This document shows positions 1 through 64,000 of a stretch of 64,000 nucleotides of DNA, in pieces (positions within the stretch are counted from its first letter, which is position 1; each line of letters starts with the position of its first letter). The position numbers and the translations under genes were made by a program. Source of the stretch: Clostridia bacterium (GTDB lineage Bacteria; Bacillota; Clostridia; Christensenellales; CAG-138); NCBI GenBank assembly GCA_017429985.1, contig JAFRNW010000018.1, positions 186,001 to 250,000 of the forward strand, given 5' to 3'. Under the pieces are notes generated by a model, which had not been told where the DNA came from, made no database searches, and worked only from the letters and a program-made list of their open reading frames with translations.

Positions 1-716
1 ATGGAACAGGCAGGATCATAACGTTTTGATTGGATAAAGGCCAGAAGCTCTCTGAACTGCTCCCCGCTAAGAAGCAGATCGCTCATCTCGCACGCTCTTC
101 CGATCGGTTCTACGTTGATGATTCTCCAGGATTTGATTCTCAGATCAGTTAAGAAGGAATACAGTTCCTCCAGTTCGCAGAAGTTGCTTGAATGGACAAC
201 TGTCGTCACCTGTGGCGCATATCCCGCTTCCTGAAGGTTCCTGATCCCTTCGACGGCTTTTGCCCATGCGCCGGAGCTACCGCGAAGCGTATCGTGTGTT
301 AATTCTAATCCGTCAAGACTGATGGAAACCGTTTCCATCATCGCCTTCTTTAGCTGTTGCGCCACATGCCTGTCGATGAGCGTTCCGTTGGTCGTCATCC
401 CCCAATGAAATCCCAGCTCTTTCACTGTTCTCGCAATATGAAAGAAATCAGGATGGATCAGGGGCTCTCCCCCTGTCAGACAGACCATAGCGTTTTTCTT
501 CGGAACAGAGCAAAGCGTTTTTTCAATGTCCTGCACGGACAAACGATCCCCGCTTGAACAGCACCGGCTGCCACAATGGGCACAGAATAAATTGCATGCA
601 TTTGTCAGTTCGAAGAAAATCCAGCGAAGGTCCGGACTCTGGAATAAAGAATTGCGGTATGCTGCCAAGGCAGATAATTGGCTTCTTTTTAGCTCAGATA
701 TGTCCCTGTTTGTCAC
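1..716 (-). CDS. Radical SAM protein, partial (C-terminus off the left edge)
   Basis: Reading right to left, a continuous frame runs from about 716 to the window edge. With the GTG start at 716, preceded by GGAAG at six bases, Cys41, Cys45 and Cys48 form the CxxxCxxC motif that binds the [4Fe-4S] cluster of radical SAM enzymes. It is followed directly by His-Cys-Gly-Ser-Arg-Cys. The TGGEP motif lies near residues 81-85 and a TTNG segment follows. The form resembles peptide- or protein-modifying radical SAM enzymes with a SPASM-type C-terminus, but that end is outside the window. The frame is open further upstream without an ATG, so the start is uncertain. The next gene upstream encodes a tiny zinc-ribbon protein only about 50 bases away, suggesting co-transcription. 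The substrate is unknown. Confidence 0.82.
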   Translation of the reverse strand, partial: MTNRDISELKRSQLSALAAYRNSLFQSPDLRWIFFELTNACNLFCAHCGSRCCSSGDRLSVQDIEKTLCSVPKKNAMVCLTGGEPLIHPDFFHIARTVKELGFHWGMTTNGTLIDRHVAQQLKKAMMETVSISLDGLELTHDTLRGSSGAWAKAVEGIRNLQEAGYAPQVTTVVHSSNFCELEELYSFLTDLRIKSWRIINVEPIGRACEMSDLLLSGEQFRELLAFIQSKRYDPACS

Positions 717-766
717 TTCATTCTTCCAAACAAACGATGGATGGACCCGTCTTTTGCATTGATGGT

Positions 767-1033
767 TTAAATTTCCTTAATCGAAACTTTTGCACCACAT
801 TGCGGACAGAAGTCCTCTTCATCGATCATCAGTTCCGTTTCCCATGAATATTTGCACTCTGGACAGACATGTTTGCGTTTGACCGGCATCGGTCCGTAGA
901 TCGTATAAAACTCTTGGATTATGTAGTCGGGATTATCCATTGGCGCACCGCAGTAACGGCAGTATTTATCTCCTTCCCGCCATGTATTCCGGCAGTTTCT
1001 GCAGACCTTTTCCTTCGGCATATTACTGTTCAT
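767..1033 (-). CDS. Small double zinc-ribbon protein
   Basis: An 88-residue protein with two pairs of CxxC knuckles in its N-terminal third (CRNC and CRYC) and two more further on (CPEC and CPQC). Each set could hold one zinc ion, so it probably folds as two zinc ribbons. No catalytic motif is visible. The ATG at 1033 is preferred because GGAGGAGG lies six bases upstream; an in-frame TTG fifteen bases earlier overlaps that ribosome binding site and is unlikely. It lies just upstream of the radical SAM gene on the same strand. A partner or carrier role is possible but only inferred. Confidence 0.75.
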   Translation of the reverse strand: MNSNMPKEKVCRNCRNTWREGDKYCRYCGAPMDNPDYIIQEFYTIYGPMPVKRKHVCPECKYSWETELMIDEEDFCPQCGAKVSIKEI

Positions 1034-1231
1034 ACGGTCCTCCTCCAATTATTCCGATCAATCCGCGCAATTATTACAGAACTTCCAATTTACATGTTTT
1101 AAATTCAGCTCTTTTTTGCTTAATTTACGGCACATGCCTTCCGTTTAGAAGAATGATTCCTCTCTTTCTGAGCGCTTAGGGGCAGACATTCCATCCGAGT
1201 CTCATTTTGGTTCAAGACCCCGGCTGCGTGA

Positions 1232-2464
1232 TCAGCTGCCGCTTTCCCCCATACTGCCGATCTCGGTATCAAGGACTTTCCCATATGCGGCGTCGTCGAT
1301 TTGATCGCTGAAATCGATCTCCAGCGTTTTCGTCAGCGTGCAGCCGTAATGTGCAAGATACTGGGTGATCCGCAGTGTCAGAGTGCCTTGCTCAGGCATC
1401 CAGTCCGGCCGCTTGATCACAAGGATCACGTTCGGCTCCGACTCGAGACCGAGCGCCACCAGGTCAGGATCCGGCGCCTTGGTCTCTGTCCTGCATTCCG
1501 CTTCGGTCACTTTCCTGCCGCCGTATTCTGCGCTGACGCTGAAGATCCCGGGCTCCGTCACCAGATCGGGACGGTCGATGACAAAGCGCCAGTTTTCCGA
1601 TTTATCGTACGTTCCGACCTCGAAGCTGTCCGGATAACCGTTCTCGCGTGCAAACGATCCGGTACCCCAGTAGCGGGCGTACAGTCCCTCTTCGGGAGCG
1701 GGCTCGGCTGATAGATGAATGCTCTCCTCCTGTCCGCTGTCTTCGGATTTATAAAGGACCGCGACCTCCATCTCCGGTTCCGGCTCGAGATTGTTGTTCA
1801 TATAGTAGTCCATGTGGGAAAAATAGAACTCTGCGACGTCAAACGCAGGAATCTTCAGGATCCCTGATTGAATCGCCGGATCCCCTTCCTCCCAGGAATA
1901 GGACTCCATCAGCTCGTCCAGATTCCGCTCGAACAGCTCCACGGTAACGGAGCGAACCGACTCCGGATTGGAAAGAAGGACCCATGCGTGGTATTCCGAG
2001 GAAAAGCTGAAGAATACCGCCTTCGCATCCGGTTTCTTCCAGACAGGCTCGGGAACCGGCGTATCGGTCGGAACAGGCGTCGGCGCAGGGGTGACGGGCA
2101 CTTCGGAAGCAGGAACGGCAGCCGCCGGTGAGGCGGAAGGCCTGGCCTCGTCATCCGCTTTGGCGACAGCCTGCGTTACGGATGGAACATCCTCCGTTTT
2201 CCCGGATTCGTTTGGCGTGAGCATAACGAAGCCGAGCGCAATCGCCGCTGCGCCGTATACCAGCCTGCGAATCTTATTCAGCCTCTTGAAAGCGCTTTCC
2301 TTTTTCGTTTCTTCCGTTACGCCGCTGGTCTGGTCGAACTCCTGCGATACGTCCGGCGTCGAAAACTCCATTTCCGGCGCAGGATTCACCGTCTCACGCC
2401 CGTTGTCGGGAGCGTGAAATTCATCTTCCGGCGTCTGAATTGTCGGATAACTCCGATCGCTCAT
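1232..2464 (-). CDS. Membrane-anchored protein with Pro/Thr/Ala-rich linker, unknown function
   Basis: About 410 residues. The first 60 are acidic and Pro/Thr-rich with a basic patch just before a single hydrophobic segment near residues 66-82. An Ala/Pro/Val/Thr-rich linker (about 100-140) follows, and then a mainly beta-looking domain to the end. This suggests a cytoplasmic N-tail, one membrane segment and an extracellular domain on a stalk. The start at 2464 is supported by AAAGGGA upstream. The gene begins only about 11 bases after the stop of the mechanosensitive-channel gene, so the two probably share a transcript. I do not recognise the family; a surface or sensor role linked to the channel is only a guess. 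Confidence 0.7.
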   Translation of the reverse strand: MSDRSYPTIQTPEDEFHAPDNGRETVNPAPEMEFSTPDVSQEFDQTSGVTEETKKESAFKRLNKIRRLVYGAAAIALGFVMLTPNESGKTEDVPSVTQAVAKADDEARPSASPAAAVPASEVPVTPAPTPVPTDTPVPEPVWKKPDAKAVFFSFSSEYHAWVLLSNPESVRSVTVELFERNLDELMESYSWEEGDPAIQSGILKIPAFDVAEFYFSHMDYYMNNNLEPEPEMEVAVLYKSEDSGQEESIHLSAEPAPEEGLYARYWGTGSFARENGYPDSFEVGTYDKSENWRFVIDRPDLVTEPGIFSVSAEYGGRKVTEAECRTETKAPDPDLVALGLESEPNVILVIKRPDWMPEQGTLTLRITQYLAHYGCTLTKTLEIDFSDQIDDAAYGKVLDTEIGSMGESGS

Positions 2465-2475
2465 ATCGGTTCCCT

Positions 2476-3321
2476 TTAATGGTTGTGAATATCCAGCTGC
2501 GGGAACGGGCACTCCACGCCCATGTTGCGGAATCCGAGCAGCAGGTCATGGTTCAGGATTCTCGGGACAGTGAAGATATTGTCCTCGTCGATCTCGACCA
2601 TAAACCTGAGCGTGATGCCGGACGACCCGAGATTCTGCACGCCGAGATATTTCGGCTCGGAAAGCATCAGGTCCGTATGCTTTTCATAGATCTCCTTCAT
2701 CAGCGCGGGAATACGCTCCTCGATCTTCTCGATATCGGAAGCGTACGGAATGTCGATCGAACTCGTCGCGATGGAGGCGTTGTTGGAACGGTTCAGAATA
2801 TTCTTCATATCGGAGTTGTTGACGATTTTCACGTTCTTCCCGGCGTCCACGATCTGCGTTGTGCGGATGCCGATCTCCTTGACGGTGCCGCGGAACCCGT
2901 TGACCTCCACGATGTCGCCGACGTTATACTGATTCTCAAACAGCATGAACAGGCCGGTTACCATATCTGCGATCAGGCTTTCCGCGCCGAAGCCGATAAC
3001 CAGTGCAACAACGCCGACGCTCGCCACGATCGTGTTGACGTCGATTCCGAAAATGGAAAGGCCCCAGCAGAGGATCACGATTGCGGAGACATACCGGAGC
3101 AGACTGCTCAGAAGCGTCACCAGTGTTTTCCCCCTGTGGGACGCCGGCTTGAGAAGGCCAAGGATCAGTATCAGCAGCATGGTCACCGCGATCACCGTGG
3201 CAGCCATCCCGATCACGCGCATCACGGCATGATCCCAGACCTTGTAGGCTACCAGATTTGCAGCCACCGCTACCGCTGCGCATATGATCAGCTGAATCAG
3301 GGTATTCTTCCTTCTGCCCAT
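2476..3321 (-). CDS. MscS-family mechanosensitive ion channel
   Basis: A 281-residue protein with hydrophobic segments near the N-terminus (about 8-27, 40-60 and 75-95). It then has the typical MscS pore helix rich in Ala, Gly and Val (around VASVGVVALVIGFGAESLIA) followed by the beta domain (VGDIVEVNGFRGTVKEIG) and a cytoplasmic alpha/beta region. These channels open under membrane tension and release solutes on hypo-osmotic shock. The length fits small MscS proteins. The ATG at 3321 follows GAGGT; an in-frame TTG five codons earlier is less likely. It is first in a probable two-gene operon with the anchored protein downstream. Confidence 0.93.
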   Translation of the reverse strand: MGRRKNTLIQLIICAAVAVAANLVAYKVWDHAVMRVIGMAATVIAVTMLLILILGLLKPASHRGKTLVTLLSSLLRYVSAIVILCWGLSIFGIDVNTIVASVGVVALVIGFGAESLIADMVTGLFMLFENQYNVGDIVEVNGFRGTVKEIGIRTTQIVDAGKNVKIVNNSDMKNILNRSNNASIATSSIDIPYASDIEKIEERIPALMKEIYEKHTDLMLSEPKYLGVQNLGSSGITLRFMVEIDEDNIFTVPRILNHDLLLGFRNMGVECPFPQLDIHNH

Positions 3322-3560
3322 AAACGTATACCTCAAATGACAGATTCAGAGTTTGTTTACCGTGCACTCCGTTTACACGCTCTTGTATCTTTCGGATTCT
3401 TCATGACGAAATACGAATCTTGACCAGAACGATCCTTCGACCGTTCTTCCTTATCAAATTGTATCATGACCCGCTCCGGATAGAAACCGTCCAATCATAA
3501 AAGTATGCGTTTCATATCCCTTTTCCGCAGTTGCGGAAAGAATCCCGGCTCCTCTCCGAC

Positions 3561-3589
3561 TTGAATACCTACTAAAAAGATGGTATTAT
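3561..3589 (+). promoter_or_regulatory. Sigma-A promoter of the Rrf2 gene with overlapping 22-bp dyad operator
   Basis: TTGAAT (3561-3566) and TATTAT (3584-3589) are separated by 17 bases, 30 bases before the Rrf2 start codon. An imperfect inverted repeat, ATACCTACT-AAAA-AGATGGTAT, occupies 3565-3586, with seven of nine arm positions symmetric. It fills the spacer and touches both boxes. Rrf2 regulators bind dyads of this kind and often repress their own promoters, so autoregulation is likely but inferred. Confidence 0.7.
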
Positions 3590-3618
3590 GAATCGACGCA
3601 TTCGGAGGTGATTCGGAT

Positions 3619-4053
3619 ATGAAAATAACAACGAAAGGGCGCTACGCGCTCCGGATGATGATCGATCTCGCCGAACATCAGGACGGCGGGTATGTCTCGC
3701 TGAAAGAAATCGCAAAGCGGCAGAACATCTCGAAAAAATACCTGGAGCAGATCATCCCCGTGTTCCACGGCACCGATCTCCTCAGGACCGAGCGCGGCTC
3801 GCAGGGTGGATATGCGCTTGGAAGGCCTCCCGCGAAGATCACGGTCGGCGAGATCCTCCGTCTGACGGAGGGTTCGCTCACCCCGGTCGAATGTGTGGAC
3901 GATCCCATCGGATGCGACCGCAGCGTGGACTGCGCCACCCTGCCGGTCTGGCAGGGTCTTACACGTGTCATCAGCAATTATCTGGATGGGATCACGCTGC
4001 AGGATCTCCTGGATCAGCGGCGGGAAAGCTACAGCAACAATTACGTCATCTGA
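3619..4053 (+). CDS. Rrf2-family transcriptional regulator (IscR-like cysteines)
   Basis: A 144-residue protein starting with the Rrf2 winged-helix signature (MKITTKGRYALRMMIDLA). It includes the recognition-helix region KYLEQI and the wing GSQGGYAL. Cys92, Cys99 and Cys105 sit where IscR carries its three [2Fe-2S] ligands (Cys92, 98 and 104), with spacing 6 and 5. This suggests cluster sensing rather than the cysteine-free CymR mode, though CymR-type control of sulfur genes is the other natural reading because cysK is the convergent neighbour. A strong promoter with an overlapping dyad lies upstream. Confidence 0.93.
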   Translation: MKITTKGRYALRMMIDLAEHQDGGYVSLKEIAKRQNISKKYLEQIIPVFHGTDLLRTERGSQGGYALGRPPAKITVGEILRLTEGSLTPVECVDDPIGCDRSVDCATLPVWQGLTRVISNYLDGITLQDLLDQRRESYSNNYVI

Positions 4054-4075
4054 GCAATTCCCCTCAGAAAAGCAG

Positions 4076-4118
4076 AAAAAGGGCGTATCTGATCGGCAGG
4101 TACGCCCTTCTCGTTTTC
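4076..4118. terminator. Bidirectional terminator between Rrf2 gene and cysK
   Basis: GGGCGTA (4081-4087) pairs with TACGCCC (4101-4107). The hairpin has an A-run on its left and a T-rich stretch on its right, so it can serve both convergent genes. Confidence 0.8.
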
Positions 4119-4132
4119 ATTGATTCATCCTG

Positions 4133-5062
4133 TCATTCCGCAAACATCGGTGTGGAAAGATAACGGTCGCCCGTATCCGGAAGCAGCGCAACGATTACTT
4201 TTCCCTTGTTTTCCGGTCTCTTTGCAAGCTGCAGGGCTGCGAAGGCAGCCGCACCGGAGGAGATTCCGACCAGCAGTCCTTCCTTGCGAGCAAGTGCTCT
4301 TCCCGTTGCAAAAGCGTCTTCGTTCTCCACGGCGATGATCTCGTCATACACCGAAGTATTCAGCGTGTCCGGAACAAATCCTGCGCCGATTCCCTGAATC
4401 TTGTGCGGTCCGGGGGTGCCTTTGGAAAGTACAGGCGATCCCGCGGGTTCAACTGCCACGACCTTGACATTCGGATTCTGCTCCTTCAGGTATTCGCCAA
4501 CGCCTGTGATCGTTCCGCCTGTTCCGATACCCGCTACAAAGATATCCACTTTCCCGTCCGTATCTTCCCAGATCTCCGGTCCGGTAGTCGCGCGGTGCGC
4601 GGCAGGATTCGCCTGGTTTGTGAACTGGCTCGGAATAAAGCTGTTCGGGGTCTCTTCGGCAAGTTCTTTCGCTTTTTCAATCGCGCCCTTCATGCCTTTC
4701 GCGCCGTCGGTCAGGACAAGCTCCGCGCCGTACGCTTTCAGCAGGTTTCTTCTCTCCACGCTCATCGTCTCCGGCATGGTCAGTATGATGCGGTAACCCC
4801 TCGCGGCCGCGACGGAGGATAGTCCGATACCGGTGTTTCCGCTCGTCGGCTCAATGATGACGGAATCGGGATGCAGGAGTCCCTTCTCTTCGGCGTCCTC
4901 GATCATCGCTTTCGCGATCCTGTCCTTCACGCTGCCTGCCGGGTTGAAATACTCGAGTTTCGCATAGATATCCGCAACGGGTTCTTCGCCCTCTGCAAAT
5001 CTGCCAAGTTTCAGAAGCGGGGTCTTTCCGATCAGTTGTGTAAGTTGTGTATATACCTTCAT
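4133..5062 (-). CDS. cysK: Cysteine synthase A (O-acetylserine sulfhydrylase)
   Basis: A 309-residue PLP enzyme making L-cysteine from O-acetylserine and sulfide. Lys46 in the NPAGSVKDR motif is the expected PLP Schiff-base lysine. The substrate loop TSGNTG follows near residue 75 and the glycine-rich phosphate-binding loop GTGGT lies near 177. Length and motif order are standard for CysK. It is transcribed toward the Rrf2 regulator gene. A near-consensus promoter and a perfect dyad sit in its upstream region, so it is probably repressed when sulfur is plentiful; the repressor could be the neighbouring Rrf2 protein (inferred). Confidence 0.96.
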
Positions 5063-5135
5063 TTGAAATACTCCTTCCGTTTCCTCCGGATCCCGCTCAA
5101 TCAGCCAGACGATTCGGAGTCATTTGTTATTACTT

Positions 5136-5155
5136 ATAAAACCTATCGGTTTTAT
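5136..5155 (-). promoter_or_regulatory. Perfect inverted repeat downstream of the cysK promoter (candidate operator)
   Basis: ATAAAACC (5136-5143) and GGTTTTAT (5148-5155) are perfectly complementary arms around a four-base centre. The site lies just downstream of the -10 box of the cysK promoter, between promoter and start codon, where a bound repressor would block early transcription. Its ACC/GGT core recalls the dyad before the Rrf2 gene, but the spacing differs, so a shared regulator is not proven. Confidence 0.6.
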
Positions 5156-5163
5156 TGGTTATT

Positions 5164-5192
5164 ATCATAGCGGTATTTCTGTCCCGTGTCAA
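5164..5192 (-). promoter_or_regulatory. Near-consensus sigma-A promoter of cysK
   Basis: On the minus strand TTGACA (5187-5192) and TATGAT (5164-5169) are separated by exactly 17 bases, about 100 bases before the cysK start codon. Confidence 0.8.
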
Positions 5193-5286
5193 CACCATTT
5201 TTACAAAAAATGATTCCGCCGGGATTCTGCTGAGGATTTCGGGACATCTTTTTATTTTTTGCTGTAGTATAATGGAATAGCACGGA

Positions 5287-5315
5287 CGGGAGCATGCCTT
5301 GCTTGCATGCTTCCC
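5287..5315 (+). other. Hairpin in the copA leader
   Basis: GGGAGCATGC (5288-5297) can pair with GCATGCTTCCC (5305-5315) with one bulged base. It lies downstream of a TATAAT box at 5268-5273 and before the likely copA start, so it would be in the 5' untranslated mRNA or act as a protein-binding dyad. It does not match the usual CopY or CsoR operators I know. Confidence 0.4.
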
Positions 5316-5352
5316 CGGACAGCAGGAGAAAGGATACCGGCCGGTAGAAATC

Positions 5353-7896
5353 ATGGATCATTATAGTGTTACGGGCATGAGCTGCGCAGCGTGTCAGGCA
5401 AGGGTGGAAAAGGCGGTTTCGGAAGTTCCCGGCGTCTCCTCCTGCGCTGTCAGCCTTCTGACAAACACCATGAGCGTGGACGGGACTGCATCCCCGGCCG
5501 ATATCATCCTCGCGGTGGAAAAAGCCGGATACGGCGCTTCCGTGCGGGAGAACGGCGATCCGAACCGGACAGCCGCTCCGGACGACGCCCTGCTGCGTGA
5601 CACGGAAACCCCGAAACTGAAAAAGAGGCTGGTCGCTTCTGTCATATTCCTTCTTGCGCTCATGTACATCACGATGGGTCACAACATGTGGGGATGGCCG
5701 CTTCCTGCCTTTTTCTCGCATAACCATCTCGGCCTGGCGCTTGCGCAACTGCTGCTTTCCGCGGCCGTCATGGTGATCAACCAGAAGTTTTTCACGAGCG
5801 GATTCAGGGCGCTTCTGTCCGGCGCGCCGAACATGGATACGCTCGTTTCCCTCGGTTCGTCCGTTTCCTTTGCATGGAGCACCTACGTATTCTTTCAGCT
5901 CTGCGGCATGGCCTCTGCCGGTGCGGACAGCGCCTCCATGATGGAGCTTTACCATAACCAGCTTTATTATGAATCCGCCGCCATGATCCCCGCCCTGATC
6001 ACGGTAGGAAAGCTTCTCGAATCCGTTTCGAAGGGAAAAACCACAAGTGCGCTGAAAAACCTCATCCGTCTTTCGCCGAAAACCGCCGTGCTGCTCCGCG
6101 GAGACGCGGAGATGGAGGTCGAGATTGAAGATGTGCAGCCCGGGGATATCTTTGTGATAAGACCCGGCGACAGCATCCCGGTCGACGGCATTGTGCTGGA
6201 AGGGAACAGCGCGATCGACGAATCCGCGCTGACAGGGGAATCGGTTCCCGTGGACAAGGCCGCGGGCGACCGCGTCAGCGCAGCGACCGTCAACCGTTCC
6301 GGTTATCTGAAATGCCAGGCGACAAGGGTCGGCAAGGACACGACGCTCAGTCAGATCATCCGCATGGTGTCCGACGCTTCCGCCACAAAAGCCCCGATCG
6401 CGAGGATCGCCGACAGGGTGTCCGGCATCTTCGTTCCGTGCGTGATCGGCATTGCCGCGGTCGTTCTGATCGGATGGCTGGTTTCCGGCGCGGGGTTCAG
6501 CGCCGCCCTTGAAAGAGCGATCTGCGTGCTCGTGATCTCCTGCCCCTGCGCGCTCGGCCTCGCGACGCCCGTCGCGGTCATGGTCGGCAACGGGATCGGC
6601 GCCCGCAGCGGGATACTGATCAAAACCGGTGAAGCGCTTGAAACCGTCGGGAAGATCGACACGGTCGTGCTGGACAAGACCGGCACCGTGACGGAAGGCA
6701 CCCCGAAGGTCACGGATATCCTCCCCGCAGAGGGAATCACGGAGCGGGAACTTCTGGAGAAAGCCTGTGCGCTTGAGAAAAAGAGCGAACATCCCCTTGC
6801 CCGCGCCATCGTCTCGGAAACGGAGCTTCGCGGACTGACGGTCCCGGACGCGTCCGAATTCACCGCTCTGCCCGGAAACGGCGTGGAAGCGCGCCTGAAC
6901 GGGAGCATGCTCCGCGGCGGCAGCAGAAAATACATCGGCGGCCTGATCCGAAACGACAGCGTCTTTTCCGACGAGGACACGTATACGCTTCAGGGTAAAA
7001 CGCCTCTCTATTTTATGGAGGATGACCGCCTGCTCGGCATGATCGCCGTCGCGGACGTCATCAAGGAAACCTCTCCGGAAGCGGTCCGTCAGCTGAAGAA
7101 TCTCGGGATCAGGGTCGTCATGCTGACCGGAGACAACGAAAAAACCGCGCGGTTTATCGGGGAACAGGCCGGGATCACGGAGGTGATCTCCAATGTCCTT
7201 CCCGATCAGAAGGAATCCGTGATCCGTTCGCTGCAGAGCAGCGGAAAGGTCGCGATGGTCGGGGACGGGATCAACGACGCTCCGGCGCTGACTAGAGCGG
7301 ATGTCGGGATCGCGATCGGCGCGGGCACGGACGTCGCGATCGACAGTGCGGAGATCGTTCTGATGAACAGCGACCTGTCCGATGTGGCGGCTTCCGTCCG
7401 GCTCGGCCGCGGAACGGTCCGCAACATCCATGAAAACCTGTTCTGGGCATTCTTCTATAACCTGATCTGCATCCCGCTCGCCGCAGGCATGTTCACGGTC
7501 AAGATGAGCCCCATGTTCGGTGCAGCCGCCATGAGCCTATCCAGCGTGACGGTCTGTCTGAATGCGCTCCGCCTGAATCTGCTGAATATCCGCAGCGCCG
7601 TCCATGACAGGCCGAGACGTGCCGGAAGCAGGGACGTTTCCCCTGCCGCGGAACCGGTCTCCGCAAAAAGCGATCCCGCAATGCTTCCCCCCCAGACTGT
7701 TACACTGCGTGTGGACGGGATGATGTGCCCACACTGCGAAGCGACCGTAAAGAAGGCGCTGGAATCACTTGATTTCGTATCGGAAGCCTCCGCCGATCAT
7801 ACGTCCGGAACAGTAACGGTCGTTCTGAACGGGACGCTTGATCCGGATGCGGTCAGAAAGGCCATAGAAGAAAAAGGATATCAGCTGTCAGCATGA
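5353..7896 (+). CDS. copA: Copper-translocating P1B-type ATPase with N- and C-terminal HMA domains
   Basis: About 847 residues. An N-terminal heavy-metal-associated domain (GMSCAAC, Cys11 and Cys14) is followed by paired membrane helices and the actuator motif TGES. Then come the transmembrane CPC motif (Cys397-Pro-Cys399, typical of Cu+ exporters), the phosphorylated aspartate in DKTGT (near 441), the HP motif of the nucleotide domain and GDGINDAPAL. After the last helices a second HMA domain (MMCPHC, near 790) ends the protein; CopA proteins normally carry such domains only at the N-terminus. It should export Cu+ from the cytoplasm. The start at 5353 places the HMA domain at the N-terminus; an ATG at 5299 falls inside a leader hairpin and adds no domain. 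The ribosome binding site is not ideally spaced for either. Confidence 0.95.
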   Translation: MDHYSVTGMSCAACQARVEKAVSEVPGVSSCAVSLLTNTMSVDGTASPADIILAVEKAGYGASVRENGDPNRTAAPDDALLRDTETPKLKKRLVASVIFLLALMYITMGHNMWGWPLPAFFSHNHLGLALAQLLLSAAVMVINQKFFTSGFRALLSGAPNMDTLVSLGSSVSFAWSTYVFFQLCGMASAGADSASMMELYHNQLYYESAAMIPALITVGKLLESVSKGKTTSALKNLIRLSPKTAVLLRGDAEMEVEIEDVQPGDIFVIRPGDSIPVDGIVLEGNSAIDESALTGESVPVDKAAGDRVSAATVNRSGYLKCQATRVGKDTTLSQIIRMVSDASATKAPIARIADRVSGIFVPCVIGIAAVVLIGWLVSGAGFSAALERAICVLVISCPCALGLATPVAVMVGNGIGARSGILIKTGEALETVGKIDTVVLDKTGTVTEGTPKVTDILPAEGITERELLEKACALEKKSEHPLARAIVSETELRGLTVPDASEFTALPGNGVEARLNGSMLRGGSRKYIGGLIRNDSVFSDEDTYTLQGKTPLYFMEDDRLLGMIAVADVIKETSPEAVRQLKNLGIRVVMLTGDNEKTARFIGEQAGITEVISNVLPDQKESVIRSLQSSGKVAMVGDGINDAPALTRADVGIAIGAGTDVAIDSAEIVLMNSDLSDVAASVRLGRGTVRNIHENLFWAFFYNLICIPLAAGMFTVKMSPMFGAAAMSLSSVTVCLNALRLNLLNIRSAVHDRPRRAGSRDVSPAAEPVSAKSDPAMLPPQTVTLRVDGMMCPHCEATVKKALESLDFVSEASADHTSGTVTVVLNGTLDPDAVRKAIEEKGYQLSA

Positions 7897-7925
7897 TATC
7901 CTGAATCTCATTTCCATCAACTGAT

Positions 7926-7957
7926 ACCGCCGGTTCTTTGGAGTCAGGCGGTTTTTG
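7926..7957 (+). terminator. Terminator after copA
   Basis: ACCGCC (7926-7931) pairs with GGCGGT (7947-7952), followed by a T-run on the plus strand. It lies 30 bases after the copA stop. Confidence 0.65.
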
Positions 7958-7966
7958 ATTTCCTTC

Positions 7967-8569
7967 TCAGTATCCGAGGTCTTCGTTAATCAGCACAACC
8001 TCATATTCGCAGCCTCCCGGCTTCTTCCAGAGAACGGACAGCCCGCGGCAGATCCTGTCCGGGCTGTCGCAGTCATAGCACCTGTCCCCTTTGACGGCGC
8101 AAGGTGTTTTCCTGTTCAATCTTTTAGCATTTAGCGGACCGGCAACGTTCCGCGCCCTGTACAGCGCCGTTTCAAAGTCCTTTTCGACCTTGTTGCATCC
8201 CGCGATCAGATAGACTTTTTTGTGCCCGTACTGAACGGCGGACACACGGTTTCCGGTCCCGTCGATATTGATCAACTCCCCGCTCACGGAGATCCCGTTC
8301 ACGGAAGAAAGATAGATCTCCGCGGTCTGCGCCTCCCGTGAGATCTCCTCGCGCGTTTTCCCCGGCGTGTCCGCGTTGGAGAACACGCTGTTATGGGAGG
8401 CCAGCATTTTATAAAGTCCCATCTGCTGAATCGTGACCGAACCGCCCATCCCGACCGTCATGCCGTCGATCGCGCTGTTTAGATACGCTGCCGCCGAACA
8501 GGCGTCCTCGAAGACGGATACCTGAAATCCGTTTCTTTCCAGATTCTTCTTCAATTCCGTAAAATCCAT
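7967..8569 (-). CDS. LUD-domain (lactate utilisation-like) protein
   Basis: A 200-residue protein with the LUD-domain pattern: an N-terminal helix pair, GMGGSVTIQQMGLY near residue 42, NADTPG near 70, and a strand ending in LIAGCNKV near 127. The C-terminal part has cysteines in CAVKGDRCYDC that could bind metal. Standalone LUD proteins are related to LutC/LutB of lactate oxidation, but most short clostridial ones have no proven reaction. The ATG at 8569 has GGAGG eight bases upstream; the open frame to 8710 runs through a terminator hairpin and is not coding. It is separated from the upstream amidohydrolase gene by that terminator. Confidence 0.85.
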   Translation of the reverse strand: MDFTELKKNLERNGFQVSVFEDACSAAAYLNSAIDGMTVGMGGSVTIQQMGLYKMLASHNSVFSNADTPGKTREEISREAQTAEIYLSSVNGISVSGELINIDGTGNRVSAVQYGHKKVYLIAGCNKVEKDFETALYRARNVAGPLNAKRLNRKTPCAVKGDRCYDCDSPDRICRGLSVLWKKPGGCEYEVVLINEDLGY

Positions 8570-8665
8570 CCCTGTTCCCTCCGTTCCGAAATGCGGGAAG
8601 CAGACCGCTCTTCCCTTTTTCCTGTCTGTCCGGTCCGTTCCGACATCTGCATCATAGCATAAAAG

Positions 8666-8702
8666 CAAACGGACCGGAAAGAGCCCCTTTCCGGTCCGGA
8701 TA
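8666..8702 (-). terminator. Terminator after the M20 amidohydrolase gene
   Basis: A perfect 12-bp stem (8670-8681 with 8687-8698) with a five-base loop is followed on the minus strand by TTTGCTTTTA. It ends the ABC transporter-amidohydrolase operon. Confidence 0.85.
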
Positions 8703-8716
8703 CCCGTCATAAGCTG

Positions 8717-10162
8717 CTATCCGACAACGCACGCCTTCACCCCGTCCGGGATCGGGCAGACATACGGTTCCCCGGATGTCCGTTTCAAAAATTCCTCCTT
8801 TGCTTCCGCGAGAAGGGCGGGATCCGAAAGAAGATCCACCGCGGTCCCGAACAGCACCTTGGCCGCGTAGAGCATCCCCTTGTCCCCGACAGACGAACCG
8901 CCGCAGGATACGTTCTGCCAGGAATGACCCGGACACCCCTTCGGAAACGTCACCGCGGTAAACTGCCCTGTCGGAGTCAGATGGCTGACATCCCCCACGT
9001 CGGTAGAGCCGGGTTCGAAATCGTTGCCGGTATAAAACGGCAGCAGGAAGTCGTTCAGTCCTTCGGCGCTATTCCGCAGGAGCTCCGAGACCTTGTCGGC
9101 TATCTCCTGGCTGGAATTCGCCCCCCTGCCGGGTAGTTCCTCCCGTGCGGGATATGTCGCCGCCAGCTTTGCCGCAAATTCCTTTTCCTTCTCCGTATAG
9201 ACCGGGAGCGGAACTTCCTGCATGTTCCGGTAGATCGCCTTTTCGAGAGCCGTATTCGGGATCGTATCCGCCGTCCCGTCCACAAAGACCCGCTCAAATG
9301 ACGTTTCCGTCATGAGCGCGGCGCCTTCCGCCTGAAGGTCGACCCGTTTCATCAGCTTCAGCGTATCGGGAACCGTTCTGGAACGGATCATATACAGGAC
9401 GGACGCGTGCGGCTGGACCACATTGGGCGATACGCCGCCGCCGTCAATGATCGCGTAATGGACGGACGCGTCCTTCTTCATATGTTCCCGCAGGTACTGA
9501 ACGCCGGTATTCATCAGCTCCACCGCATCCAGTGCGGACCGCCCGTCCTCCGGGTTGCCCGCCGCATGCGCCGCCGTTCCCTTGAACTTATACAGTATCT
9601 GCACGCAGGAATTATTCGTGCCCGTCGTCACTTCGTTTTCCGAACCGGGATGCCAGCTGATCGCCGCGTCCAGTTTTTCCCAGATTCTCTCTCTGGCCAT
9701 GAACGCTTTCGACGCGCCTCCTTCTTCCCCCGGGCACCCGTAATAGATCACGGTCCCGCCCAGTCCGGTTTTCTGCAGGTATGCCTTCACCGCGCACGCG
9801 GCGGCAAGCGAACCGACGCCGAGCATGTTGTGTCCGCATCCGTGACCGGACCCGTTCGGAACGAGTTCCTCCCGCTCCGTCGCGCCCGCCTTCTGGGAAA
9901 GCCCGGACAGCGCGTCAAATTCGCCCAGGATCCCGATCACCGGACCCGGCCCGCCGTAATACGTTCCGGTAAATGCCGTTTCGATCCCGCAGATTCCCGA
10001 AGCGACTTCAAATCCCTGTTCAATCAGCACGTTCTTCAGTGCTGCGGCGGATTTATGTTCCTGCAGTGAAAGCTCCGCAAATTCCCAGATCTCATGCGAC
10101 AGTTCTGAAAACAGCTCCGCTTTTTCGTCTATCAGCGCGTATCCGATTTCCTTGCCGCTCAT
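8717..10162 (-). CDS. M20-family amidohydrolase (AbgB-like)
   Basis: A 481-residue metal-dependent amidohydrolase. Metal-site motifs are visible: GHGCGHNMLG near residue 108, GCPGEEGG near 141, and the C-terminal STDVGDVSH near 395. A dimerisation insert lies between them. The length matches AbgB-like enzymes, which cleave p-aminobenzoyl-glutamate or similar N-acyl amino acids. The ATG at 10162 has GGAGAGGGAG upstream; an in-frame TTG six codons earlier overlaps that site. It follows the ABC-transporter ATPase gene by about 14 bases, so the transporter probably imports its substrate or product, an N-acylated amino acid or small peptide (inferred). Confidence 0.92.
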   Translation of the reverse strand: MSGKEIGYALIDEKAELFSELSHEIWEFAELSLQEHKSAAALKNVLIEQGFEVASGICGIETAFTGTYYGGPGPVIGILGEFDALSGLSQKAGATEREELVPNGSGHGCGHNMLGVGSLAAACAVKAYLQKTGLGGTVIYYGCPGEEGGASKAFMARERIWEKLDAAISWHPGSENEVTTGTNNSCVQILYKFKGTAAHAAGNPEDGRSALDAVELMNTGVQYLREHMKKDASVHYAIIDGGGVSPNVVQPHASVLYMIRSRTVPDTLKLMKRVDLQAEGAALMTETSFERVFVDGTADTIPNTALEKAIYRNMQEVPLPVYTEKEKEFAAKLAATYPAREELPGRGANSSQEIADKVSELLRNSAEGLNDFLLPFYTGNDFEPGSTDVGDVSHLTPTGQFTAVTFPKGCPGHSWQNVSCGGSSVGDKGMLYAAKVLFGTAVDLLSDPALLAEAKEEFLKRTSGEPYVCPIPDGVKACVVG

Positions 10163-10176
10163 GTTCTCCCTCTCCG

Positions 10177-10914
10177 TCAATACAGGACCTTGCTCAGGAA
10201 TTCCTTCGTTCTCGGATTCTGCGGATGTCCGAAAAGTTCTTCCGGGGAACCGCTCTCCGCTATGTTTCCGTCGTCCATAAACAGGACTCTGTCCGAAACC
10301 TCTTTGGCAAATCCCATCTCATGCGTGACGATGACCGACGTCATGCCGGTCTTTACCAGCTGCTTGATGACGTTCAGCACTTCCCCGACCATTTCCGGAT
10401 CCAGCGCCGACGTCGGTTCGTCGAACAGCATGACGTCCGGCTCCATCGCGAGCGCCCGGACGATGGCGACACGCTGCTTCTGTCCGCCGGACAGTCTGCC
10501 CGGATGTTCGTCCTTCTTGTCCAGCAAACCTACTTTCGCAAGAAGCTCCTCCGCCTTTTCGTCCGCTTCCTTCTGCGTGTACTTTTTGGTCATGACCGGC
10601 GCGAGCGTAATGTTTTCCTTCACGGTCATGTGGGGAAACACGTTGAAATGCTGGAACACCATTCCCATTTTCTGCCTGTGGATGTTGATGTCCACCGTTT
10701 TGGACGTGATGTCAACGCCCTCGAAGATGATCTGTCCGGAATCCGGGGTCTCAAGGAGATTCAGGCAGCGTAGGAATGTGCTTTTCCCTCCGCCCGACGG
10801 TCCGATGATGGAAACGACGCTGCCTTTTTCGACGTGTTCCGAAACGCCCTTCAAAACCTGGAGCTCCGTTCCGTTCACGTCAAAGCTTTTATAAAGATCA
10901 ACGGTCTTAATCAC
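10177..10914 (-). CDS. Polar amino-acid ABC transporter ATP-binding protein
   Basis: A 245-residue ATPase of the GlnQ/ArtP type. It has Walker [10 protein letters not shown] near residue 38, the Q-loop [11 protein letters not shown] near 85, signature LSGGQKQRV near 140, Walker [15 protein letters not shown] near 160 and the H-loop VTHEMGFA near 197. It drives uptake of an amino acid with the permease just upstream, whose reading frame overlaps it by eight bases. It starts with GTG, with AGGAGG about eleven bases before it. Confidence 0.97.
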
Positions 10915-11578
10915 CTGCTTTCAGCCTCCTTTCCACTTTTCCGAACACCTTGCTGAGGACGAACGTCATCACAAAATAGATGACGGCGACGATGAACATG
11001 CACTCAAACGTCAGATAGGTGTTCCCCTTCACGATGATGCATGCCGTCATGACCTCTCCGATAAAGAACGTGGACGCCAGCGACGTATCCTTGATGATCA
11101 TGATGAACTCATTGCCGAGAGCGGGAAGGATGTTCTTGATCGCCTGAGGCAGAATGACCTTCATAAAGGTCTGCGAGCTGGTAAGACCGAGGCTTCTCGC
11201 GGCCTCCGTCTGTCCGCGGTCGACCGCCTGGATGCCGGAACGGAACACCTCCGATACGTAGGCCGCGCTGTTCAGAACGAGCGCGATGCTGACGCTGAGA
11301 AACGTCGGGATCTCCGAAGCGAACAGCTTGGGGACCAGAAACACTGCGACATACATCTGCAGAAGCATCGGGGTTCCGCGGATCACCTCGACGATCGCAA
11401 TGGAGATCCACCTGAACGGCGCGATCTTGGACGATCTTGCAAGCGCCAGGAAGATGCCGATGATCGCTCCGAAGAATACCGTAATGACAGACAGCAAAAG
11501 CGTATACGACACACCGGTGACGAGAAACGTCTTCCAGTACTTGCTCATGATCTTGATTACATTCGAGAAAAACTCCAT
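10907..11578 (-). CDS. Amino-acid ABC transporter permease
   Basis: A 223-residue inner-membrane permease of the His/Glu/Gln/Arg family. Hydrophobic segments lie near residues 20-45, 55-75, 85-105 and 180-210. The cytoplasmic coupling loop with [22 protein letters not shown] sits near 130-150. It probably works as a homodimer because only one permease gene is present. It overlaps the ATPase gene and follows the binding-protein gene by about 100 bases. GGAGGG lies before its ATG. Confidence 0.97.
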
Positions 11579-11600
11579 AATCCCTCCGGATAACCGACGA

Positions 11601-11627
11601 CTGCCGCAGAATTCCCATCTGCGGCAG
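11601..11627 (-). other. Intercistronic hairpin between binding-protein and permease genes
   Basis: A perfect 10-bp inverted repeat (11601-11610 with 11618-11627) and a seven-base loop, without a T-run. Such hairpins often stabilise the upstream binding-protein message or partly attenuate readthrough, giving more binding protein than permease. Confidence 0.55.
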
Positions 11628-11678
11628 ACGAGGTCTTATTATCATCAATCAAAGATAAGTATGAATGTCCGAATTGGT

Positions 11679-12527
11679 TCAGTCTGCCGCTACGTTTCCT
11701 TCGTCATCGTAGCCGACTTCGCTCGCAGTCGAGATGCCCGCCAGTACTTTCGCGTCCTCATACCATTTTCCGTAGTAACCGGCGTCGAACGCCTTGGCAA
11801 GAACTTCGTTGACAGCCTTTGTCAGATCGTCGTTGCCCTTCTTGATCAGGATCACGTTGTTTTCCGCCTCGGCGGAAACCTCAAAGTTGAATCCCGTCAT
11901 AGCGACCTGATCGTTCGCGGCAATAATGGCTTCCCCGTTGCCCTGCGCGACGGCAAGCGCGTTGATCAAGCCGTTCCTCAGCGCTTCCACCGCTGTTCCG
12001 ATATCGGTATAGATTTCGATCGAACAGTCAGCGGGAAGCTGCGATGTGCAGAGATCGTACTGAAGGGAAGCGACCTGCGCTCCGACTTTCAGTCCGGAGA
12101 AGTCCTCCGCCTTAGTCCATTTGCCGGCATTCTCGGCAAGGCAGATGATCGTCTGCTCCGTCTCGTTATCCCCGGCATAGTAGTAATCGGAAAGGTTGAA
12201 GTTCTCCGCCCTGGTCGGGGTATAGGAGAAACCGGAGATGGACATGTCCACCGTTCCGCTCTGAACCGCCGCCTGGCATGCGTCGAAGCTCATCGGCTTG
12301 ATCACAAGCTCAAGTCCCATCTCAGAAGCGATGAAATTCGCCAGCGTAACATCGAAGCCGACGTACTGATCCTGGCCGGTCTTGGACGTGTCGACAAATT
12401 CCATCGGAGCGAAGTCGGGAGACATCGCGACCGTCAGCGTCTTTGCCGCCTTCTTCGCGCATCCGGTCATCGCGAACATACCGAGAATCATCAGAGCTGT
12501 AAGCGTCCAGGCAATAATCTTTTTCAT
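11679..12527 (-). CDS. Amino-acid ABC transporter substrate-binding lipoprotein
   Basis: A 282-residue lipoprotein. It has a basic start, a hydrophobic stretch and the lipobox MTGC with the lipidated Cys22. The mature part has the SBP_bac_3 fold: MSPDFAPMEF near residue 37, GFDVTLANFIA near 62 and the hinge DMSISGFSYTPTRA near 98. It captures a polar amino acid outside the cell for the permease and ATPase encoded downstream. First gene of the operon, preceded by a consensus sigma-A promoter and AGAGGG. The ligand cannot be read from the sequence. Confidence 0.96.
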   Translation of the reverse strand: MKKIIAWTLTALMILGMFAMTGCAKKAAKTLTVAMSPDFAPMEFVDTSKTGQDQYVGFDVTLANFIASEMGLELVIKPMSFDACQAAVQSGTVDMSISGFSYTPTRAENFNLSDYYYAGDNETEQTIICLAENAGKWTKAEDFSGLKVGAQVASLQYDLCTSQLPADCSIEIYTDIGTAVEALRNGLINALAVAQGNGEAIIAANDQVAMTGFNFEVSAEAENNVILIKKGNDDLTKAVNEVLAKAFDAGYYGKWYEDAKVLAGISTASEVGYDDEGNVAAD

Positions 12528-12585
12528 ATCCGTATCCCTCTTTCTTTATTCTGCAAAAAGAACTATTTATCTTTTCAATACGGTG

Positions 12586-12614
12586 ATTATAAATGCATAA
12601 ATATTCCGTGTCAA
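12586..12614 (-). promoter_or_regulatory. Consensus sigma-A promoter of the ABC transporter operon
   Basis: On the minus strand an exact TTGACA (12609-12614) and an exact TATAAT (12586-12591) are separated by 17 bases, about 60 bases before the binding-protein start codon. Confidence 0.88.
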
Positions 12615-12682
12615 GCATTATTATTGATATTTTTATACGTTTTTTAGTGATTATTATGAATATTATATGAAATTTTGTGCAT

Positions 12683-12712
12683 AAAAGAAAAAACGGGCGC
12701 CAAATGCCCGCT
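12683..12712 (-). terminator. Terminator after the cysteine desulfurase gene
   Basis: CGGGC (12694-12698) pairs with GCCCG (12706-12710) and is followed on the minus strand by six T residues and a further T-rich stretch. Confidence 0.75.
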
Positions 12713-12754
12713 TTCTTTCCGGTTTAGATTATCAGAGTTGCTTCAAACAGAACT

Positions 12755-13879
12755 TCACGCCAGATTTCGGATCGCTTCCAGAGCGGTCTCCATTTCTTCC
12801 TCCGTGGTATATTCGGAAAAGCTGAATCTCACCGTTCCCTCCGGAAACGTTCCGACGGTTTTGTGCGCGTCAGGAGCGCAGTGCAGTCCGCAACGCACCA
12901 GGATCCCGTACTCTTCCTCCAGCCGGAAGGCGACATCCGCGTTGTCCCTGCGGAGAAAGTCCACGGAGATCACGCCCACACGCTTTTCCTCATCATCCGG
13001 TCCTGGAACACGGATTCCCGGTATATCCTTGAGCCCGTCCAGGAAATAGCGGGTCTGCCTCTTTTCAGCCTGTCTTCTGTCCTGAAGGGAACCGTGACGC
13101 AGCGCGGCATGGAGCCCGTAGATCCCGGGCAGGTTCAGCGTGCCGGGTTCAAACCGGTCAGGCAGGAAAGGCGGCATGTCATAGCTGTGAGAAACCGATC
13201 CGGTACCGCCCGCCATGAAGGGAGGCAGCAGCTCGGCAACTTGCTCGGACATCATGAGGACGCCCAGCCCCTGAGGACCCCTTAAGCCCTTGTGGGCGGG
13301 CATGCAAAGGATATCAGTGCCAAGGTCTTCCATGGTGAACGCGAAATGACCGGCGGTCTGCGCTGCGTCGACGGCGACCGGGATGCCGTACGGTTTCAGC
13401 CTTTCCGATATTTCCGCGACCGGCTGTATGGAACCGCAGATGTTGGACGCGTGCGTAAGAACGCAAAGCTTCGCTTTCTCATATCCGTCGGGCAGTTTTT
13501 CCGCGATTGAGATGCCTTCCCCGTCGGCAGGAATTCGAAGAATTTCCGCTCCGATCATGACCAGGGGACGGATGACGGCGTTGTGTTCCATGGAGGTAAC
13601 GAGAACTTTGTCGCCTTTTTTTACAAGTCCCTGTATCACCATGTTCAGCGCGACTGTGTTGCCGGGAGTGAAAATCACGCGTTTCGGATCGGAGCACCCG
13701 AACATCGCAGCGAGTTTCTCCCTCGTTTCCAGTATCGTCATGCCCGCTTCCGTCGCGCGCTCATACGAACCCCTCCCGGCGTTCGCGCATACTTTGTCCA
13801 GATAGTACTTTACCGCGTCCGACACGCCCTCCGCTTTCGGGAAAGACGTGCAGGCATTGTCCATGTAGATGTCTGTCAT
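12755..13879 (-). CDS. Cysteine desulfurase-family aminotransferase (EF2568 type)
   Basis: A 374-residue class V PLP enzyme. The motif PAHKGLRGPQG contains the likely PLP lysine, Lys197. HASNICG near 143 and DAAQTAGH near 171 bind the cofactor. The C-terminal RCGLHCAPDAH segment contains candidate catalytic cysteines. It resembles the desulfurase subfamily linked to selenium-dependent molybdenum hydroxylase gene sets and would release S or Se from cysteine or selenocysteine. It is divergent from the yedE-tusA-DUF3343 operon, and the two promoters overlap. Confidence 0.9.
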   Translation of the reverse strand: MTDIYMDNACTSFPKAEGVSDAVKYYLDKVCANAGRGSYERATEAGMTILETREKLAAMFGCSDPKRVIFTPGNTVALNMVIQGLVKKGDKVLVTSMEHNAVIRPLVMIGAEILRIPADGEGISIAEKLPDGYEKAKLCVLTHASNICGSIQPVAEISERLKPYGIPVAVDAAQTAGHFAFTMEDLGTDILCMPAHKGLRGPQGLGVLMMSEQVAELLPPFMAGGTGSVSHSYDMPPFLPDRFEPGTLNLPGIYGLHAALRHGSLQDRRQAEKRQTRYFLDGLKDIPGIRVPGPDDEEKRVGVISVDFLRRDNADVAFRLEEEYGILVRCGLHCAPDAHKTVGTFPEGTVRFSFSEYTTEEEMETALEAIRNLA

Positions 13880-13883
13880 GAAT

Positions 13884-13907
13884 CGTTATTCTCCCTTGCA
13901 AATAACG
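13884..13907. promoter_or_regulatory. Inverted repeat 1 in the divergent promoter (candidate operator)
   Basis: CGTTATT (13884-13890) and AATAACG (13901-13907) form a perfect 7-bp dyad with a 10-base centre. It covers the -35 box (13896-13901) of the plus-strand yedE promoter. A near copy lies 52 bases away (13936-13958). Confidence 0.65.
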
Positions 13908-13924
13908 GCTTATTATGTTATTAT
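13896..13924 (+). promoter_or_regulatory. Promoter of the yedE operon
   Basis: TTGCAA (13896-13901) and TATTAT (13919-13924) with a 17-base spacer. Its -10 box overlaps that of the opposite-strand desulfurase promoter. Confidence 0.55.
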
Positions 13925-13948
13925 ACCATTCGAAGCGTTATCTCTCAA
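13920..13948 (-). promoter_or_regulatory. Promoter of the cysteine desulfurase gene
   Basis: On the minus strand TTGAGA (13943-13948) and TATAAT (13920-13925) with a 17-base spacer, about 40 bases before the desulfurase start. Inverted repeat 2 covers its -35 box. Confidence 0.65.
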
Positions 13949-13958
13949 GCGAATAACG
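13936..13958. promoter_or_regulatory. Inverted repeat 2 in the divergent promoter (candidate operator)
   Basis: CGTTAT (13936-13941) and ATAACG (13953-13958) form a second dyad of nearly the same sequence as 13884-13907. The same CTC and GC bases appear in the centre, which is one base shorter. Confidence 0.65.
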
Positions 13959-13990
13959 CCGGATCAAGATGCTTCAATTTGGAGGTAAAT

Positions 13991-15067
13991 ATGGAAAAGA
14001 AAAAGAACAGTTTCCTGAAGGATTACGGGATGGTCATCCTGACCGGTCTGGTGATCGGCGCAGCAGCGGTTCTGCTGACCAAACTCGGAAATCCGAAGAA
14101 CATGGGCTTCTGCATCGCTTGCTTCCTGCGCGATATCAGCGGCGCCATGGGATTCCACGGTGCGGCGGTCGTTCAGTACTACCGTCCTGAAATCGTCGGT
14201 CTCGTGGTCGGTTCCATGGTCATGGCTCTCGTCACGAAAGAATGGAAAGCACAGGGCGGTTCGTCCCCGTTCACCCGTTTCGTGCTCGGCGCACTGGTCA
14301 TGATCGGCGCGCTGGTATTCCTCGGCTGCCCGCTCCGTATGGTGATCCGTATCGGCGGCGGCGACCTGAACGCGGTCGTCGGCCTTCTCGGATTCATTGT
14401 CGGTATCGTAATCGGCACGATCCCGCTCAGAAAGGGCTTCACTCTGAACCGTGCGTATAAGCAGAGCAAACTGGAAGGGCTCGCTTTCCCGATTGCTCTC
14501 GTGGTCTTCTTCATTGTATCCGTCGCGACCGTCCTGCTGAAATCCAGCACGGAAGGCCCCGGCAGCATGCGCGCTCCCATTCTCGTCTCCCTGATCGTCG
14601 CTCTGATCGTCGGCGCTCTCTGCCAGCGTTCCCGTCTCTGCATGGCCGGCGGAATCCGTGATGCGGTCATGTTCAAAGACTTCAAACTGATCACCGGCTT
14701 TGTCGCGATCATCGTAGCCGTGCTCGTCGGCAATCTGATCGTAAACGGCGGCGTGAAATTCTCCTTTGCGGATCAGCCCATTGCGCACTCCGACGGTCTG
14801 TTCAACTTCCTCGGCATGGCTATGGTCGGCTGGGGTTCCGTCCTCCTCGGCGGATGCCCGCTTCGCCAGCTCATCCTCGCCGGTGAAGGCAATTCTGACT
14901 CTGCCGTAACGCTGCTCGGATTCATCTGCGGCGCGGCGATCTCCCACAACTTCGGACTCGCCTCCTCCGCTGCCGGAATCGGCGCAGGCCCGGTCGCCAT
15001 CGTTATGGTTGTCGGATTCATCATTCTGGCAATCGTCTCCGTCTGCAACATGAAGAAAGGAGCATGA
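13991..15067 (+). CDS. yedE: YeeE/YedE-family transporter (sulfur or selenium compound)
   Basis: A 358-residue integral membrane protein with about nine to ten hydrophobic segments and the duplicated YeeE/YedE pattern. GFCIACFLRD lies near residue 38, and FLGCPLRM near 114 is repeated as LGGCPLRQ near 290; RLCMAGGIRDA lies near 216. Conserved cysteines in such proteins conduct thiosulfate in YeeE; a selenium-linked role has been proposed for YedE in Clostridia. The start at 13991 has GGAGG at five bases; the open frame further upstream is non-coding promoter DNA. Next come tusA-like and DUF3343 genes with overlapping ends. Confidence 0.93.
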   Translation: MEKKKNSFLKDYGMVILTGLVIGAAAVLLTKLGNPKNMGFCIACFLRDISGAMGFHGAAVVQYYRPEIVGLVVGSMVMALVTKEWKAQGGSSPFTRFVLGALVMIGALVFLGCPLRMVIRIGGGDLNAVVGLLGFIVGIVIGTIPLRKGFTLNRAYKQSKLEGLAFPIALVVFFIVSVATVLLKSSTEGPGSMRAPILVSLIVALIVGALCQRSRLCMAGGIRDAVMFKDFKLITGFVAIIVAVLVGNLIVNGGVKFSFADQPIAHSDGLFNFLGMAMVGWGSVLLGGCPLRQLILAGEGNSDSAVTLLGFICGAAISHNFGLASSAAGIGAGPVAIVMVVGFIILAIVSVCNMKKGA

Positions 15068-15069
15068 AC

Positions 15070-15276
15070 ATGATCGACGCAAGAGGATTAAGCTGCCCGA
15101 TGCCCGTTCTGATGGTACAGAAGGAAGTTAAATCGAAGTCGCCTGACAAGCTCGAGGTCTGCGTGGACACGCAGACTGCCGTACAGAACATCACCCGTTT
15201 CGCCAAGGCAAACGGCTATTCCATAACCGTGAAGGAAAACGAGGACGAAGAGTATCTCCTCACTCTTTCAAAATGA
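15070..15276 (+). CDS. TusA/SirA/YedF-like sulfur carrier protein
   Basis: A 68-residue protein with the TusA signature DARGLSCPMPVL. Cys9 is the expected persulfide (or selenide) carrier. These proteins take sulfur from a desulfurase and hand it on, so the divergent desulfurase is a natural donor. The ATG at 15070 is preferred because AAAGGAG is seven bases away; the ATG at 15064 lies almost on the ribosome binding site. Translation is probably coupled to yedE. Confidence 0.92.
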   Translation: MIDARGLSCPMPVLMVQKEVKSKSPDKLEVCVDTQTAVQNITRFAKANGYSITVKENEDEEYLLTLSK

Positions 15277-15509
15277 AGTACGTCGCGACATTCTATACAC
15301 ATGTTTCCGCCATGATGAGCCAGCGCAGTCTTGCTGCAAAAGGCATCCGTGCAAAGCTGGCGCCCACGCCAAGGGAGCTTTCTTCAAGCTGCGGGACGTG
15401 CGTACGGTATGAAGCGGACGACCCGTCCTACTCTCTGCTTGACAGCGATGTGGAACAGGTCGCTTCACTGGACGATTCTGGGTACCGGATACTCAGGCAA
15501 TTCAGCTGA
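15273..15509 (+). CDS. DUF3343 protein (putative Se/S binding)
   Basis: A 78-residue protein matching the DUF3343 pattern: an N-terminal strand, an amphipathic helix, then SSSCGTC with Cys40 and Cys43 and a short C-terminal part. Its start overlaps the TusA stop by four bases, so translation is coupled. DUF3343 genes commonly sit beside yedE/yedF and selenium genes; a role in passing reactive S or Se is plausible, but the reaction is unknown. Confidence 0.87.
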   Translation: MKYVATFYTHVSAMMSQRSLAAKGIRAKLAPTPRELSSSCGTCVRYEADDPSYSLLDSDVEQVASLDDSGYRILRQFS

Positions 15510-15523
15510 TTCATACAGCAGAC

Positions 15524-15552
15524 AAAAGACAGGGCTCGGCCCTGTCTTTTTT
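15524..15552 (+). terminator. Terminator of the yedE operon
   Basis: A 12-bp perfect stem (15524-15535 with 15539-15550), a three-base loop and a terminal T-run. It lies 15 bases after the DUF3343 stop. Confidence 0.93.
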
Positions 15553-15585
15553 CTTGTTCGATATCATTCACTCGGCGGATTCCGC

Positions 15586-16089
15586 TTATCTGTTCTTCCC
15601 GCAGCAGTTTTTATACTTCTTTCCGCTTCCGCACGGGCAGGGATCGTTCCTGCCGACCGTCTTCTCCTTTACGAACGTGTTCTCACTGTGGAACGCCTTC
15701 GTGATCGCGTGGCGTTTTTCTGCTGTCAAAATCCCGTCCCATTCCTTCAGGGAATAGAGCCAGGGGGCTTTTGCGCGAAGCATGTTCAGATAGAGCTTCT
15801 CAAAGTCCACAACCGCTTCGACCGGCTTATCCGCTTCCAGTTCTTCCAGCTTCAGTTCCTCTTTAAGGCTCGTGTTGATTCCGTCTAGAAAACCTACCGC
15901 CTCGCAGACATCCATATCAAAACCGTCCGCGAGCTCCTTCAGTGTACAGCTGATCTTATTGTTGCCGCTGCCGAGAATTTTCTCATATGCTGCGGTTTCC
16001 TTGTCAAAATACCCGTTCCAGAACTTCTTATACTCAGCGTCCGAACGTTCCATTTCACACAGCTGTTTCCAGTCATCGTATAAACTCAT
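15586..16089 (-). CDS. SEC-C motif protein
   Basis: A 167-residue protein. Its C-terminus carries the SEC-C zinc motif [13 protein letters not shown] (also found at the SecA tail), near residues 150-162. The first 145 residues are mostly helical and acidic with no motif I recognise. The zinc motif often mediates binding to SecB, ribosomes or other partners, but the job of the standalone protein is unknown. GGAGG lies before the ATG at 16089. Confidence 0.88.
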
Positions 16090-16197
16090 CTCGTATCCTC
16101 CGATCAGCGGGATCCCCCGTTTTTCTCACGTTCTCCATTATACCGAATCTGCCCCGCTTTGCAAGGCAAATCTGTCCCGCTTCCCGCCCGTCCGATG

Positions 16198-16226
16198 TTC
16201 ACATCGGTTCCTTTTTCGGATATAAT
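16198..16226 (+). promoter_or_regulatory. Promoter of the GH13 / HD gene pair
   Basis: TTCACA (16198-16203) and an exact TATAAT (16221-16226) with a 17-base spacer, upstream of the GH13 gene. Confidence 0.65.
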
Positions 16227-16294
16227 AATCGCGATCCGATCACACAGACAATACATTGGATGGGAGTTTCTTTGATTTGGCAGTCAATACCGAT

Positions 16295-17569
16295 TTGAAG
16301 TTGCGGAATCAGGTCATGTATTCCGTATTTGTCCGAAACCACACGCAGGAAGGCACCTTTCAGGCGCTGATTCGCGATCTGGACCGGATCCGCGGTCTGG
16401 GCATTGACATCATCTGGCTTCTCCCGGTCTATCCGATCGGCGCGCAGGCGAGAAAGGGCAGCCAGGGCTCGCCGTATGCCATCCGCGATTACCGGACAAC
16501 CGACCCGGAGCTGGGATCGCCGGAGAATTTCCGCGAGCTGGTCGACGCCATCCATGTGCGCGGTATGCGCTGCATCATCGATATCGTCTACAACCACACC
16601 TCGCCCGACTCCGTTCTTGCCGCCGCGAATCCGGAATGGTTCTACCACCGTCCCGACGGCTCGTTCTATAACCGGGTCGGGGACTGGACGGATATCATCG
16701 ATCTGGATTACTCCAGAAAGGATCTGTGGGCGTATCAGATCGAAACGCTGAAGCAGTGGGCTTCCCTCGTGGACGGGTTCCGCTGCGACGTCGCCTCGCT
16801 CGTACCGCTCCCGTTCTGGCTGGAAGCCCGGAAACAGGTCTCGGAAGTCCGTCCCGACTGTCTCTGGCTCAGCGAATCCGTCGAACCGGAATTCATCGTC
16901 TGGAACCGTTCCAGAGGGATTGGATGCCTGTCCGACTCCGAGCTGTATCAGGCGTTCGACATCACCTATGATTATGATATTTTCGGTGAATTCCAGAGAT
17001 ATCTGAACGGGCAGATCCCTCTTGAAACTTATGCGGACAGGATCAACCAGCAGGAGTCCATCTATCCCGAGAATTATGTCAAACTGCGGTTTCTGGAAAA
17101 CCACGACAGGGAAAGGATCGCATCCTTCATCCGGGATCCCGTGTCGCTGGACAACTGGACTGCCTTCCTGTATTTCCAGAAGGGAACCGTTTTGCTGTAC
17201 GGCGGGCAGGAATTTGCCTGCACGCACAAGCCGAGCCTTTTTGAAAAGGATCCTTTCAGCAGGGATTCAGACGCCGTGCTGGCCCCGTTGCTTCAGAACC
17301 TTTACAGGATCAGACAGAATCCGCTGCTCCGGCACAGCACATATTCCGTACGCGTCAGTCCGGATGATTTCCTCGTAGCGGAGCACCGCAGCGACAGCCA
17401 CAGACTGATCGGCGTCTTCAGCGTCAAAGGTCATCGGGGGACCGTCCCCGTCGATCTGCCCTCCGGCGTTTACGGGAATCAGATCGGCGGAAAGCCGGTT
17501 GAAGTCCGAAACGGAACCATATATTCGGAAGGTGCTCCCGTGATCCTCGAAACAGGAAACACAGACTGA
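16295..17569 (+). CDS. GH13-family alpha-amylase-like glycoside hydrolase
   Basis: About 424 residues forming a (beta/alpha)8 barrel with all four GH13 regions. DIVYNHT is region I. GFRCDVAS is region II and contains the aspartate nucleophile. LWLSES is region III with the acid/base glutamate. FLENHD is region IV. The protein lacks a signal peptide and large accessory domains, so it probably acts in the cytoplasm on alpha-glucan oligosaccharides or a sugar phosphate; specificity is not readable. The start is uncertain: no in-frame ATG precedes 16316, but the conserved-looking LKLRNQVMYS segment starts before it, so a TTG at 16295 is chosen (16277 or 16256 are alternatives). Confidence 0.9.
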   Translation: MKLRNQVMYSVFVRNHTQEGTFQALIRDLDRIRGLGIDIIWLLPVYPIGAQARKGSQGSPYAIRDYRTTDPELGSPENFRELVDAIHVRGMRCIIDIVYNHTSPDSVLAAANPEWFYHRPDGSFYNRVGDWTDIIDLDYSRKDLWAYQIETLKQWASLVDGFRCDVASLVPLPFWLEARKQVSEVRPDCLWLSESVEPEFIVWNRSRGIGCLSDSELYQAFDITYDYDIFGEFQRYLNGQIPLETYADRINQQESIYPENYVKLRFLENHDRERIASFIRDPVSLDNWTAFLYFQKGTVLLYGGQEFACTHKPSLFEKDPFSRDSDAVLAPLLQNLYRIRQNPLLRHSTYSVRVSPDDFLVAEHRSDSHRLIGVFSVKGHRGTVPVDLPSGVYGNQIGGKPVEVRNGTIYSEGAPVILETGNTD

Positions 17570-17604
17570 CTTTTGCTTCCCTTCAGCAGCAGAAAGGATA
17601 TACA

Positions 17605-18264
17605 ATGCAGGAACAGATTCTGAACGATGCGCGCGATTACATACGGAACCTCTTCTCTGAAGACTCCGGCGGGCATGATTACTGGCATTCCATCCGCGTT
17701 GCGAATACTGCAAGACAGCTCGCCATGCAGGAAGGCGCCGACGCGTTCCTAGCGGAGCTTGCCGCCCTGCTGCACGACGCGGACGATATCAAACTTTTTC
17801 CGGATACATTCACGGAAAAAAAGCATGCCGTTGATTTTCTGCGGAGTCATGCCGTTCCGGAGGATGTGATCCGCGAACTTGTTTCCATCATTGAACAGAT
17901 TCCGTTCAACGGAACGGGATTGTCCGTTCCGGACAGTCTCGAGGGAAAATGCGTGCAGGACGCGGACCGTCTGGACGCGATCGGCGCAATAGGGATTGCA
18001 AGGACGTTCGCATACGGCGGAAGCCACGGAAGGGCCATTTTCGACCCGGAAGAGAAGCCCCGGCTGCATATGACAGCAGACGAATACAGGAAGGCTTCGT
18101 CTTCCTCCATCAGCCATTTTTATGAGAAACTTCTGAAAATCAAGAATCTGATGAACACGGAATCCGGAAAAAAAGCCGCGGCGCAGCGCGACAGCTATAT
18201 GCGGGCTTTCCTGAAAGAGTTCTACAGCGAATGGGGCGGAACGGAAAACAATCCTTCCTCCTGA
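17605..18264 (+). CDS. HD-domain phosphohydrolase
   Basis: A 219-residue protein with the HD metal-site pattern. A histidine in DYWHSIRVANTA (near residue 30) is followed by LLHDADD near 58, and a conserved DADRLDAIGA near 122. It resembles the YedJ/YpgQ group of predicted metal-dependent phosphohydrolases, some of which cleave nucleotides. It follows the GH13 gene by about 35 bases and probably shares its promoter. Confidence 0.9.
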   Translation: MQEQILNDARDYIRNLFSEDSGGHDYWHSIRVANTARQLAMQEGADAFLAELAALLHDADDIKLFPDTFTEKKHAVDFLRSHAVPEDVIRELVSIIEQIPFNGTGLSVPDSLEGKCVQDADRLDAIGAIGIARTFAYGGSHGRAIFDPEEKPRLHMTADEYRKASSSSISHFYEKLLKIKNLMNTESGKKAAAQRDSYMRAFLKEFYSEWGGTENNPSS

Positions 18265-18292
18265 TCGCATCGGATGATCATGGAATAAACAA

Positions 18293-18334
18293 TGCCCGCT
18301 TGCAGGTCAGAAACCCGCAGCGGGCAGTTTTCAT
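18293..18334. terminator. Terminator between the HD gene and trpS
   Basis: TGCCCGCT (18293-18300) pairs with AGCGGGCA (18319-18326), with T-rich DNA on the plus side. It lies between convergent genes and may serve both. Confidence 0.6.
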
Positions 18335-18351
18335 TCCGATATGCTTTTCGT

Positions 18352-19371
18352 TCAGCGCTTTACCGAATCAAATCCGACTTTGTGATAAACCTTGCTGACC
18401 GTTCTGCGCGCTCTCCTCTGCGCCTTTTCCGCTCCGTTGACCAGCGTGTCATTCAGGTAACGCTTGTCCTGAAGAATCCTGGCGTATTCCTTCTGGATCG
18501 GTTCCAGAACCGAAACGACCGCGTCGGCGGTGCGCGCTTTCAGGACGCCGTATCCCTGTCCTTCCAGCTCACCGGCCGCTTCCTCCAGAGTCTTTCCTGA
18601 ACAGGCCGAGTAGATCGTAAGCAGATTGTACACGCCCGGACAGCAGCGGTCGGGAGATATGCATTCCTCGCAGTCGGTAACGGCACGCTTGATCTTCCTC
18701 ACGATCGTATCGGGATCGTCCAGCATGGCGATGTATCCGTTCGGATTGGGATCCGATTTGCTCATCTTGTTTTCCGGCTCCTGCAGGCTCATGATCCTCG
18801 CGCCGACCTTCGGAATATACGGCTCCGGCACGACGAACGTATTCCCGTACAGTTTGTTGAACCGCTCCGCCAGGTCTCTTGTGAGCTCCACGTGCTGTTT
18901 CTGATCCGCACCGACCGGAATCAGATGCGCCTGATAGAGCAGAATGTCGGCCGCCATCAGCACGGGATAGGTAAACAGTCCCGCGTTGATATTGTCCGCA
19001 TGGCGTGCGCTCTTATCCTTGAACTGCGTCATCCGGTTCAGTTCGCCCATATAAGTGTTGCAGTTCAGCACCCATGTCAGCATGACGTGCTCCGGGACCG
19101 ACGACTGAATAAACAGCGTGGATTTCTCCGGATCGATTCCGCAGGCCATGAAAAGAGCCGCGGTTTCAACGCTTCTGCGGCGCAGCTCCGCCGCTTCCTG
19201 GCGTACGGTGATGGCATGCATGTCCGCAACCATATAGAAGGAATCAAATTCCTCCTGCATGGCAACGAAATTCTTCAAAGCACCGAGATAATTGCCGAGC
19301 GTCAGCCTGCTTGTCGGCTGAATTCCGCTCAGTACGGTTTTTCTCTGTTCTGTCCTTTCTGTCGATTCCAT
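18352..19371 (-). CDS. trpS: Tryptophanyl-tRNA synthetase
   Basis: A 339-residue class I aminoacyl-tRNA synthetase. The HIGH-equivalent lies in GIQPTSRLTLGNYLGA near residue 16-32 and the KMSKS motif in ENKMSKSDPN near 200. The length is that of bacterial TrpRS. AGGAG precedes the ATG. No T-box leader was seen; the region directly upstream is occupied by rnpB on the same strand. Confidence 0.97.
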   Translation of the reverse strand: MESTERTEQRKTVLSGIQPTSRLTLGNYLGALKNFVAMQEEFDSFYMVADMHAITVRQEAAELRRRSVETAALFMACGIDPEKSTLFIQSSVPEHVMLTWVLNCNTYMGELNRMTQFKDKSARHADNINAGLFTYPVLMAADILLYQAHLIPVGADQKQHVELTRDLAERFNKLYGNTFVVPEPYIPKVGARIMSLQEPENKMSKSDPNPNGYIAMLDDPDTIVRKIKRAVTDCEECISPDRCCPGVYNLLTIYSACSGKTLEEAAGELEGQGYGVLKARTADAVVSVLEPIQKEYARILQDKRYLNDTLVNGAEKAQRRARRTVSKVYHKVGFDSVKR

Positions 19372-19419
19372 GTGTCGTTTTTCTCCTGCGGGCGTCCGCC
19401 CGTTTGTTATTCAAAAAAT

Positions 19420-19761
19420 GCGAGCAAGCCGTAAGCCGAGTTCTGTCAAAGGACGACCATCTATCTCTGGCCCAACGTTGCCGATGGGCTCATGCGATTA
19501 TCGGGAGCGTAGCGGGCAGCTATTAAATGCTCTCATTCCAATCTTGCACCGGGTGGGGTTTACATAACGGTCAAGTTGCCAAGCCGCTGGTGAGCTCTTA
19601 CCTCGCCTTTCCATCCTTACCTGCCAAACGGCAGGCGGTATCTCTCTGTTGCACTTTCCTTGGAGTCGCCTCCACCGGGTGTTACCCGGCACCCTGCCCT
19701 GCGGTGCTCGGACTTTCCTCCCCGCACATGGTGGTGAGGGGCAGCCGTCTGTCTTACTCGC
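19420..19761 (-). ncRNA. rnpB: RNase P RNA
   Basis: About 340 bases read on the minus strand. The 5' GCGAGTAAG (19753-19761) pairs with the 3' CTTGCTCGC (19420-19428), forming P1. The conserved GAGGAAAGTCCGAGC block lies near the 5' end, and ACAGAACTCGGCTTA forms the universal 3' conserved segment. The overall layout matches a class A bacterial RNase P RNA, which removes 5' leaders from pre-tRNAs. A T-run follows the 3' end. Confidence 0.95.
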
Positions 19762-19783
19762 AAAACTTTTTTAATTGTATCGT

Positions 19784-20506
19784 TTATAAATCGTTGCTGT
19801 ACAGTATCCTGCCGCAGTTTTCACATTCGATTACGGCATCCCTGGAGTTCAGTTTCTTCAGCATGACCATCGGAAGGGACATGTTGCATCCGCTGCACTT
19901 CCCTCCGATGACCGGTACGACCGGCACGGCATAATGCTGCCTTCCCTTCTGGTACTTCTTGAACAGTTCGGCGTCGATTCCCTTCTCGATCTTGGAAAGC
20001 TCCGCATCTATGGCCTTAATGGCATCTGCGCTGTCTGCCTTTTCCTTGTCAACCGTGATTTTGATCTGATCGAATTCCTTTTTCGCGTTTCTGGCGACCA
20101 GGTTGGTTTTCTGATACTCTTCCTTGGTCTTTTCCACTTCCGCCTGGATGCGCTTCACCTCGCGGATTACCTGGGCGATCTCCTTGGAAAGCTTTTCAAT
20201 GTCCTTCCGGAGTTCTGTCATTTCTTCCCCGGTGCTCTCCTCGTCGTTCCGGATGGTTTCCAGTTCGCCGGACTCAAGGTCGATTCTGTCCTTCAGCTTT
20301 TCGACACGTTCCTTATACTTCGCAAGCCTCGCTGATTTCTCTGCGATGTCGTCGCTGAGTTTCTGATTCGTGACCTGCTGATTCTTCAACTGCGTATAGA
20401 GACGGTTGTATTTCTGCCTTGCGGGCGTAGACCGAAGGGTCTGCTCCAAATCCTGCTTTTTCTGTTCGGTCTGCTGGTAAAGCAGAAGTGTATCCAGTTT
20501 GCTCAT
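19784..20506 (-). CDS. Coiled-coil protein with C4 zinc ribbon
   Basis: A 240-residue protein. Residues about 5-180 are a long, highly charged heptad-like coiled coil. The C-terminus has a zinc ribbon with CSGC and CENC knuckles, as in zf-RING_7 proteins (CdsZ-like). These may act in nucleic-acid or ribosome-associated processes; the exact role is uncertain. The ATG at 20506 follows GGGGAGAG; eleven codons of open frame upstream are unlikely to be translated. rnpB follows it directly. Confidence 0.88.
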   Translation of the reverse strand: MSKLDTLLLYQQTEQKKQDLEQTLRSTPARQKYNRLYTQLKNQQVTNQKLSDDIAEKSARLAKYKERVEKLKDRIDLESGELETIRNDEESTGEEMTELRKDIEKLSKEIAQVIREVKRIQAEVEKTKEEYQKTNLVARNAKKEFDQIKITVDKEKADSADAIKAIDAELSKIEKGIDAELFKKYQKGRQHYAVPVVPVIGGKCSGCNMSLPMVMLKKLNSRDAVIECENCGRILYSNDL

Positions 20507-20606
20507 GCCGTTCTCTCCCCTCATAGCTTGCCTTCTCAACCAGCTTCGATTAAAAGGCTAAATTTTATTATACATCATCCCGGTATCCGTGTAAATTGAT
20601 GCCGGA

Positions 20607-21329
20607 TCACTTTTCGTTCCGTTCCCCGTCTCCGAAATCGGCTGAGGTCAGCAGTTCCAGCTGTGTGCGGAGCCCTTGTTCCCCGCCGCACCCTGCCGCT
20701 TTCTCCAGGTTTCTTTTCAGGCGGGACATCAGGAACATCAGGTATTCCCGGTAAAGCGGATCCCGGTCCGCATAGGATCGGTAGCCGATGGAAAACAGTC
20801 CCCCGGGAAACCCTTCCGGCAACCTGTCCCGAGTTCCGTCCCAACGGACGGAAAACACCTGATAGTACCGTCCGCTCTCTTTTACGATGCGGTCGGAGAT
20901 CACCCGGTATCCGTTGGCATACAGGTATTCGCGCAGTTCTTCCGTTCCCGACATCGGCTGCAGGACGGCCGTTCCTGCGCCGCCGAGCGGTTCCTCCGCG
21001 CGGTCCAATATGTCCCGGATCAGTTCTCCTCCCATGCCGCACAGGAACAGAACATCCGGCCGGATGCCGTTCAGCGCCTTGAGGCCGTCTCCGCATACGC
21101 ACCGGATCCGGTCCGAAAGCCCTTCCTGTTCCGCGAGAAGCTCCGTTTTCTTCAGGGAAGGCAGGCTGATATCCGTGGCAATGCCCTTTGCGTGCGGATA
21201 ACGGTGCATGAGCCAGCAGATCAGCCGGCCGTGGTCGCATCCGATATCCGCTATCAGGGACGGTGCGGGATCGTTTCCAATCAGCGACGCCGCCATCTCC
21301 AGCCTCGGTTTCAGCTTCGGTGACATCAT
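20607..21329 (-). CDS. trmK: tRNA (adenine22-N1)-methyltransferase
   Basis: A 240-residue SAM-dependent methyltransferase of the TrmK family. It has motif I ADIGCDHGRL near residue 27-36, GDGLKAL near 81 and the catalytic-region FLCGMGGELI near 96, with a C-terminal helical part. TrmK methylates N1 of A22 in certain tRNAs of Gram-positive bacteria. It follows mnmA with no gap, forming a tRNA-modification pair. Confidence 0.93.
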   Translation of the reverse strand: MMSPKLKPRLEMAASLIGNDPAPSLIADIGCDHGRLICWLMHRYPHAKGIATDISLPSLKKTELLAEQEGLSDRIRCVCGDGLKALNGIRPDVLFLCGMGGELIRDILDRAEEPLGGAGTAVLQPMSGTEELREYLYANGYRVISDRIVKESGRYYQVFSVRWDGTRDRLPEGFPGGLFSIGYRSYADRDPLYREYLMFLMSRLKRNLEKAAGCGGEQGLRTQLELLTSADFGDGERNEK

Positions 21330-21330
21330 T

Positions 21331-22437
<1,107 letters not shown>

Positions 22438-22638
22438 TCAGATCTCCTCTGCGGAAAGTACGTCGTATCCGGCGTCTTCCACTGCTTTCTTCAGCGTATC
22501 CGCAGTTCCGTCGAATACCGCTTCCGCCTTCCCGATCTCCACGTTCAGTTCTTTCGCGCCTGCCGCCTCGAGCGCGTCATGGACGCGCTTGACGCAATGC
22601 TGGCATCCCATACCGTCAATTTTGAAAAGATAACGCAT
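22438..22638 (-). CDS. HMA-domain copper chaperone-like protein
   Basis: A 66-residue single heavy-metal-associated domain with GMGCQHC near residues 9-15, the Cu+-binding CxxC motif, and the usual beta-alpha-beta-beta-alpha-beta length. It could carry Cu+ to the CopA-like pump at 5353, although it is encoded between recD2 and mnmA rather than beside it. The stop overlaps the mnmA ribosome binding site, suggesting co-transcription. Confidence 0.9.
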   Translation of the reverse strand: MRYLFKIDGMGCQHCVKRVHDALEAAGAKELNVEIGKAEAVFDGTADTLKKAVEDAGYDVLSAEEI

Positions 22639-22641
22639 GTT

Positions 22642-24849
22642 TCAGTTTCCTTTCCTTATAAAGTCCGCATCAATCAGGCATTGCTTCAGGGAAGTATAAC
22701 GCCTCGTTGAACGGTTGTTCTGCACCATCTGACGGATCGTCTCCGCCCTTCCGATACACCAGACCTGTTTTTTTGCCCTTGTTACCGCTGTATACAGCAG
22801 ATTCCGGGTCAGAAGAAGCGGGGTTCCCCCGCAAAGCGGAAGAATCACGTTCGGAAACTCGCTTCCCTGGCTTTTATGGATCGAAATACAGTACGCAAGG
22901 TCGAGCGATTCCGCCATATCATAATCATATTCCGCGATCCTGCCGTCATCGAACAGCACCGTGATCCGCCGTGCGTTCGGTTCCACCGCGTGGATCGTTC
23001 CAAGGTCTCCGTTGAACGCGCCGACCCCTTCCGTCATCCGTCCGTTCGGTTCCTGCCTGGTCCAGGGGACTTTATAATCATTATGCATCTGCATGACCTT
23101 GTCGCCTTCCCTGAAGACAGTCTCGCCGAACGTCTGTTCCCTTTTTCCGATCGATTTCGGATTGAGCGCGTCCTGGAGCACTTTGTTCATGTTCCTGACG
23201 CCGAGCGTTCCCTTTTTCATGGGCACAAGCACCTGCATCTCAAGCAGGGCGGAATCGTCCTCCGCGTTCCTCCGTGCGTTGCCGCACATGGAAACGACTT
23301 TATCGAGAACCACGTCCGGGGATTCCACGGGCTCAAACCGGAAATCCGATTCCGGGTGATCCAGAAAAGGCATCTCCCCCCGGTTGATCCGGTAAGCGTT
23401 TGTAATGATATAGCTCTCCTGTTTCTGACGGAAGATCTCTGTCAGCCGGACCGTACGCACCGTCCCGCTGTCGATCATGTTCCTCAGAACGTCCCCGCAT
23501 CCTACCGGCGGAAGCTGGTCCGCATCCCCGACGAGCAGCATCCTGGTGCCGGGCGCGGTCGCTTTCAAAAGCGCGTACATCAGCGGGACGTCCACCATGG
23601 ACACCTCGTCCACAATGATCATGTCCGTTGCGAGCGGATGGTCCTCGTTTCTCGTGAACCCTTCTCCCGGAATGAATTCCAGAAGCCTGTGGATCGTTTT
23701 GGCGTCGAATCCGGTCGCTTCCGACATGCGCTTTGCCGCTCTGCCCGTCGGCGCGCACAGCACAAATTCCATCTGCATCTCATGCAGCGCGGCGGTAATG
23801 CAGCGGATGATGGTCGTCTTTCCCGTCCCGGGTCCCCCGGTGATGACCAGAAGCCCTTCCTCCATCGCGGCACGGACCGCTTCCTTCTGCTGCGGGGCAA
23901 GCTCAAACGGCATCCTTGCCTGCTCGGCGGCGAGCTCCAGAAACGGATTGCGGATGGGTTTGTCCATCAGGCAGGCAAGCCGCTCCGCGATCCCCGCCTC
24001 GGCCCGGAACAGCCACGGCAGAAAGATCGTCTCTTTATCTTCCACATGCTGAGAAACCAGGGCACCTCTGGAGACCATGGAATCCAGCGCGTCCGAAACA
24101 GGCTCTTCCTCCACGCCCAGCATCGATCCCGCCGTCTCAAGAAGGATCTCGCGGGGGAGGCATGTGTGGCCGTATTCGTTTTTCGCCTCGTTCAGCGCGT
24201 AAAAGATCCCCGCGGAAAGCCTTGCCCTTGAATCCGCGGAAAAGCCGGGAACATTCTGGGCGATCCGGTCCGCCGTGACAAACCCGATCCCGTCAACGTC
24301 CTCGATCATCTGATACGGATTCTCTTCGACTTTCGCCAGGCACAGGCTTCCGTAGATCCGGTACAGCTTCAGTGCCTGTCCGATCGTGACCCCGTAGGGT
24401 TCAAGCGCCAGCAGGATCTGGCGGAGTTCCCGGTTCTCGCGGTAAGACGGAAGGATCAGCCCCAGCCGCTTCGGCCCGATCCCGCTGACCTCCAGCAGGC
24501 GGTCCGGTTCATTGTCCATGATCTCCAGCGTATCCATGCCGAAACGCTGGACGATCGCACGCGCCGTGGCTTCCCCGATCCCCTTGATCATCCCGCTTCC
24601 GAGATATGCTTCGATTCCGGACAGCGTGGCGGGAGCCAGGACCTCGCAGCTGTCCGCCCTGAACTGTTTCCCGTATCTGGGATGGCTGACAAAACTGCCG
24701 TTCAGGGTCACCCGTTCGCCTTTGTTGCAGAGCGAAAGAGGACCGACTGCGGTGAACCGTTCCATGTCATCCGACAGGAACTCCAGCACGGTGTATCCGT
24801 TTTCGGCGTTCCGGTATATGATGCTTTCGACCGATCCTGTCAGTTCCAA
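22642..24849 (-). CDS. recD2: RecD2-type ATP-dependent DNA helicase
   Basis: A 735-residue superfamily 1B helicase. The first 90 residues form the OB-like N-domain. Helix-hairpin-helix segments follow (GMIKGIGEATA, LLEVSGIGPKRL). Walker A GGPGTGKTT lies near residue 343 and Walker B IIVDEVSM near 415. The C-terminal SH3-like region ends with SIHKSQGSEFPNVILPL, the motif near 660. The lack of a nuclease domain and the HhH region define RecD2, which unwinds DNA 5'-3' without RecBC. Start is a TTG preceded by CGGAAG. Confidence 0.95.
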   Translation of the reverse strand: MELTGSVESIIYRNAENGYTVLEFLSDDMERFTAVGPLSLCNKGERVTLNGSFVSHPRYGKQFRADSCEVLAPATLSGIEAYLGSGMIKGIGEATARAIVQRFGMDTLEIMDNEPDRLLEVSGIGPKRLGLILPSYRENRELRQILLALEPYGVTIGQALKLYRIYGSLCLAKVEENPYQMIEDVDGIGFVTADRIAQNVPGFSADSRARLSAGIFYALNEAKNEYGHTCLPREILLETAGSMLGVEEEPVSDALDSMVSRGALVSQHVEDKETIFLPWLFRAEAGIAERLACLMDKPIRNPFLELAAEQARMPFELAPQQKEAVRAAMEEGLLVITGGPGTGKTTIIRCITAALHEMQMEFVLCAPTGRAAKRMSEATGFDAKTIHRLLEFIPGEGFTRNEDHPLATDMIIVDEVSMVDVPLMYALLKATAPGTRMLLVGDADQLPPVGCGDVLRNMIDSGTVRTVRLTEIFRQKQESYIITNAYRINRGEMPFLDHPESDFRFEPVESPDVVLDKVVSMCGNARRNAEDDSALLEMQVLVPMKKGTLGVRNMNKVLQDALNPKSIGKREQTFGETVFREGDKVMQMHNDYKVPWTRQEPNGRMTEGVGAFNGDLGTIHAVEPNARRITVLFDDGRIAEYDYDMAESLDLAYCISIHKSQGSEFPNVILPLCGGTPLLLTRNLLYTAVTRAKKQVWCIGRAETIRQMVQNNRSTRRYTSLKQCLIDADFIRKGN

Positions 24850-24875
24850 CGCTTCCGTACGTCCCCTTCAAAAAG

Positions 24876-25724
24876 TCAGGCAACAAGCTGCAGCAGCATT
24901 CCGCTGACCGCGGCAACAATAAAAGTCGTACCGATCACCACCGCTTTGTGTTCCGCTTTCCGCTTCCCGCGGAGCAGGACCAGCATTCCCATTCCCGCGG
25001 AGGAACACAGTCCGGAAACAGCCGCCCCGAACGTGATGATCCCCTGCATGTACAGCCTTGTGATCAGCACCGACGCGGCACAGTTCGGGATCAGCCCGAT
25101 CAGAGCCGCGAGAAGCGGCTGGAACGGGCCGGGCAGAAGGATCTCCCCGAGCCTCTCTTCCCCGATAAAATGGATCGCCAGAGAGATCAGCACCGTAAAG
25201 AGGAACAGATAGCCGAATATCTCCAGCGTTCTCTTCAGCGTCGCGATCAGGATATTGGAAACCCTGCTGTCGCTCTTGCATACATGCGGATGTTTGGATC
25301 CCTCGTAGGCAAGACGCTGCTTCTGAAGGCTCCAGACTGCGTCGAGCAGAAAGCCCGCCGCCATCGCGATCACGATCTTCACGAGGATCAGCTTCAGGAT
25401 CTCGTGCCATCCGGTCGGATTCGTCAGCAGAACGGGGATCGCTTCATCCGATGTCGCAAGAAAAACCGCGGTCAGTGTGCCGGCCGAAACCAGCCCGCCT
25501 CCGTACAGTCCCGCGCACGCGGCGGAAAATCCGCACTGCGGGACGCAGCCGAGCAGAGCGCCGAGCGCGGGTCCGAACCGTCCTGCGCCCCTGACCGTAT
25601 TGATAAACTTTTCCGCTGCTCTGTGCTCGATATACTCCATCAGGAAGAACGTCACCAGAAGGAACGGAAGCGCCTTCAGGCAGTCGAGCAGGGCATCGAG
25701 CAGCAGTTCCAGTATTTCACCCAT
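24876..25724 (-). CDS. ArsP_2-type membrane transporter (putative manganese/arsenic exporter)
   Basis: A 282-residue protein with about eight hydrophobic segments in two halves. Each half has a conserved loop: GALLGCVPQCGFSAA near 53-67 and ALIGLIPNCAASV near 187-199. That duplicated pattern fits the family annotated as putative manganese transporter or arsenic efflux. The cytoplasmic middle is basic. The substrate is not established by sequence. The start lacks a clear ribosome binding site, and a terminator separates the gene from glyS. Confidence 0.82.
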   Translation of the reverse strand: MGEILELLLDALLDCLKALPFLLVTFFLMEYIEHRAAEKFINTVRGAGRFGPALGALLGCVPQCGFSAACAGLYGGGLVSAGTLTAVFLATSDEAIPVLLTNPTGWHEILKLILVKIVIAMAAGFLLDAVWSLQKQRLAYEGSKHPHVCKSDSRVSNILIATLKRTLEIFGYLFLFTVLISLAIHFIGEERLGEILLPGPFQPLLAALIGLIPNCAASVLITRLYMQGIITFGAAVSGLCSSAGMGMLVLLRGKRKAEHKAVVIGTTFIVAAVSGMLLQLVA

Positions 25725-25739
25725 TAATTACAATAAACA

Positions 25740-25772
25740 AAGAAGCTCCCGCCCTCCGGGAGCGGGAGCCTT
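25740..25772 (-). terminator. Terminator after glyS
   Basis: GCTCCCG (25745-25751) pairs with CGGGAGC (25763-25769); the minus-strand continuation is T-rich (CTTCTTTGTTT). Confidence 0.65.
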
Positions 25773-25777
25773 ACTCC

Positions 25778-27166
25778 TCAGAAGTCTATCCTCTCTCCGA
25801 TATAGGCATCCAGTTGCCCGATCGGGATCCTGACCTGCTGCATCGTGTCACGGTCTCTGACCGTTACGCAGCCGTCCTGTTCCGTATCAAAATCGATCGT
25901 AATGCAGAACGGCGTGCCGATCTCATCCTCACGGCGGTACCGTTTGCCGATCGATCCGGTCTCGTCATAATCCAGCATGTATTTTTTGGAAAGCTGCGTG
26001 TAGACCTTCATGGCCTGCTCGGAAAGCTTCTTCGAAAGCGGCAGCACAGCCGCCTTATACGGAGCCAGAGCAGGGTGCAGATGCAGGACCGTACGGACGT
26101 CCCCGCCTTCGAGTTCTTCCTCGTCGTACGCGTCGCAGAGAAACGCGAGCGTTACGCGGTCCGCCCCGAGAGACGGCTCGACGCAGTAGGGGATATATTT
26201 CTCGTTCGTTGCAGGATCGAGATATTCGAAGTTCTCGCCGCTGTGCGTCGCGTGCGCCTTCAGATCGTAATCCGTGCGGTCCGCGATCCCCCAGAGTTCT
26301 CCCCAGCCGAACGGGAACAGGAACTCGATGTCCGTCGTGCCCCTGCTGTAATGGGACAGTTCCTTCTTGTCATGCTCACGCATCTTGATGTGATCCTCCT
26401 GCATGCCGAGAGAGAGCAGGAAGTTCTTGCAGTAGTCTTTCCAGTACGCGTACCACTCCAGATCTGTGCCGGGGACGCAGAAGAATTCCAGTTCCATCTG
26501 CTCGAACTCGCGGATACGGAAAATAAAGTTTCCGGGCGTGATCTCGTTGCGGAACGATTTGCCGATCTGCGCGATGCCGAACGGGACCTTTCTTCTCGTC
26601 GTGCGCTGAACATTCTTGAAATTGACGAAGATGCCCTGCGCTGTTTCGGGGCGGAGATACAGTTCGCTGGAACTGTCTTCCGTAACGCCCTGGAAGGTCT
26701 TGAACATCAGATTGAACTTGCGGATCCCGGTAAAGTCAGTTTTTCCGCATTCCGGACAGGGGATCTGATTCTCCTTGATGTAGTTCTCCATCTCCTCGTT
26801 GGACCATCCGTCCGGCTTGACATCAAGTCCCTGCTCCTTTGCGTATTTCTCGATCAGCTGATCCGCGCGGAAGCGCGCCTTGCACGCCTTGCAGTCCATC
26901 AGAGGATCGGAAAAACCGCCGACATGGCCACTTGCGACCCAGGTCTCGGGATTCATGAGAATCGCCGCATCCATCCCAACGTTATACGGACTCTCCTGAA
27001 CAAACTTGCGCCACCACGCACGCTTGATATTATTCTTAAACTCTACGCCTAACGGACCGTAATCCCAGGAGTTTGCGAGACCGCCGTAAATCTCGCTTCC
27101 GGGATAAACAAACCCGCGGCTCTTGCACAAAGCTACGATTTTGTCCATTGTTTTTACAACTGCCAT
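25778..27166 (-). CDS. glyS: Glycyl-tRNA synthetase (alpha2 type)
   Basis: A 462-residue class II synthetase of the single-chain, dimeric type, not the alpha2beta2 type. Motif 1 lies in the N-terminal third, motif 2 in [19 protein letters not shown] near residue 205 and motif 3 in [10 protein letters not shown] near 333. An anticodon-binding domain occupies the last 100 residues. A CxxC pair (CKAC and CPEC) in the N-terminal insert could bind zinc. GGAGG precedes the ATG. No T-box element is visible upstream. Confidence 0.97.
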
Positions 27167-27196
27167 TTTATAAATCCTCCTAATAGCCTAACATTT

Positions 27197-27226
27197 ATTA
27201 TTTATGACGTGCGGCGGTTTTGTCAA
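27197..27226 (-). promoter_or_regulatory. Promoter of glyS
   Basis: On the minus strand an exact TTGACA (27221-27226) and AATAAT (27197-27202) with an 18-base spacer, about 30 bases before the glyS start codon. The rest of the 27167-27473 interval shows no gene. Confidence 0.6.
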
Positions 27227-27414
27227 GAAAATGCACCTCGTTTCACTCTGTAAACCTAAGCCCATCAAAGGAAGCGGATGCAATAATCTGTTAAATAAAG
27301 TATCGGCGTTTTCTTCCTTTCCTCCTCTTCACTATTCAATGAACGATAATCGTTGAAACCGCAATTATGGAGGGAATAAAATGCTCCGTTTTGTTTTCCC
27401 GGCATTTTGGGAAT

Positions 27415-27447
27415 ATGAAAAAACAAGGGGGATCAGAATCGCCCCTC
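27415..27447 (-). terminator. Terminator at the end of the polysaccharide gene cluster
   Basis: AGGGG (27426-27430) pairs with CCCCT (27442-27446), extended inside by GAT/ATC, and is followed on the minus strand by TTGTTTTTTC. It ends the long minus-strand unit that finishes with the TagD-like gene. Confidence 0.75.
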
Positions 27448-27473
27448 GCCCGTTTCATGATGTCGATGTATCT

Positions 27474-27866
27474 TTATTTTTTCAGATCCGTTTTGATCTG
27501 CGTTGAAGAGATCTCCGGCGTTCTCGGAAGATAAACGACTTCCACGCCCTCATCTCTTAGATAGTCAAACTTGCCCTTCCAGTCTTCTCCCATGACAAAA
27601 ACATCGATATGGTATTCATGGATGTCAGATATCTTCTGCTCCCAGTTTTCCTCCGGTATGACAAGGTCCACATAGCGGACCGCTTCCACAAGCTGCTTCC
27701 GCTGTTCATAGGTAAAGTAGCATTTCTTATGCTTTTCATTCCAGTTGAACTCATCTGTGGAAAGGCAGACGATCAGATAATCTCCGAACTCTTTCGCTCT
27801 CCTCAGCAGATTGATATGCCCGTAATGCAGCAAATCATAGGTTCCGTATGTAATGACCCGTTTCAT
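27474..27866 (-). CDS. tagD: Glycerol-3-phosphate cytidylyltransferase (TagD-like)
   Basis: A 130-residue nucleotidyltransferase. YGTYDLLHYGHI contains the HxGH motif, and RTPEISSTQIK near the end holds the RTxGISTT-type nucleotide site. Length matches TagD, which makes CDP-glycerol from CTP and glycerol 3-phosphate. It closes the polysaccharide operon directly after a LicD gene, so CDP-glycerol may feed glycerol-phosphate decoration of the polymer. GAGGTG precedes the ATG. Confidence 0.93.
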   Translation of the reverse strand: MKRVITYGTYDLLHYGHINLLRRAKEFGDYLIVCLSTDEFNWNEKHKKCYFTYEQRKQLVEAVRYVDLVIPEENWEQKISDIHEYHIDVFVMGEDWKGKFDYLRDEGVEVVYLPRTPEISSTQIKTDLKK

Positions 27867-27874
27867 ATGGCACC

Positions 27875-28708
27875 TCAGGCTTCTTGCTCCTCCGCAATTT
27901 TCATGTGCGAGGCATGCACGTTTTTGTCAGCGTCTTTCGGCGGCGTCATATAATCCCCGTACATTCTCGTCAGCACAAGATCGTATTGTTCCGGCCCCGG
28001 CAGCATATACTCCTCAAACGGATAAAGCGTCCCATTGCCATACCATGATTTCGGGAACATTTCCTTAAACTTGTACTGGCCCATGGTGTTAACGATATAA
28101 TCCGACTTCTCCACCGGATACTTTTTCACCAGGCGGTCGAATCTTTCCAGCCATTCGTACATGTCGGAATTCCGCCCGAAACCGGTGATCTGAATCGTCC
28201 TGATAATCATCCGGTCAAAAAACTTCCTGCCGGGACGCTTCAGATTCAGCTTATCGAACGTCGCCATATGATACCGCATTCTCGTATACAGAACACGGAA
28301 CTCATGCATCTTCCGGAGAATCGGATTGTTCGGCATGCCGTCCAGCGGGAAAATATCCACCCAGACGTTTTCGGCGCGTTCCGTTTCGCTGCCTTCCCGG
28401 ATAACCTGATAGCGGGTGTCCACAATGCGCGAGAAATAATAATGATGCTCCGGATTTGTCTTATATGTTTCCACCCGCAGATGCTCCGGCAGTTCCCCGG
28501 CAATTCCTTCAAGAAACGCTTCATACTGCCCCCTGGGTATCCCGATATCGATATCATCGTCCCACGGTATGAACCCCTCATGCCGGATCGCGCCAAGAAG
28601 CGTTCCGCCAAGCATGTAGTACTCTATTCCGTGTTCGGTCAGGTATTTGTAGATCGGTACAAAAATACCCAGAATTATTTGTTGCGCTTTTGAAAGATTA
28701 TCACTCAT
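27875..28708 (-). CDS. LicD-family phosphotransferase (copy 1)
   Basis: A 277-residue LicD protein. The nucleotidyltransferase-like core is visible as GGTLLGAIRHEGFIPWDDDIDI near residues 34-55, then VWVDIFPLDGMPNN near 116 and YGDYMTPP near 255. LicD enzymes transfer phosphocholine or related phospho-groups such as glycerol or ribitol phosphate to surface glycans. The tagD gene follows in the same unit, favouring glycerol phosphate. It begins directly at the stop of the polymerase gene. Copy 2 at 44265 is a close relative with the same motifs. Confidence 0.92.
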   Translation of the reverse strand: MSDNLSKAQQIILGIFVPIYKYLTEHGIEYYMLGGTLLGAIRHEGFIPWDDDIDIGIPRGQYEAFLEGIAGELPEHLRVETYKTNPEHHYYFSRIVDTRYQVIREGSETERAENVWVDIFPLDGMPNNPILRKMHEFRVLYTRMRYHMATFDKLNLKRPGRKFFDRMIIRTIQITGFGRNSDMYEWLERFDRLVKKYPVEKSDYIVNTMGQYKFKEMFPKSWYGNGTLYPFEEYMLPGPEQYDLVLTRMYGDYMTPPKDADKNVHASHMKIAEEQEA

Positions 28709-29908
28709 TTAAGAGATACCTCTGATTTTACTTTTTAACAGCGGAATTCCTGCTCCGCCCTCTGCTTTCCTGAGTAGCGCCATCGCGAATATAATGAAGA
28801 ATAGCTCCTGCCTCTCATAATAGGATACCACCATAATGCCCGTGATAAGAAGCCTGAAAAGAAGATAGAGCGCAAGTTTCACCCTGTTGCTTTCTTTTAT
28901 TCTTTTGATTCCCCGGATGAACATATGCACAACCGGCGCATAGAACAGGGCTAAAGCAGGGATTCCTCCGCTCAACAGCAGTTCCAGGTAATTGTTGTGA
29001 GAATAGGTGTTGCGCATTGTTTCCACGAGATAGAAACAGTTCATGCCAAGGCCTGTCAGCGGGTGCTCCTTGATGTGCGGAACGGATTCCCTCAGGAAAA
29101 AAAGCCTGGAATTGGCGGACCCGTCTTTTCCGGTTCCGAAAACCATTCGGACCGCTTTTGCCATCCTGTTCCATACCAGAACTTTGAGCTTAGGCACCAC
29201 AAGGCAGAGAACACACACCGCAACGCCTGCGCCGAGAAGAATCAGAATAGTTCTCGGGAGATGATCCCTGTTGTGCCAGAGAATTGCAAAAACCGCGAAC
29301 AGCGCCGCCACGGCCATGCCTCTCCTCGATCCCGTCAGAAGAATCATACCGAAAAAGCAGCAGGCAGCGCCAGCGTCGTACCATTTTTTCTTCTCATAAA
29401 ACAGATGAACGGAAAAGATGAATCCCGCCTCCATCAGCGTGGAGATCACGTTCGGCATATATCCGTACTGTCTTCCGATTCTGTCCGTCAGGACTTCCGG
29501 CCAGGTGATGATCACAATTCCTATAAATGCCATAAAGGCCGCGATCTGTACCACGCGCATGGGCGTTTCCGTGCTTCTGCGGAGCATCAGATACTGATAC
29601 AGCAAAAACAGATAGACAAGATCGATGACCATGGTTCGGACCATGTCCAGCGCGACTTCACGGTCAATCGTCCAGCCCGCAAACGCGCAGACGGCTCCCC
29701 AGAGGATCAATCCGCCGTAGCAGAAAAAGAACAGTTCAAGATAATATCTGCTGTTCCGGATCATGACCCAGATGACTGAAGCGCAGAAAAGCGCCAGAAA
29801 CAGCTGAGAAAAACGGGAATGCTCGTAAAGAAGTTCCGCCGCTATATAACATGCCAGCAGAATATCCGCAATCCCCCAACTGATTCTGTCCAGTTTATTG
29901 TTTTCCAT
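28709..29908 (-). CDS. O-antigen ligase/polymerase-like membrane protein (Wzy)
   Basis: A 399-residue protein with about ten to twelve hydrophobic segments. A large extracytoplasmic loop near residues 265-305 contains HPLTGLGMNCFY and YSHNNYLELLLSGG, the pattern of the Wzy/WaaL O-antigen polymerase-ligase family. It probably polymerises lipid-linked repeat units outside the membrane; the flippase is encoded at 52627. Sequence conservation in this family is low, so the polymer cannot be inferred. The ribosome binding site is weak. Confidence 0.88.
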   Translation of the reverse strand: MENNKLDRISWGIADILLACYIAAELLYEHSRFSQLFLALFCASVIWVMIRNSRYYLELFFFCYGGLILWGAVCAFAGWTIDREVALDMVRTMVIDLVYLFLLYQYLMLRRSTETPMRVVQIAAFMAFIGIVIITWPEVLTDRIGRQYGYMPNVISTLMEAGFIFSVHLFYEKKKWYDAGAACCFFGMILLTGSRRGMAVAALFAVFAILWHNRDHLPRTILILLGAGVAVCVLCLVVPKLKVLVWNRMAKAVRMVFGTGKDGSANSRLFFLRESVPHIKEHPLTGLGMNCFYLVETMRNTYSHNNYLELLLSGGIPALALFYAPVVHMFIRGIKRIKESNRVKLALYLLFRLLITGIMVVSYYERQELFFIIFAMALLRKAEGGAGIPLLKSKIRGIS

Positions 29909-29942
29909 ATATCAGAATGCTTTCCCGTATATCCCTTGTTCC

Positions 29943-29972
29943 CGGCAGCAGGAAAACCTGCGTTTCCTGCCG
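29943..29972. other. Hairpin between lipoprotein and polymerase genes
   Basis: GCAGGAAA (29948-29955) pairs with TTTCCTGC (29963-29970). No T-run follows on the minus strand, so it is more likely an mRNA-stability or attenuation element than a terminator. Confidence 0.35.
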
Positions 29973-30133
29973 CGCTTTATTTATGATATCATATCCTGCC
30001 CGCGATGGGGCAACGGAATCTTTCCTTTTCCGTTTCAGGCAGTCCGGCGGCAGCAGGATGCCCGGACCGCCCGCATTTCAGCCTATGAAAAGAGCCACCG
30101 GTCTTTCCCGGCGACCAGTTTATGCTCATCCCG

Positions 30134-31078
30134 TCAGTCGGCATAGAAGAGATTGTCGAACAGTTCATCCTGCGGAACCCCGCCGATCCGGTATACCCAG
30201 TCTTCGTGATCCTCTTCATACGAAATGACCGCGGTAACGCCATCGAGCGTGCGGACCTCGGCCAGCTTTCCCGACGGCATGAATCTTGTCATATAGATAT
30301 AGGAGTTTCGGGCGATTTTTGCGTTTTTCCCGTTGATCGTGCAGGGGATCTCCTGAACCGGATGGCACAGCCTTCCGTATTCGATCAGTTCGCTCCTCTC
30401 ATTCGCCAGCTCTTCCGCGGACGGGACCTCACAGTCATACCAGTCGGAATCCGGCGTCAATTGTTCTCCGTGGAATCCGCACGAGCCCGATTTCGTTCCC
30501 AGAAAATCGGTACGCTCGTACATCAGCTGTGTTTTACCGGAAACATATACCGCGCCGACCACGGCGCCCTTTACAGGCACGCCGTTCACAAGATGCACTT
30601 CCGTCGTAAAATAGTCATCCGAAGCGTAATCGATCTCGACCAGCAGATTGATCCATGGCGTGGCGGGGTCAAGATCGATCAGAATGACCTGCCTCAGCAT
30701 GGAGCTCTCGTCAAAGAGGAGGCTTTGATCTCCGATCAGGATCGTCGTGCTGTATGCCTCCTCATCGGTACGGAAGGAGATAACCTCCTCCGTCCCGTCC
30801 CCGTTAAGGTCATAACGGAACATTTCCGCTTCCGAAACGTTGAAGCCGACCTCTTCGTACACGTTATACACGACCGGGAGGCCGGACGTGTCCGGTGTTT
30901 CGGCTGCCGGCACCGCCGTTGCAGCAGGCGCGTCCGCGGCCGGTCCTGCATCCGGAACAAAATCCGAAAAAGTCCCGGAAACCACTGCCTCCGTGGGTGC
31001 GGGTTCCGCTTCTTTTCTTCCGGAACACCCAGGAAGAAGCAGCGCCATACATAACAGAATCAAAACTATCTTTTTCAT
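30134..31078 (-). CDS. Lipoprotein of unknown function in the polysaccharide operon
   Basis: A 314-residue protein. It has a basic start, a hydrophobic stretch and a lipobox LLPGC (Cys18), so it is probably lipidated and outside the membrane. An Ala/Pro-rich linker runs from about 22 to 65. DLNGDGTEEV near residue 89 looks like an FG-GAP-type or calcium-binding loop, with a beta-rich remainder. No enzyme motif is visible. It sits between the MBOAT and polymerase genes, so a role in polymer assembly, export or surface sensing is possible but not shown. GGAGG precedes the ATG. Confidence 0.75.
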   Translation of the reverse strand: MKKIVLILLCMALLLPGCSGRKEAEPAPTEAVVSGTFSDFVPDAGPAADAPAATAVPAAETPDTSGLPVVYNVYEEVGFNVSEAEMFRYDLNGDGTEEVISFRTDEEAYSTTILIGDQSLLFDESSMLRQVILIDLDPATPWINLLVEIDYASDDYFTTEVHLVNGVPVKGAVVGAVYVSGKTQLMYERTDFLGTKSGSCGFHGEQLTPDSDWYDCEVPSAEELANERSELIEYGRLCHPVQEIPCTINGKNAKIARNSYIYMTRFMPSGKLAEVRTLDGVTAVISYEEDHEDWVYRIGGVPQDELFDNLFYAD

Positions 31079-31122
31079 GCCATTAACCTCCGAACGGCAG
31101 CGCGAGAATCGCGTTTCTTTTG

Positions 31123-32694
31123 TTAAAACTGCTGGTACATAAAGGTACTGGCGTCATACCGGGACCCGTAGATGCCGAACAGGAATACCATGAAGAACAG
31201 GAACAGGATCATTATGCTTTTCAGTACCGGATGACGTTTTCTTGCCCAGTCGATCACGTCTTCCTTCTGCCCGATCACGGCGAGAACGATCATCATGACG
31301 ATACCCATGGCAAGGATCGCGAAATCTTTGGTGCGCAGTCCGCAGTCCATCAGTCCGGAGATGGACGGCGAGGTAAACAGCCTTTTCAGGATCTGTCCCT
31401 TCTGTGAGAAGGAGACCGAAGATGCCAGGAATCTGCCGCCCATAAAGATCACGAAGATTTTCAGCGTCCTGAAGATCCTGTACGGAACGGTATCCGTCCT
31501 GATATGCGCTTTTGCGAGCAGTTCCTGGATCCTGTCGGAGAACGTCACGGACAGCGCGATCAGAATCCCGTAATATACGCCCCAGAGCACATAGCCGAGA
31601 CCGGTACCGTGCCAGAGACCTGTCAGGATCCATGTGATCATGACGGGAATAATGGCGGCGGCGAATTTCTTCAGGTAGACACCCTTCCACTTTCCCGTGG
31701 CTTTTGTGATCTTTTTGTTCCAGGAGGAGACGGTCAGCGGGTAATAAACATAATCCCGGAACCAGCTTCCGAGGGACATATGCCATCTTCTCCAGAAATC
31801 CGGAACGCTGACAGCGAGGAACGGGAAATTGAAGTTCGGTTCCAGTTCCACATCAAAGATCCTCGAAACGCCGCACATGATGTCCATATACCCCGAGAAA
31901 TCCATATAGATCTGGATCGCGTCCAGAACAAGCGCCGCGAGATAGACCCCGCCGGTCAGCCCCGGCGTCTTCATGACCTCGGACACGAAAATGCCGGCAC
32001 GGTCCGCGATGACCAGTTTCTTGAAGCACCCGAGCAGGATCCTCGCAAACCCGTAGGCCACATTGTCCCAGGTCAGCCTGAGTTCGCTTTTCTTCAGCTG
32101 CTGACCGAGTTTCGGGTATCTTGAGATCGGCCCCTGAAGAATATGCGGAAAATAGATCAGAAACAGCAGGAACCGGAGATACTCCTTTTCCGGCGCGTAC
32201 CGCTTCCAGTACGCGTCGAGAAGATACCCCGTCGCGGAAAACGTATAATAGGAGATCCCGAGCGGGATCAGCAGCGCCGGAAGATCCGCCGCTCCGCCGG
32301 TAAGCAGTCCCATCAGCACTTCGTAAGCCACGATGAAATAGCCGAAGACCTTGAAGTAAACCAGTATCCCGATATTCAGTACGATCGTCAGGATCAGGAT
32401 CAGCCTGCGCTTTGACCCGGTTTCCTTGCGGATCCTCTTTTTGTCTTCCTTTTCGAGTCCGGGCTGCTTCAGCTTTTCCTCGCCTTTTTTGCCAGCCTTA
32501 TCGATCTGTTCCGCGGCGAAGTAGACCGTCACTGATGTGAAGAGAATAAACAGAATCAGTTCCTTTGCGGAAATCAGGAAAAACGCCACACTCGAGATGA
32601 GCAGAGCGATCCACCGGTGTTTTCTCGGAAAAACAAGAAACAAAATCACCGAACAAACTACAAACGCTAAAAAACGCAATGATGTTGCTGTCAT
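31123..32694 (-). CDS. MBOAT-family membrane O-acyltransferase (DltB/AlgI-like)
   Basis: A 523-residue multi-spanning protein. MBOAT features are FPHILQGPISRYP near residue 195 and WRRWHMSLGSWFRDYVYYPL near 300. The likely catalytic histidine sits in LTGLWHGTGLGYVLWG near 355. A highly charged cytoplasmic stretch occurs near 65-95. DltB and AlgI pass activated acyl groups across the membrane to surface polymers, usually with an SGNH partner. Here the stop of an SGNH gene overlaps its start by one base (TAATG), so the pair is translationally coupled. Confidence 0.94.
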   Translation of the reverse strand: MTATSLRFLAFVVCSVILFLVFPRKHRWIALLISSVAFFLISAKELILFILFTSVTVYFAAEQIDKAGKKGEEKLKQPGLEKEDKKRIRKETGSKRRLILILTIVLNIGILVYFKVFGYFIVAYEVLMGLLTGGAADLPALLIPLGISYYTFSATGYLLDAYWKRYAPEKEYLRFLLFLIYFPHILQGPISRYPKLGQQLKKSELRLTWDNVAYGFARILLGCFKKLVIADRAGIFVSEVMKTPGLTGGVYLAALVLDAIQIYMDFSGYMDIMCGVSRIFDVELEPNFNFPFLAVSVPDFWRRWHMSLGSWFRDYVYYPLTVSSWNKKITKATGKWKGVYLKKFAAAIIPVMITWILTGLWHGTGLGYVLWGVYYGILIALSVTFSDRIQELLAKAHIRTDTVPYRIFRTLKIFVIFMGGRFLASSVSFSQKGQILKRLFTSPSISGLMDCGLRTKDFAILAMGIVMMIVLAVIGQKEDVIDWARKRHPVLKSIMILFLFFMVFLFGIYGSRYDASTFMYQQF

Positions 32695-34085
32695 TACTCG
32701 TCTTTACTCCTCTCCCCGAAAAATGACTCTGTTTCAAACAGAAGTTCGTCCGTTCCAGCTTTGAACACTTCGATCCGGTAATAAACACGGGTCGCCGGAT
32801 CGTATGGGACCGAGAAGATCGAGAAGGATCCTTCTCTGCCTAATGCGGTAAAGGTCCGGACATCCGTCCGGATATCCGTCTCCTCGTCACGCTTAAGCTC
32901 TGTCAGAACTATGTTCGTGTCAATGTTTGAAAAAGAAAGAGGCTCAATCTTCAGCAGCATTTCCGTAATAGTTCCGCTTGCTTCGGTTGATTTTTCAAAA
33001 ACTCCCTCATCCGTAACAAATGATTTCCAATACCCAACCCCCTGAACAAGATCAGAAGGATACTTTTCCCTAATCGAATCATAAAACCAATCATAATCGG
33101 GCTTCCGCATGTATTCAACAAAAAAGTCCGCAAGCTGTTTCCCTGCTTCCGTATTCAAGTGGTCAAAATCACGAAAGTTTTCAATGTCAAAATGCAGGTA
33201 CTCATCACGAACAAGATTCAAATCAATGAATGCAGTGGAATGATCTTCAGCCAGTTTGCGAATTGTTGCCATTATTTGATCATAATCTTTAAACTGAGTC
33301 AGATAAGGTATTGAGTACGGCATCACATAAAGAACCGGCTTTATTCCTTTTCGCTTACAGAGATTCATGATTTTCGTTAAATACTTTGTTTCTCTCGGAA
33401 TTATTTCCTTTGCTAAAAACCCTTCCGCGTAATGATAATTTGTTGTCCCGTCGTTTGAATCGTGTCCGTACCATTCACCACGTCCCATGTATTGTGGTAT
33501 ACCGATAAATTGAGTATATTGCTCCGCTCTTTTCTTTCCAATTAGCCATTTGATTTCCGAAAAGGTCGGTATAACTTTGAAATTCCTCCTTAAACGGAAA
33601 AATCCGTTCACATAGTTGCTATCATCCACGCCGGTTATAATGAGAGCAGCTCTGTTCGGAATACTCTTCATATAATCCGAAATAATGAAGGTTGCAAACT
33701 CATCTACTCCCGAAGAGCCAAGTCTTGCAAGGGACAATTCGACGAAAACGGTATCAATGTCCTTTACTCTAATCGCTTCTTTCAGAAGATAATACAGTTT
33801 TACATAATCCGGTCCGAAAGTGGATAAATTATAAACAGACTGATTTAGTGTTTCTGTCAGTCGCACAGAATCCACAGCATACATGGAATGCGATGTGCCT
33901 ATAAAAAGAACATCAACGGGTTCTTCTCTGTAGAAATCCATAATTGTCACTCTGGATAGGGAATCCGTATCGTCGGATATGACATAGTCAAGGCAGAAAT
34001 AGATCAGCGCGGCAAGAGCCAGCGTAGCCAGCACGAAAGCCGTCCTTCCGATCCATTTTCCGCTTTTCTGTCCTTTTTCCTTCAC
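32694..34085 (-). CDS. Membrane-anchored SGNH-like protein A (DltD/AlgX-type)
   Basis: A 463-residue protein. One hydrophobic anchor lies at residues 15-35, then an extracytoplasmic domain with FIGTSHSMYA. Ser65 fits the nucleophile of the SGNH fold, and DFDHLN near 305 supplies the Asp and His. Such proteins receive acyl groups from an MBOAT partner and place them on glycans. It is a paralogue of protein B at 38554-39945, with the same anchor, Ser motif and length. The GTG start at 34085 has GGGGAG upstream. The central 900 bases are clearly more AT-rich than both ends, suggesting recombination. Confidence 0.85.
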   Translation of the reverse strand: MKEKGQKSGKWIGRTAFVLATLALAALIYFCLDYVISDDTDSLSRVTIMDFYREEPVDVLFIGTSHSMYAVDSVRLTETLNQSVYNLSTFGPDYVKLYYLLKEAIRVKDIDTVFVELSLARLGSSGVDEFATFIISDYMKSIPNRAALIITGVDDSNYVNGFFRLRRNFKVIPTFSEIKWLIGKKRAEQYTQFIGIPQYMGRGEWYGHDSNDGTTNYHYAEGFLAKEIIPRETKYLTKIMNLCKRKGIKPVLYVMPYSIPYLTQFKDYDQIMATIRKLAEDHSTAFIDLNLVRDEYLHFDIENFRDFDHLNTEAGKQLADFFVEYMRKPDYDWFYDSIREKYPSDLVQGVGYWKSFVTDEGVFEKSTEASGTITEMLLKIEPLSFSNIDTNIVLTELKRDEETDIRTDVRTFTALGREGSFSIFSVPYDPATRVYYRIEVFKAGTDELLFETESFFGERSKDE

Positions 34086-34212
34086 TGCTCCCCAGTTTGC
34101 CTCCGCGGCCCACGGAATCCCGCGCGTCGGTTTTCGCTTTGCGGGTCCGGTGAAAAGTATATCCTATAATATCGTTTCAAACAATGCGCGTCAAACCGCC
34201 GCCGAACCGCCG

Positions 34213-35010
34213 TCAGATGATCCCGAAATGCCGGAACGCGAAAACGATCCCGTGTTCCCCCGCCGAGCCTGTAACATAATACTTCCCTTTTTTCAGATCA
34301 TCCGGCGCGCTGTCCATGATCACGGGATGCTTCACCATATCGAGCATCTCTACGTCGTTGGAACTGTCTCCAAAGGCGTAGGTTTCGGCATCCTCCATGT
34401 GAAGATAAGCCAGCACTTTCCGAATGGCGGTCGCTTTGCTGTATCCTTTCGGCACGCATTCATAGAACAGACCGCGATCGATAATGGTAAAATCCTCTGC
34501 AATGCTTTCACGGAAGGAAGGCCACCCCGTAGATGGGGTGTTCATGACAAGAAACTTCTCGAACCGGAATTCCGGCATGTCCAGACTGCCGAATATTCTC
34601 GCGCCGGTTTTCGAGACCGTTTCCATCTCCTGCGTGATCCAGGGAAGATTCAGATGCGCTGCGTCATAAAACCACGCGTCTTGACTCTCACAGACGATCT
34701 GAAGCCCCTGCTCTGTGGCGGTATCCCGCAGCTGTCTGCAGTATTCCGGATCAAGACGGACGTCCTCGATGATCTCGTCCCCGATCCTGATATACATGCC
34801 GCACGCGCAGAGATGCCCGTCGAACCCGATCGCGAGCACATCCCTCGCCGTATGTCCGAACGGCCTTCCTGTGTTCAGAAAAACAAGATGACCGTTGTTT
34901 CTGGCCTCCCGCACCGCTTCCGCCGTATCCTGCGGCACGGCGTGCTTTTCCTCGTCGATCAGCGTCCCGTCCGCGTCAAAAAACAGCAGCGCCGGTTTCT
35001 CAGGTGTCAT
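34213..35010 (-). CDS. HAD-superfamily phosphatase (Cof-like)
   Basis: A 265-residue hydrolase. Asp12 and Asp14 in FFDADGTL are the nucleophile and acid/base, LNTGRP near residue 45 is motif II, and GDSSNDVEML near 213 is motif IV. A C2-type cap lies in the middle. It should dephosphorylate a sugar phosphate or similar small molecule. Its start overlaps the end of the acyltransferase frame by 11 bases. Its substrate in this cluster is unknown. Confidence 0.93.
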   Translation of the reverse strand: MTPEKPALLFFDADGTLIDEEKHAVPQDTAEAVREARNNGHLVFLNTGRPFGHTARDVLAIGFDGHLCACGMYIRIGDEIIEDVRLDPEYCRQLRDTATEQGLQIVCESQDAWFYDAAHLNLPWITQEMETVSKTGARIFGSLDMPEFRFEKFLVMNTPSTGWPSFRESIAEDFTIIDRGLFYECVPKGYSKATAIRKVLAYLHMEDAETYAFGDSSNDVEMLDMVKHPVIMDSAPDDLKKGKYYVTGSAGEHGIVFAFRHFGII

Positions 35011-36014
35011 GGTTTTCTTCCTTTTTCACAACCAGATTCATAAACCTCCTGACCGACCGGTCAAATGCCGGAAGCGAGCAGAGCACCAGAACAAGCGCCG
35101 AGAAAAGCAGCCCGAGCGGGACGGGCGATTTCCGGATCCATTCATCCAGGAAGGGAAGGAAATACAGGATTGTCTTATACGCGGGACTGTGAAAGGCATA
35201 GACGGAAAGGGTCTTCCCGCCAAGGCCGGAAACGTTCGGGATCGCCTTCCCCGGCATCAGCGATAGCCATGCAAGGGAGACCGCGGCCGACACGGGGAAA
35301 GCGGCCAGTCTCCAGAACGCGCCGCTCCAGAGAGGAAGTTCCGTATCGATCTGGGCATACGCCTTCGCTCCGCGGAAAAGCAGGCGCCAGGGAGCCAGCC
35401 CTTTGACCTTCCAGGCGGCAAGCGCAGCGGCAACGAGGAGGATCAGTACGGAGAATGTCCGGATCCGCTTCCTCCCGGTCAGTTCCGTCAGCCTTCCGGG
35501 GTCGGTCATCAGTCCGGCATAAAAAAACGGAAAGAAATTCACCGCTCTCAGCCACGCGAACGTACTGGTGTGGCCGGTAAAGTAACCGGCAACCATCGAC
35601 AGCAGAACGGAAACGCCCATGACCAAGCGCGGGTTTGCCTTTTTGAGAAGAATCGCCGCCGCATACCAGAAAAACATGCCGAGGGCATACCATCTGGCAT
35701 CCGTCACGGATATGAGATCCAGCTGCGCCGGCGCTTTCCGGATCAGCATGCACGCATACCTGACAATCGTCATGAACAGAAACAGCATCAGAAAGGATGC
35801 CGCTTTGTCCCATCGGCTGTTCTTTACGCTGGTTTTTTGCGAACAGCCCGGATATAAAAACAAATCCCGGAACATGAAAAAGATAAATAAAAAAAAGGAG
35901 ACTCGAAACCGGCAGGCAACCCGCTTCATAATTGGCAATCACATGCCCCGTCACAACGCAGAACATGAAAAAAAGCTTGGCGTGGTCCAGTTTGACATTT
36001 CTTTCAGCCGGCAT
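35000..36014 (-). pseudogene. Acyltransferase-3-like membrane protein, interrupted by a frameshift
   Basis: Two frames together give one membrane acyltransferase. The first (from 36014) has the family start VKLDHAKLFFMFCVVTGHV and FHVPGFVFISGLF. The second continues with KTSVKNSRWDKAASF, eight or more hydrophobic segments and a basic tail, ending at 35000. The frames meet at a run of six A on the minus strand (T at 35833-35838); with five A the protein reads through without interruption, LFAKTSVKNSRWDKA being typical of the family. This may be a real mutation, phase variation or a sequencing error. Such enzymes O-acylate surface glycans. The start follows GGAGGAAA and overlaps the hydrolase gene end. 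Confidence 0.85.
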
Positions 36015-36792
36015 GTTTCATTTCCTCCAGGATACCGATCAATATCTCCGCGCATGGTCCGGGCAGCTCGCTCACCGCATTATGCCCGCCGGGGAAGAAC
36101 GATGTCTTCCAGTTCAGGCGTTCCGCGGCTCTCCCGGATGTTTTCCCGAACAGTCTGCCGGCTCCGTCCTCCGTCAGAACGATGCGGACCGGTACGGAAA
36201 CCGATTGAAAAAACGCTTCTTCCGGTCTGTAGTTCTGGACCTCGTTCAGTTCCCCGAACATGAAATTATGCAGGTTTTTATAGATCCGCTTCATTTCCTG
36301 AAACGATCCGCCGGAAGATCCGGTTTTCCCGGTCACTCTCGCGAAGGCGGGAAGGGCTTTCTTGATTTTCGCCTCCCGGACATACGCGTTGAGTTCCGCG
36401 TTCCATCCGCGGAGCTCTTCCTCCGAATCGGGATCCAGCGCAATGGAAGGCTCGAGAAGGATCAGTCCTCTGACGATTTCGGGATGGATCCTGTACAGTT
36501 CCAGCGCAATCATGCTCCCCGCGCTGTTTCCGAAGATCCACGCCTTGTCCCCGCAGTATTCCCTGACGATTCCCGCCGCCGTTTCTGCCTGTGCGGACAC
36601 CGTGTACGCGGACCGGTCATCCGGTTCGGGACAGTCTCCGTATCCCGTTCTGTCATAGGCGACTGTTCTGTACCGGGGAGACAGACAGGAAGCAAAATCA
36701 GAGAAAAAGGACGCGTCGCTGATGACGCCGTGAAGCAGAAGGATCGGTTCTCCCTCTCCCCGTATGGTTGGCTGCACGTCCGTGTTTCTCAT
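36004..36792 (-). CDS. Alpha/beta-hydrolase
   Basis: A 262-residue hydrolase. It has the oxyanion HG motif LLLHGVISD near residue 18-26, nucleophile Ser90 in FGNSAG, an acid after the strand ILLEPS, and a C-terminal histidine in FPGGHNAVSE. No signal peptide is present, so it acts in the cytoplasm. It lies between the ACP and acyltransferase genes; a thioesterase or editing role for acyl groups bound to the carrier is plausible but inferred. GGAGG precedes the ATG. Confidence 0.92.
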   Translation of the reverse strand: MRNTDVQPTIRGEGEPILLLHGVISDASFFSDFASCLSPRYRTVAYDRTGYGDCPEPDDRSAYTVSAQAETAAGIVREYCGDKAWIFGNSAGSMIALELYRIHPEIVRGLILLEPSIALDPDSEEELRGWNAELNAYVREAKIKKALPAFARVTGKTGSSGGSFQEMKRIYKNLHNFMFGELNEVQNYRPEEAFFQSVSVPVRIVLTEDGAGRLFGKTSGRAAERLNWKTSFFPGGHNAVSELPGPCAEILIGILEEMKHAG

Positions 36793-36814
36793 TCGTCCTC
36801 CGGCTGCCGGATGC

Positions 36815-37042
36815 TTACAGGTCCCGCAGTTCCTGGACCATGTTCCAGATCGCTTCCGCGGAATCGAAATACTCGTTGTCCAGATATTCCATTCCGATCT
36901 CGATGTCGTAGCGTTCTTCCAGTTTCGCGATCAGATTGGTGATGTCGATCGAGTCCAGAATCTTTCCGGTCACGATCTGATCCTCGTTCTCAAAATCCAC
37001 TCCGGATTTGACCTCTTTCAGAATTTCCACGATTTCATTCAT
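36815..37042 (-). CDS. Acyl carrier protein (DltC-like)
   Basis: A 75-residue acidic, helical protein. GKILDSIDI near residues 26-34 has the Ser31 expected to carry 4'-phosphopantetheine. It starts two bases after the stop of the AMP-ligase gene; a TTG at 37048 that overlaps that stop and is better spaced from GGAGG is an alternative start. It is the natural partner of the ligase. It could be a fatty-acyl, amino-acyl or hydroxy-acyl carrier; sequence alone does not decide. The pantetheinyl transferase is not in the window. Confidence 0.9.
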   Translation of the reverse strand: MNEIVEILKEVKSGVDFENEDQIVTGKILDSIDITNLIAKLEERYDIEIGMEYLDNEYFDSAEAIWNMVQELRDL

Positions 37043-37044
37043 TC

Positions 37045-38454
37045 TCAATGTTCCTCCTTCGGAAGATCTTTATACTGAATCTTTCCCGCGTCATTTTTCG
37101 GGATGGCTTCGAGGTATTCGACGGAAAACGCCGATTCGCTCAGATGCGTGACGGACGCCGCCCGCGCGCGCACCTCATCCGTTCTGGACGCGTCCGTAAT
37201 GAACAGGCGGACCAGATCGTCCCTTCCGGCAGCGGCGCATTCCAGCTCCTGGAAAGCCCCTGAGATGATCCGCTCCAGCTCATCCAGATTGACGCGGTTT
37301 CCGAACACTTTCAGGAAACGCTTTTTCCTCCCGACGATGGTATAGTATCCGTCCGCGTCCCTTCTGGCCATGTCTCCCGTAACAAGGCGCCCTTTCCGTA
37401 CGTCGCCTTTTTGAAGGTCTTCACGGCATTCGGAATAGCCCAGCGTGACATTGGGGCCCTCGTATACAAGTTCTCCGACCGTATCGCAAGCCGTTATGGT
37501 CTTGCCTTCCGTATCGAGGAGAGAAAAACGGCCTCCGGGAATCGCGATCCCCATGCTTCCGACCTTCTCCAGACTTTTCTCGGGCGGAAGATACGCCATC
37601 CTGGCAGTCGCTTCCGTCTGCCCGTACATGACAATGAATTTCTTCCCGGTATTCTCCGCCCATTCGGCGAATTCCCTGTGAAGTTCCGGTCGGAGTTTTC
37701 CGCCGGCCTGTGTCATGTATTCGAGATCCGGGAGGTCCATCCGGAAGATGCGCACCCTCTTCAGCATCTCGTATGTGAAGGGAACCCCGCCGAAGGACGT
37801 CGCTCTCCCGTTCTTCATGAACGTCCAGAACCCTTTCATGTTCATGGGAAGATCCGTCAGAAGGATCGCTGCGCCGACAAGCAGATGGCTGTTCAGGATG
37901 GACAGCCCGTAGGTATAATTCATCGGCAGCGTCGTGACGGGACGCTGATCTCTGTCAAGATGCAGATATTCCGCGATCGCTTCAGCGTTGGACTGAATGT
38001 TCCGGTAACTCTGGCGGACAAGTTTCGGACTTCCCGTCGACCCGGACGTCGTCAGCAGGAGCGCAAGATCTTCCGCGACAGGAGTTCCGTCCGGTTCAGC
38101 CGCCTTCAGCAGGACATAGCCGTCCGTTCTGCATGCGGAAAGATATCCTTCCGCCTCTTTTTCACGGTTCTCGGTCACGAAAAGATATTCGGGACGGTAC
38201 GTCCGGATGAGGTTGACAAGAAGATCATGATCGATCTCTTTGGAAAGCAGAAGCGGAACGGTTCCCGCGTTCAGGCAGGAAAGGTAGTTGACAACGCTCT
38301 GGATGCCGTTTTCACAAAGGCAGAAACAGACGCGGCGCGCTTCCAGCAGCTCTGCCGTCAGTTGAATCCTGTCGTGCAGCTCCGCATATGTGATCCGTTG
38401 CCCGTCAGGCGTGATCAGTGCGTCCCGTTCCGAAGGTCTGATTTCATAAAACAA
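37045..38454 (-). CDS. AMP-dependent acyl/aminoacyl ligase (DltA-like)
   Basis: A 469-residue adenylate-forming enzyme. The phosphate loop LTTSGSTGSPK lies near residues 135-145, MYGQTEATARM near 275, GRKKRFLKVFGNRVNLDELE near 385 and the catalytic lysine in PKNDAGKIQ near 460. It activates a carboxylic acid with ATP and loads it on the carrier protein encoded immediately downstream. It resembles DltA in size and context, but the substrate residues are not decisive. It starts with TTG, nine bases from AGGAG. Confidence 0.92.
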   Translation of the reverse strand: MFYEIRPSERDALITPDGQRITYAELHDRIQLTAELLEARRVCFCLCENGIQSVVNYLSCLNAGTVPLLLSKEIDHDLLVNLIRTYRPEYLFVTENREKEAEGYLSACRTDGYVLLKAAEPDGTPVAEDLALLLTTSGSTGSPKLVRQSYRNIQSNAEAIAEYLHLDRDQRPVTTLPMNYTYGLSILNSHLLVGAAILLTDLPMNMKGFWTFMKNGRATSFGGVPFTYEMLKRVRIFRMDLPDLEYMTQAGGKLRPELHREFAEWAENTGKKFIVMYGQTEATARMAYLPPEKSLEKVGSMGIAIPGGRFSLLDTEGKTITACDTVGELVYEGPNVTLGYSECREDLQKGDVRKGRLVTGDMARRDADGYYTIVGRKKRFLKVFGNRVNLDELERIISGAFQELECAAAGRDDLVRLFITDASRTDEVRARAASVTHLSESAFSVEYLEAIPKNDAGKIQYKDLPKEEH

Positions 38455-38553
38455 CCTGTATCACTCCTATCAATTAAAAACGATCCTGTTATATGCTGGG
38501 TTTTGTGCATTTCTGTTGCCCGTCTCGAACGGCTCTTGCATGGATTCCCTCTC

Positions 38554-39945
38554 CTATTCCTCCTCAGGAATCAGTCCGAACGCCGTTACAGTCTCAAACA
38601 GCAGTTCATCCGTACCCGGTCTGTACAGCCTGACCTGATACATATGCTGCTGTTCACTGTCATATGGAATTGTGAAGAACGAAGAAGTTCCCTCCCTGCG
38701 AACGGGATCATAATCCTGGAACGATATCCATTCTTCGTTCTGTCCGCGGGTACCATCGGAAATCCTGATATCCGCAGGCTCGCCGGAGACGGAAATGGGA
38801 CTGACCTCGACGGATACTTCCGTCACCCTTCCCTCTGCGAGTTCCAGCTTGTCATATGATCCCTTGTCCGACAGGAACGTTTTGTCAAAACACACGCCGT
38901 ATACTTTGCCGTCCCTGAACCTGTCTGAAAGGGAATCGTAAAACCAGTCCCCGTCCGGGTCGCGCATATAATCCTCAAGAAACCTGACCACTTTTTTCCC
39001 CGGTTCCAGATTCAAATGCTCGTAGTCCTTATACTCGTCCACATCGAACTGCAAATATTCCTTACGGACCAGATTCATGTCGAGAAACGGAATGGACCGC
39101 TCGTCTGCCTCTTTACGCACCATGCTGTTCAGCGTTTCGTACGCTTCATACTGAGCAAGATATGTATCCGTGTACGGCATCGCGTAAAGCGTCAGATCCA
39201 CGTCTTTCTCCTTGCAAAGGTCCATGATTCTGAGCAGGTATTCCCACTCATCGTCGCGGACATTGCTGACACCAATCTCATCCACCAGATCCTCGTCGAT
39301 CGTATTGTCGAAGCGGAGCACGCGGCGCTCCCATTCCCCTCTTCCTCTGTACATTTCCCATCCGAGATACTTAGTATACGCGTCCTGTCTTTTCTGATAG
39401 ACGGTTTCGCGAATCTTGGAGAGTTTGGGAATCGTCGTGAAATTTCTCCTCAGCCTGAAAACGGCATTGATATAATTATCCTCGTCCAGTTTGTTGAAGA
39501 TAAGCTCGGCTTTGTTGCGCAGTCCCTTGATGTAATCCGTGATCAGATAGGTGCCCGTTTCGTTCTTCCCTTCGATACCGAGCCTTGAAATGGACATTTC
39601 CACCCATACGTGCTGAATGTCTTTGGTACGGAGCGCCTCGTTCAGCAGATAATACATCTTCACGAAATCCGGTCCTACGACAGACAGATCAAACACGGAC
39701 TGATTCAGGTCTTCCGTCAGCTGATTCGAATCCAGCGTGTAAAGCGTATGGGACGTGCCGACAAACAGGATGTCGATCGGTTCCTGCTCATAAAAATCAT
39801 GGATCGTTACTCTGGAAAGAGACGCGGTATCGTCCGAAACAATATAATCAAGGCCAAAATAAATCAGCGCTGCCGCAAGTCCCGTAAAAAGAACAAAAGC
39901 GGCCCGCTTTGCCCAGATTCTGATTTTTCCTTTTTGCTCAGGCAT
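38554..39945 (-). CDS. Membrane-anchored SGNH-like protein B (DltD/AlgX-type)
   Basis: A 463-residue paralogue of protein A (32694-34085). It has the same order: basic N-tail, membrane anchor at 15-35, VSDDT and SLSRVTI before the domain, FVGTSHTLYT with Ser65 and DYEHLN near 305. Base composition is even along the gene, unlike A. The ATG at 39945 has GGAGGG upstream. It follows the initiating sugar transferase by 24 bases and precedes the AMP-ligase. Together A and B could act on two positions, two acyl groups or one as acceptor and one as transferase (inferred). Confidence 0.85.
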   Translation of the reverse strand: MPEQKGKIRIWAKRAAFVLFTGLAAALIYFGLDYIVSDDTASLSRVTIHDFYEQEPIDILFVGTSHTLYTLDSNQLTEDLNQSVFDLSVVGPDFVKMYYLLNEALRTKDIQHVWVEMSISRLGIEGKNETGTYLITDYIKGLRNKAELIFNKLDEDNYINAVFRLRRNFTTIPKLSKIRETVYQKRQDAYTKYLGWEMYRGRGEWERRVLRFDNTIDEDLVDEIGVSNVRDDEWEYLLRIMDLCKEKDVDLTLYAMPYTDTYLAQYEAYETLNSMVRKEADERSIPFLDMNLVRKEYLQFDVDEYKDYEHLNLEPGKKVVRFLEDYMRDPDGDWFYDSLSDRFRDGKVYGVCFDKTFLSDKGSYDKLELAEGRVTEVSVEVSPISVSGEPADIRISDGTRGQNEEWISFQDYDPVRREGTSSFFTIPYDSEQQHMYQVRLYRPGTDELLFETVTAFGLIPEEE

Positions 39946-39969
39946 GATCCCTCCGGCCATCTCCCGCCA

Positions 39970-41439
39970 TCACATCGCGCCTTTTCTCTGCAGCAAGACA
40001 ACAACGGTCTTTAGCAGGATCTTCAGATCCAGGCCGATGCTGAAGTTGGTGATGTATTCTGTGTCAAGCCGGACCACCTCTTCAAAGTCCGTGATCTCGC
40101 TGCGGCCAGAAACCTGCCACAGTCCTGTTATGCCCGGTTTGACCGCCAGTCTCGCGCGGTGATGATATTCATATTTGGCCCACTCGTCCAGCGTAGGCGG
40201 ACGGGTCCCGACCAGACTCATTTCGCCGGCAAGGATGTTAAAGAACTGGGGAAACTCGTCCAGACTGGTCCTGCGGATAAACTCACCGATGCCGCTCTTC
40301 TTTGTCCCGTCCGGAAGGATCCGGTTTCCAATCACGCGCGGATCGAATTCCATTTTAAACATTCTGCCGTCGGATATACGGTTTTCCGTAACAAGATCTT
40401 TCTTCCGGTCCTCCGCATCCAGCACCATGCTCCGGAACTTCAGAACATAGAAAGTCCTTCCGTTTCTTCCGACCCGCTTCTGACGGAAAATAATGGGGCC
40501 GGGAGACTGGAGATAGATAATCGGTCCGATAAAAATCCCGATCAGGACGGCCGCAATGCTTCCGACAATTCCGCCCAGCAGGTCCATCGCTCGCTTGATG
40601 AACGCCTGCCACGGGCTGATATAATTGTACGCCGTCGTCAGAACGGTCCTGCTGCCCAGCTCCTCGATGAACTGCTTGCTCTTATCCACGTTGGCGAGAT
40701 CCAGAACCGTATGGATCGTGATACCCATCTCGCGGCAGGCATTTTGGAATACCTCGGTTTCTTTGGACTGTTCGCTAAGATAAACGAATACCTCGTCGAT
40801 CCATTCCCTGCAGATATAATGCGCCGCGCCGCTCAGATCCGAAACGACCGGCACCCCCGCAACCGCGTCCGTTTGTCCGTCTGGATCTGTAAGCACCACG
40901 CCGCGGAGAGAAAAATGTTCAAAAATATCATTTCCTACGGATTTCACGATCTCTTCCGCATGCGCTCTGTCCGTCAGGATCAGAACAGACCGGCCTCCCG
41001 CCTCCGAACCTGCGCGCTTTTTCAGTGCTTTCAGAACAAACGGCTTGTAAAGAAGGCGGCCGACAGTGTCCAGAAGCAGGAATAGTCCGACGGTATAGTA
41101 AACGAGTAGTCTCGAATAGACGTCAGCGCTGTGCACGGAGAAGAGGTATAACGCGGTCAGAGCGAGAACAACGGCGGAAAGCACAATTACGCGAAGAAAC
41201 TCCTGCGCGGGACTGCGTCTCAAAACCCCGCTCAGATTGCTGAGCAGCAGGGCTGTGATAACCTCAATCGCAGACATCGCCAGAATCAGGCTTCTATATG
41301 TTTCATCTGAATACGGAATTCCTCTGGAAACACCGAACCGGACAAAAAAAGCCGCGCAGAAAGCAATATTCAGGCATAAAAGGTCCAGTATCATAAAATC
41401 AAGATGCTTGACCCAGCCGAAATGCGATCGCTGATACAT
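39970..41439 (-). CDS. Polyprenyl glycosylphosphotransferase (initiating sugar transferase)
   Basis: A 489-residue protein. Four hydrophobic segments lie in the first 130 residues, followed by a Rossmann-like central domain and a fifth hydrophobic segment near 290. The C-terminal catalytic domain has KRAMDLLGGIVGS, SPGPIIFRQKRVG, FYVLKFRSM and KPGITGLWQVSGRS. This is the WbaP/CpsE type, which starts a repeat unit by moving a sugar phosphate to undecaprenyl phosphate. The ATG at 41439 follows GGAAGAGAG; the open frame further upstream is not coding. Confidence 0.95.
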   Translation of the reverse strand: MYQRSHFGWVKHLDFMILDLLCLNIAFCAAFFVRFGVSRGIPYSDETYRSLILAMSAIEVITALLLSNLSGVLRRSPAQEFLRVIVLSAVVLALTALYLFSVHSADVYSRLLVYYTVGLFLLLDTVGRLLYKPFVLKALKKRAGSEAGGRSVLILTDRAHAEEIVKSVGNDIFEHFSLRGVVLTDPDGQTDAVAGVPVVSDLSGAAHYICREWIDEVFVYLSEQSKETEVFQNACREMGITIHTVLDLANVDKSKQFIEELGSRTVLTTAYNYISPWQAFIKRAMDLLGGIVGSIAAVLIGIFIGPIIYLQSPGPIIFRQKRVGRNGRTFYVLKFRSMVLDAEDRKKDLVTENRISDGRMFKMEFDPRVIGNRILPDGTKKSGIGEFIRRTSLDEFPQFFNILAGEMSLVGTRPPTLDEWAKYEYHHRARLAVKPGITGLWQVSGRSEITDFEEVVRLDTEYITNFSIGLDLKILLKTVVVLLQRKGAM

Positions 41440-41540
41440 ACTCTCTCTCTTCCAAGAATAGTTTATTTGAACAATAGTAATAATAAACGATATCCCGCCG
41501 TTACGCAACAAACCTGCTGCGCGGTCTCAGGGGATACAGC

Positions 41541-43964
41541 CTATTTCACCAGCTCGTTGATCACGCGGATCAAGTCTGCGACATTGGTTTCCAGTTGTTC
41601 TCTGGAAAGTTCTCCGCCGCGCAGTGCGGAAACAATATTTTTCCAGTCGCGTCTGCTTCCCGGCATAAACAGGTTGCTTCCTGCAGCCGCCGTTTTCCAC
41701 GCTTCCGGCGCGGGATGAAGCGAAGCCCTGTTGATGGTTCCGCCGTTGATGACCCAGTCCGTCATGACGATACCACGGAATCCAAACTCTGACCGGAGGA
41801 TGTCTTCGATCAGATCCCTTCGCTCGGATGAATGCGTCCCGTTGATCAGATTATACGATGTCATGAGCGCATAGGGATGCGATCTCTTAACGCAAATCTC
41901 GAACCCGCGAAGATATATCTCGCGCATTGCCCGTTCCGAAACCTGGCTGTTGGAATTATAGCGGTTTGTCTCCTGATTGTTGGCAGCGAAATGCTTTACA
42001 GTGGTTCCGCATCCCGGATGTGCCTGAACTCCGTTTGTCAACGCAGCCGCAAACAGACCGCTGACAAGGGGGTCTTCCGAAAAGTATTCGAAATTTCTGC
42101 CGCACCGGATATTGCGGTGGATATTCAGTGCGGGAGCGAGCCAGAGATGTACCCCGAATCGTTCCATCTCCTCTCCGACGATATCTCCGCACAAAGTCGC
42201 AAATTCCAGGTTCCAGCTTTGGGCGACAGCTGTCCCGATCGGAATGGCGGTGCAGTACTGATGCAGAATCTGTTCTTTTTTTCCGGGTCTTTTTCCCATC
42301 AGTCTGAGAAGAAAGCGCGCGGGTGAGGGAAGAAGTTCCAGCATGCTTTCCGGAAAGGACCCTCCCAGTGCGCGCGCTCCGTCTTTCCCTTTCACATAAT
42401 CTTTTGCAAGACGCAGCCCCGCAGGTCCGTCCGCCATGACCAGAGACGGAATGCCCTGATATTTCAGCATGCGGGACGTTTCTCCGGCAGCACCCGCTAC
42501 TGATCTGCCTGCATTCCCGATCACATTCAGAACACCGGCTCTCGGATCGAACGCACCAACCGACAGATAGGCGAGTTCTTCATCCGACAGGCATTTTGCC
42601 GGAGCACAGTCAGGCTTGTCCCGATTATAGGATACTTCCGAGACCGGAATTCTGCCCGGTTCGATTATCAGACACGGCACCGTCTCCTCGGGAACTTCAG
42701 TCCTCCTGTTTTCCGGTTTCCAGTCAGAAAAATCCGGAATCCCGAATGAGCTCCTTACCCTGCAGACCTTCACGGAATCCGTCAGACGCACCGTTCCCAC
42801 AACCGTCGTTTCACGGCTGTTCGTTCCAATTCTCAAAACATAGTCTCCGGCCTCCATGATCCATTCCGCGAGCTCCGCATCAAACGATGCTACGTCATGC
42901 AGGGAGAATCTGAGTCTGATCTCCTCTTCCGCGCCAGGTTCCATCGTGCGCGTCTTCTCAAAGGCCGCCAGGCACTGATACGGCTGATCCAGTTTCCCTT
43001 CCGGAACGGAAACATACAGCTGGACAGTTTCCTTTCCCGGATAACATCCCGTATTTCTGACACGGACCGATACGGAAACCGTGTCCGCCTGTTCTAATTC
43101 ACATTCTGCCTGATACAGTTCGAACGACGTATAACCCAGCCCGAAGCCGAAAGGAAACAGAACGGGGACTTCCGCGCTGTCAAAATAGCGGTATCCGACG
43201 TAGATTCCTTCTTTATAGCGGGTCTCGTTGATATCCCCGAATTCTCCGATGTCCGGGTAATCCCCCGAAGCTGCCCATGTTGTGGCCAGCTTTCCGGAAG
43301 GAAATGTTTTCCCCAGAATCAGATCCGCAAGTGCGGCTCCCGTTTCACTGCCAAGCTGGGAAAGAATCAGAATATTGTCCACTTCCAGAACCGGTTCCAG
43401 ATCGACAGGCCCGCCTACGTTCAGCACGAGCAAAAATTTCGAACAGTTCCGCTGCAAAAAAAGAATATCCCGCTTTTCAGACTCGCTCAGCAAGATATCG
43501 CCCTTCTGAAACTCTCTGTCGTTTCCCTCTCCCGAAATACGGGAAAGCACATAGACGGCAGTGTCCCTGATGCCTGACAGGGGAAGATCGTATTCCGGTT
43601 CAGGCATAACAGCACCCATGCCGTCCATGACAGCCAGCGTATGCCTCTCCCTCGCGCGTTTTTTGATCAAACGGATAAATTCCGCATGCGCGTCCCGCAG
43701 CACTCCGTCATATGCGTCCATCCATTCGGAAGTCGTTACAGTGAACCCGGCGCCCTTAAGCCCCTGTTCCACCGTCACGAAGCTGCGGGAATTGACTTCT
43801 CCGGATCCGGTCCCGCCCTTCACGGTATGCCGTGCTCCGCTTCCGTAAAGCGCGATCTCTCCGGCTCCCGCGAGGGGAAACGCTCCGTTGGATTTCAGCA
43901 ATACCATGCATTCGGACAAATACGGCCTAAGTTTTGCAAGATGCTCCCGCTCATAGTTCTGCAT
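41541..43964 (-). CDS. GH3 beta-glucosidase with circularly permuted domain order
   Basis: An 807-residue enzyme. The alpha/beta sandwich (GETGAAL-type LGSETGAALADLILG near 210, FPFGFGLGYTSFEL near 270) and the fibronectin-like part (RNTGCYPGKETVQLYVS near 300) come first. The TIM barrel with MADGPAGLRL near 505, the KHFAANNQETNR segment and the nucleophile Asp736 in GFRGIVMTDW comes last. Usual GH3 enzymes have the barrel first; the reversed order is known from some rumen Clostridia. No signal peptide. It should hydrolyse beta-glucosides. It heads the minus-strand polysaccharide unit, about 100 bases before the sugar transferase. Confidence 0.94.
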   Translation of the reverse strand: MQNYEREHLAKLRPYLSECMVLLKSNGAFPLAGAGEIALYGSGARHTVKGGTGSGEVNSRSFVTVEQGLKGAGFTVTTSEWMDAYDGVLRDAHAEFIRLIKKRARERHTLAVMDGMGAVMPEPEYDLPLSGIRDTAVYVLSRISGEGNDREFQKGDILLSESEKRDILFLQRNCSKFLLVLNVGGPVDLEPVLEVDNILILSQLGSETGAALADLILGKTFPSGKLATTWAASGDYPDIGEFGDINETRYKEGIYVGYRYFDSAEVPVLFPFGFGLGYTSFELYQAECELEQADTVSVSVRVRNTGCYPGKETVQLYVSVPEGKLDQPYQCLAAFEKTRTMEPGAEEEIRLRFSLHDVASFDAELAEWIMEAGDYVLRIGTNSRETTVVGTVRLTDSVKVCRVRSSFGIPDFSDWKPENRRTEVPEETVPCLIIEPGRIPVSEVSYNRDKPDCAPAKCLSDEELAYLSVGAFDPRAGVLNVIGNAGRSVAGAAGETSRMLKYQGIPSLVMADGPAGLRLAKDYVKGKDGARALGGSFPESMLELLPSPARFLLRLMGKRPGKKEQILHQYCTAIPIGTAVAQSWNLEFATLCGDIVGEEMERFGVHLWLAPALNIHRNIRCGRNFEYFSEDPLVSGLFAAALTNGVQAHPGCGTTVKHFAANNQETNRYNSNSQVSERAMREIYLRGFEICVKRSHPYALMTSYNLINGTHSSERRDLIEDILRSEFGFRGIVMTDWVINGGTINRASLHPAPEAWKTAAAGSNLFMPGSRRDWKNIVSALRGGELSREQLETNVADLIRVINELVK

Positions 43965-44264
43965 GTCTTCGTTCTCCGTGCGTTCTCAATTATAGGACCC
44001 GGTTTCCTTCCTTCTCTTCCTGAGGAAGCAGCCACTATACATGGACAACCCTTCCCTTTGAATAGCAAAAAAGGAATCCTCCCAATCTCTGACAGTATAT
44101 CATTTCAGGCGTACTGTAACAAACTCGGAGCGGAATCCATCCTGAGAAAAATGACTTTCCTGCTGTTTCATGATATGCTTTCTATAAATGAAAATAGAAA
44201 TGATTGGCCCCGTGGTTCGGAACAGAGTAATTCACCCGATCAGATAATGAAATCAGGAGATAAG
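43965..44264. other. Intergenic region between divergent GH3 and LicD genes
   Basis: Three hundred bases with no supported gene. It must contain divergent promoters, but only weak boxes are visible (a TATAAA near 44181). CAGGAGA near its right end is the ribosome binding site of the LicD gene. Base composition changes here from GC-richer to AT-richer. Confidence 0.4.
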
Positions 44265-45110
44265 ATGGATACAAATCTTCGAAAGCTGCAGTTAACAGAA
44301 CTTGAGCTCTTCAAAAAATTCGCTCAATTCGCGGCAAAGCATGAAATCCGGTATTTTGCGCTAGGCGGTACTCTGCTCGGCGCAGTCAGGCACAAAGGCT
44401 TTATTCCATGGGACGATGATATGGATATCGGTGTTCCGCGGGAGGATTACGACCGGCTCCTGGAAATCTGCAGGTCGGAGGAAACTCCTTTTGAAATGCA
44501 TACGTTCTTTAACGATGAAAGCTACTTCCGTTATTTCGCGCAGATTCAGGATCCTTCCATCAAGGTCATCCGTAAGGACAAGCAAGTTCAGGAGATTACC
44601 TCTTCCTGGGTAGATATCTTCCCATTGGACGGAATGCCCAACAACCGGCTGATTCGGACGATCCACAAGTATTATGTCCTCTGGAGAAGAGCTGCTTACA
44701 GGTTTTCCCGTTTCAGTACCGGGGTGGATTTCAGTAAGACCAAGCGTCCGCTTCCGGAGCGTATCCTGATTGCGGTCGGAAGGATTCTTCCCGTCGAAAA
44801 GATCTTCAATACAAAAAAAGAACTGATTAAACTTGACCGGGCACTGAAAAGATTTCCTTATGCAAAGTCAGACTATCTCGTAAATGCGATGGGCGCCTGG
44901 AAGTTTAAAGAAATGTTCCACAAGAAATACTATGGAAACGGAAGGCAGTACTCCTTTGAGGATACGGTGGTCTGGGGACCCGAAGATTATGATTTCGTAT
45001 GCACGCAGCTATATGGCGACTACATGACTCCTCCGAAGGAAGCGGACAGAAATCATCATCAATCTGAATTCTTCACGGATTTTTTGGAAAAGGATATGAC
45101 AGAAGAATAA
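44265..45110 (+). CDS. LicD-family phosphotransferase (copy 2)
   Basis: A 281-residue LicD protein. The core motif ALGGTLLGAVRHKGFIPWDD lies near residue 30-50, with SSWVDIFPLDGMPNN near 118 and YGDYMTPPKEAD near 255. It is close in sequence and length to copy 1 at 27875, less so to copy 3. It is the only plus-strand gene in this stretch and stands alone, flanked by an ISL3-like remnant. The ATG at 44265 has CAGGAGA five bases upstream. The acceptor and phospho-group are unknown. Confidence 0.92.
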   Translation: MDTNLRKLQLTELELFKKFAQFAAKHEIRYFALGGTLLGAVRHKGFIPWDDDMDIGVPREDYDRLLEICRSEETPFEMHTFFNDESYFRYFAQIQDPSIKVIRKDKQVQEITSSWVDIFPLDGMPNNRLIRTIHKYYVLWRRAAYRFSRFSTGVDFSKTKRPLPERILIAVGRILPVEKIFNTKKELIKLDRALKRFPYAKSDYLVNAMGAWKFKEMFHKKYYGNGRQYSFEDTVVWGPEDYDFVCTQLYGDYMTPPKEADRNHHQSEFFTDFLEKDMTEE

Positions 45111-45131
45111 AGGATTGAAAAAAGAGCACAT

Positions 45132-45385
45132 GGCGCTTCACCATTTGAACTAACCACAAACTAAATGGGAAAAAGCGAAGGCTACTCCCTGCATGCATAT
45201 TCAGTCACTTTCACTGTAATGCCAGCAGTTTGCTTCACACGATCTTTGACGTCAAAGGAATGGAGGTTGAAACTATAGAAGTCCATTTGAAGGGACGCCC
45301 GCTTCTGCAATCTGTTCAAAACAGGCCCAATCCTTAGGGCATGTCGTGCCCCAACTGAGTTTTCTCCATTTTTGGGTCTCCATCT
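45132..45385 (+). mobile_element. Probable ISL3-family insertion-sequence remnant
   Basis: GGCGCTTCACC at 45132 resembles the terminal repeat of ISL3 elements. About 90 bases further, a plus-strand reading (LLHTIFDVKGMEVETIEVH) resembles the transposase N-terminus. A shifted frame then gives ICSKQAQSLGHVVPQLS, like the zinc-knuckle region with a lost cysteine. The rest of the transposase and the right end are missing. Identification is by memory of the family pattern, so it is tentative. Confidence 0.35.
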
Positions 45386-46531
45386 TTATTTCCTTGCACG
45401 GAAAAAATCTTCTAGGCCTCTTTGCATCACTTCAACATCTTCTTCTCCACGTACATGCTCTAGCATCCGAAGAACGGTGTGATCAGAATAGTTGGTCCTG
45501 AGATAGTGATAAAACTTGTCTGCGGACATCAGTTTCCTCAAAAGTCGATCTTTGAAACAAAGCCCACGAAATTCTAAGAGCCATTTAACGAACCACCCTA
45601 GAGAATACTCCGAAAACTCCTTTTCAAATGAATCGCCTTCTGCCAGTCGTCTGCTTCGTTCGAGAAAACCAGTCAGATCCTGCGGTGTTTGATATGCCAC
45701 CATCTTACCGTCAAGATGTACTAGGTGGCGCTTCACCTGGAGGCTTCCGTCTAAAACGCTCAATTCAAGCAAAAGACCGTATCTGGTCATAGATGGATAA
45801 TTTGACTGCCGCAAGTAGAAATTACCCTGTCCAAAAAGCAGGTAGGCTCCGTTATAGTATTCTTCTGCACCGATACAATGCGTATGTTGGGCTATGACGC
45901 AATCCGCTCCGCTATCCGCCATTCTGTGAAACCGTGTCCGTATCCAAGGTGTCGGATATTGAAAGTATTCCGCTCCCCCATGATACAATACGATCAGATA
46001 ATCGCACTGCCCTTTCAAGGTCTTCAACTCATTACAAACTCGGTATTCATCATATAGATTTGCTCCTGCGTCATCGTCTGAGGGAATATTAAACACTGTC
46101 TCAGCTACGGCGTAGAAAATAAACCTCTTTCCCCATAAATCTTTTTGATAATACGGAATGATTGAGCGAGTATTCTCTCCGGCTCCGAAACAATCGATTC
46201 CATTTTCTTTAAGACAGCTAATTGTATCCCGAAAGCCACTCAATCCATAATCTGTAACATGGTTGTTCGCAAGCAAAACACAATCTATGCCTAGCCTTTT
46301 TATGGCACGAACCGCATTCGGGGATGCTTTTATGCTTGGTCCGCATTTAGGGCGTTTCACATCGCAGTTTGTCAATACACCTTCCAGGTTACAGATTGAA
46401 AAATCAGAGTTTTGAAACAGTTCTAAAACCTCTTGTGAAAACAATTGTTCGATTCTTCCCTCTTCAAACAAGTTAACCTCTGTTTGTTGCGGAAAAACAT
46501 CACCGCCGATCACCATTCTTCTTTCCATCAT
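45386..46531 (-). CDS. CapA-family protein (PgsA-like metallophosphatase fold), copy 1
   Basis: A 381-residue protein with the CapA pattern: VIGGDVFP at the start, SICNLEGVLTN near 46, LLANNHVTDYG near 86, LYHGGAEYFQYPTPW near 192, VIAQHTHCIGAEEYYNG near 220 and LFGQGNFYL. These metal-site motifs resemble calcineurin-like phosphoesterases. CapA/PgsA proteins take part in poly-gamma-glutamate or capsule production, usually anchored outside; this copy has no signal or anchor segment and may be cytoplasmic. A second copy is at 57537. Confidence 0.9.
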   Translation of the reverse strand: MMERRMVIGGDVFPQQTEVNLFEEGRIEQLFSQEVLELFQNSDFSICNLEGVLTNCDVKRPKCGPSIKASPNAVRAIKRLGIDCVLLANNHVTDYGLSGFRDTISCLKENGIDCFGAGENTRSIIPYYQKDLWGKRFIFYAVAETVFNIPSDDDAGANLYDEYRVCNELKTLKGQCDYLIVLYHGGAEYFQYPTPWIRTRFHRMADSGADCVIAQHTHCIGAEEYYNGAYLLFGQGNFYLRQSNYPSMTRYGLLLELSVLDGSLQVKRHLVHLDGKMVAYQTPQDLTGFLERSRRLAEGDSFEKEFSEYSLGWFVKWLLEFRGLCFKDRLLRKLMSADKFYHYLRTNYSDHTVLRMLEHVRGEEDVEVMQRGLEDFFRARK

Positions 46532-46597
46532 TTATCTCCGAACTAAGGCCGCCAGTATTGCCTGTTCACAATTCCTTTCTACAGTTGAGACTGTCTT

Positions 46598-47203
46598 TTA
46601 CTTCCCAAACCGCTTTATTCTTCCGGGCTTAAATTTCAGTTTTTTTCGTAGCCGATTAAAGGCAAAATGTGCATATGTGCGCCACCGAGGATAAGGACAC
46701 CCATCCAGCCATTTCAGCATCACGACATTATAATGATCGGAGGTTGGGACACGAAAATCAATATTGCGAAATCCGTCTTTTTGGCAAGCGATCCTCATAG
46801 GTTTATTAGTCTCTGCCGTTATAGATTCAATATAATGCAATCCTTTCTCTAGTACTGACTTCTCAACCGCATTCCCCAATAAGGATACAATATGCTTTCC
46901 CTGATAATCAGGATGGACTGCGACCAAGATCCGATCAGCGACCAGGCCTTTGACACACCAATAGTTTCTCTCGACGATACGATAGGACGCAGTTCCAACC
47001 AGCTTTTTCCCATCCATGGCAACATAACATTTTCCGGTTGAACCTAGATGCGCTTCCAGTTCTTCCCCCGTCATCTCTGTCGTCTGAACGTGGAAACCGC
47101 GCTTCTCTCGATTTTCAGCGTGCGCAAGATACAGCAATTCATGGATATCATCAAAGGATATCCAATCCGGTTTTTCCATGATCGTAATACCATTCAGTGT
47201 CAT
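46598..47203 (-). CDS. GNAT-family N-acetyltransferase
   Basis: A 201-residue protein. The acetyl-CoA-binding motif is visible in VAVHPDYQGKHIVSLLGNA near residues 96-114, with a preceding beta strand and the later YIESITAETNKPMRIACQKDGF stretch. The basic C-terminus (RLRKKLKFKPGRIKRFGK) is unusual and may bind a membrane or polyanion. It could acetylate an amino sugar or amino acid for the polymer. The ATG at 47203 follows GTGAGGAG. Confidence 0.85.
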   Translation of the reverse strand: MTLNGITIMEKPDWISFDDIHELLYLAHAENREKRGFHVQTTEMTGEELEAHLGSTGKCYVAMDGKKLVGTASYRIVERNYWCVKGLVADRILVAVHPDYQGKHIVSLLGNAVEKSVLEKGLHYIESITAETNKPMRIACQKDGFRNIDFRVPTSDHYNVVMLKWLDGCPYPRWRTYAHFAFNRLRKKLKFKPGRIKRFGK

Positions 47204-47215
47204 GAATCTCCTCAC

Positions 47216-47613
47216 GTTGCATACTATGATGCTCTCAGAACAACCGCTTTGCCGCTATTGTACTTCGAAATACAAAATTTCCAACAGAAGGCAGTGGTTT
47301 TCTATCGTCTTCTAACAAATCAAAAACTTTTCAGGGATATTTTCAGAGAATGAATCCCGGCTATAATATGTCAGCTGTCAAGACATGGAATTCGGCATTC
47401 TCACGATTGGATACGCACGAAATGAAATGCTGTTCGTGAATATCGTCACAGGTGATTTAAGAGGACTTCCCCAAGATCAGGATCTGTCCGTCCTGTCCTT
47501 CTCACTCATCCTTTCAGCGTCAGTCCGTATCTTTTATATATGGAGCAGTTCATCGGGATGCACTTTCCGTAGGCAGCTTACAAAAGGATGTCCACAGCTT
47601 ACCTGTAAACAAA
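47216..47613. other. Gene-free interval of about 400 bases
   Basis: No supported gene, repeat or RNA seen. Short open frames exist but lack ribosome binding sites and overlap the end of the ATP-grasp gene. It may be decayed DNA. Confidence 0.4.
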
Positions 47614-48825
47614 TCAAGCTGTCCTCAGCCTTTTCAGTTTCTGAAAGAGAGATTCCGGAATGACTCGGCGGATCATTCCGATGGTCCTGCATAAATACTC
47701 ATATTGTTTATAGCGCTTCCACGGTTCCGGATCCGTATCGCTTTGAATGAACCTTTCCGTCGGACTTTTGCAATGACGATGATAGTCCTTTGCGGATAGA
47801 TGCCCGTTCCGGAATGCGTCCAGTTCTATTCTTTCATTCAGGAAATGAACTTCCCGGGAAATATCCTCCGGACCCGCGGTTTTCTCTTTGTACACCATAT
47901 CCGCAAGCGTACCGGGAAGATTCGCGCCAGCAAGAGTAGCCGAGTATTCCGATCCTCCGCCGCGCAGATTGATTTCAGAAAAATAGATTCCATCGTCGCA
48001 TTGGAGCAGATCCACGCAAAACAGGCCGGTTAGACCGATTGATCTTACAAGGCGGATGACCTTCTCCTTTATGTCACCGATACTGTTGGCGGACCGGACG
48101 ATTCCTTCGGCGGCCACTCCCCTGTGTTCGGCAACCCCTTCTCTTACCGTTTCGATCAATGCCGGAGCATAGACGAAGCCGTTTCCGGCAACACCGTATA
48201 TGCAAATCTCCTTTGTAACGTTCAAATATTCCTCGATAAGAACCATCCCGCATCCTTTGTCACGGGATGCGGTCATCGCATGAAGCAATTCTTCTTCATT
48301 TTTACAAACTGAAAGAGCGGTTTTGCTGTTCGGTATATTGGCGCTGGCGGCAGGTTTCAAAAAGCAGGGATACCGAACTTCATCTTTCGCTAAGGAGATA
48401 CCGTCGTCATCCGTGCTGTATTCCCTGCCGGCGGCGGTTTTCATCCCGCATTTTTCCGCGCATTTTTTCTGCTTGATTTTATCCATAAAATCGGAGATCG
48501 CCCCGGGCGTGCCGTTCATATTGGGGAGAATGAAACGTCCGGAAAGGATGTCATAGTGTTCGTCGATGATCCTACAGCATCTGTCGTTCAGCGGAATGAC
48601 CAGTATTCTGTCGTCCTTCCCTCCCAATTCATCCAGACCCTGAAAGATGGATCCCGGCTCGAATATGGTCCGCACGCACTTCGTGACATACTTGCTGCTG
48701 CCGGCAATTTCTTCCACTCTCTGATTCAGCGCCAGCAACCGGACACCGTACCCAAATATGCCGAGAGACCGTATGACTCCCAACGCTATGGAATAGTTCA
48801 TACCGATGACGATTACTTCCTGCAT
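47614..48825 (-). CDS. ATP-grasp ligase (carbamoyl-phosphate-synthase-like)
   Basis: A 403-residue ATP-grasp enzyme. An N-terminal Rossmann-like pre-ATP-grasp domain starts VIVIGMNYSIALGVIRSLG. The core has YPCFLKPAASANIPNSKTA near residue 158, VLIEEYLNVTKEICIYG near 200 and GLFCVDLLQCDDGIYFSEINLRGGG near 275, the last being the metal-binding part. Such enzymes join a carboxylate to an amine using ATP. It precedes a LicC-like gene and a LicD gene reading in the same direction, so it may modify the group they handle. Start follows AGGTG. Confidence 0.88.
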   Translation of the reverse strand: MQEVIVIGMNYSIALGVIRSLGIFGYGVRLLALNQRVEEIAGSSKYVTKCVRTIFEPGSIFQGLDELGGKDDRILVIPLNDRCCRIIDEHYDILSGRFILPNMNGTPGAISDFMDKIKQKKCAEKCGMKTAAGREYSTDDDGISLAKDEVRYPCFLKPAASANIPNSKTALSVCKNEEELLHAMTASRDKGCGMVLIEEYLNVTKEICIYGVAGNGFVYAPALIETVREGVAEHRGVAAEGIVRSANSIGDIKEKVIRLVRSIGLTGLFCVDLLQCDDGIYFSEINLRGGGSEYSATLAGANLPGTLADMVYKEKTAGPEDISREVHFLNERIELDAFRNGHLSAKDYHRHCKSPTERFIQSDTDPEPWKRYKQYEYLCRTIGMIRRVIPESLFQKLKRLRTA

Positions 48826-48855
48826 TCAAAAGCACCTATTCCCCGATAACTAAAC

Positions 48856-49590
48856 TCAGTTACCGAACCTTGCACGCGCACGCGAGAGATCAGTGGCATC
48901 ATCGATCTCGCACCACATGTCCGCAGGGACCTCTACGGTCCTGATGTCGCATTCCCTAAGATAAATCAAGCTACCCAAAACCTTCTCATAGTAACTCTGT
49001 TCGCCCATATGCTCTACATACCACGCTATGAGCGGCATATACTTTTGGGTAAAGCTTTTTGTAAACCGGTACATGTTGACCGTTTTGCGGGTCATACTGT
49101 AATCAAAGCCCTCTCCCTGCCACTTGCCGAGTATAAGCTCCATCGCCTTGTCCCCATCGACCCGGACAACACTGCCATCCATCGTTTGAAGATCGTACGG
49201 GCTTACCAGAATGCTGCATTCTCCCTCACCCGCAACAAGTTTTTCAAGCAGTTCCTTATGAAAATAAATATCACACTCAAGCATCAGCATGTCATCATCG
49301 CAGAAATCCACTGCTTTATATAGACTGACAACATTATTGGTTTCAAGATATCTGGTATTCTCAAAATAAGAAATCCTGGCGCCGTTAAACTCGGTGCCGA
49401 TGTGCTCTTGAATATAATCAGCCATGTGCCCGACAACAATACCTATATCTTTGATGCCAATTGATGTCAGGTTGTTCAAAGCATTCACGAGCAACGGTGT
49501 TCCGTTTACTTCAACCATTGATTTCGGTATGCTCTGTGTGATGGAACGAAGCCGCTCACCGAAACCGGCCGCCAGAATCAACGCTTTCAT
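48856..49590 (-). CDS. Sugar/choline-phosphate nucleotidyltransferase (LicC-like)
   Basis: A 244-residue NTP transferase. The N-terminal LAAGFGERLRSITQSIPKSMVEVNG holds the nucleotide signature, GIVVGHMADYIQ lies near 50, LMLECDIYFHKELLE near 102 and the end has MWCEIDDATDLSRA. That end is typical of phosphocholine cytidylyltransferase LicC and close relatives. Its ATG overlaps the stop of the LicD copy 3 gene by four bases. The pair suggests a CDP-activated phospho-group moved to the glycan, but licA- and licB-like genes are not in the window. Confidence 0.87.
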   Translation of the reverse strand: MKALILAAGFGERLRSITQSIPKSMVEVNGTPLLVNALNNLTSIGIKDIGIVVGHMADYIQEHIGTEFNGARISYFENTRYLETNNVVSLYKAVDFCDDDMLMLECDIYFHKELLEKLVAGEGECSILVSPYDLQTMDGSVVRVDGDKAMELILGKWQGEGFDYSMTRKTVNMYRFTKSFTQKYMPLIAWYVEHMGEQSYYEKVLGSLIYLRECDIRTVEVPADMWCEIDDATDLSRARARFGN

Positions 49591-50537
49591 ACGTTTTCAC
49601 CTTTCATGTTTGTTAACATCCGGGATAACTCCTGGATTGAATGGTCTTTATAATAGTCCTTGTACGGAATCTCCGGCTCAAAAATCACGTCCCCGTGCGT
49701 TGTCCCAGCGCGGACCGGTGTCATATAGTCGCCGTATTCAGTCCTCAGCCTGGAATCATATTGATCTGGTATCATGATTTTCGTATATTCGAACGGCACT
49801 TCATGCGCGGAATCAAAGCATGCACTCTCCCAAATGTGTTTTTTCTTGCCTTTTGAATACGCTGGATAGGAGATATATTCCGTATCTCGATCGTTATATC
49901 TTGAACATAGTTTCTCGTATCTCTGCATTGCCCCGGCATATCCGAAACACGCAATTACGCCCCTGCAAATATAAATCAGAATATTGTTAAACAGTGTCTC
50001 ATTTTTCCCTGTTTGTTTTGAAACTCCGCCTGTTATGATTTTACTGAAGAAACGTATCTTTTTGAACCATATGTTTCTCTCTATTCCATTATCAGGAATA
50101 TTGTCCAGCGGAAATATATCGATAAAGATTCCATGATGGATATCCTTATCCAGATCAAAGGCAGTTATCGCGGTTGTATTATCATTCCTTAGCCGAGCGT
50201 ATCCACGAGGGAATATTTCACTGTGCGCGCTCTGAAGAAAATATGGTTTTTTGAATTCAATCGGTGCGATCTCAATCAGTTTATTATAATCAGATCTCTT
50301 CATGACGATATCAATATCATCATCCCACGGTATATATCCTTTATGCCTTACGGCTCCCAAAAGTGTCCCGGAGTCGGCATAATACGTCAAATGATACCGA
50401 CTGCAAACATGCTTGATCTGCTCAAGCAAATCAAGTTGAACAGCCCATATCTTTTTCATCTTGCTTGATACGAGATAACCGCTGCGGAGTTCTTCTTCAA
50501 GAAAAGAGAACTGTTTATTTGAATCTGTTTTTTCCAT
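49587..50537 (-). CDS. LicD-family phosphotransferase (copy 3)
   Basis: About 316 residues. The core has YADSGTLLGAVRHKGYIPWDDDIDIV near residues 50-75, FIDIFPLDNIPDNG near 140 and YGDYMTPV near 275, with a longer middle than the two other copies. It is the most diverged of the three LicD proteins. It is coupled to the LicC-like gene by a four-base overlap, so their products likely act in sequence. GGGCGGG precedes the ATG at 50537; an ATG at 50555 is an alternative. Confidence 0.92.
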   Translation of the reverse strand: MEKTDSNKQFSFLEEELRSGYLVSSKMKKIWAVQLDLLEQIKHVCSRYHLTYYADSGTLLGAVRHKGYIPWDDDIDIVMKRSDYNKLIEIAPIEFKKPYFLQSAHSEIFPRGYARLRNDNTTAITAFDLDKDIHHGIFIDIFPLDNIPDNGIERNIWFKKIRFFSKIITGGVSKQTGKNETLFNNILIYICRGVIACFGYAGAMQRYEKLCSRYNDRDTEYISYPAYSKGKKKHIWESACFDSAHEVPFEYTKIMIPDQYDSRLRTEYGDYMTPVRAGTTHGDVIFEPEIPYKDYYKDHSIQELSRMLTNMKGENV

Positions 50538-51351
50538 TGTTATTTCCCGCCCCATAGTCCGTTGTCATATCCATATGGATAACCCGAATCATAAAGAAAA
50601 ATCAAACAAGCAATCTGTTTCCAGATGATAGGACCCGATTGATTCGCCTCTAATAAAAATCGGTATCATCAGATGAATTGGGACGATTCGTAATTTGGAT
50701 ATTATTATAACAAATCCGTTCATCATTTTTCCAGCATAATGATCGAACGTTCCTCCCGTCACACACTGCGTCGGTTTTTATAATACATTTGGAAGGATCA
50801 TATTATTCTATCATGATTCATATTCAAGAAATCAGCACTGACAACAGCGCAGTTACTGTCATACAGTTTCCGAGGTAAATGGTCGCTGTCCTTATCGTTA
50901 ATGACGTTCGAACTGCAAAGTGCCTGAGTATTATTGCATCAAAACAATACTGTAATCAGTAATCCCATTCTCCGCCTAGTTATTGAGTACTTTGTATAAT
51001 AGTAGAGATTATGCGAATGCTAAATGATAGATGAGAAAACGCCAATGATTATATGAGTTGGTTCTCCATCATTGAATCAATTTTTACACTAGGCTATAAT
51101 TGATTCTATCGATATAGAAGCTTCAGATTATCCCCTAATCATCCGGGCAGAACTGTTTGCTTCCAATGTCGAAAATAATAGTTTGAGCTCATGCTTTTTC
51201 GGGCAGAACGCCTCCATTGATCTTATCTTGAAAGAAAGGGTACTATTCCTGAAACCGTTTAGAAGTTTTCGACATCACGCGGAAAGTATCGTTCACGATA
51301 TGATATAGAAAACCAGTTATATTATGTTATTACTCAGAAAAAGGGGAATTA
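50538..51351. other. Gene-free AT-rich interval of about 800 bases
   Basis: The longest gene-free stretch of the window, clearly AT-rich. No supported gene, tRNA or CRISPR-type repeat is visible. It must hold the divergent promoters of the LicD/LicC pair and the PP-loop gene. A frame of about 70 codons without a start ends at 51308; I do not consider it a gene. Confidence 0.4.
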
Positions 51352-52617
51352 ATGAGCAGGTTAATAATTCACAAGCCTCAATTAAGTGATAAAAATGATC
51401 GGTTAATCCTTAAATATGTTATTACGGTCAAGGATGACAGCGGCATTGAAAAAAGCGGGGATCTTTGGTTCTCGTTTGCTTCTAAATATCGTCCCTTCAT
51501 TTGCGATGAGGTATGCGACGGTGTCGTTGTAATGCTCTTAAGATGTTGTATCATCGGCGGACATGATATTGAATCAGAACTGCCGATGACCGACAGGTTG
51601 TACTACGAGATCGTCCATCAGTTTCTCCCGCAGATAGTGTTACAGAATCCGGGGGCGCATCAGGTTAAACTGATGGTTAATACTGTCTGCCCTGACTGGC
51701 GACCGACGGCAGTCGCGACCGCCATGTCCTGTGGAATCGATTCGCTTACGACTTATTATGAACATACGAGCGATCAAATACCTGAAAACTACCGAATTAC
51801 ACATCTAACGTTCTTTGAACAAGGCGCGCACCATAGCGGAGGGGGAACGACATGGGCGGAACAAGATAAACTGTTCCACGCCCAGTTGGCTAAAGTAAAA
51901 ACGTTTTGCGAAACGATTCAATGTGAACTGATTGATATCCAGTCAAATATTGCTGGTAAAGACGGTTTTGTCAGTAATCTGTTATTTTATGAATACTATG
52001 AAACCGTCCATACCTATCGCAACATGGGTTTTGTTCTTCTCTTACAAAAACTTATAAAGACATACTATTATTCTGCTACTTACTATCTTGATCAGCTTTC
52101 CTATTCACTTCATGCCGACAGCTCTTTCTACGAGAAGTTTTTGTTGCCTATACTATCGACCCAGTATACGACTTTCTTCAGTACAAACAGTTTTCTTACG
52201 CGCCTCGAAAAAATCAAACAGCTTTCATCAATACCACAGACTTATGATAACGTGTTGGTTTGCTATAAAGAAGGTTACAATTGCGGAACCTGTAAAAAAT
52301 GTTGGCGGACCATGTTGGAGATGGAAGTATTGGGTGTCCTTGATTTATATAAGGGCAGTTTTGACGTAGCAACTTTTCGAGACAATTATGAATACTATCT
52401 GACAAAAATGCTCCTTATGCGCAGGGATGAGCCGCTTATGGAAGAAATATATAAGTACATGATGACGCATGAGATAAAAATCCCGGAAAAATGCTTCCGG
52501 GAAGCTCATCGAATCGAGCGGCAGCGAAAATGGAAAAAAAGCAGATTCCGCCGACTGCTCAGCAAGCTCAAAAGGAAAATATTCACTAATCAAGGTCCGC
52601 TGCGATCACAATCGTAA
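51352..52617 (+). CDS. PP-loop-like protein with C-terminal Cys cluster, unknown function
   Basis: A 421-residue protein. TAMSCGIDSLTTYY near residues 124-137 resembles the pyrophosphate loop (SGGxDS) of ATP-pyrophosphatase-type adenylating enzymes such as QueC, with one Gly replaced by Cys. YNCGTCKKCWRTM near 310-321 (Cys311, Cys314, Cys317) resembles the zinc or Fe-S knuckle seen in such proteins. The tail from about 400 is very basic. It probably activates a substrate as an adenylate for amide or thiolation chemistry. The flippase gene follows after nine bases. AT-rich composition indicates acquisition. GGGG precedes the ATG. Confidence 0.7.
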   Translation: MSRLIIHKPQLSDKNDRLILKYVITVKDDSGIEKSGDLWFSFASKYRPFICDEVCDGVVVMLLRCCIIGGHDIESELPMTDRLYYEIVHQFLPQIVLQNPGAHQVKLMVNTVCPDWRPTAVATAMSCGIDSLTTYYEHTSDQIPENYRITHLTFFEQGAHHSGGGTTWAEQDKLFHAQLAKVKTFCETIQCELIDIQSNIAGKDGFVSNLLFYEYYETVHTYRNMGFVLLLQKLIKTYYYSATYYLDQLSYSLHADSSFYEKFLLPILSTQYTTFFSTNSFLTRLEKIKQLSSIPQTYDNVLVCYKEGYNCGTCKKCWRTMLEMEVLGVLDLYKGSFDVATFRDNYEYYLTKMLLMRRDEPLMEEIYKYMMTHEIKIPEKCFREAHRIERQRKWKKSRFRRLLSKLKRKIFTNQGPLRSQS

Positions 52618-52626
52618 TAAGAAAAA

Positions 52627-54216
52627 ATGGCAAGCAAATCTAGAGTTAAAAACTCCATTCTAAACCTTGTCACCGGATTTGGAGGTCATATTCTGACGTT
52701 AGTTCTCGACTTCGTCGTGAGAACTGTCTTTATTTATACGTTAGGAAAACAGTATCTAGGCATTAACGGTCTTTTTTCCGACATCTTGTCCATGCTCTCC
52801 CTGGCCAATCTTGGAATCGGAACGGCGATTGTTTATCGGCTGTATGAACCGCTTGCAAAAAAAGATCTGCATCGTGTCAGGGTGCTTGTCAAGTTTTACA
52901 GGCAAGCATATACAGCGATAGGATTTATCATCTTTGGTCTGGGACTGCTAACCATTCCGTTCTTACCCGTTCTTATCAAAGATTATTCCACACTGGCTGA
53001 GCGGGGCATCAACGCGACGCAGCTTTTTATCTTATTCTTATTAAACAGCGCTACGTCCTACTGGTTTCTTGCCTATCGCACTTCTGTTATCAATGCAAAT
53101 CAAGAACGTTATCTAATTCAAGTTTTCAACGCAGTCACTCATATACTGACCTGTATAGCAAAAATTCTGATTCTGGCTTTTGTCAAAGATTTCATGATCT
53201 ATACCGCAGTGGGAATTGGAATCGGAATAGCGGTGAGTCTGGCAAGGGGAATATTTGCAAAGAGACGGCACCCGGAATTCTTTAAAACGGAAGAAGCCCG
53301 TTTAGGCAAACAGGAAATCAGCGATATGCTGAAAGACTGTGGCGCGTTGTTCGTCTACAAAACAAATCGTGTCGTAATAAAAGCAAGCGATACTATGGTG
53401 TTAAGTGCATTCATCGGCTTGGAAACCGTAGGAATGTATTCAAACTATCTGCTGTTCTATAAAACTTGCATCACGTTATTTGGACAAATTCTTGATTCCT
53501 TCAGGGCTAGTTTGGGCAATCTGTACGCAACTTCCACGGTTGAGAAACGTTACCGCTTTTTCAAAATAGTGAACTATTTAATGGCCATCGTATTCGGAAC
53601 CGCTGCCGTTGGAATCGCGGTCTGTTCAAACGAGTTGATTACCATGTGGATTGGAAATAGTTTTGTGATACCCCAGCCAATGCCGATCCTGATTGGAATA
53701 GAACTGTTCTTTGCAGGAATTCTTGATAGTTTGGGACAGGTAAGGCACGTCAGCGGTGTTTTTCGACAGATGTGGTTCAGGCCGGTCCTTTCCGCAATCG
53801 TGAATATCATCGTATCCGTTATTCTGGCACAATACTGGGGTGTTTGCGGCGTAACGGTGGGAACAATCGCGGCATTTGTACTCACAAACTATATTATCGA
53901 TCCTCATCTGATCTATAAATACACGTTTGAGGACTATAAGCCAGTCTCGGATTATTATAAAAAAAGTCTGTCATATCTGGCGATTCTTTCCATCACTTGC
54001 GTTGTTGACATGTTTATCTGCTCTCATTTTCTCACCAATCACGGTTGGCTTTCAGTTGCCGTACACATTCTCATAACAGGCGTTTCTGTTCCAGCGGTAT
54101 TCATGGTCTTGTATTGGAAGACTGATGAATGCAAATACTTGATAGAACTGGTTAAACGCATTCTTTTGAAAGCCAAAAAAAAACTCATGCACGATTCAAG
54201 CCGAAATAATCATTAA
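52627..54216 (+). CDS. Polysaccharide flippase (Wzx, MATE/MOP superfamily)
   Basis: A 529-residue protein with about fourteen hydrophobic segments. The first 120 residues, including TLGKQYLGINGLFSDILSMLSLANLGIGTAIVYRLYEPLA, follow the oligosaccharide-flippase (Wzx/PST) pattern, with conserved charged residues in the first helix pair. It moves lipid-linked repeat units to the outer face of the membrane, for the polymerase at 28709. It sits nine bases after the PP-loop gene and has a weak ribosome binding site. Confidence 0.93.
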   Translation: MASKSRVKNSILNLVTGFGGHILTLVLDFVVRTVFIYTLGKQYLGINGLFSDILSMLSLANLGIGTAIVYRLYEPLAKKDLHRVRVLVKFYRQAYTAIGFIIFGLGLLTIPFLPVLIKDYSTLAERGINATQLFILFLLNSATSYWFLAYRTSVINANQERYLIQVFNAVTHILTCIAKILILAFVKDFMIYTAVGIGIGIAVSLARGIFAKRRHPEFFKTEEARLGKQEISDMLKDCGALFVYKTNRVVIKASDTMVLSAFIGLETVGMYSNYLLFYKTCITLFGQILDSFRASLGNLYATSTVEKRYRFFKIVNYLMAIVFGTAAVGIAVCSNELITMWIGNSFVIPQPMPILIGIELFFAGILDSLGQVRHVSGVFRQMWFRPVLSAIVNIIVSVILAQYWGVCGVTVGTIAAFVLTNYIIDPHLIYKYTFEDYKPVSDYYKKSLSYLAILSITCVVDMFICSHFLTNHGWLSVAVHILITGVSVPAVFMVLYWKTDECKYLIELVKRILLKAKKKLMHDSSRNNH

Positions 54217-54662
54217 GAAGTACGAAAAGAAATCGGCAGTGCATTAACGCGGTTTCCCGGAAACATACAGAGTTTTCTGTCATTGCTTCCATTCTGTAAA
54301 CAACACACAAAAGACCAGGAGCTGGGTAACCATTTCTTGTTGCTTAGCTCCTTACTTTTCAGATAACAAAACCATTACAATACAGTATATGACTCTTGGA
54401 ATGCCGGACAGGCATTTCACGTGAACAATGATCTTTCAATTACTTGCAAGCCATCGTCCGTGCGTCATGGACTGCTTTCCATTGATTTTGCCAGGATTCG
54501 GCCAAGACAATCCTTTTTTATTTAAAGCCTGTGTCCCGAAAAAGCGAGAAAACCGCTTCCCGATGAACTGATTGTGACGGGTGTTTCATTGAAACGGATC
54601 ATCTGGTCTAAATGAAAGATGAACATGTGCAAGCGCTCTTCATTTCCCGCGCAGCGGTCCTA
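54217..54662. other. Gene-free interval of about 450 bases
   Basis: No supported gene. A weak hairpin (AGGAGCT 54317-54323 with AGCTCCT 54346-54352, then T-rich DNA) might terminate the flippase transcript. The rest shows nothing I can name. Confidence 0.35.
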
Positions 54663-56111
54663 TTACTCCCTCCACAGAAATCTGGATGTCAGTCTCTCTA
54701 TATATTTCATATAACGATAGTGCAGGGGGAATGCTGCCTTCATATTGTTTTCCAGCTTCATAGATCTGCTGGCCTTCAGCAGATAAGCATTCTTTCCGCT
54801 TTTTTTCAGCTTTTCAAGATACGAGTTCAACTCTTCGGAGGTCGTGCAGTGATGCTTTTCAATATGACGGGTCAGATAATCATGGATCATGGATGATTTG
54901 TTCCCATACGTTACCAGAACGTCAACCGACGACTGATCTACCGCTTTCGCCACTTCCCTGTAAGCGCTTTCCTCATATCCTTCAATCTCCGCGATATCCC
55001 CAAGCACGGCGACCCGTTTCCCATACAATCCTGGGATTTCACTGAAGCACCGTAAAGCGTAGGAAATGGATTTCGAACTCGCATTATAAAAGTCTGCATA
55101 AACTACGGATTTGCCGATACGGACTATGTTTTGGCGGATTCCGACATTGCGATACCCCCGCAAAGCCACTGCCACATCTTTTCTGTCAATTCCCCGCAGA
55201 ATTCCTGCCGCAAACGCCATTAACGCATTATACACATTATGCTCTCCGAACACGGACAACTTCACATGCGTGATTTCATCATGAAACCGTACGTCGAATT
55301 CCGTTCCTTTTCGCGTGTTGCATAAATTAAACGCCAAGCAATCCGCCGAAGCATCATAGATCCCAACACGAACGGTAGGCCTGTCAAACTCAATCAAAGC
55401 AGATTCGCTGTCATCCGCATTGATGATCACGGTCCCGTTTTCACGGAGACCCTGCGTCATGCTCAACACTGCTGAGTAGAGGGTTTCCTTGCCATCCTCC
55501 ATCGTGCCGAGATGCGAATCTCCTAAATTGGTAATAACGGCAATATCCGGCTTCAGAACGCGAGCGCTAAACATAGCATCTTTTGGAAGATTCTCGCACA
55601 CTTCCCAAACAACCAGATTCTCGTTTCCTTTGACATTCTGCAGATAGCAGCACAGTTCTGCGAGAACGTTTCTGTTTTTATTGGTAGTGAATACGATATC
55701 CTGCTTACTCATGACCCTGTTGATCATGCGTTTTGTGGTCGTCTTGCCCACGCTTCCGGTGATAACCACGGAGGGAAGCGAAATCTTCTCATACATCCAT
55801 TTGCTCAGCCGATAAAGAGCCGTATCGAGGTCCTCCACTAAAATATATGGTATTCCTTCGATCGGATGGTCGGTCAGAGCTGCCAAGCCGCCATTTCGCA
55901 CATCTTTCACTGTCGATGCATCCAGTTTTCCTCTGATGCAAAGGCAGTTCCTATCAAGTGGCGTGAAAGAATCACGGAAAGCAAAATTAGTGATTACCAC
56001 ATCCGGAGCAATGCCGGATAATTCCGTATGTCCGCCTATTACGGCACATATTTCACTTACGCGTGCAGGAAGTAACCCGCTTCTGAATACTGCTCTTTTA
56101 TTGAGATCCAT
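54663..56111 (-). CDS. Mur-ligase-family protein (MurF-like)
   Basis: A 482-residue ATP-dependent amide ligase. The ATP loop ITGSVGKTTTKRM lies near residues 117-129, the central domain has NRNVLAELCCYLQNV near 146 and SHLGTMEDGKETLYSA near 204, and the C-terminal domain has VLGDIAEIEGYEESAYREV near 372. It matches MurF, which adds D-Ala-D-Ala to UDP-MurNAc-tripeptide. Because it lies in a capsule cluster with ATP-grasp and CEO-synthase genes, and its N-domain looks divergent, a role in adding an amino acid to the polymer is equally possible. GGAGGG precedes the ATG. Confidence 0.87.
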   Translation of the reverse strand: MDLNKRAVFRSGLLPARVSEICAVIGGHTELSGIAPDVVITNFAFRDSFTPLDRNCLCIRGKLDASTVKDVRNGGLAALTDHPIEGIPYILVEDLDTALYRLSKWMYEKISLPSVVITGSVGKTTTKRMINRVMSKQDIVFTTNKNRNVLAELCCYLQNVKGNENLVVWEVCENLPKDAMFSARVLKPDIAVITNLGDSHLGTMEDGKETLYSAVLSMTQGLRENGTVIINADDSESALIEFDRPTVRVGIYDASADCLAFNLCNTRKGTEFDVRFHDEITHVKLSVFGEHNVYNALMAFAAGILRGIDRKDVAVALRGYRNVGIRQNIVRIGKSVVYADFYNASSKSISYALRCFSEIPGLYGKRVAVLGDIAEIEGYEESAYREVAKAVDQSSVDVLVTYGNKSSMIHDYLTRHIEKHHCTTSEELNSYLEKLKKSGKNAYLLKASRSMKLENNMKAAFPLHYRYMKYIERLTSRFLWRE

Positions 56112-56381
56112 TTTCCCTCCGGCTACATTGTTATGAATGATTCCGATTTTCAGAAAACATGTCCGGGATCATTCGTCGCGTAGTCCTGTCAAGACGGTCT
56201 TGAACCATTTTTATCGGATGCCGTCAGATTATTGCGGCACCAATCACGTAAACACTCTGTCAATATGCTGTGCGGAAAAACACCGTCATGCAAAAACAGT
56301 CTTTATTGTCGATTGTTCTATCGCAGTGAATCAATCAGAAATCGCCGGACTATTCTGTCAGTTGGTTTCAAGAGACTGGTT

Positions 56382-57512
56382 TTATAGTTCAAGCAGCTGA
56401 TTCCAGCGCGCCTTAAGTCCTCCATGTGTATCCTGCGGACCGCTGATTTCCCATCCGTCGTTCGCCTCAACTATGACAGGTTTATCATCTGTCATAGTTA
56501 TGTCCCAACCGATGGTAGCTATATCGGGAAACTGTTTATGCGCGTTGATAATCAGCGCGACGGCTTCTTTCCAATACGGTAGCTGGTAGCCTTCAAATCT
56601 GATCCCGCTCAAAGGATGCACGTCGGTCTTCGTTCCGAACTGCTCATGGGGAAATCCATATTTCATAAGCTTTCCTGTTTCGGAATCAATGCCAACCGCA
56701 AGGCCGCCTTTTGCGCGATTATCCACAAACGAATCAGCGTCGTTCCCCACACGGAGAAAAGCTGCAAACAATTCAATTTTACCGCTTTTGCTTCCGCGAA
56801 TGGTAATGGCGCGAATTGTATTCACGCAGGATGTATGAAACGCACGGAGTGCTTCATGCTGAACGATGTATTCCTGAATGAGGGTTTTCTTTCCCGCATA
56901 ATCCTTCAGCAACTCGTCAGCCTCACATGTTTTTCCTTTGTAGGACAGGACTTCATTTCGGCAGGAAACGAGTTTTACACCGTCTCCGAAAGTGCCGTCG
57001 ACTTCCTTAAACACATATTTGAAATCATTCTTACAAAAATCCGCGGCAGATATCCACTCGCGTCTGTCGTGTAAAAAAACCTCTCCGCCATCAAGCAAAC
57101 CAATCGTTTTCGGAATCACGTCCGGACCGAGAGTCGATTCAAGATAACAGGCCAGCACATATTTATCTCTTACCAAAACGACCTCGTTGTACGGTTTGCC
57201 GTAAAAAGCAGATCTCTCTCTTACGCCTGCATCTCTCTGCCTGCAAAAAGTGTTATGTGGAATGAAATCATCCGGGTTTCTGAAATTTTTAATGTCAAGT
57301 CCATATCCGGTATAAAGATAATTGACTTCTTTTTTCTCCAGCAGCCAGTCGACATTATCTTTCCACATCTCCTTCCGGGTCTTTCTTTCAAGCTCTGGAT
57401 AATAGCTCGGCTGTCTGATTACTTTGCTGATTTTTTTCAGATTAGCGGGCAGTCGGAAGATAAAACGGATTCGTTTCTTCAGGCTTCTATATATTAATCG
57501 CAGTTTTGACAT
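56382..57512 (-). CDS. Sugar-transfer-associated ATP-grasp protein, copy 1
   Basis: A 376-residue protein with a basic N-terminal region (about 1-40) and an ATP-grasp core. FKEVDGTFGDGVKLV near 164, LIQEYIVQHEALRAFHTSCVNTIRAITI near 212 and IGWDITMTDDKPVIVEANDGWEI near 335 are the nucleotide- and metal-binding parts. It resembles the ATPgrasp_ST family seen in polysaccharide clusters. It probably forms an amide between a sugar acid and an amine. The ATG at 57512 follows GGAGGAG. It follows CapA copy 2 in the operon. Confidence 0.88.
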   Translation of the reverse strand: MSKLRLIYRSLKKRIRFIFRLPANLKKISKVIRQPSYYPELERKTRKEMWKDNVDWLLEKKEVNYLYTGYGLDIKNFRNPDDFIPHNTFCRQRDAGVRERSAFYGKPYNEVVLVRDKYVLACYLESTLGPDVIPKTIGLLDGGEVFLHDRREWISAADFCKNDFKYVFKEVDGTFGDGVKLVSCRNEVLSYKGKTCEADELLKDYAGKKTLIQEYIVQHEALRAFHTSCVNTIRAITIRGSKSGKIELFAAFLRVGNDADSFVDNRAKGGLAVGIDSETGKLMKYGFPHEQFGTKTDVHPLSGIRFEGYQLPYWKEAVALIINAHKQFPDIATIGWDITMTDDKPVIVEANDGWEISGPQDTHGGLKARWNQLLEL

Positions 57513-57536
57513 TTTCTCCTCCAAAGCACGTAAATG

Positions 57537-58616
57537 TCAACTGATTCTCGCAAGAATCTCTTGAGGTATTTCATCGGCCCTCTTAACAGTCAAATAATGA
57601 GAACGGTCTTCCGTTCCTTTCAAAACATCAACGCTACTCGAGAGGGCTTTTGTGTGCTCATCAATGTCCACGTGCAAAGCCAGACTGTACTCCGGAAGGC
57701 AATCATGCACCAGATATTCCCCGCTGACGGACATGCAGTACCCTCCGAGAGAATAGGCAACAATCTTGCCTTTTCTGTTTTCTATCCGCTGAATCGTATG
57801 GGGATGATTCCCGACAACTATATCCGCGCCAAGACTGCACAGTTTATCCATCATATATTTGCTGTAGTCGCCCGGCTCGGGAACGAACTGCCCGCCTATG
57901 TGCAGCAGTACCACAAGAAAATCAGATTGTGCTTTTGCTCTTAGAATCTGGTTTTCAATATCCTTCATCCAGGTTTTATTGATTTTCTCTTCATGAAAGG
58001 AATCCTGACGCGCGAAAATCGTTGACTGCTTCTTCATTTTTCTCGAAATCTCTTTTATCCCGCTCTTTATGACATATCGGTAATACCGCTTCAACCAAGA
58101 GGTGGGTTTACCGTTGAATCCAATCAGATTGACGTTTCGATAGAGGTCATCGCAGGCTAGCGATTCCATTCCTTTATTCACGCTGTATGTCAAAGAGTAA
58201 AATGCGATTTTTAATCCACCGATTTCCTTCACCAGGAAACGATCGGCCGTCTCTTCGGAATAAGTGCCGGTATGCTGAATGCCGCATTCCTCAAGGAGCC
58301 GATTAGTGCGTGCGAGACCATTGATTCCTTCATCCAGGCAGTGATTGTTGGCAGTGCTGACAAGATCTATCCCCGCATTCCTGACGGCACGGCAGAAAGA
58401 ATCCGGGCTGTTGTAGTGATATGGTTTCCTGTTGAATCGCCTGCCTCCGCCGAAACAAGTTTCCATATTCCCAATCACCAGATCTGATTCTGAAAACACG
58501 TCGCGGGTATGAAACACGCCGCTGAAATCGTATTTCCCGTTTCCCCGCGCCTTCGCTGCCTTCAGCAGGGGTTTATCCAATGCGATGTCGCCAACGAACG
58601 TCAACCGGACCATCAT
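57537..58616 (-). CDS. CapA-family protein (PgsA-like), copy 2
   Basis: A 359-residue protein with the CapA motifs: FVGDIALDKPLLK, VIGNMETCFGGG near 49, VSTANNHCLDEGINGL near 88, FYSLTYSVN, VVLLHIGGQFVPEPGDYSKYM near 235 and VGNHPHTIQRIE near 270. No signal peptide or anchor is evident. It is diverged from copy 1 at 45386 but shares the metal-site layout. Its ATG overlaps the stop of the dehydrogenase-like gene (ATGA), so translation is coupled. GGGGAGAAGG precedes the ATG. Confidence 0.9.
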   Translation of the reverse strand: MMVRLTFVGDIALDKPLLKAAKARGNGKYDFSGVFHTRDVFSESDLVIGNMETCFGGGRRFNRKPYHYNSPDSFCRAVRNAGIDLVSTANNHCLDEGINGLARTNRLLEECGIQHTGTYSEETADRFLVKEIGGLKIAFYSLTYSVNKGMESLACDDLYRNVNLIGFNGKPTSWLKRYYRYVIKSGIKEISRKMKKQSTIFARQDSFHEEKINKTWMKDIENQILRAKAQSDFLVVLLHIGGQFVPEPGDYSKYMMDKLCSLGADIVVGNHPHTIQRIENRKGKIVAYSLGGYCMSVSGEYLVHDCLPEYSLALHVDIDEHTKALSSSVDVLKGTEDRSHYLTVKRADEIPQEILARIS

Positions 58617-59593
58617 TCCTTCTCCCCTACAGAACAGCGTCGCTTTTGGTATCTGATAATCTCCTGATCAATAATTACCCCGTCCTTAATCAAAAGACAG
58701 TCCCGCAGAGTCTTTCCCGGCATATCCTGCATAAGCTGTTCGATATAGGGCGTGATAATCTCGGAATTCTGGAAAGAAAACGTTTTATAGAATAATGACG
58801 GAGTATGATCCACCGCATAGTGAAGGACACCGTCGACAACGTAAGTCGGATGCTCTATCGAAGTTGGAATACAGGTTTCAATGCCGCCGTGGCGATCACA
58901 GCTAACGTCTATTATCATTGCGTTTTTTTTCATTCGCTTGAGATCTTCCCGATAAACGATGTGATCCGTCCGGTTAACATCCCAAAGGATGCAGTTCACG
59001 ATAACATCGTAGTTTCCGATCTCTTCTCTCAGAAGGTTTTCCATATGCCTGTTATATTGCATCACCTGTGCGCCAAGCATATTTAAGACCTTTACTGCGC
59101 CACGGGCTGTGTTGCCGTTGCCGATTACCGCAACATTCAAACCGAAGGGGAGCTCTCCATAGCACTGGAACGCGTTAAGAACAGCAGCTTCTCCGGCCAG
59201 TTCGTTATTAAACCAGAAAACATGCCTCCCGTTATCAAACATTTTTTCCCAGCCGTATGCCGTAAGTCCGCCGTTCGTGATGGCGTCCGTAATATCCCTG
59301 TTCTGCGTAGCATGAATCCAGCCAAAAATGGCCTGTCCCTTGTGCAGCTGAGAAAGAAAATCAGCGTCTCCAACCTTCGGATCGCAGATTATATCGGCCT
59401 GAAGTGTTTCCTTTCGGGTACATACCCTGCACCCCACAGCCCGATATTCATCGTCTGATATTCCAAGCACATCTCCAAACCCGAATTCGATTCGAATCAA
59501 TTCCGGATGCGTCAGTTTCGCAATGTCGCGAGGAACTATCGCCCTGCGATTCTCATGTTCTTTTGAACTAATCGGGAAACCAATCGTTTTCAT
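58613..59593 (-). CDS. N5-(carboxyethyl)ornithine synthase-like dehydrogenase
   Basis: A 326-residue enzyme of the alanine-dehydrogenase fold. The N-terminal IGFPISSKEHENRRAIVP resembles the substrate region of the family, VAVIGNGNTARGAVKVLNMLGA near 170-190 is the NAD(P)-binding loop, and SCDRHGGIETCIPTSIEHPTY near 235 is characteristic of the N5-(carboxyethyl)ornithine synthase group. That group reductively joins pyruvate to the side-chain amine of ornithine or lysine. It probably supplies a carboxyethylated amino acid for the polymer (inferred). It sits between CapA copy 2 and ATP-grasp copy 2. Confidence 0.85.
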   Translation of the reverse strand: MKTIGFPISSKEHENRRAIVPRDIAKLTHPELIRIEFGFGDVLGISDDEYRAVGCRVCTRKETLQADIICDPKVGDADFLSQLHKGQAIFGWIHATQNRDITDAITNGGLTAYGWEKMFDNGRHVFWFNNELAGEAAVLNAFQCYGELPFGLNVAVIGNGNTARGAVKVLNMLGAQVMQYNRHMENLLREEIGNYDVIVNCILWDVNRTDHIVYREDLKRMKKNAMIIDVSCDRHGGIETCIPTSIEHPTYVVDGVLHYAVDHTPSLFYKTFSFQNSEIITPYIEQLMQDMPGKTLRDCLLIKDGVIIDQEIIRYQKRRCSVGEKE

Positions 59594-59641
59594 TCAATAG
59601 CCCTTCTTTCCTCATCAGGTGTTCCCATTATTATGGGCAGT

Positions 59642-60766
59642 TCAGCGATTACGCGGATGATTCTTCTTGATGAACACGTCTTCCAGCACTTCATCCGTCA
59701 AGTCGCCGAATGTCGGCTCTTTCCCGCCAATCTGATTCTGTCCGGGCTTAGTGTTGAACTCAATCATGATCGGCGTCCCGTCTTCTCCGGCCGCGAAATC
59801 CCATCCCAGAATGTTGAAATATGGCAATTGGCAATGAAGGCGCTTAACTGTATCCGTTATTCCCTGATAATTCGGAACTCTCACTTCCTTGAGCTTGATT
59901 CCGTTCGGAGTCGTATCTACCCATTCCATGTCGTGATTTACAGCCTTTTCATGCAGCCATCCATCCGGTTTAACAGCGACAGCGCTTCCGCCGGCAGAAT
60001 AATTATCAACGCGCGCATTTGCGTTGCCGATTCTCAGCTGAGCGGATAGAACGTGCACTTCTCCTTTGAAATGGAACGAAATCATCCTGATAGTATTGAG
60101 AGTGCCAGGATTTAACCGTGCCAGATCCGAATGCTGTTTCACAATACGCTGCGCGACAAAGCCCCCGCCCATTGAATCCAATATAGATGGGATAGTCATG
60201 CTGTCCTTGTTTTCTCGGTCATAGAATAAAATACCAGCGCCTTTTGATCCTCCTGAAGGCTTAAATATCAGATGGTCCTCCCCCATACAACGTTTTTCTG
60301 CGTCTTCACGTGTAATAATCTGTTCACCGTCGCCGTTGTAGTAATGATCTGCCATTTTTTTAACAACCGTCTCAGGCTTTTTAACCCCGGTAATTATGCG
60401 GTTATACAGCCCTTTATCCGCATATGCCGACGCCATATTTTTATTATTATAATGTGGAATAATATCATGAAACCAAATCGGGTCCGGAATAAAACGCGGA
60501 TCATAAGACCCCAGCTCATTACAATAAAGCGCGTACCAGATGCGCTTCGGCATAATACCAAATCGCTTCCAATACTGCTGGACAGTTTGCCATTCCGCGT
60601 CGCTTCCCCGGTAACCCCCGCCGATCCTTTTGACATAGTTGTTTACGTCAGCAGTTCGAAAACTGAAAGTATATTTATCTATCTGATAGGACAGCCACTG
60701 ATCCAGCTTCCGATCTGCCGAGCGTGCTTTCCGCAAAAAAAACGATCCAAACCGATTTTTGCCCAT
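59642..60766 (-). CDS. Sugar-transfer-associated ATP-grasp protein, copy 2
   Basis: A 374-residue ATP-grasp protein of the same family as that at 56382. A basic N-terminal part is followed by IFKPSGGSKGAGILFYDRE near 167, FVAQRIVKQHSDLARLNPGTLNTIRMISF near 202 and GWDFAAGEDGTPIMIEFNTKPG near 315. It likely makes an amide or ester bond on a sugar residue. It heads a coupled minus-strand set ending with the MurF-like gene. GGAGGAACG precedes the ATG. The 258 bases upstream hold no gene that I can see. Confidence 0.88.
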   Translation of the reverse strand: MGKNRFGSFFLRKARSADRKLDQWLSYQIDKYTFSFRTADVNNYVKRIGGGYRGSDAEWQTVQQYWKRFGIMPKRIWYALYCNELGSYDPRFIPDPIWFHDIIPHYNNKNMASAYADKGLYNRIITGVKKPETVVKKMADHYYNGDGEQIITREDAEKRCMGEDHLIFKPSGGSKGAGILFYDRENKDSMTIPSILDSMGGGFVAQRIVKQHSDLARLNPGTLNTIRMISFHFKGEVHVLSAQLRIGNANARVDNYSAGGSAVAVKPDGWLHEKAVNHDMEWVDTTPNGIKLKEVRVPNYQGITDTVKRLHCQLPYFNILGWDFAAGEDGTPIMIEFNTKPGQNQIGGKEPTFGDLTDEVLEDVFIKKNHPRNR

Positions 60767-61024
60767 TCGTTCCTCCGAGAACTGTTTTTGAATGCAATTT
60801 CTTCCGTTCTGTAGTATGTTACTCTATCAAATGGCTTGGCCATTCCCGTGAAAGAGGGTCTCAGATTCCATATAAAGCAAGGCGCATCCGCATTGCATGT
60901 TCCATGATTCTTGAGGCAACCGAAGTAAGAAAAAGAAAGAACCGTAAGAGTGTGTGATTCACACGGTGCTTATTCAACGGGCCGTAAGTCTTCTCCGGCA
61001 ATTAAATCTTAACCGGAACTTCCG

Positions 61025-62977
61025 TCAGGAAGACAATTTCGGATTGACCTCTTCCGGATTTCGGAAAGTCGGAACAGTTGAGTGAAGCACCTGCTTAGCC
61101 CTCTCGTCGGACCCGGACAGTACCGCCTCCCGCAAAACGTGCAGTTTCTCCTCCATCTCGGTGTCGGAGAGAGGAATATCTTTCTCGCAAAAGATCTTCT
61201 CGTGCCCGGTTTTATCGGCTTTCTCCTTGTCCACAAGGATCTCTTCATACAGCTTCTCGCCGGGACGCAGACCGGTCTCGACAATATCGATATCCTTGTA
61301 CGGAACCAAACCGGAAAGCTTGACCATTGTCACGGCAAGATCCATTATCCGCACCGGCTCTCCCATGTCCAGAACGAACAGCTCCCCGTTTCCCGCAAAG
61401 GACGCCGCGGTCAGAACCAGAGAGCATGCCTCCGGTATCGTCATGAAGTAACGAACGATCCGCTTGTCGGTAACCGTGACAGGTCCCCCGTTCTCGATCT
61501 GCCTGCGGAAGAGAGGGATCACCGACCCGGAGCTTCCCAGTACGTTTCCGAATCTCGTTGCGCAGAACTTCGTTCCTGTGTTCTTCGCCGCGGCGTTCAT
61601 GACAATCATTTCGCAGACGCGTTTGGTCGCGCCCATAACGTTTGTGGGATTGACTGCCTTGTCCGTAGAAACCATCAGGAAACGGTCCACTCCGTGCCGG
61701 ATCGAAAGATCCACCAGCACCTTGGTTCCGAAGATGTTGTTTTTGACCGCCTCGCAGGGACTGTCCTCCATCAGCGGAACATGCTTGTGCGCAGCCGCAT
61801 GCAGAACGATATCAGGCATGTGCGCGGAGAAAGTTTTCTCCATCTCGATCTCGTCGCAGATGTTCGCGATCACGACCGACAGATTTAACCTGGCACCGTA
61901 TAACTGTTTCAGTTCCTGCTGGATACTGTATGCGGAGTTTTCGCTGATATCCAGTATTACCAGCTCTTTCGGCTCCATCTTGGCGACCTGCCTGGCGATC
62001 TCGCTTCCGATGGAACCGCCTCCGCCGGTGATGAGAACCGATTTGTTTCTGTAGTAAGGGGTGATCGCATCGTAATCCGATACGTTCTTCGGCCGGAACA
62101 GCAGTTCCTCGACATCGAATTCCCTGAGCTGCCTTCTGCTGTCCTTCTCGTAATTCTGGGCAACGGGATAATCATAGATCTTAACGCCGTATCCCATCGT
62201 GCGGTACTTGTCGTAGATATCCCGCTTCGTCTGTGCGTCCATGGTCGGAACGGCGATCACCACTTCCTGGATCCCGAGGCTGTCAAGAAATTCCTTGTCC
62301 GCATCCTCTTCGGAGTAGACAGGATATCCGGAAAGATATCTTCCGGCTTTGCTGACATTTTTATCAAGAAAACAGATGACGCGATACTGAGACTGGGAAT
62401 TGATGGAAATATCCTCCGCAAGCGACGCGCCGACGCGCCCCGCCCCCACCAGCGCGATCCGGATCCTGCCGGCGTCCGGTTTCACCACGGATACCTCCGT
62501 TCCGGAGAACAGTCTGATCAGACGCGCATAGAAACCGCTGAACTTCGCGCCGTTCCAGCACTGCTGGAACATGTACTGGTAAACAAGGCGCATGGTCAGG
62601 CAGAGAAGCAGATTCACGCCGCACACGGAGAACCGGCGGATCGCCGTCGTATTGTTCGGAAACAGAATAAATCCGATCAGAAGATATGCCGCTGCCGCCA
62701 CGGCATCCGCCGCAATCAGACGGATGTATACGGTCTGGCTTCCGTAGCGGATGATCTGCCTGTAGCAGCCGAACAGAAGCCTGGAAAGAAATACCGCCAC
62801 GGCACAGAGGCACGCTTCCTCCAGAAGAACGCTGACCTGAAAGGCGTTGTCCTCGCTCGGATGCAGATAAAACATCAGGAACAGGGATGCCAGCAGCATG
62901 ACAAAGTCATACAGGAACAATTGCCAGCGCTCCCGCTTCAGTTTCTCAAAGACGCCCTCATTTTCGTTTTTGCTCAC
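61025..62977 (-). CDS. Nucleotide-sugar 4,6-dehydratase/epimerase (CapD/FlaA1/WbpM-like)
   Basis: A 650-residue membrane enzyme. Four hydrophobic segments lie in the first 135 residues. A Rossmann domain (IALVGAGRVGASLAEDI near 172) follows, then the catalytic short-chain dehydrogenase domain with ITGGGGSIGSEIARQVA near 315 and STDKAVNPTNVMGATKR near 435. The usual catalytic Tyr is Met, as in the WbpM/FlaA1 group. It dehydrates UDP-GlcNAc to a 4-keto-6-deoxy sugar, which the aminotransferase encoded upstream would convert to an amino sugar. It starts with GTG and a weak ribosome binding site. Its composition is GC-richer than the preceding capsule genes. Confidence 0.94.
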   Translation of the reverse strand: MSKNENEGVFEKLKRERWQLFLYDFVMLLASLFLMFYLHPSEDNAFQVSVLLEEACLCAVAVFLSRLLFGCYRQIIRYGSQTVYIRLIAADAVAAAAYLLIGFILFPNNTTAIRRFSVCGVNLLLCLTMRLVYQYMFQQCWNGAKFSGFYARLIRLFSGTEVSVVKPDAGRIRIALVGAGRVGASLAEDISINSQSQYRVICFLDKNVSKAGRYLSGYPVYSEEDADKEFLDSLGIQEVVIAVPTMDAQTKRDIYDKYRTMGYGVKIYDYPVAQNYEKDSRRQLREFDVEELLFRPKNVSDYDAITPYYRNKSVLITGGGGSIGSEIARQVAKMEPKELVILDISENSAYSIQQELKQLYGARLNLSVVIANICDEIEMEKTFSAHMPDIVLHAAAHKHVPLMEDSPCEAVKNNIFGTKVLVDLSIRHGVDRFLMVSTDKAVNPTNVMGATKRVCEMIVMNAAAKNTGTKFCATRFGNVLGSSGSVIPLFRRQIENGGPVTVTDKRIVRYFMTIPEACSLVLTAASFAGNGELFVLDMGEPVRIMDLAVTMVKLSGLVPYKDIDIVETGLRPGEKLYEEILVDKEKADKTGHEKIFCEKDIPLSDTEMEEKLHVLREAVLSGSDERAKQVLHSTVPTFRNPEEVNPKLSS

Positions 62978-63091
62978 AGTTTCAGTCCGCGGAACGGTTC
63001 ATGACCCCTGTCAGAGCGGTTCCGTCCTTTCTTTTTTCCTGTCTGAAATGTTTGTATCTATATATCAAAAACTCAAAAACGCCTGCCCGGA

Positions 63092-64000
63092 TCAGTCAAA
63101 ACATCTCCGGATCACTTCGATAATGACGTTCTGCTCTTCCTCTGTCATTTTGTTATCCGAAGGCAGACAGAGCCCCCGCGCGAAAATATCCTCGTCGGTC
63201 GGCGATGCCGGATCAAGGCTGACGAACGGCATGCCGCTGAAAATCGGCTGGCAGTGCATCGGCTTCCAGATCGGCCTTCCCTCCGCGTTGATGGACGCGA
63301 TGGCGTTCAAAATCTCTGTCGGGCAGGATTTCCCGTGCTCCGGAACAAACTCCGCCTTGCTGTCCGTTCTGGTCTGTTGGCACATGTACTCCTTCCGGAC
63401 CGTCAGACAGCTGAGCCAGTGATTCGGCTTCATTTCCGTTTCGTCAAACGGATTCATGGAAACGGGCAGATCCTTCAGGCCTTCCCGGTACCGTTCAAAA
63501 ACGGCTCGCTTCTGCGCGATATGTTCGTCCAGATAGGGGATCTGTCCGCGGATCGCCCCTGCAATAATATTGCTCATGCGGTAGTTGTATCCCATTTCGC
63601 TGTGCTGATACCAGGGCGCCGCGTCACGGCTTTGCGTGGACCATTTGCGGACTCTGTCCGCGTCTTCCCTGCTGTCCGTCAGGAGCATGCCGCCCGCAGA
63701 GCCCGTGATCACCTTGTTTCCGTTGAAGCTGATGCAGTTGATGTCCCCGTATGCGCCGCAGCTCTTCCCCCTGAAGGATGAGCCGAGCGCCTCCGCGGCG
63801 TCCTCGATCAGTACGGCGCCGTGCGCACGGCAGGTCTCCCGGATCCGGTCAAGCTTTGCGGGCGTGCCGTAAAGGTCCGCAACGATGCAGCACTTCACGT
63901 CCGGATACAGGCGGAACGCCTTTTCCAGCGCGTCCGGATCGAGGTTCCAGGTTCCGTATTCAGCGTCAATAAAGATCTGTTCCGCTCCCTCATAACTGAC
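63092..64000 (-). CDS. DegT/DnrJ/EryC1-family sugar aminotransferase, partial (N-terminus off the right edge)
   Basis: Reading left from the right edge, the frame is open to a stop at 63092. The visible 302 residues include QIFIDAEYGTWNLDPDAL, LIEDAAEALGSSFRGKSCG and SFNGNKVITGSAGGML, whose Lys is the expected PLP-binding residue. The end has MPFVSLDPASPTDEDI. It is a PLP aminotransferase that adds an amino group to a 4-keto nucleotide sugar. Lying just upstream of the CapD-like dehydratase, it probably uses that enzyme's product. The first part, with the start codon, is outside the window. Confidence 0.93.
   Translation of the reverse strand, partial: VSYEGAEQIFIDAEYGTWNLDPDALEKAFRLYPDVKCCIVADLYGTPAKLDRIRETCRAHGAVLIEDAAEALGSSFRGKSCGAYGDINCISFNGNKVITGSAGGMLLTDSREDADRVRKWSTQSRDAAPWYQHSEMGYNYRMSNIIAGAIRGQIPYLDEHIAQKRAVFERYREGLKDLPVSMNPFDETEMKPNHWLSCLTVRKEYMCQQTRTDSKAEFVPEHGKSCPTEILNAIASINAEGRPIWKPMHCQPIFSGMPFVSLDPASPTDEDIFARGLCLPSDNKMTEEEQNVIIEVIRRCFD

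Follow-up and report, generated by a model that had tools for sequence, protein, structure and literature searches.

In the bacterium studied here and its relatives, selenium genes are probably repressed by a standalone ModE-type protein acting through Mo-box operators, and these operators would be the switch of the selenium-dependent molybdenum hydroxylase (SDMH) system. The case begins in a 111-bp intergenic gap that separates a desulfurase gene from the divergently transcribed yedE and contains one inverted repeat twice, within the 64-kb stretch of DNA that was analyzed (the window); by sequence, these dyads are ModE-type Mo-boxes. It is built on the identity of the operator, its conservation, the genes it precedes, gene co-occurrence, and promoter geometry.

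The yedE–desulfurase intergenic region

The two dyads (Table 1) differ in that the gap of dyad 2 is one base shorter, and they are the only exact occurrences of CGTTAT-N10..12-ATAACG in the window; a scan of the window allowing up to three mismatches gave eight matches against 2.65 expected, and the site under study is the sole exact one. The original prediction had placed a CGTTATT-N10-AATAACG dyad over the yedE −35 box and a near copy about 52 bases away over the desulfurase −35 box, with overlapping −10 boxes, and this description holds: dyad 1 also reads exactly in the longer form across its full extent, the dyad centers are 51.5 bp apart, and the −10 boxes have 5 bp in common. A promoter scan found these two promoters in 600 bp, against 0.6 expected.

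With the predicted transcription start set 7 bp past the −10 box for position arithmetic, the center of dyad 1 falls at −35.5 of yedE and that of dyad 2 at −34 of the desulfurase gene, and by the same arithmetic the center of dyad 2 lies ~16 bp into the yedE transcript and that of dyad 1 ~17 bp into the desulfurase transcript. Each dyad thus touches both genes, being centered at the −35 box of one promoter and inside the leader of the other. Because the dyads cover the −35 boxes and the first transcribed bases, and the −10 boxes overlap, a protein bound at either dyad could interfere with both promoters. The loop of dyad 1 holds a Shine-Dalgarno-like AGGGAG of the desulfurase gene, and the operator thereby overlaps the translation start region too.

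Table 1. Features of the window and its genome, and dyads at loci of relatives. Unprefixed positions are those of the window.
Feature	Position	Strand	Description
Dyad 1	13884..13907		CGTTAT-N12-ATAACG, ModE-type Mo-box by sequence; over the yedE −35 box, inside the desulfurase leader
Dyad 2	13936..13958		CGTTAT-N11-ATAACG; over the desulfurase −35 box, inside the yedE leader
yedE promoter	13896..13924	+	TTGCAA (13896-13901)-17-TATTAT (13919-13924); TG before −10; inferred start ~13931
Desulfurase promoter	13920..13948	−	TTGAGA (13948-13943)-17-TATAAT (13925-13920); TG before −10; inferred start ~13913
Desulfurase gene	12755..13879	−	Class-V aminotransferase of the cysteine desulfurase / selenocysteine lyase kind
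yedE	13991..15067	+	Putative selenium transporter; TIGR04112 468.9 bits (cut-off 200)
TusA-domain protein	15064..15276	+	N-terminal half of YedF only
DUF3343 / Se_S_carrier protein	15273..15509	+	Last gene of the yedE row
Standalone ModE-type winged-helix protein	G000:C44:70998-71246		~115 aa; adjoins dapF
L025			Perfect dyad before selenium-dependent xanthine dehydrogenase (Se-XDH; TIGR03311 1235 bits)
L026			Perfect dyad before modABC (modA TIGR01256 140 bits); selD-yedE on the same contig
G035			Perfect dyad before modE-like gene
G020			Perfect dyad at yqeC/fec
L024			1-mismatch dyad before the row fec-yqeC-yqeB-xdhC-selD-desulfurase-yedE-DUF3343
L031			1-mismatch dyad before selD
L022			1-mismatch dyad before Se-XDH
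L014, L156, L171			1-mismatch dyads before yqeC
G014, G016, G034			1-mismatch dyads before modE-like gene
L020			1-mismatch dyad before standalone modE-like gene
L024, L141			1-mismatch dyads before Fec-type transporters

On the right of the gap, yedE, the TusA-domain gene, and the DUF3343 gene form an operon-like row; the TusA-like protein scores 58.5 bits to YedF (cut-off 110) and is missing the second YedF domain. On the left, the desulfurase protein scores 372.7 bits to TIGR01977 (cut-off 377) and 333 bits to SclA (cut-off 525). None of the eight proteins scanned from 7967 to 16089 is a regulator, in agreement with the earlier remark that no regulator gene is adjacent. Farther along, the window carries an RNase P RNA gene at 19417-19760 on the minus strand (RF00010, 260 bits).

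Operator sequence and known Mo-boxes

The Escherichia coli K-12 modA promoter contains CGTTATATTGTCGCCTACATAACG ~20 bp upstream of modA, a CGTTAT-N12-ATAACG match with identical arms and spacing, which we take to be the ModE footprint. The E. coli ModE consensus, given as ATCGNTATATA-N6-TATATANCGAT or a close form in the available parts of PMC545781 and PMC2700814, shares arms and spacing with the dyad motif. The inner bases differ, with YC...GR in our 45 sites (a set that includes the L004, G010 (fec), G019, and G040 sites) and ATA...TAT in the E. coli consensus. The resemblance to the E. coli ModE/modA operator extends to the HTH wing, to the overlap of site and promoter, and to a modABC target, a molybdate transporter being under the operator in relative L026; ModE represses modABC according to the accessible text of PMC11980592. 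Besides the inner bases, the differences are that one window dyad (dyad 2) has an 11-bp gap, that the candidate regulator lacks molybdate-binding domains, and that the targets are mainly selenium genes.

A lone ModE DNA-binding domain with the sensor domain absent is also described for the Desulfovibrio HTH-only ModE in the part of PMC545781 at hand, where the predicted sites are CGGTCACG-N14-CGTGACCG before molybdate transport genes; here, in contrast, an E. coli-type box lies before selenium genes.

Dyads in related genomes

A search for the dyad before yedE loci of relatives, proposed alongside the original prediction, was productive: among 31 loci chosen by YedE homology alone (set A, 487 kb), the pattern CGTTAT-Nx-ATAACG has 14 matches when x=12, and no other x between 0 and 30 yields more than one. 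With 120 permuted half-sites, the set A count at x=12 averages 0.18 and the next best is 1; the permutation control for 1-mismatch sites took in 25 of 119 permutations. Set B comprises 80 loci retrieved for the YedE, YqeB, or ModE-HTH families, with L113-L120, whose YedE matches are weak, and L178 and L179, whose YqeB matches are weak, left out; it gives 11 occurrences at x=12, two at x=11, and 0 or 1 at other spacings. The two sets overlap in species, and L008/G035, L010/G014, L030/G026, and L014/G005 are identical site contexts; merging such contexts leaves 45 sites that deviate from the motif by one mismatch at most, and 22 of these are perfect.

Every one of the 22 distinct perfect sites, drawn from loci retrieved for YedE, YqeB, or ModE-HTH, has a selenium or molybdenum gene downstream. 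For 18 the target is yedE/desulfurase; Se-XDH, modABC, a modE-like gene, and yqeC/fec account for one site each. The 1-mismatch sites include similarly placed ones (Table 1), and a few, such as those in L175 and at position 3509 of L022, have no selenium or molybdenum neighbor. A dyad-directed search was the source of the G010 (fec), G019, and G040 sites, which are excluded as unbiased evidence. Genome-wide there is no excess of the motif, with 42 strand hits against 44 for a mirror control in 61 genomes; it is thus the location of the sites, not their number, that is non-random, and genome-wide counts say nothing about function.

An alignment of 11 yedE–desulfurase intergenic regions including that of the window, corresponding to ~8 independent cases due to shared species, bears out the expected conservation for one dyad of the two: all 11 rows retain dyad 1, with nearly all of its columns invariant, and the −10 region is mostly invariant, whereas dyad 2 is partly kept and is lost in L008/G035 and G005. 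The spacing is 51-52 bp wherever a yedE/desulfurase pair has both dyads, and most other promoters are served by single sites. A requirement for a pair of dyads five helical turns apart, as first envisaged, is therefore not supported, given the losses of dyad 2, the single sites elsewhere, and a pair in G020 separated by 64 bp. The latter is a second two-dyad divergent region (L079:9461-9548), with a Fec-type ABC row (with xdhC) on one side and yqeC-yqeB on the other. Fec/Btu-type ABC transporter genes (FecCD, Peripla_BP_2) are also found under a dyad in L081, L082, L083, L024, and L141, and their products possibly import molybdate or tungstate, as MolABC does.

Selenium and molybdenum genes in the window's genome

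Perfect CGTTAT-N10..12-ATAACG dyads occur at five places in the window's genome: the two in the window, one before selD, and two (L001 and L003) inside ORFs of 493 and 525 aa, which we take to be chance occurrences and reject as operators. A search restricted to N12 lists dyad 1 as the one perfect site. The dyad before selD (TIGR00476, 383 bits) lies 17 bp upstream of the start codon and overlaps a TTGACA-17-TATTCT promoter, such that three of three perfect promoter sites precede selenium-supply genes (yedE, desulfurase, and selD). A 2-mismatch pattern gives 69 matches per strand versus 37 for the control. We looked for a dyad upstream of this genome's own standalone modE-like gene and at its yqeC-yqeB pair, and found none at either. 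Divergent from selD across the third dyad is a gene for an aldo/keto reductase with a 4Fe-4S domain (L006:8434-9627).

The SDMH-system genes selD, yqeB (TIGR03309, 353.6 bits), and yqeC (TIGR03172, 188.5 bits) are present in the window's genome, and selenium-dependent hydroxylase genes are seen in relatives' loci. The best SelB score in this 98.1% complete genome is 105.6 bits, under the cut-off of 242, and we therefore reject a Sec-decoding context. Together, SelB below cut-off and the presence of yqeB and yqeC fit the arrangement described in the accessible part of PMC2276186, in which an orphan SelD supports selenium-dependent molybdenum hydroxylases. The available sections of PMC2276186 and PMC11448449 on this orphan-SelD/SDMH system describe the same genes (selD, yqeB, yqeC, desulfurase, and Se-XDH) and contain no mention of ModE-type control; a sigma-54 promoter is reported there for Clostridioides difficile yqeB (PMC2276186 / PMC11448449).

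Candidate regulators

The window's genome encodes two ModE-type HTH proteins, one standalone and one fused to an NTP-transferase, and the standalone winged-helix protein without a molybdate-binding domain is the best regulator candidate. HTH_1 is the sole domain found in it, with no TOBE (molybdate-binding) domains, and for this reason we call it ModE-type and not ModE; it scores 53 bits to TIGR00637, under the cut-off of 98.5. Its PDB matches are ModE structures (2ijl, 1b9m, and 1o7l), it has the wing TGGKGGGGAxLT in common with E. coli ModE, and YSKAW (HTH) and GG..GGGA.LT (wing) are invariant across 13 aligned standalone proteins. Among 61 genomes, ModE-HTH and YqeB are both present in 26 and both absent from 31, with one alone in 2 and 2 (p=1e-12). 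With standalone and fusion classes assigned by reading ORFs and the sets compiled manually, the standalone form is present in 10 of 10 genomes with a yedE dyad and also in 6 of 10 YedE genomes without one, an association that alone is not significant (p=0.087); in G026, G029, and G033 the ORF extends upstream, and the HTH part is judged standalone. The standalone gene is itself preceded by a perfect dyad in G035 and by a 1-mismatch dyad in G014, G016, G034, and L020. The gene is near yqeC or yqeB in G006, G014, G016, and G029, and in G050 it has selD on one side and modAB-like genes on the other, both identified from a reading of their sequence.

The fusion protein (G000:C31), with a ModE-type domain scoring 58 bits to TIGR00637, is a possible BirA-like enzyme-regulator, which could report molybdenum cofactor synthesis to the dyads. 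We think it unlikely to be the regulator: in G011 and G032, with fusion forms only, the loci examined contain no dyad, the sole form in the dyad-bearing genomes G001, G006, G014, G023, and G035 is the standalone one, and the fusion wing GGVSGGCSRLT departs from that of ModE. Its gene (L087:8765-9649) codes for a MobA-like NTP-transferase with a C-terminal ModE-type HTH and is followed by molybdopterin-binding (moeA-like) and MoaA-like genes. Binding by LysR_Se, a selenium-linked LysR regulator, is very improbable. The accessible portion of PMC5322559 proposes LysR_Se / HrsM for transcriptional control of selenium genes, LysR genes adjoin yedE in several relatives, and G023 has a perfect dyad between a LysR gene and yedE; however, LysR_Se belongs to a different regulator family and we reject it because its gene was not found in the window's genome, where the best score is 100 bits versus 437-499 in the six top-scoring genomes. 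Furthermore, G001, G009, G014, G026, and G035 have a yedE dyad yet only background LysR scores, and in the manually compiled sets a LysR of at least 200 bits is present in 10 of 10 YedE genomes without the dyad and 4 of 10 with it (p=0.011), the opposite of what this explanation predicts. Where yedE is beside a LysR_Se gene (L096, L097, L107, and L108, in G020, G025, G012, and G033, respectively), it mostly lacks the dyad, as though one control scheme took the place of the other.

A TaoR-like Mo/W regulator (PBP_like, PF12727) would have a parallel in TaoR, a regulator of tungstoenzymes in the part of PMC11980592 available, but is hardly credible here and is rejected, with PF12727 absent from the window's genome and from G001, G006, G019, G026, and G034, all of them dyad-bearing. 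The dyads could instead act as leader RNA hairpins, since each is in the leader of one gene, the desulfurase AGGGAG is in the dyad 1 loop, and dyad 1 alone folds better than shuffles (z −7.5). This, too, we consider highly unlikely: stem energies are low (−2.5 and −3.4 kcal/mol), shuffled sequences fold nearly as well as a relative's dyad or the E. coli modA site, and several sites lie upstream of the start predicted for the gene they target. There is no Rfam family match at the site, and with weak stems and RNase P as the window's sole Rfam match, we reject a hairpin or riboswitch.

Site positions and proposed mechanism

Relative to the best-scoring predicted start, the centers of 39 sites (including those of G010 (fec), G019, and G040) fall near −35, at −14.5 to −3.5, or at +6.5 to +38.5; these starts are predictions, weak for G020 yqeC, G040 yqeC, L020 yedE, and L025 Se-XDH, and in L008/G035 the best-scoring promoter call differs from the conserved one. 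Centers near −35 are those of divergent pairs, and centers at −14.5 to −3.5 are those of single yedE, selD, fecB, modE, and yqeC sites, in which a half-site often forms the −10 box. Activators usually sit well upstream of the promoter, and none of the 39 sites is centered well upstream of its best-scoring predicted promoter; this spread over the core promoter fits repression better than activation. That nearly all sites overlap the core promoter or the start region points to repression.

We infer that the standalone ModE-type protein binds the dyads, presumably as a dimer. In the window's genome it would repress the desulfurase gene and the yedE-tusA-DUF3343 operon here and selD at a separate locus. 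The operator would have further targets in relatives, namely yqeC/yqeB, Se-XDH, modABC, and Fec-type ABC transporters, and it is these targets that mark the operator as the likely switch of the SDMH system. The original prediction of one regulator for both transcripts is thus strengthened by recurrence of the operator before selD and the selenium and molybdenum genes of relatives, with the candidate gene located elsewhere; its sulfur/selenium theme gives way to selenium and molybdenum, the operator matching the ModE Mo-box and the candidate being ModE-type. Because the standalone protein has no molybdate-binding domain, it would sense its signal through a partner, and this signal may be molybdate, molybdenum cofactor, or selenium status. 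We raise only tentatively, as a possibility short of a probable one, that the sensor-stripped protein is a selenium regulator, which may respond to the status of selenium or of a selenated cofactor and link the supply of selenium with that of molybdenum in one circuit, in an organism that seemingly uses selenium only for molybdenum hydroxylases; a response of this kind is considered because all perfect promoter sites in the window's genome precede selenium-supply genes.

Discussion

Regulation of bacterial selenium supply is described as largely open in the available text of PMC5322559, and a reviewer's question in the accessible part of PMC2276186 is whether selD and hydroxylase genes are co-regulated anywhere. 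Such co-regulation has direct support, at the sequence level, from a common operator before selD, yedE, yqeC, Se-XDH, and modABC. We found no report of Mo-boxes before selenium genes in the literature searched, which lay mostly outside subscription journals. A Mo-box regulon turned to selenium supply and run by a sensor-less ModE-type candidate would be a variant of known ModE control. The analysis names a small protein and a 24-bp site, connects two trace elements through a single switch in gut anaerobes, and suggests that a small ModE-like protein may control selenium and molybdenum together in an uncultured gut-type bacterium and its relatives.
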